A stretch of 39,266 nucleotides of DNA, taken from assembly GCA_024761205.1 (NCBI GenBank), contig JAMASS010000043.1:1-39266 (forward strand), in the 5' to 3' direction. The stretch is from Limisphaerales bacterium. Its GTDB lineage: Bacteria > Verrucomicrobiota > Verrucomicrobiia > Limisphaerales > AAA164-E04. Numbering within the stretch: the stretch's first letter is position 1; each line of letters opens with the position of its first letter. The notes under the pieces are model-generated. The model worked only from the letters and a program-made list of their open reading frames with translations, was not told the origin of the DNA and did no database searches. Positions 1-39,266 of this stretch are shown here, piece after piece. The position numbers were made by a program, and so were the translations under genes.

Positions 1-700
1 TCCGATGGGTTGCGGCATCGTTGTGCAGACTGCAAGCGTGTGTTTCGTCTCATCACGGGCACTATGTTCGGGGACAGTCCTTGCCCCAGCGGTTTCTTGC
101 TACCTACCTGGAGACCATCACCGCCAAAAGGGAGCTCCTCTACGCAATTGGCCCAACACATCCGGGGCACACAACAGACCGCCTAGTTCATGCTCTCTCG
201 GATTCGCAATGCCACGAGAGGATGCTCCCATATGCTGGGCGGGGCGGTTGAGATTGATTGAGACCTACATCGGCGGCAGAGGACGCAACAAGCACGGGAA
301 TAAACGGACTCGCCATAAATCAAGGTCGCAGCACCAAGACCAAGACTCCCGCCTTTGGCATCGTCGAGCGCGGTGGTGATGCCCGTGCCTCCAAAGTCAA
401 GTCCGTCAACGGCAATGATGCTGCGCAACGTGGCACTCAGCTCAAATGTGAGTGCTGATGCGGACCGTGCTTATGGTGCGCTCGATGCCCTTTACAGCAT
501 CGCCCGTGTCAACCATAATGCAGGTGAATACGAACTCCGTGGAATCCCTCTGGGCAATGGTCAAGAGAGTCTACATGGGAACACATCACTGGTGGAGCCA
601 CAAGCACATGCAGTTATATCTGGATACCATATGTTTCAGACACAATCGTCCAAAGTTAAAAAGAACTCGACAAAGGAGCTACCGTGGCTAATTTCATCAA
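1..700 (+). pseudogene. IS1595-family (ISXO2-like) transposase, decayed, 5' end outside window
   Basis: Pieces of an ISXO2-like DDE transposase can be read in order but in different frames. They are a zinc-ribbon-like CADCKRVFRLITGTMF segment at 25-75, the first catalytic motif VEIDETYIGG with GRNKH at 247-300, a TPAFGIVERGG segment near 345-380, and a VNTNSVESLWAMVKR segment followed by HWWSHKHMQLYL near 525-625. The first catalytic motif is split: an extra T at 259 separates the codons for D and E. At least three further frame changes are needed to join the parts. Recognition rests on family knowledge of IS1595 (ETYIGG, NTxExxW, SxKHLxxY). No intact terminal inverted repeat was found, because the left end lies outside the window and the right end is not evident. 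The element cannot encode an active enzyme as it stands. Confidence 0.8.
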
Positions 701-748
701 GCAAGCAATGGCACCACACGCCCGCCTGGAATATCGAGAGCTGTTAGC

Positions 749-1021
749 ATGAATGTATCAGCTATAGACCCGATGGTGGCACTCGACAAGGCTATCCATG
801 ACACGCCCATCGCGTATCTGGACCGCGCACGTGCTTACCCATTCGTCAAGTGGGCAGGAGGGAAACGCTCACTCATAGCGGAGATACACAAGTGCCTGCC
901 GCATACCTTCGGTGATTATTGGGAGCCATTCGTGGGTGGCGGGGCAGTGTTCTTTGCACTTGATAATTGTATTTCGATCGGATCGACACAGGCAGATCAT
1001 CCGTTCAAGAATCTTTGTTGA
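749..1021 (+). pseudogene. Truncated D12-class DNA adenine methylase (N-terminal stub)
   Basis: The first 80 or so residues match the N-terminus of Dam/DpnM-type N6-adenine methyltransferases. They include the SAM-binding start [13 protein letters not shown] (about residues 26-38) and motif [14 protein letters not shown] (about 59-71). The family is usually 260-300 residues long. Here the similarity ends after about 72 residues and a stop follows at 1019-1021, so the target-recognition domain and the catalytic DPPY are missing. The ATG overlaps the stop (ATGA at 749-752) of a short frame 660-752 that has an AAGGAG sequence ahead of a GTG at 684. This suggests the methylase was once the second gene of a coupled pair. 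It sits directly downstream of the transposase relic, so truncation linked to insertion or deletion is plausible. It is presumed inactive. Confidence 0.75.
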
Positions 1022-1115
1022 CGGGACTTGACGATGGTACGTCTATGGGGTGTAGAAACAGGTTTCCCGGCAACGCTCTCGGTTCCGGTTTCGTGGGGTG
1101 TTGGCTTTTGTATTT

Positions 1116-1271
1116 ATGACTCTGATGCTGGATGCCTATCAGGTGCGGGATGGGCCCTTGCTGGACGAGTTCGTCAGATTATTCAAAGCCGAGCGGTTTC
1201 ATTTGGCTCGGCTTAGGAATTTTTGGGAAGACGTGAGCGACCATCTGGAATACCGGAAAAAAGATCATTAA
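1116..1271 (+). CDS. Short hypothetical frame, possible C-terminal fragment of a lost gene
   Basis: A 51-codon frame starting at ATG 1116 has a coding-like composition, with many charged residues in its second half, and ends in EYRKKDH. The same frame stays open upstream to 1056, so it may be the tail of a larger broken gene. I recognise no family. It lies between the methylase stub and the glycosyltransferase relic, inside an otherwise decayed block, so a remnant is more likely than a functional small protein. Confidence 0.25.
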   Translation: MTLMLDAYQVRDGPLLDEFVRLFKAERFHLARLRNFWEDVSDHLEYRKKDH

Positions 1272-1384
1272 GCCTAGTTACGACGAGCGAGCATGATCGT
1301 ATCAAGGTCCAATCGTAGCAAAATGCGTTTGATCGTTAGAGTGCCTATTGCTAAATACATTGACAATGCAAGCTGAGTCTCCCC

Positions 1385-2330
1385 GCCATCTGTTTTTTTC
1401 GAATTCTCTTTCCCCAGGGGACGTCTTCATACTAACCGGGGCGGTTCGGGATTTGTATTTGAGCTATCCGGACTGATTTGTGACGGATGTGAAACACCCT
1501 TCCCGTGTCTATGGGAGCACAATCCTTTTATCTCGCCACTAGACCAAATAGGACCGACATAGAGAAGGTGGAGTGCAAATGTCCGTTGGTGGATCGAGCG
1601 AACACGACGCCTCATCGTTGTCTTTACGGATTCATTCAGGATATTAATGAAAAGCCGGGTGTGCACATCATACCGACCGAGTTTTGAGAAGATATTTATT
1701 TGTCAAAGGAAGAGAAATCTTGGTACTCCCGACTGTATGAATGACCGATCAGAATCTTCCTTTGAGGATTGTTTAATGCGGGTGGAAAGTATGATGTCAC
1801 CATTAAACGGTGGGATCATTCCCGCTATCAGGCAATGGTGGATCACTTCCGGGATCGGATTCTCTTTGTGCAGGTAGGAAGTGCGAAACATTATCACCCA
1901 AAACTGGGAGGAGCGGTTGATCTGTAGGAGTGGGCTTTAATTCGGCAGCTTGTTTGACTCGTCCACCATGCGGCGGCTTTGCTTGTTTCTGTGACGGCTC
2001 TCTGAGGCATTTAACGGCCGCAGTTCCGTGAAGTTTTTTCGGCCTTGTGTCATCGTTGCCGGGGCGAGAGAGCCGGCCCCTCGGGTGTATCCGGATCACT
2101 TAATTCATTCACCATGTGGGGGCATTGAAATATGCCTTCAGGGAGGCTGCTGGAAGGATCGGATTTATCCGCTGCAAGATGAGAATGAGAGGGATGCGCC
2201 GGATCGGCTTTGTCGGGATGTGGTCGGTGAATTGCCTCAATGTGTGGATATAATTATGGCCGACAAGGTAATCTGGCGGATTGAAATGTACTATGATGAT
2301 GGTGCCTTGCGCTATCTGATCCCGGATGAA
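1385..2330 (+). pseudogene. Glycosyltransferase family 9 (heptosyltransferase-like) pseudogene
   Basis: Collinear fragments of an ADP-heptose:LPS heptosyltransferase-like protein are spread over all three frames. In order they are SPGDVFILTGAVRDL (about 1411-1455), FVTDVKHPS, IEKVECKCPLVDRANTTPHRCLYGFI (about 1560-1640), DIYLSKEEKSWY (about 1690), GGKYDV with the RYQAMVDHF region (about 1785-1850), FVQVGSAKHYHPKLGG (about 1866-1915), and QGGCWKDR, DRLCRDVVGELPQC and RIEMYYDDGALRYLIPDE (2130-2330). An in-frame TGA at 1474 replaces what is probably an arginine codon, and several indels follow. The family transfers sugars onto lipopolysaccharide or other cell-surface glycans. The gene is clearly dead, but the order and spacing of its blocks are those of a once complete gene of roughly 320 codons. 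The assignment comes from recalled family sequences. Confidence 0.7.
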
Positions 2331-2529
2331 GTGACGGCTGGGCGGATCGCCATAGCAAAGACGAAGGATAATCTTTTCATCAGTGGGGATAAGGGAAAGG
2401 CGGAGTGTCAAGTTGAAAGCGGTTGTCAATTAGAGGCATCTTGCTCAAGATACAGAGCTGTTGCCTTCAAAGACATTTGTGTTGTGGGGCTTGGTGGTTT
2501 TGGACTTGATCGATTTAGGCTAGGCGGGC

Positions 2530-3733
2530 TACAGCGCGCCGTGGTTGACGTTTGAGCTGATTGGTTCTGAAACCAAGGCTTTCATTCCGGGGTGGCTTCG
2601 TGTTTTGGATGCCGAGAAAAGTCGGTTTCGTTCAACCCTCTATATTCTCGTGGTGCGTGCCTGAAAGCTAATCATCCGGCTCGATCCTGGATGCTCATTT
2701 GCGATGCCGTTCCGTTGGCGGTTCCAAAGGGCGAAGTTTACTTGGAGGGGTTCTCGGGAATTAATCCCGAGCGGGTGCAGTGAACGTTGGATTTTAGGTT
2801 TTTTGGCCGGCTTTCCGTCAAACTTTCAGTGCCGATTCTGAAACCAATGGCGGAGGAAGGACGGTATGCGGGAAACGCCCATCTGCATCTACAGAGGATG
2901 ATGCGAGAGGAGGCAGGCGTATATCTCCGAACAGATTCCGCCGAGCGAGTGATGGGATTTGCTGTTTGTCTCCTATCTTGAGCGACATGGGGATGAGGTG
3001 AAGTAGGTCACTAATCAGTATCACCGCTCCGAGACCCGGGTGTTTTTTGCCAGAGGGGTCTTTTTCGGTCAGGGGCACCGCCATAATTTTGGAGCGTGGG
3101 ACGAGGGCTATGGGCACGTCATGTTTCTGGCTTTGCCGGAGTTGGTGCAACCGGTGAGCATGGGCAAGAGGATATCCAGAGCGCTTTATGAGTTTCCGCT
3201 GCAGAGGAGCGGTATCGACAAGGCAAGAGCTTACGGGCGACCGTGATTTGGATTGAAGGGGCTACGGGAGGGATGAAATTTCATTACGAACGGGCTCTTT
3301 TGAGTCTGGAGGTTGATGGTATCGGAGCTGGCGGGCGGATTGAGATTCCTGAGGGAGGGCGATCAAGGGAAGCGAGGTTTGTCGGGGAGCCTTTGGCGGA
3401 TCAACCTGATTCTGAATGGAACCGTGGTCGAGACGGTCCGATCGCACCCGTCTGAAAAGCGGTTTCTTGCCTTGATGCAACTCAAACGGCGAGTGGATGA
3501 AGCCTCGCAGCTAGTGCTTCGTCCTTCCCAACACGCCCGTTCGAGCCATGGGCGGTCAGGTGAACGAGATGGGAGAGGCACTGTTCGCCCATACGAGTCC
3601 CATTCATCTTGATCAGCGAGGGTGGCTTCGGTTCGAGAATGTTGTGGTGGAAGAGCTCATTGCCGAAATGACGATGGCTCGGGAAGTCATCGGCGAGAAA
3701 GGTGCGTTTGAATCGGCGGCTCAACGTGACTAG
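2530..3733 (+). pseudogene. Unrecognised protein gene, multiply frameshifted
   Basis: A second decayed gene follows the glycosyltransferase relic. Readable blocks, in order, are WLTFELIGSETKAFIPGWLRVLDAEKSRF (about 2541-2630), PKGEVYLEGFSGINPE (about 2725), MMREEAGVYLRTDSAERVMGF (about 2900-2960), VFFARGVFFGQGHRHN (about 3040), LYEFPLQRSGIDKARAYGRP then IWIEGATGGMKFHYERALLSLEVDGI (3185-3330), GRIEIPEGGR, and at the end GWLRFENVVVEELIAEMTMAREVIGEKGAF (about 3625-3715). Each block runs into a stop or frame change. The ancestral product was probably about 380-400 residues. I do not recognise a family or function. Its position next to a GT9 gene suggests, but does not show, a shared role. No signal peptide or membrane segment is visible. 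Confidence 0.6.
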
Positions 3734-3823
3734 ATGCTTGAGGGGTATCAGCTGAGGCATCAACGCACTGCAGTGATGGCTTGAGGGACCGGATGATTGA
3801 TCGTGTTGCCATCCAAAGCGGGT

Positions 3824-4741
3824 TTAGCGCAGAAGATAAAGGATTGCGGGGAGTGTTAGGAGGCTCCCTATGGTCGAGTAAAACACGGCCTGGACCAGAG
3901 ACTCGACGTTTCCTCCAAACACCCGAGCATAAACGACCGGTGCCATGGCACTGGGCATTCCTGCGAGCAAGATCAAGACAGATTGCAAAAGCCCCTTGAT
4001 ACCGATGACTTCGGTTAATCCGAGCGCCATGAGAGGTCCGCCACACAGCCTGAGGGTCACAATGCCAAGAAGCTTGAGATTGAGTCTTCCGATTCGGATG
4101 CTGGCGAGTTCCATCCCAACGCAGAGAAGAATGAAGGGAATTCCCGCCTGACCTAACGTTTCAATGGGGACGAGGATGGGTTGGGGCAACGTCACATGGG
4201 CTAGCCTGAAGAGAATGGCGATGGCGATAACATAGAATATCGGCATTTTGGCCAGAGCCTTGATGGTATCCGTCCGGGACATCTGGCCACGGGCGGCAAC
4301 GTAGATACCGAATCCGTTGTGGGGCAGCGCTTTTACGGCCACCAAGAGTCCAGCATACAGTAGTCCGGCTTCCTCGAATGCAAATAGCGAGACGGGAAAG
4401 CCGAGATTAACGGCGTTAAAGAATGTGACCGACAGAATGGTGCTGCTAGTTGTTGGGCCATCGAATCGCACCAGTAAGGCATAGAGACGGCCGATGGCAG
4501 CCATACTTCCAAGAACAAGAAGGCAAAAGAGGGTCACTTTCAGAACATCGGAAGCGTCCACTTGGACCTTTGTTAGGTTGGTAAAGAACAGCGGCGGTAA
4601 CAACACGTAAACCGAGATGCGGCTCAGTGTCTGTCGGTCGAGGTCGAGGCATCGGAACGCTAAGACCCCGATCCCGCAATAAGAGATCAGCGGGAGCAAA
4701 GCGTTGGCATAGACCGACGCTAGCTCAACGATAAAGTTCAT
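3824..4741 (-). CDS. AEC-family (auxin efflux carrier/malate permease-like) transporter
   Basis: The 305-residue product is very hydrophobic, with about ten predicted membrane segments, and has the layout of the AEC family (PF03547). It begins SVYANALLPLISYCGIGVLAFR and has a conserved half containing SVTFFNAVNLGFPVSLFAF. The C-terminal part GMPSAMAPVVYARVFGGN is typical of the second repeat. Family members are inner-membrane secondary carriers for malate, malonate or other small organic acids; the substrate cannot be read from the sequence. The gene lies 51 bp downstream of a dicarboxylate/amino-acid symporter on the same strand, so the two are probably co-transcribed and may both handle carboxylates. 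Length is normal and no lesion is visible. The start at 4741 precedes the first membrane helix closely. Confidence 0.85.
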   Translation of the reverse strand: MNFIVELASVYANALLPLISYCGIGVLAFRCLDLDRQTLSRISVYVLLPPLFFTNLTKVQVDASDVLKVTLFCLLVLGSMAAIGRLYALLVRFDGPTTSSTILSVTFFNAVNLGFPVSLFAFEEAGLLYAGLLVAVKALPHNGFGIYVAARGQMSRTDTIKALAKMPIFYVIAIAILFRLAHVTLPQPILVPIETLGQAGIPFILLCVGMELASIRIGRLNLKLLGIVTLRLCGGPLMALGLTEVIGIKGLLQSVLILLAGMPSAMAPVVYARVFGGNVESLVQAVFYSTIGSLLTLPAILYLLR

Positions 4742-4792
4742 TGGTTATCGACTGGAAAAACAAACTTCCAGCCTCTCGCCCTCAAAGGCGTC

Positions 4793-6100
4793 TTAACCTA
4801 CCGTCTCTGCCTTTCTAGCTGGCGCTCTGCTTTCAATTACGCGCCCGGCGTCCGGGTCGGAGAAGATGTCGCGGTCCAGCATGCCTTCGCTGGATGCTAC
4901 AGTGGTCGCCACCATGCCATCGCCGGCAACATTCACTGCGGTGCGCATCATGTCGAGTAGCCGGTCCACGCCGAGGATAAGGGCGATGCCTTCTACCGGC
5001 AGCCCTACCTGCGTGAGCACCATGGTTAGCATGATGATGCCCACTCCCGGCACCGCCGCGGTGCCGATGGAGGCGAGAGTGGCGGTGAGGATCACCATCA
5101 GGTAGTCATTCACACCCAGCTGAATGCCGAAAAACTGGGCGATGAACACCGTGGCGACGCCTTGCATGATCGCAGTGCCGTCCATGTTGATGGTGGCGCC
5201 GAGTGGCACGGCGAAGGACGCCACATTGTTGCTGACACCTAGGCGGTTCTCCACTGTGCGCAGCGTCACCGGCATAGTTGCTCCGCTGGACGAAGTGGAA
5301 AACGCCACCATCATCGGCTCACGCATCTTTTTTAGATAAGTGATCGGGTTCACCCTTGCCAGGAACCACAGCAGCGTGGGATAGGTCACCGTGGCGTGGA
5401 TCAAGAGCACCGCTGTCACCGTCAGGAAATAAGTCATCAGTTTCGTGATTTCGCTCCAGCCGACGATGAGACCGAGTTTCGCCATCAGGCAGAAGACGCC
5501 GTAGGGCGCCAACGCGATCAGCATGGTGATGAGCTTCATGAGGATTTCGTTAATATCTTTGAACAGGCGGAGGACGCGCTGACCGATCCCCTCCGACCGG
5601 CTGAGCGAAAGGCCGAACAGCAGCGCAAAGACGATCACCTGCAGCATCCTGCCGTCGGCCATCGCCTGAATGGGATTATCCGGGAAAATATTGATGAGGG
5701 TGTCCTTGACGCTCGGCACTTCTTCCGCCTGGAACTCTTCCGTCGACATATTATCGGCATCGCCAGCGCCGATGCCCGGATCCACCACCAAGGCGAGGGA
5801 GAGGGCCAATGTCACCGCAATCGCCGTGGTGACGAGGTAAAGGCCGATGGTCTTGCCGCCGAGGCGACCGATGCTGCCGGACGCCCCCAGGCTGGCAGCG
5901 CCGCAGATCAGGGAGACCAGCACCAGCGGCACCACCATCATTTTGAGCGACTTGATGAAAATCTGGCCGCCGGCGTCGATGGCGCCTTGCATCACATAAA
6001 CCTTCCAGAAGTTCGTCTCGGAGAGGTCCAGCCATTGTGTAACGAGGCCGATAAGCAGGCCAGCGACCATGCCGATGAGAATGCGGACGGTGAGGTTCAT
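4793..6100 (-). CDS. DAACS-family dicarboxylate/amino acid:cation symporter (GltP/DctA-like)
   Basis: The 435-residue membrane protein carries the hallmark motifs of Na+- or H+-coupled glutamate/aspartate/C4-dicarboxylate symporters. They are the serine-rich re-entrant loop STSSSGATMP, ATINMDGTAIMQG with the cation-site NMDGT, the second loop ASIGTAAVPGVGIIML, and DRLLDMMRTAVNVAGDG in the last helix. It should import acidic amino acids or dicarboxylates across the inner membrane. Two features differ from its neighbours. Codon use is visibly more GC-rich, enough to leave a stop-free antisense frame of 240 codons. It also has a strong AGGAAG Shine-Dalgarno 7 nt before the ATG, whereas most genes here have weak ones. 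Together these suggest acquisition from another lineage. It leads a probable two-gene operon with the downstream AEC carrier. Confidence 0.93.
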   Translation of the reverse strand: MNLTVRILIGMVAGLLIGLVTQWLDLSETNFWKVYVMQGAIDAGGQIFIKSLKMMVVPLVLVSLICGAASLGASGSIGRLGGKTIGLYLVTTAIAVTLALSLALVVDPGIGAGDADNMSTEEFQAEEVPSVKDTLINIFPDNPIQAMADGRMLQVIVFALLFGLSLSRSEGIGQRVLRLFKDINEILMKLITMLIALAPYGVFCLMAKLGLIVGWSEITKLMTYFLTVTAVLLIHATVTYPTLLWFLARVNPITYLKKMREPMMVAFSTSSSGATMPVTLRTVENRLGVSNNVASFAVPLGATINMDGTAIMQGVATVFIAQFFGIQLGVNDYLMVILTATLASIGTAAVPGVGIIMLTMVLTQVGLPVEGIALILGVDRLLDMMRTAVNVAGDGMVATTVASSEGMLDRDIFSDPDAGRVIESRAPARKAETVG

Positions 6101-6448
6101 GCAATGTCTTCCTGTTGATTGGGTGCACTTTGATGATCTTGATGTCTTGTGAGAACTCTTCCCTGGCTGGGAGTGACGCCTTTAAAAAGGCCCCAGGCGC
6201 TCTGCATTAAGAGCCTGCTTTCTGGCTGTTTGTTGTTCATAGATTGGATCCGTCTACGTTTTGATTCTCCAACAATGTGACCGGAGGATTTTTGCTATAA
6301 GTGTCAACCGTAATACTTAAGGTGGCGGCAGTTCAAATCATTTCTGTCGTTTGTCTGGTGCGGGGTTCAGCCGGGCAAGTCCGCTTTGTCCTCGTGTTTG
6401 AACCAGGCTCAATTGACAGGCCGCGATGTCCTTTCTAGGTTGGGGTGG
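6101..6448. other. Divergent intergenic region between the symporter and uvrB
   Basis: No gene is apparent. An extended -10-like TGCTATAAG lies at 6293-6301 on the plus strand without a convincing -35. A 14-bp palindrome-like GCCTTTAAAAAGGC lies at about 6179-6192 and could be an operator for the divergent symporter operon. I found no recognisable LexA-type operator before uvrB. All regulatory calls here are tentative. Confidence 0.3.
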
Positions 6449-8479
6449 ATGTTCGATCTTGTCGCGCCTTATGAGCCTGCGGGTGATCAGCCGCAGGCCA
6501 TTGATCAGCTGTCCCAAGGATTGCAGAGAGGGGTGCCTCATCAGACCTTGCTTGGGGTGACTGGCTCTGGGAAGACGTTTGCGATCGCCAATGTGATCGC
6601 TAGGGCGAACCGGCCGACTCTCGTGATTTCTCACAATAAGACTCTCGCTGCGCAGCTCTATGCGGAGTTCAAAGGGTTCTTCCCGAACAATGCGGTGGAG
6701 TATTTTGTGAGTTATTTCGATTATTATCAACCCGAAGCCTATATCCCGCAGACCGATACATTTATTGAGAAAGATTCCAGTGTTAACGACGAGATTGAGC
6801 GGTTACGCCTCTCGTCGATGAGTTCTCTTTTTTCTCGGCGGGATGTGGTGGTGATTGCCAGTGTTTCCTGCATCTATGGCATCGGGAGCAAGGATGATTA
6901 TGAGGCGATGTTGATCTCGATCAAGGTTGGCGACGAGCTGACCCGGGAGCAGTTTTTGGGTCGATTGGTTGAGCTGATGTATGAGCGCAATGATGTGGCT
7001 CTGAAGCGAGGAAACTTCCGCGTTCGCGGTGATACGGTGGAGCTCATACCCGGTTATCTTGAAGAAGGTCTCCGGATCGAGTTTTTTGGCGATGAGATTG
7101 ATCGGATCACGCGATTTGATCCGCTGACGGGTAATTCTTTGGAGTCGCTGGCGTACGTGACGGTGTATCCGAGCAAGCAATTCGTCACGCCGAGAGACAA
7201 GATGAAGCGAGCGATTTTGACCATTCGCGAGGAGCTCGGCGAGCGGATTGCTTGGTTTGAAAAAAATCAGAAGCTGCTCGAGGCCCAGAGGATCAAAATG
7301 CGGACCGAGTACGATCTGGAGATGATGGAAGAAATGGGGTTTTGCTCCGGCATCGAAAATTACAGCCGACACATCAGCGGGCGTCCGCCGGGATCTCGCC
7401 CCTCCACGTTGATGGACTTTTTCCCTGAGGATTATTTGCTCGTGATCGACGAATCTCATGCGACGGTGCCGCAGATTGGGGGAATGTATGCGGGTGATCG
7501 GTCACGGAAGATGACCCTGGTGGAGCACGGATTTCGGTTGCCGAGCGCCTTGGATAATCGACCGCTGAACTTTGGGGAGTTCCAATCATTTCAACATCAA
7601 ACCATTTATGTCAGTGCAACGCCGACTCCGCGCGAGGTTGAGTGGAGTCGTGGCAAGGTGATTGAGCAAATTGTTCGACCGACGGGCCTATTGGACCCCG
7701 TGATAACGGTGAAACCCCTGAAGGGACAGATCGATGATTTAATCGAGGAGGCGCGAAAGCGGGCGGATGCGAAGGAGCGAGTGTTGGTCACAACGTTAAC
7801 CAAACGAACGGCGGAGGAGTTAACGGATTACCTGACCGATATCGGAATTAACGTTCGCTATCTCCATAGTGAGATTGGGGCGATTGAAAGAGTCGAGATT
7901 TTGCGCGCTCTGCGGAAGGGCGAGTTTGACGTCCTCGTGGGCATTAATCTGTTGCGTGAGGGACTTGATCTCCCGGAGGTCTCGTTGGTCGCGATTCTGG
8001 ATGCGGATAAGGAAGGCTATTTAAGATCGACGACGAGCCTGGTGCAGACCGCGGGACGAGTGGCGCGGCATTTGGAGGGGAAGGTTATCCTTTATGCGGA
8101 TGTCGAGACCAAGAGCATCAAGGAATTTTTGGCGATCTCGCGCTACCGGCGGGAGAAACAACTAGAATACAATGAGGCCCACAATATTACGCCGAAGCAG
8201 GTGACGCGGGCGGTTGAGGGCAGTCTGTCCTATCGCAATCAGGGGCGGATCAAATCCGCAGCGGTGTTGAAGGACGCCCCAGTCGATTTGGACATTCAGG
8301 AGCTCATCAAGGAGTTAGAAGAAGAGATGATTGTGGCGTCGAACAATTTGGAGTTCGAGAAGGCTGCACTGGTCAGGGATCAATTACGGGAGACTAAGAA
8401 GTCGCTCGAGCAGGAAGGGGGGAGAGCGGCTACAACGTCAGCCAAGTATCCCAAGAAGCGGCGGCGGCGGATTCGGTAG
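6449..8479 (+). CDS. uvrB: Excinuclease ABC subunit B
   Basis: UvrB is the damage-verifying helicase-like subunit of nucleotide excision repair; it is loaded by UvrA and then recruits UvrC. The 676-residue product has Walker A GVTGSGKT (residues 36-43), the beta-hairpin region with YFVSYFDYYQPEAYIP, the helicase motif II equivalent DESHA, YVSATPTPRE, GINLLREGLDLPEVSLVAILDADKEG, motif VI with both arginines in QTAGRVAR, and a C-terminal UVR domain (IQELIKELEEEMIVASNNLEFEKAALVRDQLRETK) for UvrC contact. The frame is open to 6386, but ATG 6449 (MFDLVAPYEPAGDQ) matches the usual family start. Motif VI and the following segment (QTAGRVARHLEGKVILYADVETKSIKEF) differ from the usual QTIGRAARN...YADKxTDSM, yet the gene is intact. 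It is monocistronic as far as can be seen. Confidence 0.97.
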   Translation: MFDLVAPYEPAGDQPQAIDQLSQGLQRGVPHQTLLGVTGSGKTFAIANVIARANRPTLVISHNKTLAAQLYAEFKGFFPNNAVEYFVSYFDYYQPEAYIPQTDTFIEKDSSVNDEIERLRLSSMSSLFSRRDVVVIASVSCIYGIGSKDDYEAMLISIKVGDELTREQFLGRLVELMYERNDVALKRGNFRVRGDTVELIPGYLEEGLRIEFFGDEIDRITRFDPLTGNSLESLAYVTVYPSKQFVTPRDKMKRAILTIREELGERIAWFEKNQKLLEAQRIKMRTEYDLEMMEEMGFCSGIENYSRHISGRPPGSRPSTLMDFFPEDYLLVIDESHATVPQIGGMYAGDRSRKMTLVEHGFRLPSALDNRPLNFGEFQSFQHQTIYVSATPTPREVEWSRGKVIEQIVRPTGLLDPVITVKPLKGQIDDLIEEARKRADAKERVLVTTLTKRTAEELTDYLTDIGINVRYLHSEIGAIERVEILRALRKGEFDVLVGINLLREGLDLPEVSLVAILDADKEGYLRSTTSLVQTAGRVARHLEGKVILYADVETKSIKEFLAISRYRREKQLEYNEAHNITPKQVTRAVEGSLSYRNQGRIKSAAVLKDAPVDLDIQELIKELEEEMIVASNNLEFEKAALVRDQLRETKKSLEQEGGRAATTSAKYPKKRRRRIR

Positions 8480-8831
8480 AGGCTAAGTAGGCGGGGCAAA
8501 CCATTAAAAGCCTACATTTGTGCTTTCCTTTTGAAGAATCCAATCTACGGAGATGAAGTTGGAGGGATGTTGAGACTAGTGACCTTTGAGCCGCAGAGTA
8601 CGCGCGCCTTTGTTTTTGGTCGGCAGGTTGGTGGCGGGATGTTGCAATTCAAAGATACCTATGCCGATGGGAAGTTGGTCGATGAGGAGATGGGTTCACA
8701 TTGATATCCTGGGATGGGGAAAGCTGTGTTCGGAGACCCGATACGGTATCATTTCCTATCGCAAGGTCTGGTCGGTTTTCTGCCTCGAGTCGGAGATTCT
8801 CGACGCCGCTGAGAGTGCGAAATAGCCAGCG
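8480..8831. other. Intergenic region between uvrB and metG (convergent)
   Basis: A weak hairpin, GTAGGC/GCCTAC with a 17-nt loop, lies at about 8487-8515 just after uvrB and is a poor terminator candidate. A 45-codon frame at 8567-8704 is listed separately. The remaining sequence has short coding-like stretches in two frames (about 8705-8825), which may be the rest of a decayed gene. No family was recognised. Confidence 0.35.
8567..8704 (+). CDS. Small hypothetical frame, probably a remnant
   Basis: This 45-codon frame begins MLRLVTFEPQSTRAF and contains a glycine-rich GRQVGGGMLQFKDTYADGK stretch that looks protein-coding. A GGAGGG sequence abuts the ATG with no spacing, which is unsuitable for initiation. 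The frame is the uvrB frame and stays open between the uvrB TAG and this ATG. After the TGA at 8702 the same frame continues for another 30 codons before a further stop. It may be the eroded 5' part of a gene. No function is assigned. Confidence 0.2.
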   Translation: MLRLVTFEPQSTRAFVFGRQVGGGMLQFKDTYADGKLVDEEMGSH

Positions 8832-10391
8832 TTACTTCGCCAAATCCTTTCTGGGGAATAACGGTTCCGGTTTGCCGACCTCGTGACCTTCGGTGATCTG
8901 ACCCCACACTGCATCAGCTAATCGGTTCGGACTCCCATCCATCTTCAGCTGCGCGAAGATTCGCTCGGCTGTGGTTGGAAGTGTTGGCCAAATGAGAATG
9001 GCCAGCACTCGGACCGTTTCCACCATGTTGTAGAGGATTTCATCGAGTCGCTCCTTTTGGTCGGGTTGCTTCGCTAGTTTGAAGGGGGCGGTTTGATCGA
9101 TGTATTGATTCGTCTTGGTGATCAGGGTCCAGATGGTTTGAAGGGCCGCCTGGAGATGATGTTGCTGCAGTTCTTTTTTGACTTCCGAAACCGCCTGTGA
9201 AACGGCGGTGGCGAGCTCTTCCGATGGTTTCGGGACGAGACTCGCTCGGTAGCGGTTGAGCATGGAAAGTGATCGATTGACGAGATTGCCCAGCCCATTG
9301 GCCAGCTCTGCTGCGTAACGGGCCTGAAATCCCTGATCGGTCCAATTGCCATCGGGCCCGATATCGAGTTCTCGGACCAGGTAGTATCGGAAGGCGTCGA
9401 GGCCCCATTCATCGATCACTTCCAGGGGATTCACGACATTGCCGGTGGATTTGCTCATCTTTTCACCATCCTTCTGCCACCAACCGTGAACGCAAATTTG
9501 ATGAGGCAAGGGGATATCCATGGCTCGGAGCATGATGGGCCAGTAGACGGCATGAAATTTGAGGATGTCCTTGCCGATGACGTGCACATCCGCCGGCCAG
9601 AGGGAGAGAGACGAATCGACGACGAGATTCGGGGCGCGCAACTTGTTGAGGATCGGATCCCCGAGGGCTGCCGGGATACTGGCGTAATTCGCCAGCGCGT
9701 CGAACCAAACGTACGTGACAAACTCGGGATCGAAGGGGAGGGGGATGCCCCATTCCAAACGAGACTTGGGCCGGGTGATGCAAAGATCTTCGAGCGTATT
9801 GTTTTTCAGAAAACCCAAGACCTCATTGCGACGGCAGCTGGGATAAACAAAGGAAGGATTAGCTTCGATGTAGTCGATGAGCCATTGTTGGTGCCATCCA
9901 AGCTTGAAGTAATAATTCTCTTCGACGAGTTCGGTCACCTCGCCGTAGATCGGATCGAATTGACCGTCGGGACCACGGTCTTTGTCGGTTAGAAAAGTTT
10001 CTTGTTGGGTAGAATAGTAGCCTTGGTAGGAATCCTTGTAAAAGTGGCCTTCTTCGTTGAGATGATTCAGGATTGCGGTAATGGATTCCCGATGGCGTGC
10101 ACCACTGGTGCGGACGAAATCGTTGTTCGAAAGGCCGAGTCGGTCGACAAAGGTTTGCCAGGTGGTCGCGAGTTGATCGCAGTAGGCTTGTGGATCGAGT
10201 CCGGCTGCTTCGGCAGCTTGCTGCACTTTTTGCCCATGCTCATCCAATCCGGTGAGGTAGAACACCTCCTCCCCGAGGCTTTGATGGGCGCGGGCTATCA
10301 CGTCGGTAATGACTTTCTCGTAGGCGTGCCCGAGATGAGGCTCCCCGTTGACATAGTCAATTGCCGTCGTGACGTAGAATCGTTTTGTCAT
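8832..10391 (-). CDS. metG: Methionyl-tRNA synthetase, zinc-less short type
   Basis: The enzyme charges tRNA-Met and so supplies both initiator and elongator Met-tRNA. The 519-residue product has the class I HIGH-type motif as HLGH (residues 19-22, in NGEPHLGHAYEKV), the KMSKS loop (GEKMSKSTGN, around residue 310), and WFDALANYAS in the catalytic core. The connective insert begins YYSTQQETFLTDKDRGPDG and lacks paired CxxC knuckles, so this is the zinc-less form. There is an anticodon-binding helical domain but no C-terminal OB-fold tRNA-binding extension. The start MTKRFYVTTAIDYVNG is canonical. Upstream in the direction of transcription (10471-10529) is a long imperfect hairpin, described separately. 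Confidence 0.96.
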   Translation of the reverse strand: MTKRFYVTTAIDYVNGEPHLGHAYEKVITDVIARAHQSLGEEVFYLTGLDEHGQKVQQAAEAAGLDPQAYCDQLATTWQTFVDRLGLSNNDFVRTSGARHRESITAILNHLNEEGHFYKDSYQGYYSTQQETFLTDKDRGPDGQFDPIYGEVTELVEENYYFKLGWHQQWLIDYIEANPSFVYPSCRRNEVLGFLKNNTLEDLCITRPKSRLEWGIPLPFDPEFVTYVWFDALANYASIPAALGDPILNKLRAPNLVVDSSLSLWPADVHVIGKDILKFHAVYWPIMLRAMDIPLPHQICVHGWWQKDGEKMSKSTGNVVNPLEVIDEWGLDAFRYYLVRELDIGPDGNWTDQGFQARYAAELANGLGNLVNRSLSMLNRYRASLVPKPSEELATAVSQAVSEVKKELQQHHLQAALQTIWTLITKTNQYIDQTAPFKLAKQPDQKERLDEILYNMVETVRVLAILIWPTLPTTAERIFAQLKMDGSPNRLADAVWGQITEGHEVGKPEPLFPRKDLAK

Positions 10392-10470
10392 CTGGCGGCT
10401 AGTTTGGAAAAAGGGGCGGTGTGATCAAACAAAATCCCTTGAGAATACTCGGAAATGGCGACCCGCCAGT

Positions 10471-10529
10471 CGTTTGTCGGCTATCGGCCTTCTTTCTTTT
10501 GGTCTGCTGGATGGCCGAAACGACGAACG
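10471..10529. repeat. Imperfect 17-19 bp inverted repeat upstream of metG
   Basis: The left arm at 10471-10489 (CGTTTGTCGGCTATCGGCC) pairs with the right arm at 10513-10529 (GGCCGAAACGACGAACG) across a 23-nt loop. The pairing has two unpaired bases and few mismatches. It lies 80-140 bp before the metG start codon and would form a large hairpin in a metG leader transcript. It could be a leader structure, a transcription barrier or a small dispersed repeat. The sequence alone does not decide. Confidence 0.45.
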
Positions 10530-10693
10530 ACCCAAAACCAAAGGGCCAAGGAAATCCGATTATACCATCACCCCCAACTTGGAATCTGAAATTCGGAACT
10601 TTGAGCTAAATCCTCCCATCTGCGCACCGCCATCCACAGTTGAGTTCGTCGAGATGTCCCTCTATAAACCCAAAAGTTCCTAAGTTAAGAAAG

Positions 10694-10897
10694 CGTGTAT
10701 CCGGAAGACCTCTATCAAGCTCTATTGCCGGTTGAAGAAACCGACATCAACGCCCTCACGTCGCACATTGCTCTATAATGAAATGCGAATCCGAATCCAA
10801 GGGCCTGTCGACTGAAGAACATTTCAACTTGGAGATCGAAGAGATCAACGCCACCCGACAGAGGATTCTGGAATGGGCCAATCGAGAGAGAGCTTAG
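10694..10897 (+). pseudogene. Remnant of a small hypothetical gene (one frameshift)
   Basis: Two coding-like segments in adjacent frames read together as one short protein. The first is VYPEDLYQALLPVEETDINALTSHIAL from GTG 10694. The second, STEEHFNLEIEEINATRQRILEWANRERA, ends at TAG 10895-10897. The second part can also be read as a 39-codon frame from ATG 10778. The composition is acidic and helical. No family was recognised, and no Shine-Dalgarno is evident. Confidence 0.3.
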
Positions 10898-10997
10898 GTA
10901 TCTTCGGAGCCGATATTAGTGATCAAGAGAGAAAGCTACCTAGCATCGGACCCGCTGACGCTAGACAGGAGGTGAGACTCTGTCAATCCGCTATCTC

Positions 10998-11105
10998 CTA
11001 GGGAAACTCTGATTAGATAACCGGAAACTTGGTTTTCTCTGGAAAAATCACCGAAAACAGCAAAAATCAGAGATTAAATCAGAGATTAAATCAGAGTTTC
11101 CCTAG
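10998..11105. mobile_element. MITE-like element with perfect 17-bp terminal inverted repeats
   Basis: CTAGGGAAACTCTGATT at 10998-11014 is repeated as a perfect reverse complement at 11089-11105, enclosing 74 bp. Immediately inside the right arm a 12-bp unit, AAATCAGAGATT, occurs in tandem (11064-11075 and 11076-11087), and a third diverged copy forms the arm itself. The 108-bp length, terminal repeats and lack of coding content fit a miniature inverted-repeat element or the paired ends of a deleted insertion sequence. An alternative is a recombination or protein-binding site. No transposase is nearby. Confidence 0.5.
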
Positions 11106-12298
11106 AATTTTCCAACTCATGCCGCCAAACCCAAGCAAACCGGTTAGAAAAGACCCCTTCCAACCGGGCACTCGCAGACCCCGGACCACGGAAAAGACCG
11201 CTCAATTCTTCCAACAGCTTAAAATGGTCCTAGAAGACCCTTAGCAATTCCGCTTAACGCTCGAAGGTCAAAAAAGTCAAAACGAGGACACCCCACAAAA
11301 GGCCCTCAAGAAGCGAGAGTTGAGCCCAAAATCGAAGCCGCGGGGGGCCTGAAAATCTGGAAATCGACATCCTACGGAGCAGAAACGAACGCTAACGCTA
11401 GGATGGCCGCGCCGAAGACCGAGAGCAAAAACCAAAGTGAAAACACCCGGGGAATTACTTCCAAGAAGGAAAATCAGGCAGGAAATCAGTCGGAAGGCTT
11501 CGCCGTAAACCCAAAATGCCTCCTTTTTATGTTCTTTCATGCCGGACTTCCGCCATTCGCTGAGGATGCAGCTTTCAGTTGCACCGAAACGCCAGCAGAA
11601 AGGCAAACTACCAAACGGAACACAACCAAAGACATGAAGCGAATCAAAAGGGAGGACATCGGAACAGACAGAAAAAACCGTGGCCCCGAACTTCTCGAAG
11701 AGAGTAAAGAATCACCGTAAACCAAAACCGAAGAGCTATGAAATACCTATCACGAACCACGGAAGCCCTTGACAATTCCACGCTATGGACACAAGAGGCA
11801 ACCGCTGAGGATGCGCTGATCGCCACCAGGCACGCAGCGCGAATAACCCCCGAGGAACAACTGCAAGCTTGGATTAATAGCGGCATAGGAAAGACTGAGA
11901 TCGCCAAGGAATGACGGAATCCGGTGAAACTCGGAAGTTGAACGTTGGATCATTTGGAGCAGGAAGCTTGCCGGTCCGATTGACGAGTTGCCAGATGAAC
12001 CGGAAGCAACCGCCAAACTGAGGTGGTGCTGGGGCCGTTGCGCGTCTTGGATACCTCGCTGGCCGATGAACCAAGCAGGAATTGATAAGCCAATCTACGG
12101 CGTTGAGAACTGGCTGAAAATCCCTTATTTTTCGATTGTTTTATTGGGTCCTAAATTGTCGCCGGGTTTCAAATTGCGGTGGCGGACTCGAATAGTGAGC
12201 GATAGACGCCGCTCAGCCAATCGCCTGCATCGGCACACTTAATGGATTCAGAGGAATGAAGAAAGGATGAACAGGATAAAAGCCATTAATTCTGCCAG
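11106..12298. other. Long stretch without a solid gene
   Basis: This 1.2-kb stretch has only short frames. One is 11119-11244 (41 codons, basic, MPPNPSKPVRKDPFQPGTRRPRTTEK). Another is 11738-11914, listed separately. The plus strand is visibly purine-rich from about 11030 to 11720. Several longer minus-strand frames are low-complexity, rich in Ser, Phe and Cys, and look like by-products of that bias. I see no RNA gene. It reads as eroded accessory DNA. Confidence 0.4.
11738..11914 (+). CDS. Small hypothetical protein
   Basis: This 58-codon frame starts MKYLSRTTEALDNSTLWTQEA and ends WINSGIGKTEIAKE. The composition is balanced and soluble-protein-like, with a probable helical N-terminal two thirds (alanine-rich) and no membrane segment. 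It has only a weak GAAGAG-type sequence before the ATG. No domain was recognised. It is the best coding candidate in an otherwise gene-poor 2.5-kb region and could equally be a fragment of an older gene. Confidence 0.3.
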   Translation: MKYLSRTTEALDNSTLWTQEATAEDALIATRHAARITPEEQLQAWINSGIGKTEIAKE

Positions 12299-12451
12299 GG
12301 AGCCTCTGAACAAGTCCAGGGCATTTTTCAGGTTCTTCCGTGATCAAGACAAGGCCTCGACTGGTGGCGCGTCGAGCAAGCCCCAACGCTGAGCACGGAA
12401 TAAATCGCAAGCCTCAGGCCTCGCTGAAACACTGACTTGTTCAGAGGTTCC
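12299..12451. mobile_element. MITE-like element with 18-bp terminal inverted repeats
   Basis: GGAGCCTCTGAACAAGTC at 12299-12316 matches the reverse complement of GACTTGTTCAGAGGTTCC at 12434-12451 at 17 of 18 positions. The terminal CCTCTGAACAAGT type resembles ends I associate with IS5-like or IS1182-like insertion sequences, from memory only. The 117-bp interior has no reading frame of note. It is probably a non-autonomous or internally deleted element. No clear target-site duplication was identified. Confidence 0.5.
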
Positions 12452-12910
12452 TTAAATAGCACGCTAAAGCGGACCTAGACCGGACGTGAGGGCGCGCTTC
12501 AGTTTGTGTTCGATGATTCGGATTGTCGTGGCGCCTTCGCGGCTAACGGCGGTTAAGGCCATGCTGTCCAGCGCTTTATTTAGTCTCTAGTGAACTTCTG
12601 AACCAGTATCCGACGTTCAGGCTCAAGGCGCAAAATTGCCGGCACGCTGGCAGCGACCGCGCGGCTGCCAGCACCGCCGTTGTGCCATGTGCTGGTTCCG
12701 AGCTTCCCTAGATCAAAAAGTGGAATGGGCGGGTGCATTTCGCCGGGGATGCATCGAAGGGAAATCCGTCCTCCTTCACGGCGCTACGGAGAACGGCGGT
12801 TCGAGAGACTCTCCCACCTGTTTTTAAGCAGATTCACCGCTATCAATTCCATCCGTATTCACTGCCTCCGAGAATCTTGCCTTGAGGCAAGGTTCAGGCA
12901 AAACTAAGTG
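12452..12910. other. Region upstream of the histidinol phosphatase gene
   Basis: No gene is evident. A short perfect palindrome with a 2-nt centre, CTTGCCTTGAGGCAAG, lies at 12876-12891, about 20 bp before the phosphatase start. It might be a repressor site or a translation-affecting hairpin. A TTCGAGA stretch near 12795 resembles a tRNA T-arm but no cloverleaf can be built around it. Confidence 0.3.
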
Positions 12911-13714
12911 ATGGCTCTACCTTGTGATTATCACATGCACACTCCCCTGTGCCATCATGCCCGGGGAGAACCGACTGAATTGGCGGCGCGGGCGGTTGCC
13001 GTGGGGATTCCTGAAATTGGCTTCTCAGAGCACAATCCCATGATCCGAAACGATTGGGATCATTGGCACATGGAGATTGAGAATTTGGAGTTGTATTTGG
13101 AGAAGATTCATCAAGCTCAGGAGGATCATCCACAACTGGTCATCAAGTATGGATTAGAAGTTGATTACATTCCCGGGCATGAGGCGTGGATCTGCGAGCT
13201 CGCCGACCGATATCCGTGGGACTATTTCATTGGTTCGGTGCATTATATCTCGGATTCTTTTGACATTGATAATCCTGAAAAGATTGATCTTTGGAAGGAA
13301 CGCGGTCCCTACGATGTTTGGCTGGCCTATCTGGAAAAGCTGACCCAGGCGGCGGCGTCCGGGCTGTTCCAGGTCATCGGACACGCGGATCTGTGCAAGA
13401 AGTTTTGCTTCTATCCAGAGCAAGATGTCATGCCTTTATTCTGTCGTTTCCTTGAGACGGCTCGTGATCATGAGGTTGCGATCGAAATCAACACGGCCGG
13501 CCTGCGTAAGGACTGTCGAGAGATGTATCCCAGCTCCAATATCCTGGGACTAGCAGCGGACTTGGATGTATTACTGACTTTTGGCTCAGATGCCCATGCG
13601 CCGGAAGAGGTGGGGATGGATTTTGAGGCGGCCATTCGTCTAGCGAAGTCCGTGGGCTATCGAGAGACTTGTCGGTTCACTAAGCGGCAACGAGAAATGG
13701 TCTCGTTGCCATAG
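12911..13714 (+). CDS. Histidinol-phosphatase, PHP family (HisJ/HisK type)
   Basis: The 267-residue product is a PHP-superfamily phosphoesterase of the monofunctional histidinol-phosphatase type, which removes phosphate from L-histidinol phosphate late in histidine synthesis. It has the N-terminal metal motif DYHMHTPLCHHA, GFSEHNP, a central YGLEVDYIPGHE, the metal-binding GSVHYI, QVIGHADLCKKF, AIEINTAG, and a C-terminal FGSDAHAPEEVG with the last metal ligands. These together give the trinuclear site. ATG 12911 directly follows an in-frame GTG at 12908, and either could initiate. No other his gene is adjacent, so assignment to histidine synthesis rests on family resemblance. The gene appears intact and alone. 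Confidence 0.85.
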   Translation: MALPCDYHMHTPLCHHARGEPTELAARAVAVGIPEIGFSEHNPMIRNDWDHWHMEIENLELYLEKIHQAQEDHPQLVIKYGLEVDYIPGHEAWICELADRYPWDYFIGSVHYISDSFDIDNPEKIDLWKERGPYDVWLAYLEKLTQAAASGLFQVIGHADLCKKFCFYPEQDVMPLFCRFLETARDHEVAIEINTAGLRKDCREMYPSSNILGLAADLDVLLTFGSDAHAPEEVGMDFEAAIRLAKSVGYRETCRFTKRQREMVSLP

Positions 13715-14082
13715 TGACTGCTGATTGGGTGCGCTCGCTCAATCGTCGTGCTCGCTCGGGGAAACGGAAAACCCGGGGACAAGGGAGCGCCTTTGCCGGG
13801 GGCGAACTGTGCTGCTTGGCAATAAGGTCTGTGCTTTGTAGTTGGCGAGATTCGTTGGCCACAGGCCACAAAGCACGCAGTTTAGGGAGTTCTTGTACTG
13901 TCGTGGCGTGCGGTCTCCGTGTCGCCAGTCTGAACTTGCCCGCGCGGAACTTTTTCTTGCTGGCTTTACTACGGAATGTTTCCGACCTCTTCGGAATCGT
14001 TGATTTAAAATCCAGCTGGCAAGGGCAGTTCATTCAAGGGAATGGGGTCGGCGAGGGCGTCCCTTTCCTTAAGGGCAGGCGA
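13715..14082. other. Intergenic region with an inverted repeat
   Basis: GTGCTTTGT at 13831-13839 is perfectly complementary to ACAAAGCAC at 13868-13876 and encloses a smaller GGCC-ACA-GGCC palindrome. This could form a long two-part hairpin about 130 bp after the phosphatase stop. No T-run follows, so it is not a classic terminator. A 141-codon plus-strand frame across this region has no protein-like signature and I do not call it a gene. Confidence 0.35.
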
Positions 14083-14839
14083 CTAGTTGCCTTCTTCGAC
14101 CGGCATTTCTGCAAAAAGAGAGCCTTCAATCCGTTTTAGTTCCTCCAGTTTTTTGTCAGAGGGTCTTCGGCAGGATCAATGACGGCGGTTCGGTTGAGGA
14201 AGTTGAGACCGTAATGTTTTCTCCATTTCTCCAAACGTTCGCGCTTTTGTTCGAGAATAATCCGCAAACGAGCCGGCGCCCGTTCCAGGTGATCAAGCGG
14301 CAGTTCAAGCAGTTGTTCGTGCAGGTCTTTTTCAGGGTTGATCCCAGGGCTTCGTTGATTTGAAATTCGGCTCTGACGGCTTCAAATTCTTCTTGGGTGA
14401 CATCCGGCCATCTGTCTCTTCCGGCTTCTTTTCGGACTTCTTGGGGCAAGGTTTTCTTTGCCCAAGGCGGCCGCCATGAATCTCGAAATGGCGGCCACTT
14501 CCGCTCTCGCCAGAATCTGATAGGAGTCTAACGGCAAACCCAGAATTTTTCGCCGTTCCGTTTCCCTGGGCCGCCTCCTCGGCGAGCAGAAGCTTGAATC
14601 TTTCAGTGTCGAAGGTGATGTATCTTTGATAAAGATCAAGAAGTCTGGCGTCGATGGCCTCAATGTGGGGAATACGTTGACGGGCTGCGTCTTTGCTCGC
14701 TTCCGATCGGGCATCCTATAGCTGCTCGCACATCGGGATTTCCAGCGAATCAGCGGGCTTTGTCAGGATTTGGGCTTGGATGGACGAACCCCATGAAACC
14801 AAAGCCACTGCGATGGTGATGAGCAAGGTGTTTTTTCAT
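14083..14839 (-). pseudogene. Decayed gene for a secreted hypothetical protein
   Basis: If one A is removed from the six-A run after the ATG at 14839, the frame reads as a good signal peptide, MKNTLLITIAVALVSWGSSIQAQ. It continues ILTKPADSLEIPMCEQL, then a TAG, then ARSEASKDAARQRIPHIEAIDARLLDLYQRYITFDTERFKLLLAEEAAQG. Further blocks in other frames are LPLDSYQILARAEVAAISRFMAAALGKE, VTQEEFEAVRAEFQINEALG, and KDLHEQLLELPLDHLERAPARLRIILEQKRERLEKWRKHYGL. The product was a helical exported protein of about 245 residues. No family was recognised. At least four lesions make it non-functional. Confidence 0.6.
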
Positions 14840-14906
14840 TCTGCTTGAGTTTCTGTTGTTTAAGTTATCTCCTCGCTCTTCGGCTAAGCAATTCTGAAGC
14901 CAAGCG

Positions 14907-15580
14907 TTATTTACCGCGTGTGCCCGGGCGTGCCAGTTGTGGTAGTTGTCCCACAGGGTTTGCAGGTTTGCGTTGTCTCCTCGTATTGGGTTTCTTGCTC
15001 AACGATTTCGGCATATTGGCGGTCGTATTCAGATTGGGCGGCACGAATTTCATTGCCGTAGAACGCAGAAATTTGGATCTCTCTTGCTCGAAAAGCGTTG
15101 TTGCAGGTGTCTCGATATTCCTGGAATCCGGGTCTGCCGGGTTGCAATCAACAAGGAGGCAGCCATCGTAATTAAATACGGCGTCGGTTTGAGCCTCTCC
15201 CCAAGCAATGGTTGCGCCGTCAATGCGGTTGTTTCGGGTTGCGACGATGGCCTCAACGTCGCTGGCATATTCCTGGCTGCATTGCGCTCTTCGATTGGCA
15301 TCCACCATGCTCAGGAGCTGTGTCATCACTTTTTTAATTGTGATGACGCTATTTTCCCGATGGTTAAAATATGTCCATGCACCCATTCCAGATCACAGGA
15401 TTTGGTTTGAGCGGCCAATGATCTCTCAAACCAGGGCCGGGCGACGGCCGGCAGCAATGCTGCTAAAAGGCCGAAAGCGCTGAATCGTTTGATCGTTCTC
15501 GGGCAATGCCAACGCAGCATAGAAGTGAACCGTATGTTTAACCCTTTTTCACTTCTTCTCGGGGAGTCGAGAGGCTTCAT
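14907..15580 (-). pseudogene. Decayed exported hypothetical protein, overlapping cutA stop
   Basis: An ATG at 15580 overlaps the cutA TGA (ATGA), which suggests translational coupling. The first part contains a signal-like segment, MLRWHCPRTIKRFSAFGLLAALLPAVA (ATG 15520 is an alternative start). It shifts frame in an A-run near 15327 into VMTQLLSMVDANRRAQCSQEYASDVEAIVATRNNRIDGATIAWGEAQTDAVFNYDGC. It shifts again near 15150 into FQEYRDTCNNAFRAREIQISAFYGNEIRAAQSEYDRQYAEIVEQETQ and a Thr-rich tail. Joined, these give about 220 residues with four or more cysteines. No family is known to me. Only two indels separate it from an intact gene, so a sequencing error or slippage in the A-run is possible. 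Confidence 0.5.
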
Positions 15581-15915
15581 TGCGGCGTTTGACATTCTTC
15601 ACGGAGCCACTTGAGGTAGGCAGGGCTGCTGGAATCCACCTCGAAGCAGAGGAACTCGGGAAGGTCGTAAGGATGCTCCTTTTCGATCAATCGTTTCAGC
15701 GGATCCAGATGTTTCTTTACTGTTTTGAAGAGAATCAAGTGCTCGCTTGCGGCTTCCAGGTTGTCCTGCCACCAATAGTGGGATTCGATGGCAGGGATGA
15801 GATTGGCGCAGGCCGTCAATCGTTGGGTGAGCGCGCTTTTGGCGAGTTTTGTTGCCGTTTCGTGATCCGGGGCGGTCACTAGAACCATGTAGGGTGATGT
15901 GTCGGGTTTGGACAT
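15577..15915 (-). CDS. cutA: CutA-like divalent-cation tolerance protein
   Basis: The 112-residue product matches the small trimeric CutA1 family. It has the N-terminal strand MVLVTAPDHETATKLAKSAL, then LTACANLIPAIESHYWWQDNLE, the EHLILFKTVKKHL strand and helix, and the conserved HPYDLPEFLCFEVDSSSPAYLKWL segment. These proteins are trimeric and ferredoxin-like; the link to copper tolerance is historical and the cellular role is unsettled. The gene is divergent from aspS with about 130 bp between starts. Its stop overlaps the start of the decayed exported-protein gene downstream. Confidence 0.92.
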   Translation of the reverse strand: MSKPDTSPYMVLVTAPDHETATKLAKSALTQRLTACANLIPAIESHYWWQDNLEAASEHLILFKTVKKHLDPLKRLIEKEHPYDLPEFLCFEVDSSSPAYLKWLREECQTPQ

Positions 15916-16044
15916 GCTGAGAAGAGCTTAGCAAGGTTGAATTGGCGTTTGGCAACCTCTTTTTCTTTGAATTCTTGGCAAATCCCCATGAACATCCGCC
16001 TTCATTTTCTGCCTCCTTGATGGGTGGCGGTGGAAGACCATTTC

Positions 16045-17850
16045 ATGAAACGTACGCATCATTGCAACGAAATCCGACTGGAACACATCGGTCAAGTCGT
16101 CACTCTCAACGGTTGGGTCCACTCCCGCCGGGACTTGGGTGGCGTCTTGTTCATCGACGTGCGGGATCGAGAAGGGCGGACGCAGACAGTGTTCGATCCG
16201 ACCGACCTGCCGCAGGAGTTGTTTGATCGCGCGGCTGGCCTCCACAGCGAGAGTGTGATTTCCGTTACTGGCAAGGCTCGAAAACGTCCGAAGGGAACCG
16301 ACAATGCGAAGATTCCCACCGGGGAAGTCGAGATTCTGGTCTCGGAAATGGAGGTATTGAATACCGCTGACGTGTTGCCCTTTCCGGTGGACGACCCCGA
16401 AGCGGCGGCCAAGGTGCATGAGGAGCTGCGATTGAAGTATCGCTACCTGGATTTGCGTCGACCCGAGATCGCTCGCAATCTGCGGCTTCGCAGCAAGGCA
16501 GCGGTGGCGACTCGGTTCTTTTTGGATGAACAGGGATTTTCGGAGATTGATACGCCCATTCTGTTTAAATCCACCCCTGAGGGGGCCCGCGAATTTCTCG
16601 TGCCGAGTCGAGCTCACCCCGGAGAGTTTTATGCACTGTCGCAATCGCCGCAGCAGTTCAAACAAATCCTTATGGTGGGTGGCGTGGAGAAGTATTTCCA
16701 GCTGGCACGGTGTTTCCGGGATGAAGACCTGCGAGCGGACCGGCAGCCGGAGTTCACGCAGATTGATATCGAGATGTCATTTATTGATCGCGAGGACATC
16801 CATCGCCTCATTGAAGGTCTCCTGAAGCGGATTTGGAAGATGACACTGGACCGGGACATTGCGGTCCCATTCCGAAGATTGACTTTTGAGGAAGCGTTGA
16901 ATCGCTTTGGAATCGATAAGCCGGACATCCGCTTTGGAATGGAGCTCGTGGATTTTACCGAAGATTTCAAAGCGAGCGCTTTTAAGGTTTTTAGCGAGGG
17001 CGTGAGTAGCGGGGGCGTGGTTAAGGCGATGAACGCAAAGGGCTACGCGGATGCCACTCAGGGTCAGATGGAGGCCATGACCGAGTTGGCCAAGAGTTTT
17101 GGGGCCAAGGGATTGGCTTACATCAAAGTCGAAAATGGGGAGTGGAAATCACCGATCGTCAAGTTCTTCAGCGACGCCGAGAAGGCAGCCTTGGTTGAGA
17201 AACTAGCCATCGAAGAGGGAGACTTGATTTTATTCGCAGCGGATGAATGGCTAAATGCCTGCGAGATTCTTGGGCGAATTCGTTTGTATTGTGCCGAGAT
17301 TTTAAAGGGACGCGGGCAATTGGCGATTGATCCAGATCGCTTTGATTTCTTGTGGATAACGGACTTTCCGTTGCTGAGTTTTGACAAGGAAATCAATCGA
17401 TGGTGCTCGAGCCATCATCCCTTCACCGCCCCGGTGCTCGAGGATATTCCCTTGCTGACGGAGGACCCCAAACGGGTTCGTGGGCAGCACTATGATATTG
17501 TCGTCAATGGCGTTGAGCTTGGGGGTGGCTCCATTCGTATTCATCAACCAGACGTCCAGCGAACCGTTTTTGAAAAGGTGCTCGAGTTGCCGGAAGCTGT
17601 GGTGAAAGAACGGTTTGGCTATATGTTAGAGGCCTTTCGCTTTGGAGCGCCGCCGCATGGCGGGATTGCATTGGGCTTTGATCGACTGATTGCGCTCCTC
17701 TGTGGCTGCTCGAGCATCCGTGATGTCATCGCCTTTCCCAAAACCGCCAAGGGCGCAGATCTATTGTCAGAGGCGCCGGCGCAGGTGGATGCGAAACAAC
17801 TTCGGGATCTTCACCTCGACCTCAAGGTCGCGCCGAAAAAGGACGGCTAA
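16045..17850 (+). CDS. aspS: Aspartyl-tRNA synthetase, bacterial type
   Basis: The 601-residue class IIb synthetase attaches aspartate to tRNA-Asp. It has an N-terminal OB-fold anticodon-binding domain (VTLNGWVHSRRDLGGVLFIDVRDREG), the class II core with motif 1 near FSEIDTPILFKSTPEGAREFLVPSR, motif 2 FRDEDLRADRQPEFTQIDIEMSF, an inserted GAD domain (GLAYIKVENGEWKSPIVKF...), and motif 3 GIALGFDRLIALL. The frame is open from GTG 16024. ATG 16045 is preferred because GGAAG lies 8 nt upstream and MKRTHHCNEI matches the family start. At the two OB-fold positions reported to affect tRNA-Asn discrimination, the enzyme has Leu (RRDLGG) and Gly (RPKGTD), a mixed pattern. Its TAA overlaps the stop of the convergent Sel1 gene. 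Confidence 0.97.
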   Translation: MKRTHHCNEIRLEHIGQVVTLNGWVHSRRDLGGVLFIDVRDREGRTQTVFDPTDLPQELFDRAAGLHSESVISVTGKARKRPKGTDNAKIPTGEVEILVSEMEVLNTADVLPFPVDDPEAAAKVHEELRLKYRYLDLRRPEIARNLRLRSKAAVATRFFLDEQGFSEIDTPILFKSTPEGAREFLVPSRAHPGEFYALSQSPQQFKQILMVGGVEKYFQLARCFRDEDLRADRQPEFTQIDIEMSFIDREDIHRLIEGLLKRIWKMTLDRDIAVPFRRLTFEEALNRFGIDKPDIRFGMELVDFTEDFKASAFKVFSEGVSSGGVVKAMNAKGYADATQGQMEAMTELAKSFGAKGLAYIKVENGEWKSPIVKFFSDAEKAALVEKLAIEEGDLILFAADEWLNACEILGRIRLYCAEILKGRGQLAIDPDRFDFLWITDFPLLSFDKEINRWCSSHHPFTAPVLEDIPLLTEDPKRVRGQHYDIVVNGVELGGGSIRIHQPDVQRTVFEKVLELPEAVVKERFGYMLEAFRFGAPPHGGIALGFDRLIALLCGCSSIRDVIAFPKTAKGADLLSEAPAQVDAKQLRDLHLDLKVAPKKDG

Positions 17851-20057
17851 GGTCCAAACGGTTCGTCTGTTGACGGGCCTGCGGGTGGCGTTTCGGCCTC
17901 GGGTGAGTGGCCTTCGGTTTCATTCGCGAGTGCTTCGTTAATAGTCTCTAGGTAGAGGACGCCCGTCTCGTTACCTTTTTTGGCGGCCTCCTCGAACAGC
18001 TTGCGCGCTTGAGCAATATCTTGATTCACGAAGCGGCCCTGGACGTAGTAGGTTCCCAGAGCGACTAGCGCCTCGGGGTTGCCGAGCCTTGCGGCCCGTC
18101 GATACCACTCGAGAGCGCCTTTGGCATCCGGATGGACGCCTTCGCCGTTTTCTGTCATTTGGGCCAAGCAAACTTGAGCGGCGGCATGTCCTTTGTGGGC
18201 CGCTACTTTGTACCATTTTGCGGCGATCTGCGGATCGGGTTCCATACCTCTCCCTTCCTGGTAGAGGATTCCGAGGTTGTAGCAGGCTATCACGTTGTCT
18301 TGTTCGGCGGCAGTTTGAAACCAAGCCAATGCCTTGGGGTAGGATTGCACTTGCGGATTATCCGACGCTAAGGTTGATGCAAGAAGCATAATGGCTTGTT
18401 GATGTCCTTTGGAGGCGGCGAGTTCCAACCAGTGAACCGATTGCTGAAGATTGGCTGGAATACCGAACTGACCTTGCAAAAGCAAGCCGGCGTTGAATTG
18501 GGCAGAAGGGCTGCCAAGCTCCGCTGCTTCGAGGAACCATTGCAGGGACATGGCGTAATCCTGCGGGACGATTTCACCCTGCGAATAGATGTGCGCCAAT
18601 CGAATCAAGGCGGGAACGAAATCAAGATCCGCAGCCTTCTTGTACCATTCGAGGGCCTTGGCGATATCTTCGGGAGCGGTGCTTTGTTGAAAAATAATAC
18701 CTAGATTGTAGAGGGAAACCAGATCTCCCGAGTAAGCGGCTTTCTGGAACCAATCGATGGCTTGATCCAGATCCTGTGGAACGGAAATGCCGTTTAGAAA
18801 TCGTATGCCGAGTTCGGATTGAGCGCGAGAATCGCCTCGTTCGGCAGCGTGGCGGTACCATTCGAGGGCTTTGCTGTCATTTGTGGTGACTCCTTTGCCG
18901 GCGGCATGAAGGCGGCCCAAGCGGAATTGAGCCCCAACGTCGCCCTTTGCCGCCGCCTTTTCATACCAGCGGCTTGCCGCTTGCGGATCCTCTGCACCAC
19001 CTTTTCCAGATTCGAGAAGGAGGCCAAAATTGAACTGAGCGGTTATATCGTTCTGCTCCGCTGCCGCCTTAAACCATTTGCGGGAAGCAGCGAAGTCTTC
19101 GTCAACGCCCCGGCCTTCGGCGTAGGCGGTTGCGATCTTGAGTTGCGCCGGGATGTAGCCGTTTTGGGCAGCGCGGAGAAACCATTCTGCGGCCTTCTCC
19201 AGGCTTTGGTCCACGCCCTTTCCAGCTTCGTACATGCTGGCGAGGTAAAACTGGGCCTCTTGATGGCCCTTTGCCGCCGCTTGGCGTAACCAGGAGATAG
19301 CCTCCGCCGGATTCGCGGCGACCCCGAGGCCATTGAGATAGGCGGCGCCGATTTTGAATTGATCGACTACGTCCCCTCGTTCGGCGTTGAACAGCCGACC
19401 CTCGAAGAGTTGTTCGGGTGACATCATGCGTTCCACTTCCGCCCGGCGCTGGACTGCCTCTTCGTGATCTTGTTCCGCCGCCAGGCTGAACCACACGTAG
19501 GCTTCCGAGAAATCTTGCGGCACACCATTTCCAGTCATGATGGCGATCCCCAGACTAAACTGCGCGCGCGCGTCTCCCTGACTGGCGGCCAAGGCGTGAT
19601 AGCGGAGGGCTTCTTCGAGATTGGCCTCGACGCCCAAGCCGTTCTCGTAGAAGACCCCCATGTTGTATTGTGAAGCGGTATCCCCCTGATCGGCCGCGCA
19701 CTTGAACCATTGCGCCGCTTGCGCGTAGTCTTGGTCAACGCCAAGCCCTTGGACGTATAGAACACCGAGATTGTATTGGGCGGTTACGTGGCCTTGTTCC
19801 GCAGACTTCTGAAACCACTTCAAGGCTTCGCGGTAGTCTTGTTGTACGACATCACCATTATAGAAGGCGAGTCCGAGATTGAATTGAGCCGCCGGATCAT
19901 TGGTTTCCGCCGCCCGGATGAGGGCATCGAGGGAAACGACGGGAGTGTCCGCTGCATCGCCCTGAGAATGGGCGAAGTTCGCGAACAAGGTCCCAAGCAG
20001 AATCAGGCTCAGCCAAATCCAAGACGCTGTCGCTTCACTAAAGGTCCCGAACCGCAT
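17847..20057 (-). CDS. Exported Sel1-repeat (TPR-like) protein with about 17 repeats
   Basis: After a signal peptide (MRFGTFSEATASWIWLSLILLGTLFANFAHSQ) the protein is almost entirely Sel1-like repeats of 36 residues. The pattern is AQFNLGxxYxxGxGVxQDxxxAxxWFxxAAxxG; I count 17, the first at DPAAQFNLGLAFYNGDVVQQDY. The fourth repeat is followed by a roughly 30-residue insert with EQLFEGRLFNAERG. The C-terminus is acidic and proline-rich. Sel1 proteins form superhelical scaffolds for protein-protein contacts, often in the periplasm or at the envelope. A TTG at 20099 would add 14 residues ahead of the signal peptide and is less likely than ATG 20057. The stop TAG overlaps the aspS TAA in the four bases CTAA. 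No partner is evident. It is divergent from the peroxiredoxin gene. Confidence 0.9.
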   Translation of the reverse strand: MRFGTFSEATASWIWLSLILLGTLFANFAHSQGDAADTPVVSLDALIRAAETNDPAAQFNLGLAFYNGDVVQQDYREALKWFQKSAEQGHVTAQYNLGVLYVQGLGVDQDYAQAAQWFKCAADQGDTASQYNMGVFYENGLGVEANLEEALRYHALAASQGDARAQFSLGIAIMTGNGVPQDFSEAYVWFSLAAEQDHEEAVQRRAEVERMMSPEQLFEGRLFNAERGDVVDQFKIGAAYLNGLGVAANPAEAISWLRQAAAKGHQEAQFYLASMYEAGKGVDQSLEKAAEWFLRAAQNGYIPAQLKIATAYAEGRGVDEDFAASRKWFKAAAEQNDITAQFNFGLLLESGKGGAEDPQAASRWYEKAAAKGDVGAQFRLGRLHAAGKGVTTNDSKALEWYRHAAERGDSRAQSELGIRFLNGISVPQDLDQAIDWFQKAAYSGDLVSLYNLGIIFQQSTAPEDIAKALEWYKKAADLDFVPALIRLAHIYSQGEIVPQDYAMSLQWFLEAAELGSPSAQFNAGLLLQGQFGIPANLQQSVHWLELAASKGHQQAIMLLASTLASDNPQVQSYPKALAWFQTAAEQDNVIACYNLGILYQEGRGMEPDPQIAAKWYKVAAHKGHAAAQVCLAQMTENGEGVHPDAKGALEWYRRAARLGNPEALVALGTYYVQGRFVNQDIAQARKLFEEAAKKGNETGVLYLETINEALANETEGHSPEAETPPAGPSTDEPFGP

Positions 20058-20253
20058 GACCGGACTAGATATTAAACCGACCCGCGTGATCGCCGTCAAT
20101 CTGATTGATTGGAATTCATAACTGCCTGATTACTCGCAAGAATACCGCGAAGGGCGCGTTTAATCTGGGGTTGAACTCAGAGAGAAGACGTTTCTATGAT
20201 GCGGAATAGCTAGATTTCGAAGTGATCAATTTAGGCAGAAAGGACAGACAGTA

Positions 20254-20889
20254 ATGGCTTTAAGACTAGGTGACGAAGCGCCGAATTTTACGGCGGAAAC
20301 AACGGAAGGTGCGATTGATTTCCATGAGTGGTTGGGGGATTCATGGGGCGTCCTGTTTTCACATCCGGCAGACTTTACCCCGGTCTGCACCACCGAATTG
20401 GGCGCCGTGGCCAAAACCAAGGAGGACTTCACCAAGCGCAACGTGAAGGTAATTGCGATTAGTGTGGACACTTTAGAATCGCATCAGGGTTGGATCTCGG
20501 ATATTGATGAAACACAGAACACGACGATGAATTTTCCAATCATCGCGGATCCGGACCGGCAGGTGGCAACGCTTTATGATATGATCCATCCCAAGGCGGA
20601 CGACAAAATGACGGTTCGGAGTGTTTTCGTTATTGGCCCCGACAAAAAGATCAAGTTGACGATTACCTATCCGGCGTCCACCGGGCGAAACTTCTCCGAA
20701 CTCCTCCGGGTCATTGATTCCTTGCAGCTTACCGCTAGGCATAAGGTGGCGACCCCGGCGAATTGGCAAGACGGCGAGGATTGTATCATTGTTCCGGCGG
20801 TAACAAATGACCAGATTCCGGAGCTCTTCCCCAAGGGGCACCGCGAGATCAAGCCCTATCTCCGGTATACGCCGCAGCCGAACAAGTAG
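20254..20889 (+). CDS. Peroxiredoxin, 1-Cys Prx6 type
   Basis: The 211-residue product is a thiol peroxidase of the Prx6/AhpC-TSA family that reduces hydrogen peroxide and organic peroxides. The peroxidatic cysteine is Cys45 in HPADFTPVCTTELG. The conserved arginine follows in MTVRSVFVIGPD, and the C-terminal domain with ANWQDGEDCIIVPAVTNDQIPELFPKGHREIKPYLRYTPQP is diagnostic of the Prx6 branch. The other cysteine (in GEDCIIVP) is not in the usual resolving position, so a 1-Cys mechanism with an external thiol is expected. AAAGGAC lies about 9 nt before the ATG. It shares a divergent upstream region with the Sel1 gene and is followed 57 bp later by a GNAT gene. Confidence 0.95.
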   Translation: MALRLGDEAPNFTAETTEGAIDFHEWLGDSWGVLFSHPADFTPVCTTELGAVAKTKEDFTKRNVKVIAISVDTLESHQGWISDIDETQNTTMNFPIIADPDRQVATLYDMIHPKADDKMTVRSVFVIGPDKKIKLTITYPASTGRNFSELLRVIDSLQLTARHKVATPANWQDGEDCIIVPAVTNDQIPELFPKGHREIKPYLRYTPQPNK

Positions 20890-20945
20890 GTGCGGAATTG
20901 AGATTACCGGCGCGGGTTATCCTATCCGCGCTTTTTGTGTTCCCA

Positions 20946-21443
20946 ATGAGTGGATCAACAACCCTTTCGATCCGGCCGGCGACGGAGGCGGATATCCCGG
21001 TAATCTTGGAGATGGTGAAAGCACTTGCCGTTTACGAAAAGATGTTGGATGAAGTGACGGCGACGCCGGACCGGATTCGAGAGTCTCTGCTTGGTCCCTC
21101 ACCGCATGCCCACACTGCATTGGGAGAGGTTCAGGGGGAAGCGGTGGGTATTGCCATCTACTTTTTCAACTATTCGACCTTTCTTTCCCGGCGGGGACTG
21201 TATTTGGAAGATCTGTTCGTTAAGGAAGCCTTTCGGGGGCGCGGCTATGGTGGGCAGATTCTCCGGTACTTGGCGCGAGTGGCGGTTGAGAACGAATGTG
21301 GCCGATTTGAGTGGACGGTGCTTGATTGGAATCAGCCGGCGATCAAATTCTACGAAAAGATGGGCGCCAGAGTTCTAAAGGAGTGGCGCATCTGCCGTGT
21401 TACTGATGACGCGCTGGCGGCTTTGGGTGTCGAGCCAGAGTAA
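20946..21443 (+). CDS. GNAT-family N-acetyltransferase
   Basis: The 165-residue product begins TTLSIRPATEADIPVILEMVKALAVYEK. It has the GNAT core with the acetyl-CoA loop LYLEDLFVKEAFRGRGYGGQILRYLARVA and the C-terminal motif VLDWNQPAIKFYEKMGARVLKEWRICR. The sequence style, especially LEDLFV and DWNQPAIKFYEKMGA, is closest to spermidine/thialysine (SSAT-like) acetyltransferases, so a small amine is the likely acceptor; this is inferred. The frame is open to 20898, but ATG 20946 places the GNAT fold at the N-terminus as expected. It lies between the peroxiredoxin and the radical SAM gene on the same strand, with short gaps. Confidence 0.88.
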   Translation: MSGSTTLSIRPATEADIPVILEMVKALAVYEKMLDEVTATPDRIRESLLGPSPHAHTALGEVQGEAVGIAIYFFNYSTFLSRRGLYLEDLFVKEAFRGRGYGGQILRYLARVAVENECGRFEWTVLDWNQPAIKFYEKMGARVLKEWRICRVTDDALAALGVEPE

Positions 21444-21502
21444 TTGGTTTGCATTCCGGGAGAGGAGGAACAACAGCCTAGTTCTCGACCGCCGGGTTCT
21501 TT

Positions 21503-22489
21503 TTGATCAATATTCGCGGTGTGGTGTACCCTCAATCGCGCAGAGAACGGAACCGCTGGATTATCTCGCGGCGTGGTTCGCGCCATTCGCTGAGTGAAGA
21601 TGTTCCTTACGCCTTTCTCAAGGAGCGGGAACTGTCCAAGGATCGCACTTTGACTGGCGTCTTCACTGTCTTTCTGACGAACCGTGAATGCCCCTGGAAA
21701 TGTTTTATGTGTGATTTGTGGAAGAATACCCTGGAGTCATCCGTCGCCCCTGGGGTGATTCCAAGGCAGATCAAATACGCGTTCGAGCGGCTGGGAGTGT
21801 CTGGAGATCGTTCGAGATCGCAGGTCAAACTCTACAATAACGGGAGTTTCTTTGATCCGCGGGCGATTCCAGTGGATGACTATGCGGAGATTGCAAGGTT
21901 GGTTTCTGGATTCCGTCGGGTCATTGTTGAATGCCATCCCCTCTTCATTGGGGATCTCTGCCAACAGTTTCGGGATCTTTTGACTGGCGAACTCGAGGTG
22001 GCCATTGGTTTGGAGACGGCTCATACGGAAGCGCTGGAAAAGCTGAATAAGGGGTTTGGAGTTGACGATTTTCGGCAGCGGTGCGATTGGCTCCGGGAAA
22101 GAGAGATTTCGATTCGGGTGTTTCTGTTGATGAACGTCCCATTTATCCCAGTGACAGATCAAGCTGAATGGGTCGAGAGATCCATCGGTTTGGCCTCGGA
22201 GGCGGGCGCTGCGGTGATTTGTTTGATCCCGACTCGTTTCGGCAATGGGGCATTGGAGACTTTGGTTGAGAGCGGTGACTATCGAAACACGCAACTGGAT
22301 CAATTGGAGGATGCGATGGATTCGGGGCTCCGGTTGAGCCAAGCCTTGGTGTTGGCGGACCTTTGGGACTTAGAACAGTTCAGTACGTGTCAGTTCTGCT
22401 TTCCGAAACGACGGTTTCGGTTGGAAGAGATGAACCGCCAACAAGCGGTGTTGGAACGGATCGAGTGTTCTCAATGTCATGGAAACTGA
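21503..22489 (+). CDS. Radical SAM protein, RaSEA-like (TIGR01210-type)
   Basis: The product is about 328 residues from a TTG at 21503; GTG codons at 21521 and 21524 are other possible starts. The SAM-cleaving [4Fe-4S] cluster is bound by C63, C67 and C70 in NRECPWKCFMCDLWKN, a CX3CX2C motif. YNNGSFFDPRAIPVDDY, IVECHPLFIGD, EVAIGLETAHTEALEKLNKGF and CLIPTRFGNGALE follow the architecture of the family that includes archaeosine-synthase radical SAM subunits. The C-terminus carries paired cysteines (CQFC and CSQCHGN) that could hold a second metal site. Archaeosine is archaeal, so the bacterial substrate is unknown. The stop overlaps the next gene by 11 nt, which implies coupled synthesis with the flavoprotein. 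Confidence 0.85.
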   Translation: MINIRGVVYPQSRRERNRWIISRRGSRHSLSEDVPYAFLKERELSKDRTLTGVFTVFLTNRECPWKCFMCDLWKNTLESSVAPGVIPRQIKYAFERLGVSGDRSRSQVKLYNNGSFFDPRAIPVDDYAEIARLVSGFRRVIVECHPLFIGDLCQQFRDLLTGELEVAIGLETAHTEALEKLNKGFGVDDFRQRCDWLREREISIRVFLLMNVPFIPVTDQAEWVERSIGLASEAGAAVICLIPTRFGNGALETLVESGDYRNTQLDQLEDAMDSGLRLSQALVLADLWDLEQFSTCQFCFPKRRFRLEEMNRQQAVLERIECSQCHGN

Positions 22490-24074
22490 TCAACGGTCGG
22501 TGGACATTGTTGTTGTTGGAGCGGGTTTTGGCGGGAGCATTATGGCTATGGTGTGCCGCCGTCTGGGGCGGTCGGTCATCCTTGTGGAACGGGGCAAGCA
22601 TCCCCGATTTGCGATTGGTGAGTCGTCCACCCCGTTGACCAACCTCTTGTTGGAAGAAATTGGTGAGCGATTCAATCTGGGTTTTTTGGCCGAGTTTTCC
22701 AAGTGGGGCAGTTGGCAGGAAAAACACGCGAAGATTTCCTGCGGTCTTAAGCGCGGGTTCTCTTTCTTTCATCATCGCGAGGGGAAGGCTTTTCGACGGT
22801 TTGAGGATCATCGTAACGAACTTCTCGTGGCGGCAAGTCTCACTGACGCCTTGGGAGACACTCACTGGTACCGACCGGAACTGGATGCCTTCCTGGTCGA
22901 AAAGGCCGTTGAGTTGGGGAGCGAGTATTGGGATGAAAGCCAAATAGTTGCGGCCGAGGAAGCATCCGAGGGATTGAGGCTAAAGGTTGAACGGCCCTCC
23001 GAGGCGCTAACGTTACGAGCGCGTTTTGTGATTGATGCATCTGGGCCCCGGGGAGTGCTCTTTCGGTGCCTCAACCTCTGCGATAGATCGATCGCAGGAA
23101 TGCCGCTCACTCAGGCGTTGTTTGGTCATTTCCGCAAGGTCACGCGATGCCAGGATTTGGATGCTTTTCGATTGCCGGAGGTGCCGCCGTATCCGATTGA
23201 TTGTGCGGCAGTACATCACGTGTTTCGAAGCGGTTGGTTTTGGGAACTCGGATTTAACAATGGCATCGTGAGCGCCGGAGTCGTCATGACCGATGAATGG
23301 GCGGAGTGTCTTCGATTGGAGGGGACGATCTCCGCTTGGAAGGGAGTGATCGCTCGGTTTCCCTCCTTGCAACAGATATTTGCTAACGCCGTCGTTGATA
23401 GTCAGTTTTTTTACCAACGACGCGTTTCGTTCTTCTCGGACCTGCTGCACGGGAGAGGCTGGGCGTTATTGCCCTCAGCTGCTGCGGTCATTGATCCGCT
23501 TTTCTCGACTGGTTTTCCACTCAATCTGTTGGGAATTGTTCGGCTTGGTCTTGCTATCGAGCGGTTTTTCGACTTGCCCGGATTCCTCGGACAGATGGAA
23601 CGATATTCCGAGGTGACGCGCGATGAGGCGTGTCGTGTCGGCCGTTTGGTGGGGGTGGCCTATCAGGCGATGGGGTCGCCTAAGGTTTTTAATGCCGTCT
23701 CCTATCTCTATTTTGCGGCGGTCAGCTTTGAGGAAACCCGCCGTCGGTTGAAACGTGTTCCGATTGACAACGGCTTTCTTCTCGGAAGTCATCGTTGTTT
23801 TCGGGATAGACTGGATCGTTGTCTCGACCAAATTAGCCGACAACTCGCTCAAGGGTCGCTGCGGCAGGAACAAGAGGACCAGTTGGTGAACCACGTGATC
23901 GAGACGGTTGAGCCATTCAATGTCATTGGGATTGGGAGACGAAATGCCCAGAACTGGTATCCGGTTCGGATGGAGTATCTTTTTCGGTCGTTAGAAAAGT
24001 TGGAGTCAGATGTGAACGAAGTTCGGGAGATGCTGTTGCGATGTGGCGTTGAACAGAAGCTGATGCCAGCGTGA
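22479..24074 (+). CDS. FAD-dependent oxidoreductase, flavin-halogenase-like
   Basis: The 531-residue flavoprotein has the N-terminal dinucleotide-binding motif VVGAGFGGSIMAM (GxGxxG, residues 14-19), the second motif HPRFAIGESSTPLTN near residues 41-55, and the third FAD element DPLFSTGFPLNLLG. This is the fold of tryptophan-halogenase and geranylgeranyl-reductase-like enzymes. The halogenase WxWxIP signature is only partly present, as GWFWELGF, so halogenation is unlikely and a redox step on a bound substrate is more plausible. The gene overlaps the upstream radical SAM gene by 11 nt and must be translated with it. From memory, similar pairs recur in planctomycetes and other bacteria, but no function has been assigned to my knowledge. 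The gene is intact, with no transmembrane segment. Confidence 0.82.
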   Translation: METDQRSVDIVVVGAGFGGSIMAMVCRRLGRSVILVERGKHPRFAIGESSTPLTNLLLEEIGERFNLGFLAEFSKWGSWQEKHAKISCGLKRGFSFFHHREGKAFRRFEDHRNELLVAASLTDALGDTHWYRPELDAFLVEKAVELGSEYWDESQIVAAEEASEGLRLKVERPSEALTLRARFVIDASGPRGVLFRCLNLCDRSIAGMPLTQALFGHFRKVTRCQDLDAFRLPEVPPYPIDCAAVHHVFRSGWFWELGFNNGIVSAGVVMTDEWAECLRLEGTISAWKGVIARFPSLQQIFANAVVDSQFFYQRRVSFFSDLLHGRGWALLPSAAAVIDPLFSTGFPLNLLGIVRLGLAIERFFDLPGFLGQMERYSEVTRDEACRVGRLVGVAYQAMGSPKVFNAVSYLYFAAVSFEETRRRLKRVPIDNGFLLGSHRCFRDRLDRCLDQISRQLAQGSLRQEQEDQLVNHVIETVEPFNVIGIGRRNAQNWYPVRMEYLFRSLEKLESDVNEVREMLLRCGVEQKLMPA

Positions 24075-24172
24075 GTGAGGAGGGTCTGATGCTGTGATCA
24101 TCCTTGAATTCGGCAGTTGGCTCTAAGCTTTACACCCAAGCCTAGTGGGACACCTTGACTTCGGGATTTGCT

Positions 24173-24250
24173 GGGAGCGCAGACACTTCTGTCCGCAATT
24201 TTGACCCTAAACAGCGGCTTGCCGACGCGGACAAGAGTGTCGGCGCCCCC
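24173..24250. repeat. Dispersed palindromic repeat (GCGGACA-N4-TGTCCGC type), inverted pair
   Basis: Two copies of an 18-bp near-palindrome face each other. One is GCAGACACTTCTGTCCGC at 24179-24196; the other is GCGGACAAGAGTGTCGGC at 24227-24244. They are flanked by GGGAGC/GCCCCC, so the whole unit forms a larger inverted repeat with about 20 of 24 arm positions matching. A third copy is at 35543-35560. The rest of 24075-24401 holds no gene. It looks like a genome-wide intergenic palindrome family. Confidence 0.6.
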
Positions 24251-24401
24251 AAGCGGAAGACGCCTGCCGGGTTGTGAGTAAAGTTTAGAGCCTGCTGCGC
24301 CACTCAAAAGGAAAGGAACTGAAGTCCCTTTTAAGCTCTCTGCCCCAATCAGGATTTACCTTGCGCTTGCGACTGGTTGATCGAAGGACTAATTTAGAGA
24401 C

Positions 24402-25811
24402 ATGAAGAAGCTGTGGCCTATTTTGTTGTTTTGTCTCTTGTACCCTGCTCTACCCCCTGTTGTCATCGGCGCCGAATCAAAGGACGACAAGGTTTACGTG
24501 ATTCCCATTCGCGACGATATCATGCCACCGGTTTTGTATGTGGTTCGTCGAGGGATCAAAGGTGCGATTGCTGCGGGAGCAACGACAGTCATCATCGACA
24601 TGGAAACGAATGGCGGACGGGTGGACACGACCGAAGAATTGATTGAGATCCTGGATCGCTTCGAGGGAAAGAAAGTGACCTACGTTAACAAGAAAGCGTT
24701 TTCTGCAGGTGCATTTGTTTCGGTGGCTACTGAGGCGATCTATATGGCGCCGGGTGCCGTGATCGGTGCGGCTGCTCCGATATTGATGGTGCCGGGCGGG
24801 ACCGGGGCTGATGCGGTACCGGATACTATGGAGGTCAAGATGACCTCTGGTATCAGCGCCTTGGTTCGGGCGAACGCCGAGCGATACGGGCACAACGTGG
24901 ATGTCATCGAAGCCATGATCGACAAAACCAAAGAACTGAAAATCGATGATGAGGTGCTTTGTGAAAAAGGACAAATCCTGACATTGACGAATACGGAGGC
25001 GGAAAAGAAGTACGGCGCCGATGAAAAGCCGCTGCTTTCTGCCGGAACGGTGGTGACGCTCAATGACTTGGTTGCACAGTTGGGGCTGGAGCATGCAGAA
25101 ATCGTCCGAGTGGAACCAACGGGCACGGAGCAAATTGGGGCATGGATCAACAGAATCAGCCCAATCCTGTTGATGATTGGAATCATCGGCTTGTATATTG
25201 AATTTAAGACACCCGGATTCGGCCTGCCGGGAATCGTTGGATTGGCGGCCTTTGTTATTTATTTTTTTGGTGGCTATATTGCGGGGCTTTCGAGCATTGG
25301 GTGGGGTGCGTTATTTGTTCTGGGTTTGTTGTTATTAGTAATTGAGATACTTCTAATACCAGGGACGATGATTGCTGGCCTAGTTGGCGCACTCATGATG
25401 CTCGGGGCGATTGTTATGGCGCTGGTGGATTGGGAGCCGACCCTGCCTGCCTATACGCTGCCCACACTTGCTCAGTTCACGGATTCGTTTCAGGTGCTGT
25501 CCTTAGCATTGATCGGCGTGGCGATCCTCCTCCTCCTTTTGGGAAAACACTTTCCGAATACAGGGTTCTATAGCCAGATGGTTTCCCAGTCGGCAAGCGG
25601 GGTTGAAACGGAGAATCGGGCGGGGGCGGAGAAGGATTCCCGGTTGGGGTTGCACGGGGTGGTGGTGTCGCCGCTTCGTCCCGGAGGAAAAGCTCACTTT
25701 GGTGATGATGTTTTGGATGTGGTCTCTCAGGGTGAGATGATTGATTCTGGAACAGAGGTCAAAATCATCGATTTTAGCGGGCGCGACGCAGTTGTGGTAA
25801 GTATTTTTTAG
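24402..25811 (+). CDS. NfeD-family membrane-bound ClpP-like serine protease
   Basis: The 469-residue product starts with a signal peptide (MKKLWPILLFCLLYPALPPVVIGAES). A ClpP/crotonase-like domain follows (VYVIPIRDDIMPPVLYVVRRGIKGA...VIIDMETNGGRVDTTEELIEIL) with the nucleophile Ser101 in AFSAGAFVSVA. Several membrane helices come next (about residues 253-380), and the protein ends in a soluble beta-rich NfeD/OB domain containing HGVVVSPLRPGGKAHFGDDVLDVVSQGEMIDSGTEVKIIDF. This is the long NfeD type, usually paired with stomatin/SPFH proteins in membrane quality control. No stomatin gene is adjacent. The gene is monocistronic, with a strong terminator about 210 bp downstream. Confidence 0.9.
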   Translation: MKKLWPILLFCLLYPALPPVVIGAESKDDKVYVIPIRDDIMPPVLYVVRRGIKGAIAAGATTVIIDMETNGGRVDTTEELIEILDRFEGKKVTYVNKKAFSAGAFVSVATEAIYMAPGAVIGAAAPILMVPGGTGADAVPDTMEVKMTSGISALVRANAERYGHNVDVIEAMIDKTKELKIDDEVLCEKGQILTLTNTEAEKKYGADEKPLLSAGTVVTLNDLVAQLGLEHAEIVRVEPTGTEQIGAWINRISPILLMIGIIGLYIEFKTPGFGLPGIVGLAAFVIYFFGGYIAGLSSIGWGALFVLGLLLLVIEILLIPGTMIAGLVGALMMLGAIVMALVDWEPTLPAYTLPTLAQFTDSFQVLSLALIGVAILLLLLGKHFPNTGFYSQMVSQSASGVETENRAGAEKDSRLGLHGVVVSPLRPGGKAHFGDDVLDVVSQGEMIDSGTEVKIIDFSGRDAVVVSIF

Positions 25812-26017
25812 TGATGCTGGGAACTTTCACCGAAGAGGTGGGGATTTCCTGGATACTTCATAGTCATTCGATAGATGTTTCTTCGTGTGCCAAACTTGGA
25901 ATTGTCATCAGTAGCACATTTTTACTTCGCACGCCTTGGGTTCTTGGTGGAAATTGTGGGGTCTTAGAGTGCTCTGGGCTGAGCTTGAATTGATGCCAAA
26001 GGGTCGGCTTTTGGTCG

Positions 26018-26044
26018 CTTGCAAAGTGAATGCGAGTTTTTTTT
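26018..26044 (+). terminator. Intrinsic terminator after nfeD-type gene
   Basis: CTTGCA at 26018-26023 pairs with TGCGAG at 26031-26036 (one T-G pair). Eight T residues follow directly at 26037-26044. It lies upstream of the dnaA control region and would insulate dnaA from read-through. Confidence 0.6.
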
Positions 26045-26056
26045 GTTCATTTTTGC

Positions 26057-26358
26057 TGTGAATAATCTCTTGATAACTCTTTACAGGTTGTCCTAGCCCT
26101 GAGGGCAGAAAATGCCTTACGATACGCTCAGCCAGTTCGGGATTATTCAGTTTTCTTAGGGTTTTTGACGTATTTGGAAATGGCGAGAAATGCTTATTTA
26201 AGTGTGTAACCAGTTGATTTTAAGCCACTTAAGTAAATTGGTTCGAGTAAACATTGTGATGATTGGTGAATGGAATGGAACGGAACATCTCCTGGGATTT
26301 CGGTCCAAGTTGCTGATAATGTGAATGTTACCGATGTGTGAATTAGTGAAGTGAATAA
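26057..26358. promoter_or_regulatory. AT-rich dnaA upstream region with DnaA-box-like sites
   Basis: A TTATTCACA box (consensus TTWTNCACA) lies on the minus strand at 26057-26065. Two 8-of-9 matches lie at 26337-26345 (TAATTCACA) and 26350-26358 (TTATTCACT), the last only 22 bp before the dnaA ATG. The stretch 26040-26380 is clearly more AT-rich than its surroundings. The sites may serve dnaA autoregulation or form part of an origin. No dnaN or other usual origin neighbour is present, so origin function is only a possibility. Confidence 0.4.
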
Positions 26359-26380
26359 AATTTGGAGTAAGTAGAGAGGA

Positions 26381-27757
26381 ATGGGTCAAAAAATGATGAT
26401 GCGGTCTGAGGCAGAAGATTTGTGGATTTCTGTCAAAGAAGTATTGAAATCAATGCTCAACGACGAGATTTATGGTTTGTGGTTTGCTCCCATTCGCCCG
26501 GTTGGGATCAACAATGGAAACAATCTCGTCTTGGAAGTCGCAAACGACTTCTGCGAGCTTTGGATTCGTGACAATTATTCCGGGTTGCTCAAAGATGTGA
26601 TTTTGCAGTGCGCGAAACGTCCGTTGGCCATTGATTTCGTGGTGGCGCCAATTTCAAAGTTGGGACCGGTTGAGAACCGAGAACCCGAGCCGCCGGTTCA
26701 GAGGGCGCATTCGGAAAGTCCGCAGCGCCGGATGACCGCTCAGTTCAATCCCAACTACACCTTCGAGACCTTGGTGGTGGCGAAGAACAATGAGATGGCG
26801 CACAGTGCCGCCGTTGCGGTCGCCCAGTCTCCCGGAAAGGCCTACAATCCGCTTTTTATCTACGGTGGGGTGGGACTCGGTAAAACTCACCTCTTGCATG
26901 CCATCGGTCACTATGTTTCCGAGCATCGTAAACAGGCCAAAGTCACCTATCTCTCCTGCGAGAAGTTCACTAATGAGTTTATCGACGGCTTGCAGAACAA
27001 TCTGCTGGTTCGTTTCCGTAAAAAGTACCGCCAAACCGATGTATTGTTGCTGGACGACGTCCAGTTCCTTTCGGGCAAAGAGCGCATCCAAGAGGAATTT
27101 TTTCATACTTTTAATGCCCTTCACGAAGCTCACAAACAAATCGTGATCACCTGTGACCGGCCGGCCTGTGAGATTGTTAAGCTCGAGCAACGCTTGGTTT
27201 CGCGTTTTGAATGGGGTTTATCGACCGATTTACAGTCGCCGGACGTCGAAACCCGCTTGGCGATTCTGCGGAAGAAGGCAAAATCACTGAAAGTTGAGTT
27301 GCCGAGTGAGATTCTTGAATTCTTGGCCAATCGCATTCGAGCCAATGTTCGTCGCTTGGAGGGTGCCTTGATTCGGGTTACCTCCTACATGTCGCTGACG
27401 GGCCGCGAGCTTTCACTTGGCGTCGTGGAAAACCTTTTGCGCGATGTTTTGCAAGAGGAGGGCAAGGCTGCCGTCACCATTGAGGGGATTCAAAAGCGAG
27501 TGGCCGGACACTTTGATATCCGTCTGGCGGATATGTCGAGCCGCCGTCGCCCCGAGAATATTGCCTTTCCCCGACAGATTGCGATGTTTCTCTCCCGTCA
27601 ACTTACCGCTAATTCGTTGAATAGCATTGGCGACGCTTTCGGTGGACGTGACCACGGGACGGTTTTGCATGCCTGCCGTTTAGTGAAAGACCGGATGGAT
27701 ACCGACCCGAGTATTCGTCAGGTGGTCTCTTATTTGGAGAACCAGCTCCAGCGCTAG
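26381..27757 (+). CDS. dnaA: Chromosomal replication initiator DnaA
   Basis: The 458-residue product has all four DnaA domains. Domain I (residues 8-88) contains LWFAPIRPVGI. A short linker is rich in Pro and Glu. The AAA+ domain III has Walker A GGVGLGKTH (162-170), Walker B DVLLLDDVQFL, and sensor-2 region NVRRLEGALIRV. Domain IV is the helix-turn-helix with the signature GGRDHGTVLHACRLV. It binds DnaA boxes and melts the origin. GAGAGGA abuts ATG 26381 with no spacing, so the ATG cluster at 26393-26399 may be the true start; this would shorten the protein by 4-6 residues. The gene is followed 53 bp later by an ABC ATPase on the same strand, and dnaN is not adjacent. Confidence 0.97.
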   Translation: MGQKMMMRSEAEDLWISVKEVLKSMLNDEIYGLWFAPIRPVGINNGNNLVLEVANDFCELWIRDNYSGLLKDVILQCAKRPLAIDFVVAPISKLGPVENREPEPPVQRAHSESPQRRMTAQFNPNYTFETLVVAKNNEMAHSAAVAVAQSPGKAYNPLFIYGGVGLGKTHLLHAIGHYVSEHRKQAKVTYLSCEKFTNEFIDGLQNNLLVRFRKKYRQTDVLLLDDVQFLSGKERIQEEFFHTFNALHEAHKQIVITCDRPACEIVKLEQRLVSRFEWGLSTDLQSPDVETRLAILRKKAKSLKVELPSEILEFLANRIRANVRRLEGALIRVTSYMSLTGRELSLGVVENLLRDVLQEEGKAAVTIEGIQKRVAGHFDIRLADMSSRRRPENIAFPRQIAMFLSRQLTANSLNSIGDAFGGRDHGTVLHACRLVKDRMDTDPSIRQVVSYLENQLQR

Positions 27758-27810
27758 TCAACATGCTTTCGCTTTGACATCGGGCCTCGGGTGACGAGTA
27801 AAGTCCGTTC

Positions 27811-28788
27811 ATGGCTTTGATAGAAGTCGACCGCCTTTCGAAGACTTACCGAACGTTTAAGAAGTCGCCGGGTTTTTGGGGATCGCTTAAAGGTTTGGTG
27901 CGTCGCCAATATGAGGATTCAAAGGCAGTTGATTCGGTGAGTTTCGCCATTGAGTCTGGCGAATTAGTCGGGTTCCTAGGACCGAATGGAGCGGGCAAGA
28001 CAACAACCCTGAAAATGCTTTCGGGCTTGCTTCACCCGACGAGTGGTGAGGCCCGGGTGATGGGATACACGCCGTGGGAGCGACAGGACGGTTACCGGCG
28101 GCAGTTTGCCTTGCTGCTGGGCCAGAAGAACCAACTTTGGTGGGATTTGCCGGCATTTGAATCGCTCCAGCTCAACGCCAAGATTTACGGGCTCAAGAAA
28201 GAGGATTTCGAAACCACCGTGGATCAACTCACAAGTCTTTTGGAGGTAAAGCCGAAATTGCAGGTGATGGTGCGGGAACTCTCTTTGGGCGAGCGAATGA
28301 AGTTCGAATTGATTGCCTCTTTGCTTCATCATCCAAAGCTGCTTTTGCTGGACGAACCCACGATCGGCCTTGATGTGGTCTCACAGAAAACCGTGCGTGA
28401 GTTTTTGAGTGACTATAACGTTCATCATGGCACCACCATGATGCTGACCAGCCACTACATGGCGGATATTCAAGCTCTGTGTGAGCGGGTGATCATCATT
28501 GATCAGGGGAAGATCACCTTTGAGGGCGAACTCTCTGAGGTGGTCGATCGGTTTGCTGATCACAAGCTCGTGACGATTCAGTGGGAAGGTGCTCTCAATC
28601 GCAAAGCGGCTTGGTTTGCAGAGTTTGGTGAAGTCATAGAGTTAGAAGCGGCCCGGGTTAAACTCAAGGTGCCCCGAGCGCAGGTGATTCCTTCATGCAA
28701 GCAGCTATTGGATCAGGTTCCTGTGTCCGATATTGATATCAAGGAGATGCCAATCGAAGATATTATCAGTGAAGTGTTTCGGCGTTAA
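27811..28788 (+). CDS. ABC transporter ATP-binding protein, ABC-2 export type
   Basis: The 325-residue ATPase has Walker A GPNGAGKT (57-64), the signature LSLGERMKFEL, Walker B LLLLDEPTIGLD, and the H-loop TSHYMADI. A C-terminal DrrA-like extension of about 90 residues contains ITFEGELSEVVDRFADHKLVTIQWEG. The N-terminal FKKSPGFWGSLKGLVRRQYEDSKAV segment is typical of ATPases that pair with ABC-2 permeases of unknown substrate. Such genes normally precede one or two permease genes. Here the next gene is a convergent aminotransferase, so the permease is elsewhere or lost. A TTGACA at 27775-27780 with TAAAGT 19 bp downstream is a possible promoter. The reading frame is intact. Confidence 0.9.
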   Translation: MALIEVDRLSKTYRTFKKSPGFWGSLKGLVRRQYEDSKAVDSVSFAIESGELVGFLGPNGAGKTTTLKMLSGLLHPTSGEARVMGYTPWERQDGYRRQFALLLGQKNQLWWDLPAFESLQLNAKIYGLKKEDFETTVDQLTSLLEVKPKLQVMVRELSLGERMKFELIASLLHHPKLLLLDEPTIGLDVVSQKTVREFLSDYNVHHGTTMMLTSHYMADIQALCERVIIIDQGKITFEGELSEVVDRFADHKLVTIQWEGALNRKAAWFAEFGEVIELEAARVKLKVPRAQVIPSCKQLLDQVPVSDIDIKEMPIEDIISEVFRR

Positions 28789-28857
28789 CATGCCGTCACG
28801 GGCTCTCGGAGACGCCGCACCAGCCAAAGATCGTTTTCGGCGGCTATGAAGCTAAAT

Positions 28858-30072
28858 CTAAATCAGCTGAGACAGACAGCGTTTCAGTGTCGCGCAGTTC
28901 ACTGTCTCGACATGCCGTTTCATTCGCTCCATGGCAATTTCGAGCTTTTCGAAACTGGTAGCGAAGCAACAGCGGATGAAGCCTTCTCCCGGGGTGCCAA
29001 ACACATTTCCCGGAACACAAGCGACCTTTTCGGCCTTGAGGAGGCCGAGGGCAAAATCCCGGGATGATTGACCGGTCGACATGATCGAGGGGAACGCATA
29101 GAACGAACCCCGGGGAAGGTGGCATTCCAATCCCATTTCATTGAACGATCGGACGACGAAATTACGTCTGAGGCAATAGTGATCACGCATTTCGTTGCAG
29201 GCGGGCTCACCGTTGTTCAATGCCTCGATGGCAGCATCCTGGCTCAGGATGCTGGCGCAGAGCATTGAGTACTGGTGAATACGTAGCATGGCCTCAATGA
29301 TCGGGTCCGGTCCGCAAGCGTAGCCGAGGCGATATCCCGTCATGGCAAATGCCTTGGAGAGTCCGTGAAGAAATACGGTGCGTTCCTGCATGCCAGGTAA
29401 GGAGGCGATGGAGATGTGTTCTCTTTCGTAGGTAAGTTCGGCGTAAATTTCGTCGGCGATGACGGTAAGGTCATGTTCACTCGCGATGTTGGCAATCGCT
29501 TGGAGTTGCTCTCGGGTCAGGGTTCCGCCGGTCGGGTTCGTTGGAAAGTTCAGGATAAGAACTTTGCTCTTCGACGTTACTGCGGTTCGGATGGCCTCTG
29601 GTGACAGAGCAAATTGGTCTTGTTGCGTGCAGCTGATGGACCTAGGCACCCCATGCACCATGGCGATGCTTGGATGATAACTGACATAGCTGGGCTCATG
29701 GTACAGCACTTCATCCCCCGGATTGATCAGGGCGCGAAGGGCCAAGTCGAGCGCTTCGCTGACGCCTACAGTGACGAGGATTTGCTTTTCGGGATCGTAG
29801 GAAACTTCGAATTTCCTCGTGATGTAGTTGGCGATGGCTTGGCGCAGCCGAGGCATTCCGAGATTAGAGGTATAGGAGGTTCTTCCGCGTTCGAGCGCAT
29901 AGATGGTCGCCTCGCGGATGTGCCATGGGGTGGCGAAGTCGGGCTCCCCAACGCCTAGGGAGATGACGTCGTCCATGGTCTGGACGATCTCAAAGTAGTC
30001 GCGAATCCCTGATCGAGGAATTTTGGCGATATGCTCGGCGATTAAGTTTGTTGAATCGGGTTGTTCAGACAT
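28858..30072 (-). CDS. PLP-dependent aminotransferase, class I/II
   Basis: The 404-residue product is a fold-type I aminotransferase. SLGVGEPDFATPWHIREA is at the N-terminus and TSYTSNLGMPRLRQAIANY marks the substrate-binding segment. NFPTNPTGG carries the PLP-contacting Asn179, ADEIY contains Asp207, and HGLSKAFAMTGYRLGY contains the Schiff-base Lys240. The C-terminal FIRCCFATSFEKLEIAMERM includes the carboxylate-binding arginine. The sequence is nearest the aspartate/aromatic-type (AspC/PatA-like) aminotransferases; the exact amino donor cannot be read. It lies 73 bp downstream of clpX on the same strand and may be co-transcribed with clpP-clpX or have its own promoter. Length is normal and intact. 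Confidence 0.92.
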   Translation of the reverse strand: MSEQPDSTNLIAEHIAKIPRSGIRDYFEIVQTMDDVISLGVGEPDFATPWHIREATIYALERGRTSYTSNLGMPRLRQAIANYITRKFEVSYDPEKQILVTVGVSEALDLALRALINPGDEVLYHEPSYVSYHPSIAMVHGVPRSISCTQQDQFALSPEAIRTAVTSKSKVLILNFPTNPTGGTLTREQLQAIANIASEHDLTVIADEIYAELTYEREHISIASLPGMQERTVFLHGLSKAFAMTGYRLGYACGPDPIIEAMLRIHQYSMLCASILSQDAAIEALNNGEPACNEMRDHYCLRRNFVVRSFNEMGLECHLPRGSFYAFPSIMSTGQSSRDFALGLLKAEKVACVPGNVFGTPGEGFIRCCFATSFEKLEIAMERMKRHVETVNCATLKRCLSQLI

Positions 30073-30145
30073 GCATCAAATCGAAGGCTTGAACGATGGC
30101 CTCAGGCGTGTGCCTGGTGCCGGAGAGTTGGGCCTATTATCAGGC

Positions 30146-31432
30146 TTACGCTGCCGCTTTGTCGGACTTGAGAAGGAATTCAGGTTCGGCAATTCCGTCA
30201 ACAAATTGGCTGGTCAATTTGATCCTTTTGATGTCTTTACGGCTGGGAACATCATACATGATGTTCAACATCAACCGTTCGAGCATCCCTCGGAGAGCTC
30301 GGGCTCCGGTGCCTTTTTCGATCGCTTTCCTCGCCAAGGCAAGCAGGGCGTCGTCGGTAAATTCCAGTGCGACCCCTTCGTAGGCGAACAGTTTAGTGTA
30401 CTGCTTGACCAGAGAATGCTTCGTGCCTTTGAGGACGGAAATTAACTGCTCTTCGCTGAGCTTCTCGAGGACTGCAAACATTGGGAGCCGGCCGATAAAT
30501 TCGGGGATGAAGCCGTAAGCGATCAGATCCTCCGGTTCCACCTTTTGCAAGGCTTGATAGCCTTCGATGGTGGAAACGTCTTCGGCTTCTTTAGCCGAAC
30601 CAAAGCCCAGAAGTTGATGTCCCAAGCGACGTTGGACGATCTTGTCGAGCCCCGAGAAGGTGCCGCCGCAAATAAAGAGAATGTTGGTGGTATCAATCCG
30701 GACATACTCTTGTTGCGGGTGCTTCCGTCCGCCTTGAGGCGGGACGTTGCACACGGTGCCTTCGATGATTTTTAAAAGCGCCTGTTGGACGCCTTCCCCG
30801 GAAACGTCCCGAGTGATGGAAATGTTGTCGGTGGTTTTGGCGATCTTGTCGATCTCATCAATGTAGATGATGCCCATCTCCGCCCGTTTGACGTTGTAAT
30901 CGGCATTCTGTAGGAGCCGTAAAACGATGTTCTCGACGTCCTCACCAACGTAACCAGCCTCCGTGATCGTTGTGGCGTCGACAATGGCAAAGGGTATATC
31001 TAGGGATTTGGCGAGGGTACTGGCCAAAAGTGTTTTTCCGGAACCGGTCGGTCCCATTATGAGAATATTGCTCTTCTCGATCTGCACGTCATCCCATACG
31101 GGATCATCTCCGGTGGGACGGGCACCGCCGCTCGGTTGCTCGAGCTGCAGGCGTTTATAGTGATTGTGGACGGCGACGGCGAGGGTCTTTTTGGCGTAGT
31201 CTTGTCCGATGCAAAACTCGTCCAAATTATCCTTAATCTCGGAGGGGCGGCGAAGGTTGAGCTTCTCTTGTGATTTTTTGCTGTTGGAACCTAGTTCCTT
31301 ATCAAGAACGCTCTTGCAAACCATCACGCAGCTGTCACAGATATACACCTGTGGGCCAGCGATAAGCTTGCGCACCTCTGCATGCGATTTGCCACAAAAA
31401 CTGCAGAGGGTAAGTTGTTTTGCCCGTGCCAT
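30146..31432 (-). CDS. clpX: ATP-dependent Clp protease ATP-binding subunit ClpX
   Basis: The 428-residue AAA+ unfoldase delivers substrates to ClpP. Its N-terminal zinc-binding domain has C10, C13, C32 and C35 (CSFC and CDSC). The AAA+ core has Walker [12 protein letters not shown], Walker [12 protein letters not shown], an RKH-type loop in [14 protein letters not shown], the sensor and arginine-finger region [11 protein letters not shown], and the C-terminal [24 protein letters not shown]. The gene begins one base after the clpP stop, so the two are certainly co-transcribed and probably translationally coupled. The length is close to the family norm. Confidence 0.97.
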
Positions 31433-31433
31433 C

Positions 31434-32078
31434 TTAGGATTCCTTACTGGATGAATCTTCTAATGTCGTGATCTCTTTGCGAGATTTCACCATATCATCG
31501 ACTAATCCATATTCCTTCGCCTCCAAGGCGGTCATGTAATTGTCGCGGTCACAGTCGGCCTCAACTTCGTCGGCAGTTTTGCCGGTGTGGAATGAAATGA
31601 TTTCGTTGAGCCGCTTTTTGAGTCGAATCATGTAATTGACGCGGATTTCGACATCGCTGGCTTGGCCTTCAGCCCCTCCGATGACCTGGTGGATCATGAT
31701 ATTGGCGTTTGGCAGAGCGAAACGTTTGCCTTTGGTGCCGCCGCAAAGGAGCACAGCACCCATGCTGACTGCCTGGCCAATACAGTAAGTGTTCACGTCG
31801 CAGGTCAGAAACTGCATGGTGTCGTAAATAGCGAGCCCGGCCGTCACGTTGCCGCCCGGAGAATTAATATACAGATGAATATCCTTTTTGGGATCAGACA
31901 TCTGCAAAAAAAGCAGCTGGGCAATGATGACATTCGAAACCTGATCATCCACCGGTGTGCCCAAAAACACGATGCGATCTTTGAGGAGCCGTGAGTAGAT
32001 ATCGTAGCCGCGCTCTCCTCGACCGGTTTCTTCAACTACGTAGGGTACGAGATAATTGTTAATGAGTCCGCTCACCAT
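31434..32078 (-). CDS. clpP: ATP-dependent Clp protease proteolytic subunit ClpP
   Basis: The 214-residue serine peptidase assembles into double heptameric rings and degrades substrates fed by ClpX. The catalytic triad is visible: Ser105 in [11 protein letters not shown], His130 in MIHQ, and Asp179 in [25 protein letters not shown] and [21 protein letters not shown] match the core fold. The frame stays open to 32177, but ATG 32078 ([23 protein letters not shown]) fits the family, with a short N-terminal segment before the mature part. The Shine-Dalgarno is weak. The trigger-factor gene that often precedes clpP in other bacteria is absent; the upstream neighbour is the divergent reductase. Confidence 0.97.
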
Positions 32079-32497
32079 TGTTTGGCGAAACGTAGCCAAG
32101 GTCAAACGATGCGTCAAGCACGGCTTCCCTGGCCCGAGAGTATGGGGTGTGATTCGAAAAGAGTGCATTCGGAGCATTGGAAGTCATGAGCGTGGAAAAA
32201 ACGATGAAACATCTTGAGCGTTACCTACAAGTCCAGCAGGACACCTGGCCTCTTGCGGGCCGGCCCGGCAGGAGCGCGCCTGCGTTGTGATGTAATGCTT
32301 AGGAAAGGTCACTTCACTCCCGCTTATTTTGGCCTACTTTTAGGCGGGACTCGACGATAAATCAGATCGAAAACTCGCTATCATTGAGGATAATCTCTTG
32401 TCAATGACTGGGGAATGCGGTTAGCTGGCGCTCTTGGGGCGTCGTGTGCTAGATTGACTGGACGAAGGTCAATTTGTTGCTTCGAGACTTAGAGAGA
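32079..32497. other. Divergent control region between clpP and the siroheme reductase
   Basis: This gene-free stretch must carry promoters in both directions. A GC-rich self-complementary stretch (GCGGGCCGGCCCGGC) lies at about 32257-32271. A TGCTAGATT sequence at about 32449-32457 resembles an extended -10 for the reductase, without a clear -35. No riboswitch or heat-shock (CIRCE) operator was recognised. Confidence 0.3.
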
Positions 32498-34759
32498 ATG
32501 AAAGCAAGTAATCCATATTGGCGTGAGCGAGTGGTGGGCCAGATGTCTTCTCAACTGGTGGAAGAGTTGGATCAATTTGAGACCGAGATTGAGCTGAAGA
32601 AACAGGGAAAGATTGATGATCGTGTGTTCGCGGAAACCCGATTGCGTCGGGGTGTCTACGGGCAGCGATACGATAATGGGCGGCGCAACGACGGTCAGAA
32701 GACCCAGAATCTCGGATTTCCTTGCGGGACGATGACCAAAGGGCCGGAAACGGTCTGGGATGCGCCTGGGATGCTGCGAATCAAGATTCCTTACGGCGGA
32801 CTCAACGCGCGGCAGTTGGAAGTGTTGGGTGAGTTAGCGGAAGAGTATTCTGACGGCATCGCTCATGTGACGACTCGCCAGTGCATTCAATTGCACTTCA
32901 TTCATATTGATGACACACCGACGATCATGCGCCGTTTGGCAAGTGTGGGGATCACCACGCGTGAGGCATGTGGGAATTCTGTTCGCAATGTCACCGCTTG
33001 CCCGTTTTCCGGAATCTGTTCCAATGAAGCGTTTGACGTCACGCCCTATGCGCATGCGCTGGCCTACCATCTGCTAGGGCATTCGGATTGCCAGAACTTT
33101 GGTCGCAAGTTCAAACCTGCGTTCTCTGGTTGCAAGGATCAGCCTTGTGGTTTGGTGAAAATGCATGATGTGGGTTACATCGCGACGACCCGTGAAATTA
33201 AAGGCGAGGTGAAGCGCGGCTTCGAGATGTACGTGGGTGGTGGCCTGGGCGCCGTGCCTCGGCAAGCGAAGTTGTTGAGTGACTTCGTTTCTGAGGAGGA
33301 GATTCTGCCGTTAACCCAAGCCGTGGCTCGAGTGTTCAGTCGGTTGGGGGAGAAGAAAAATCGGGGCAAGGCCCGTATCAAGTTTTTGGTCGACAAGTTA
33401 GGGATCGAGGAATTTCGGCGCTTGGTTCATGAAGAGCGTGCAGTAATGGAACATGAAGAGTCCTGGAGCAGCTACTTGAAAGACCTGAAGAGCAAGGTGG
33501 AGATGCCCTTGCACAACGGTGGGTCGGAACTGGTCGCCTCCGATGATCCCGAGTTTTCCAAGTGGCAGAAAACCAATTTCTATCAGCAGAAGCAGGAGGG
33601 CTATGTCGCGATCATCATTTCCCTGCCATTAGGCGATATCACTGCCAATCAATTACGGTCATTGGCTGACATTGCCCGGAAATATACGAATGAAACGATT
33701 CGTTCGACGGTCGAACAGAACATCATTCTGCGTTGGGTTAGCAAGGCGGATGTTGCTGCGGTCTATAAGGATTTGAAAGTCGCCGAGCTCACCATGCCGG
33801 AGGCGGGCACGATTGTTGACGTGACCTCTTGCCCGGGAACCGATACCTGCAAACTGGGAATCTCATCCTCCCGCGGTTTGGCGGCCCAGCTGCGGAATCG
33901 ACTTATGGAAAAGAGCGTGCAGATGGATCAATCGGTCAAGGACTTGGTGATCAAAGTCAGCGGTTGTTTCAACTCTTGCAGCGGACATCATGTGGCCGAT
34001 CTCGGTTTTTATGGCGTGAGCCGGAGCATCAACAAGCATGCAGTTCCTCATTTCCAAGTCATTTTGGGGGGGCAGTGGACGCAGAATGCAGGTGCCTACG
34101 GATTACCGATGGGAGCGATTCCCTCGAAGCGGATTCCCGAAGCGGTCGATCGTTTGACGCAGACCTATCTTGAGAAGCAGGAAAAAGGTGAGTCATTCAA
34201 GGACTTCGTGACACGGGTGGGCAAGGCAGAGATCAAATCAATGATCCAAGATTTGACCACCGTCCCGGCCTACGAGGAAGATCGCTCTTTCTATAGCGAT
34301 TGGGGAGACCCGAGAGAATACACCAAGGAGGATATCGGCGTTGGTGAGTGCGCCGGCGAGGTGGTGACCGCCTTTACACTCGATATGACTGCCGCCGAGC
34401 GGATGCTCTTTGAGGCGCAGTTGAAGCTGGAGAAAAGTGAGTTTCAACCAGCGGCAGATCAGGCCTTTGAAGCCATGGTCACGGCGACCAAAGGCTTGAT
34501 TCGCTTACGACTGCCGAATGTCGGTCGTGATGTTCCGGCTCTAGTGGAGCAGTTTCGGTCCGAGTTTTTTGACACCGAACTGTTCTTTGACCCGTTTGCT
34601 AAGGGTAAGTTTGGGCAGTACTTTCTGGATGCGGCGGCAAATTGCAATCGACAGCATGATCATGACACCGCGCATCGGCAGATTGAGGAGGCCAGCTTGT
34701 TCGTGGAGGCCTGCCACAGCTGCCAGGCTCGGATGTCCGAACAGGTGACTGCTACTTAG
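32498..34759 (+). CDS. Siroheme nitrite/sulfite reductase with C-terminal HEPN-like domain
   Basis: The 753-residue protein contains two ferredoxin-like half-domains and two siroheme-binding repeats typical of assimilatory nitrite/sulfite reductases. TCPFSGIC and GCKDQPCG occur in the first repeat. The catalytic cluster ligands are TSCPGTDTC (about residue 445, CX5C) and SGCFNSCSGHH (about 489, CX3C), which bridge a [4Fe-4S] cluster to siroheme. It should reduce sulfite to sulfide or nitrite to ammonia; the sequence alone does not decide. After residue 625 there is a 120-residue all-helical domain (FTLDMTAAERMLFEAQLKLEKSEFQPAADQAFEAMVTATKGLIRLR...) resembling HEPN, a fusion I recall from Bacteroidota reductases. 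The frame is open from TTG 32474, but ATG 32498 is the better start. A small unknown gene follows. Confidence 0.88.
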   Translation: MKASNPYWRERVVGQMSSQLVEELDQFETEIELKKQGKIDDRVFAETRLRRGVYGQRYDNGRRNDGQKTQNLGFPCGTMTKGPETVWDAPGMLRIKIPYGGLNARQLEVLGELAEEYSDGIAHVTTRQCIQLHFIHIDDTPTIMRRLASVGITTREACGNSVRNVTACPFSGICSNEAFDVTPYAHALAYHLLGHSDCQNFGRKFKPAFSGCKDQPCGLVKMHDVGYIATTREIKGEVKRGFEMYVGGGLGAVPRQAKLLSDFVSEEEILPLTQAVARVFSRLGEKKNRGKARIKFLVDKLGIEEFRRLVHEERAVMEHEESWSSYLKDLKSKVEMPLHNGGSELVASDDPEFSKWQKTNFYQQKQEGYVAIIISLPLGDITANQLRSLADIARKYTNETIRSTVEQNIILRWVSKADVAAVYKDLKVAELTMPEAGTIVDVTSCPGTDTCKLGISSSRGLAAQLRNRLMEKSVQMDQSVKDLVIKVSGCFNSCSGHHVADLGFYGVSRSINKHAVPHFQVILGGQWTQNAGAYGLPMGAIPSKRIPEAVDRLTQTYLEKQEKGESFKDFVTRVGKAEIKSMIQDLTTVPAYEEDRSFYSDWGDPREYTKEDIGVGECAGEVVTAFTLDMTAAERMLFEAQLKLEKSEFQPAADQAFEAMVTATKGLIRLRLPNVGRDVPALVEQFRSEFFDTELFFDPFAKGKFGQYFLDAAANCNRQHDHDTAHRQIEEASLFVEACHSCQARMSEQVTAT

Positions 34760-34948
34760 CGAAGTGGGGCCGAGGGCGTGGTTCATATCCAAATCCGAAC
34801 GCCCCGCCTTCCGAGGGATGGAAGGTCAAGGTCTTTAGTGAAGTTTCCGGGACGGTGAATGGCTGATCCCATACCTAAAACGTGTTACCGAATAAGCTAC
34901 TCGTTTCGAAGTCAGCAACGGGTACGCTCTCGAAATAAAATACTTTAA

Positions 34949-35512
34949 ATGTCTGGTTTTGTTGATCTTCAGCACGTGAACGTGAAGTTCTTTCTCGAGG
35001 ATGCCCATGCCATTAAACTTGAGGATGCGATCAATGTGTTTCACTCGTGGATTCAAGATCAAAAGCTTGATGACTTACTTATCGATGTTGCGGATTATCG
35101 CCATGTGCCCTCTGGCCCGGGAGTGATCCTGATTGGCCACAATGCGCAATACTCCTTTGACAATGCCGAGAGTCAGCTTGGTGTGCTTTACAATCGGAAG
35201 ACACCCGTCGAGGCAAAGGGCGCCGAGCAGATTGCCCAAGCGATTCGTATGGCTCTGGATGTCTGCCGCCTTTTGGCCAAGGAAGAGGTGTTTGTGAATA
35301 CGTTCAAGATCGCGACAGACCGGCTGCAGTTCATTGTGAACGATCGCTTGTTGGGACCTAACAATCAGGAGACCTACGATCGTCTGTTGCCCCAGTTCGA
35401 CGCCGCTTTGGCGGATGTCTTTGGCGAGAAAGATTTTCAATTTGAGCGTGCCTCGGAGCCTCGTAAGCGGTTGACCGTCACCGTCCAGGTGCTCCAGGGT
35501 TTTACGGTCTGA
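34949..35512 (+). CDS. Conserved hypothetical protein downstream of the reductase
   Basis: The 187-residue soluble protein begins FVDLQHVNVKFFLEDAHAIKLEDAINVFHSWIQDQKLDDLLIDVADYRHVPSGPGVILIGHNAQYSFDNAES. It ends with a domain containing RLQFIVNDRLLGPNNQETYDRLLPQFDAALADVFG. It has no signal peptide, membrane segment or cysteine cluster; the only cysteine is in LDVCRLL. I recall similar proteins of unknown function in several phyla but cannot name a domain. It lies 190 bp after the siroheme reductase on the same strand, probably with its own promoter. The link to sulfur or nitrogen assimilation is contextual only. The gene looks intact, and its start has no clear Shine-Dalgarno. Confidence 0.75.
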   Translation: MSGFVDLQHVNVKFFLEDAHAIKLEDAINVFHSWIQDQKLDDLLIDVADYRHVPSGPGVILIGHNAQYSFDNAESQLGVLYNRKTPVEAKGAEQIAQAIRMALDVCRLLAKEEVFVNTFKIATDRLQFIVNDRLLGPNNQETYDRLLPQFDAALADVFGEKDFQFERASEPRKRLTVTVQVLQGFTV

Positions 35513-35542
35513 CAGGAACGAAGGGGGCCGCCCCACCTGAGT

Positions 35543-35611
35543 GCGGACACTCCTGTTCGCGTGTTTTCCGCCACCGACAAAGCTTGGCTAGATCGACGCC
35601 CGCGTCTGATC
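35543..35611. repeat. Palindromic intergenic repeats (two units)
   Basis: GCGGACACTCCTGTTCGC at 35543-35560 is the same near-palindrome as the pair at 24179-24244. GATCGACGCCCGCGTCTGATC at 35591-35611 is a second, different near-perfect palindrome with one bulged T. Both lie between the unknown gene and the TAXI pseudogene. Confidence 0.5.
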
Positions 35612-35623
35612 GTTCTACTCTGT

Positions 35624-35645
35624 CCTGCGCGAAAGCAGGCTTTTT
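35624..35645 (+). terminator. Intrinsic terminator
   Basis: CCTGC at 35624-35628 pairs with GCAGG at 35635-35639 around a GCGAAA loop. A T-run follows at 35641-35645. It lies about 110 bp after the unknown gene's stop and probably ends the reductase-side transcripts. Confidence 0.5.
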
Positions 35646-35658
35646 ATCTCCAAAACGT

Positions 35659-35672
35659 AGGATTGTTATCCT
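35659..35672. repeat. Short perfect palindrome AGGAT-TGTT-ATCCT
   Basis: A 5-bp stem with a 4-nt loop lies just after the terminator, within GTAGGATTGTTATCCTGC. It resembles other dispersed intergenic palindromes of this type of genome and may belong to a second repeat family. No coding content is present between 35646 and 35756. Confidence 0.35.
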
Positions 35673-35756
35673 GCGGATTTCGGCTTAGCTAGCGTTCTCG
35701 TGAAGATCGAATGCAAAGCGAGCTTTGTCCGCGCTATCTGGGCCTGAACGCTTCTG

Positions 35757-36971
35757 ATGGGGCTCGTTGCTTGCATCGTCGGTTGTTACTGGATCCGCGA
35801 TTGATTGCCGCGAGAGCTGTCAATAGTGACGGGCGCGAAAGGCGGTCTGTATCACAAATTCGCGATGGACCTGAAAGAAGTCTATGAGCGTCAAACCGGA
35901 CATATGTTGACGGTACGGACTAGTGCCGGGTCCGAAGCTAATGAGAAAGTACTGGTTACGAGCGCGGCGGATTTTGCGATCCTCCAATCCGGGGCGATGC
36001 CCCTGGACAATGTTGCCCTGCTTGGGGCGCTCTATCCAGAGGTGGTTCATGTTGTGGTTCGGAAGGACTAGCCTGCCCACGCGGATTGATTGAGTCGGTA
36101 TGATTTGGGGGACCGCATCATCGAGAAGATGAACGGTTATTTTCGCGAGCTGCTCACCGATCAGAATCTCGATGGAGCCATTGTAACGACGGGGGTGTTC
36201 AATCCGGATATCCGAGTGCTGTTGGATACGGGCCATTTTCGATTGCTTCCGGTTTACGCGGGCGCAGGCGATTGAGTTGCGAAATACGCATATGAGCTCG
36301 TTCACTTTGCCGATGGGGCCTATGTGGGTATCAGCGATCCAATTCTGTCGGAAGATATCCTCGGTCTGGCAACCACGGTGCTTCTGGCCGCCCGGCGCGA
36401 TCTTTCCCCGGTGGTGACTCGGGCGGTGTTGGAGGCGGTATACGAAGGGCGCCTACATTATCGGTTTCCTGCTCTGTTTCTGAAGGACGAGGTCGTCGAA
36501 AAGAGTCTGGGTCCCTTGGCCTACAGAGGCGGAGGTGTTCTTCAAACATCATAGAGTCGATTACCGCGATTAAGGAGTGGCTCTTTGTTTTGGTGGTCGG
36601 AGTTTATTTACTCTGAAATCGGTTTCGGAGATTTGAGAAACGAGAGCAGGCCAAATTGATTCAACGTGAAAAGGACCAACTGGGCGAGATGCTGACGGAG
36701 ACCCTGAAGATTGAAGAGACGCCGGTAAATGTGTCGGATCCAAAGGCACTGGAAAACATGCTCAATGATGTCACCCGGATCAAGCTCAAGGGCTTGCGCC
36801 AGCTGATCTATAAGGATCTTCGGGGGGGACCGGGTCTTTCTGATCTTCTTAACCCAATGCTCAGGGTTAATTGGAAAAATTCAGGCAAAGATCGACCAAG
36901 GCAAAGACAGGTCAAAAGGTACGGCGGGCGGAATCAATACGTCTTCCGAAGATGAGCCGGAAGGATGTTGA
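35757..36971 (+). pseudogene. TAXI-family TRAP transporter receptor, decayed
   Basis: The reading begins with a membrane anchor, GLVACIVGCYWIRD, stopped by a TGA. It continues PRELSIVTGAKGGLYHKFAMDLKEVYERQTGHMLTVRTSAGSEANEKVLVTSAADFAILQSGA, the start of TAXI solute-binding domains (substrate-binding receptors of TRAP transporters). Later blocks in other frames are RIIEKMNGYFRELL, GAIVTTGVFNPDIRVLLDTGHFRLLPV, AYVGISDPILSEDILGLATTVLLAARRDLSPVVTRAVLEAVYEG, a second hydrophobic segment (EWLFVLVVGVYLL), and a charged cytoplasmic tail EREKDQLGEMLTETLKIEE-type. At least five lesions are present. The extreme 3' end overlaps the end of the convergent rpoN gene. No TRAP permease gene is in view. Confidence 0.75.
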
Positions 36972-38388
36972 GATCCGAACGATACTTCGCGACCGTTCTG
37001 CGAGCGATAACGATTTCGTTCTTTGCCAGTCGTTTGACAATCTCTTCGTCGGAAAGGGGCTTGGTCGAATCCTCGTTCCGGACTATGTCATTGATTAGAT
37101 CCTTGACGGTGGTATTTGAGACGCTAGCCCCGGATGCCGTCTGAATCGCCGAAGTGAAGAAATACTTCATCTCGAAAATACCTTGGGGACACTGCATGTA
37201 CTTGCCGGAAACCGCCCGGCTGACAGTCGTTTCGTGAATGCCGACGGCCTTGGCGATTTGCGTCATGGTCATCGGTTTGAGGTGTGCGATCCCCTTCTCG
37301 AAGAACTCGCGCTGCCGTTTGACGATTTCGGTGACGATGTTTGAGATCGTTTGTTGCCGCTGATTGATGCTTTTGATGAGGGATTTGCCCGAGCGGATTT
37401 TCTCACGAATGTATTCCCGAAGATCAGCGGAGCTTTCCGCCTTTGACAGCAAGTCTTTGTAAGTATTGCTGATGCGGAGCCTGGGAAGGTGGTCATTGTT
37501 CGTCGCGATGACGAACTCGTCGTCGTTTTTTGTGACAAAGACCTCAGGAACGACGTATTGCTGATTTTCAGGGCTGAAGCTACTCCCCGAGCGCGGATTG
37601 AGGTGACTGATTCGCTCGGCTGCCTCTTGAACCTCGTCCACCGAGACCCCCATTTGTCGCGCGATTTCCGGCATGCGGCGCTTGCTGAGCTGCTTAAAGC
37701 ATTGATCGAGAATGCGGTACTCAAGGCTTTCGGTTTTATCGTCGCGTTCGAGTTGCTTCATCAAGTGCTCGCGCAGATCCCGAGTCGCGACTCCTGGTGG
37801 GTCGAACGATTGAATGACCTCAAGTACTTTCCGAATGACCTCTGGGTCCATGTTGGTAGAAAAGGTCAGTTCATCGATCGATGCTTTGAGATAGCCTCGG
37901 TCATCGATATTCCCGATCAGGAGATCCGCGACTTGCCACTGTTCCTTCGGGAGTTCTGACATCCTCACTTGTTCACGAAGTGTCTCCTGCAGGGACGTAG
38001 GGGTAACGATGGAGTCCAGCATGGACTGCCGATTCTCCTCGTCATCCGGGTTTGGTCGGGAGGGAAGACTGGTTTGAGAAAAATATTCACGCCATTCCTG
38101 ATCCTCTTGTGTCAGGCGTTCGACCTTTTTTTGCCAGTCATCTACCGGTTCTCCGCTCCCCTTTTCGTCGGTCGGATCCGGGCTCTCCACGGTATCATCC
38201 CACTTGCCCTTGCCATCCATAATGGTCTCGGTTTGTTCTTCGAGAATTGGGTTTTGTTGGAGTTCCTGTTCGACGAGGGCTTGGAGCTCAAGGATCGGCG
38301 CTTGGAGCAGGGCAAGAGACTGCTGCAACTGCGGCGCCAGCATCTGCGACAACGCCATCTTTTGCGATAAGTAAAGTCCCTGTGCCAT
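36934..38388 (-). CDS. rpoN: RNA polymerase sigma-54 factor
   Basis: The 484-residue product has the three sigma-54 regions. The first is the glutamine- and leucine-rich activator-contact region I (LSQKMALSQMLAPQLQQSLALLQAPILELQALVEQELQQNPILEE). An acidic linker follows. The core-binding and DNA-binding region III contains the helix-turn-helix MTMTQIAKAVGIHETTVSRAVSGKYMQCPQGIFEMKYFF and the RpoN box ARRTVAKYR at about 462-470. It directs RNA polymerase to -24/-12 promoters and needs AAA+ activators, none of which is encoded here. The start MAQGLYLSQKMALSQ is canonical. Its last 38 bp overlap the decayed TAXI gene on the opposite strand. Confidence 0.96.
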   Translation of the reverse strand: MAQGLYLSQKMALSQMLAPQLQQSLALLQAPILELQALVEQELQQNPILEEQTETIMDGKGKWDDTVESPDPTDEKGSGEPVDDWQKKVERLTQEDQEWREYFSQTSLPSRPNPDDEENRQSMLDSIVTPTSLQETLREQVRMSELPKEQWQVADLLIGNIDDRGYLKASIDELTFSTNMDPEVIRKVLEVIQSFDPPGVATRDLREHLMKQLERDDKTESLEYRILDQCFKQLSKRRMPEIARQMGVSVDEVQEAAERISHLNPRSGSSFSPENQQYVVPEVFVTKNDDEFVIATNNDHLPRLRISNTYKDLLSKAESSADLREYIREKIRSGKSLIKSINQRQQTISNIVTEIVKRQREFFEKGIAHLKPMTMTQIAKAVGIHETTVSRAVSGKYMQCPQGIFEMKYFFTSAIQTASGASVSNTTVKDLINDIVRNEDSTKPLSDEEIVKRLAKNEIVIARRTVAKYRSDLNILPAHLRKTY

Positions 38389-39137
38389 TGATGCTATAGT
38401 CTAGCCCGAAGTTCCAGATACACAAGCTCGAATACGCGTGATGTTTGCTTGAGGGCGATTTCCAGAGAGTTGACGAGTGATCTAAGGGGGTTATCCAGAC
38501 GCTATAAGATGTTTTCCCATCCTTCGCCGAGGATTGCGTTGTTTGCCCTCGAGATCGGTTCCGCCACCGCCCGCGCGCACGGAGAGCCGCGCCCGACCTT
38601 CTCAGAGTGGGCGGTCGGACAACAGGCCATCGCCCAACAAGTCCAGGCTAGTTGCACGGGCCAAGTGCATGATTCCCCCGGCAGACCCAAGGCCCGCTGG
38701 TCCAGCCTCGAGCGCCCCCCCTCCTCAAACCCCAAGCCCCTGGCCGAGCCCGGAAGAAGGCCATTGCGGCGGCCAGACGCTAGCCATCGAAAAGCAAGAT
38801 TGCCGGCAGGCGCATTCCAAGGGCGGCGGCCGCTCGTCCGCCGCACCGAACGCCGGGCCCACCTCCGGTTCGATTTAGAGATTGGGGGCCGATTTCGCGG
38901 CCCCTTAACCGCAATCGGATGGGCCTGACATCTCTGGGCGCGCATTCCCCCACCCAAGGCAGACCGCGCAGTCCCAAGGACTCGCAAGGCATTGGCGCCG
39001 AGCAGAGGAACCTCGGCCTCCCGGCTCACGGAGCGATTGGAAGGACCAACGAACACGGAGAAACCAGCGGGGCAATTCAACGTTCAGAGCCGTGCAGTGA
39101 TGTTTCGACGCTTTTTCAGCGTCACTGTAAACCGAGG
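38389..39137. other. GC-rich region without a recognisable gene
   Basis: From about 38530 to 39060 the sequence is much more GC-rich than the rest of the window. Stop-free frames exist on both strands (192 codons on minus at 38502-39080), but their translations are rich in Arg, Gly and Pro and match no protein pattern I know. A perfect 7-bp hairpin (GGGGCCG/CGGCCCC) lies at about 38887-38906. I looked for RNase P RNA, tmRNA, SRP RNA and 6S RNA landmarks and found none. A CCCC-rich stretch near 38720-38760 resembles a mutated dispersed repeat. Confidence 0.35.
39095..39127 (-). terminator. Hairpin downstream of the partial minus-strand gene
   Basis: GACGCT (39107-39112) and AGCGTC (39118-39123) form a stem around five T residues on the plus strand (A on the minus strand). 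An outer CAGTGA/TCACTG match at 39095-39100 and 39122-39127 is an alternative pairing. The hairpin lies 10 bp past the stop of the minus-strand gene but lacks a T-run on that strand. Confidence 0.35.
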
Positions 39138-39266
39138 CTATTGTTTCTCGTATTCGCCTTTGCTTGTTTTTTTTAGAACCGTGAAGCCAGCGTTTTTCGC
39201 CTCTGAGATGGAGAGGGGCTTGAGCTTGATTGGAGAATTGAATGTGGAGATCAGTTTCTTTACGGA
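39138..39266 (-). CDS. Hypothetical protein, C-terminal part only (gene runs off the window)
   Basis: A stop-free minus-strand frame enters from the window edge and ends at TAG 39138-39140. Its 42 residues, SVKKLISTFNSPIKLKPLSISEAKNAGFTVLKKTSKGEYEKQ, are lysine-rich with ordinary amino acid balance and read as a genuine C-terminus. I recognise no domain in so short a piece. The hairpin just after the stop supports a transcript end here. Confidence 0.45.
   Translation of the reverse strand, partial: SVKKLISTFNSPIKLKPLSISEAKNAGFTVLKKTSKGEYEKQ

Follow-up and report, generated by a model that had tools for sequence, protein, structure and literature searches.

Gene Arrangement of the Locus

The DNA analyzed, referred to here as the window, is the whole stretch of 39,266 nucleotides taken from contig JAMASS010000043.1 of a Limisphaerales bacterium (Verrucomicrobiota). 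It contains two overlapping genes, which encode a radical SAM protein (rSAM) and a flavoprotein.

21503-22489, plus strand: rSAM gene, 328 aa, RaSEA/queuine lyase/MnmL-like, with the start as given in the open reading frame list (start codon uncertain)
22479-24074, plus strand: flavoprotein gene, 531 aa, a relative of phenolic (PltM-type) flavin-dependent halogenases
22479-22489, plus strand: overlap of the rSAM and flavoprotein frames, 11 nt

As the original prediction had claimed, both open reading frames were found at these positions and their overlap is exactly 11 nt. The TGA stop of the rSAM gene (22487-22489) falls just within the flavoprotein frame, which opens with an ATG at 22479. With genes in the compared loci called by a simple script, the gap from rSAM to flavoprotein was -19 to +49 nt in 27 of the 28 loci measured, in two phyla, and because a short gap or overlap is kept to this extent the overlap represents more than chance. 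The TTG start of the rSAM gene at 21503 is without a well-spaced Shine-Dalgarno sequence, and the family consensus begins 4-5 residues ahead of a conserved YP. Examination of positions 21440-21530 also revealed a purine-rich stretch resembling a strong Shine-Dalgarno sequence, GGAGAGGAGG, at about 21459-21468, with no start codon at the usual distance.

The other genes in the window are ordinary and encode an aspartyl-type tRNA synthetase, a Sel1-repeat protein, a peroxiredoxin, a GNAT protein, NfeD, DnaA, an ABC transporter ATPase, ClpX/ClpP and sigma-54. A 750-aa protein consisting largely of Sel1 repeats (16 matches) is encoded three genes upstream on the other strand (17847-20099). Neither an Rfam family nor a tRNA was found in the window. 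A role in anti-phage defence was rejected, as PADLOC gave no match.

The Radical SAM Protein

21689-21712, plus strand: CX3CX2C (C63, C67, C70), expected ligands of the SAM-binding 4Fe-4S cluster, invariant in 47/47 homologues
22388-22399, plus strand: first C-terminal CxxC (C296, C299), kept in 41/47 and 44/47 homologues
22466-22477, plus strand: second C-terminal CxxC (C322, C325), kept in 43/47 and 39/47 homologues

All four C-terminal cysteines are present in 36 of the 47 homologues, and the two pairs probably form a metal site. The cysteine motifs that had been described for this protein from the window were conserved, but the His of the proposed CxxCH was not: H326, which follows C322xxC325, is mostly Gly in the family.

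The description of the protein as RaSEA-like was supported. Against NCBIfam model TIGR01210 (RaSEA) the window protein gave E=7.4e-27 and 94.4 bits, under the 212-bit cutoff and hence not RaSEA itself, and two relatives scored 97.6 and 123 bits, also below 212 (E range 7e-27 to 1e-35). The match to the NCBIfam MnmL model was 24 bits against a cutoff of 180. When the rSAM family profile was searched against the PDB, queuine lyase 6p78 was the sole match (E=1.6e-6); the single sequence gave no match in the PDB. Queuine lyase was also the top VIA row for the AF2 model (pLDDT 96), with a Z of 17.2, 3.2 A rmsd over 218 residues and 17% identity. Further radical SAM rows followed close behind, from Z 17.2 to about 14 at rank 50, and since these values differ so little the fold by itself does not determine which reaction is catalyzed. 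By its sequence relationships the protein groups with the C-N-cleaving RaSEA and queuine lyase, yet it is not RaSEA. Foldseek placed the glutamine methylase MgmA first, followed by Elp3, and the protein may carry out other radical SAM chemistry.

RaSEA forms archaeosine in tRNA from preQ0-lysine, the lysine having been attached by ArcS (PMC11298593), queuine lyase converts queuine to preQ1 (PMC7694415) and MnmL is listed with nm5s2U formation (PMC12548931). In our reading of these reactions, all three enzymes take a carbon group off nitrogen.

The Flavoprotein

22518-22535, plus strand: GxGxxG FAD-binding motif (G14, G16, G19), kept in 36-37 of 38 homologues
22749-22751, plus strand: Lys91, the equivalent of PltM catalytic Lys87 (alignment CGIK(87)LGFSF / CGLK(91)RGFSF), invariant in 38/38 homologues
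23235-23252, plus strand: WFWELG, replacing the halogenase WxWxIP; the family has mostly WxWxLR(F), overall WxWxL(R/G)

Together with a GES motif at residues 47-49, these features agree with the earlier observation that the FAD motifs are intact and the WxWxIP signature is broken. Searched with phmmer against the PDB, the flavoprotein matched PltM (2.6e-36) and tetracycline 7-halogenase (7e-34), while Trp_halogenase and several FAD families were above cutoff in Pfam. A fold shared by halogenases and geranylgeranyl reductases had been proposed; the phenolic halogenases proved to be the closer relatives, and against the geranylgeranyl reductase family model (TIGR02032) the flavoprotein scored 49.8 bits, below the cutoff of 158.8 bits. 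In PltM, Lys87 is essential and the K87A variant is inactive (PMC6424973). From its relationships and its predicted active-site lysine the flavoprotein is classed with the halogenases, with one classical signature failed. Because of that failure it was not filed as a halogenase, and the degenerate WxWxIP weakens a reading of the reaction as halogenation.

The genome that contains the window also encodes, outside the gene set described here, another flavoprotein that belongs to the same superfamily and is only distantly related (L002, G000:C25:42005-43078; 26-27% identity).

A Third Enzyme, Related to Asparagine and Beta-Lactam Synthetases

Gene-neighbourhood clustering identified a gene of ~440 aa immediately upstream of rSAM in many loci. 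The corresponding gene of the window's own genome is unlinked, and lying on another contig it was invisible from the window sequence.

G000:C56:515-1828, minus strand: ligase gene, asparagine-synthetase/beta-lactam-synthetase-like

In the three relatives scanned against Pfam, only PF00733 (asparagine synthase) was above cutoff. The best folds for the AF2 model (pLDDT 89) were beta-lactam synthetase and asparagine synthetase, which matched across both domains at a Z of about 25 with about 14-18% identity. The SGGxDS and DGDGGDE loops are nearly invariant (S177, G179, D181 and S182 are invariant in 48 homologues), and conservation is unusually high throughout, with a mean column identity of 63%. 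None of the 48 homologues has a Cys at residue 2 or 3 that could correspond to the glutaminase Cys1. The fold aligns only from residue ~37-41 of AsnB/BLS, so that the N-terminal domain lacks its initial ~37 residues, and the open frame of 449 aa leaves no space for a longer N-terminus. With both Cys1 and these glutaminase-domain residues absent, glutamine is not expected to be the nitrogen source. A precursor peptide upstream of the ligase was also considered and rejected; small open reading frames within 400 bp formed only clusters of 2-4 near relatives.

Distribution and Co-Occurrence

The three genes were followed through genome collections at search thresholds of E 1e-10 to 1e-30, many of the compared genomes being incomplete MAGs. 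Among 247 Acidobacteriota genomes, ligase and rSAM occurred in an identical set of 28, and the flavoprotein occurred in 26, all of them inside that set. In samples of the window's phylum rSAM was found in 3/288 genomes and the ligase in 3/240, and these were the same three genomes. A panel of 58 relatives contained 29 with rSAM, 27 with the ligase and 26 with both; the flavoprotein was present in 24, of which 23 also had rSAM. Kinship was handled in the co-occurrence p-values only through a one-per-family subset of 47 Verrucomicrobiota relatives, in which rSAM and ligase were each present in 19 and together in 18 (table 18/1/1/27, Fisher 8e-11).

The prediction of a conserved pair was borne out, with rSAM and flavoprotein adjacent in 17 of the 23 relatives that have both and, by coordinates, in 25 of the 26 Acidobacteriota carriers of the flavoprotein. 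The order ligase, rSAM, flavoprotein recurs in two phyla with short gaps or, often, overlaps of at least 4 nt, and the cultured Acidobacterium sp. S8 has the operon intact. The pairwise identities of the proteins were correlated with one another (r=0.81-0.90, 28 genomes). Quick trees placed two Acidobacteriota clades among Verrucomicrobiota rows with modest support, which is consistent with the module having moved between lineages as a unit. A plasmid-borne element was rejected, since neither ligase nor rSAM was found on 72,556 plasmids.

It is almost certain that ligase, rSAM and flavoprotein form one functional unit. That the two window genes are unrelated enzymes brought together by chance is hardly credible: six relatives do carry both genes apart, but near-identical presence patterns and an overlap conserved in two phyla already contradict this reading. 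The two-gene, two-step system of the original prediction was likewise rejected, the ligase co-occurring with rSAM more strictly than the flavoprotein does. In six of the 29 rSAM relatives (G300, G305, G309, G312, G331 and G340) the ligase was present and the flavoprotein was absent at E 1e-25, and no replacement enzyme was identified in these six. Because these relatives keep ligase and rSAM without a detected flavoprotein, the data suggest that the ligase and rSAM steps are the core, and the flavoprotein step may be optional or replaced.

We used QueC as an unlinked comparison. It occurs in 6 of the 29 rSAM relatives, is missing from the other 23 and is also absent from the genome of the window, which is 95% complete; its presence was not associated with that of ligase or rSAM (Fisher p 0.16). 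These results bear on a modified-nucleoside product, one of the substrates suggested earlier, and more broadly on a modification of tRNA or a nucleobase comparable to archaeosine or queuosine. Nucleobase side chains are the site of action of RaSEA, queuine lyase and MnmL alike, which speaks for such a role, but as the window's genome and most carriers are without QueC, archaeosine or another 7-deazaguanine product is unlikely. A variant in which an imported base is salvaged may be envisaged, and tRNA or nucleobase modification as a whole appears very improbable.

Genomic Neighbourhood

An NfeD1b-type protein (24402-25811 in the window) is encoded directly after the flavoprotein in eight loci of Verrucomicrobiota, some of different families (L008, L043, L048, L049, L051, L056, L059), and because it is shared by loci of different families this synteny is older than the genus. 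In Acidobacteriota the shared downstream genes encode a thymidylate kinase, a DNA polymerase III delta-type subunit, a DsbA-like protein and a nitroreductase; these were taken as clade synteny instead of as members of the pathway.

Large FG-GAP/ASPIC-UnbV proteins, some with TPRs, adjoin the module in three phyla (L007, L010, L041, L042, L054, L157-L164), and an NqrB/RnfD-like membrane protein is likewise encoded beside the module in seven Acidobacteriota loci. The proximity of the FG-GAP/ASPIC-UnbV proteins may reflect a functional link or simply how abundant they are. A functional link would fit a module that modifies a protein, perhaps these neighbours, in the way that LodB, QhpG and GoxB act in the maturation of quinone-cofactor enzymes. 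In favor of this are the UnbV/ASPIC genes next to the module in some Acidobacteriota, some Verrucomicrobiota and one Bacteroidales MAG, the unusually conserved ligase, and matches of the flavoprotein to the QhpG, LodB and GoxB models. Those matches are weak, however, with scores far under the cutoffs for these protein-maturing flavoproteins, and the window shows no UnbV gene close to the module. If such genes are numerous in these genomes, as they may be, their proximity can be chance. We consider protein modification improbable.

Proposed Pathway

Co-occurrence, co-localization, correlated divergence, motif conservation and predicted folds together support a three-enzyme pathway. From its fold and motifs, the ligase would adenylate a carboxylate with ATP and couple it to an amine, which is expected to be supplied directly and not as ammonia from glutamine, because the ligase is without a glutaminase site. 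By analogy with its relatives, rSAM would then use a 5'-deoxyadenosyl radical to cut a C-N bond of the conjugate, with the nitrogen remaining on the acceptor. This second step would resemble the work of archaeal ArcS and RaSEA, where an added lysine is subsequently cut off, and queuine lyase and MnmL would share the logic of removing a carbon group from nitrogen; the parallel with ArcS-RaSEA would lie in logic and not in membership. In a third step the flavoprotein, with FADH2, O2 and the conserved lysine, may halogenate or otherwise oxidize the product. The order of the steps is suggested by gene order only. The mechanism as a whole, from ligase through C-N lyase to flavin oxidation or halogenation, is a serious possibility whose likelihood we place a little below even.

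A fuller version is offered tentatively and with considerable doubt. It describes a nitrogen-installing bacterial pathway in which a glutaminase-less ligase adds an amino compound to a carboxylate, rSAM cuts the donor off to leave a primary amide or amine, and the flavoenzyme finishes a metabolite or protein site. On this reading the genes would have spread as a unit in Verrucomicrobiota and Acidobacteriota, with ligase plus rSAM carried into Bacteroidota.

The product of the three enzymes could instead be a small secondary metabolite that is halogenated or hydroxylated, and rSAM would then perform chemistry other than C-N cleavage (e.g., methylation, rearrangement or C-C formation). The nearest relatives of the flavoprotein are natural-product halogenases, the top Foldseek row for rSAM is a methylase, the genes appear, from their patchy distribution and the quick trees, to have been transferred as a unit, and a putative asparagine synthetase and a flavin halogenase co-occur in ammosamide biosynthesis (PMC12715798). 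Against this, the sequence-level relatives of rSAM are C-N lyases, the loci showed no recurring carrier protein, NRPS/PKS or regulator, and in many Acidobacteriota the operon sits amid housekeeping genes (tmk, holB). A secondary metabolite of this kind is judged unlikely.

No description of the combination of ligase, rSAM and flavoprotein was found in the open-access papers searched, in line with the expectation of an undescribed system; such an absence is weak evidence of novelty. The near all-or-none occurrence of the three-gene set in certain bacteria points to an undescribed biochemical pathway. What had been a vague pair of uncharacterized genes is now a defined, testable three-gene unit, almost all-or-none in two phyla that contain many uncultured bacteria. 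If the logic of a ligase followed by a radical lyase is true, the archaeosine trick of attaching an amino compound, cutting it and giving nitrogen would be used beyond archaeal tRNA, and the flavoproteins would also represent halogenase-type enzymes of a new group, distinguished by an unusual signature in the active site.

Comparison with Known Systems

The module resembles ArcS-RaSEA of archaea in its RaSEA-related rSAM and in the proposed logic of a partner that adds an amine and a radical step that leaves the nitrogen (PMC11298593). It differs in that its rSAM scores far under the RaSEA cutoff, the partner is an AsnB/beta-lactam-synthetase-like ligase and not ArcS, a flavoprotein is added and most carriers are without QueC. 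With queuine lyase 6p78 the rSAM has N(A/S)GSFF, ExH, G(I/L)ET and LNK blocks in common, but the lyase is 251 aa long against 328 aa, and the rSAM has an extra C-terminal region with the CxxC pairs. MnmL (YtqA), which starts from cmnm5U and converts it to nm5U in tRNA, is similar in its weak model match and in the removal of a carbon group from nitrogen, while the module is without a methyltransferase or other Mnm proteins.

PltM and tetracycline 7-halogenase are the best PDB relatives of the flavoprotein, which keeps the catalytic lysine and differs in having WxWxL(R/G) for WxWxIP; the operon partners of the module match no flavin-dependent halogenase cluster found in the literature. Although its partner genes differ and its first ~37 residues are missing, the ligase shares with beta-lactam synthetase the absence of the glutaminase Cys1, and with both beta-lactam synthetase and asparagine synthetase B a fold that extends over both domains and retains the ATP/PPi loops.
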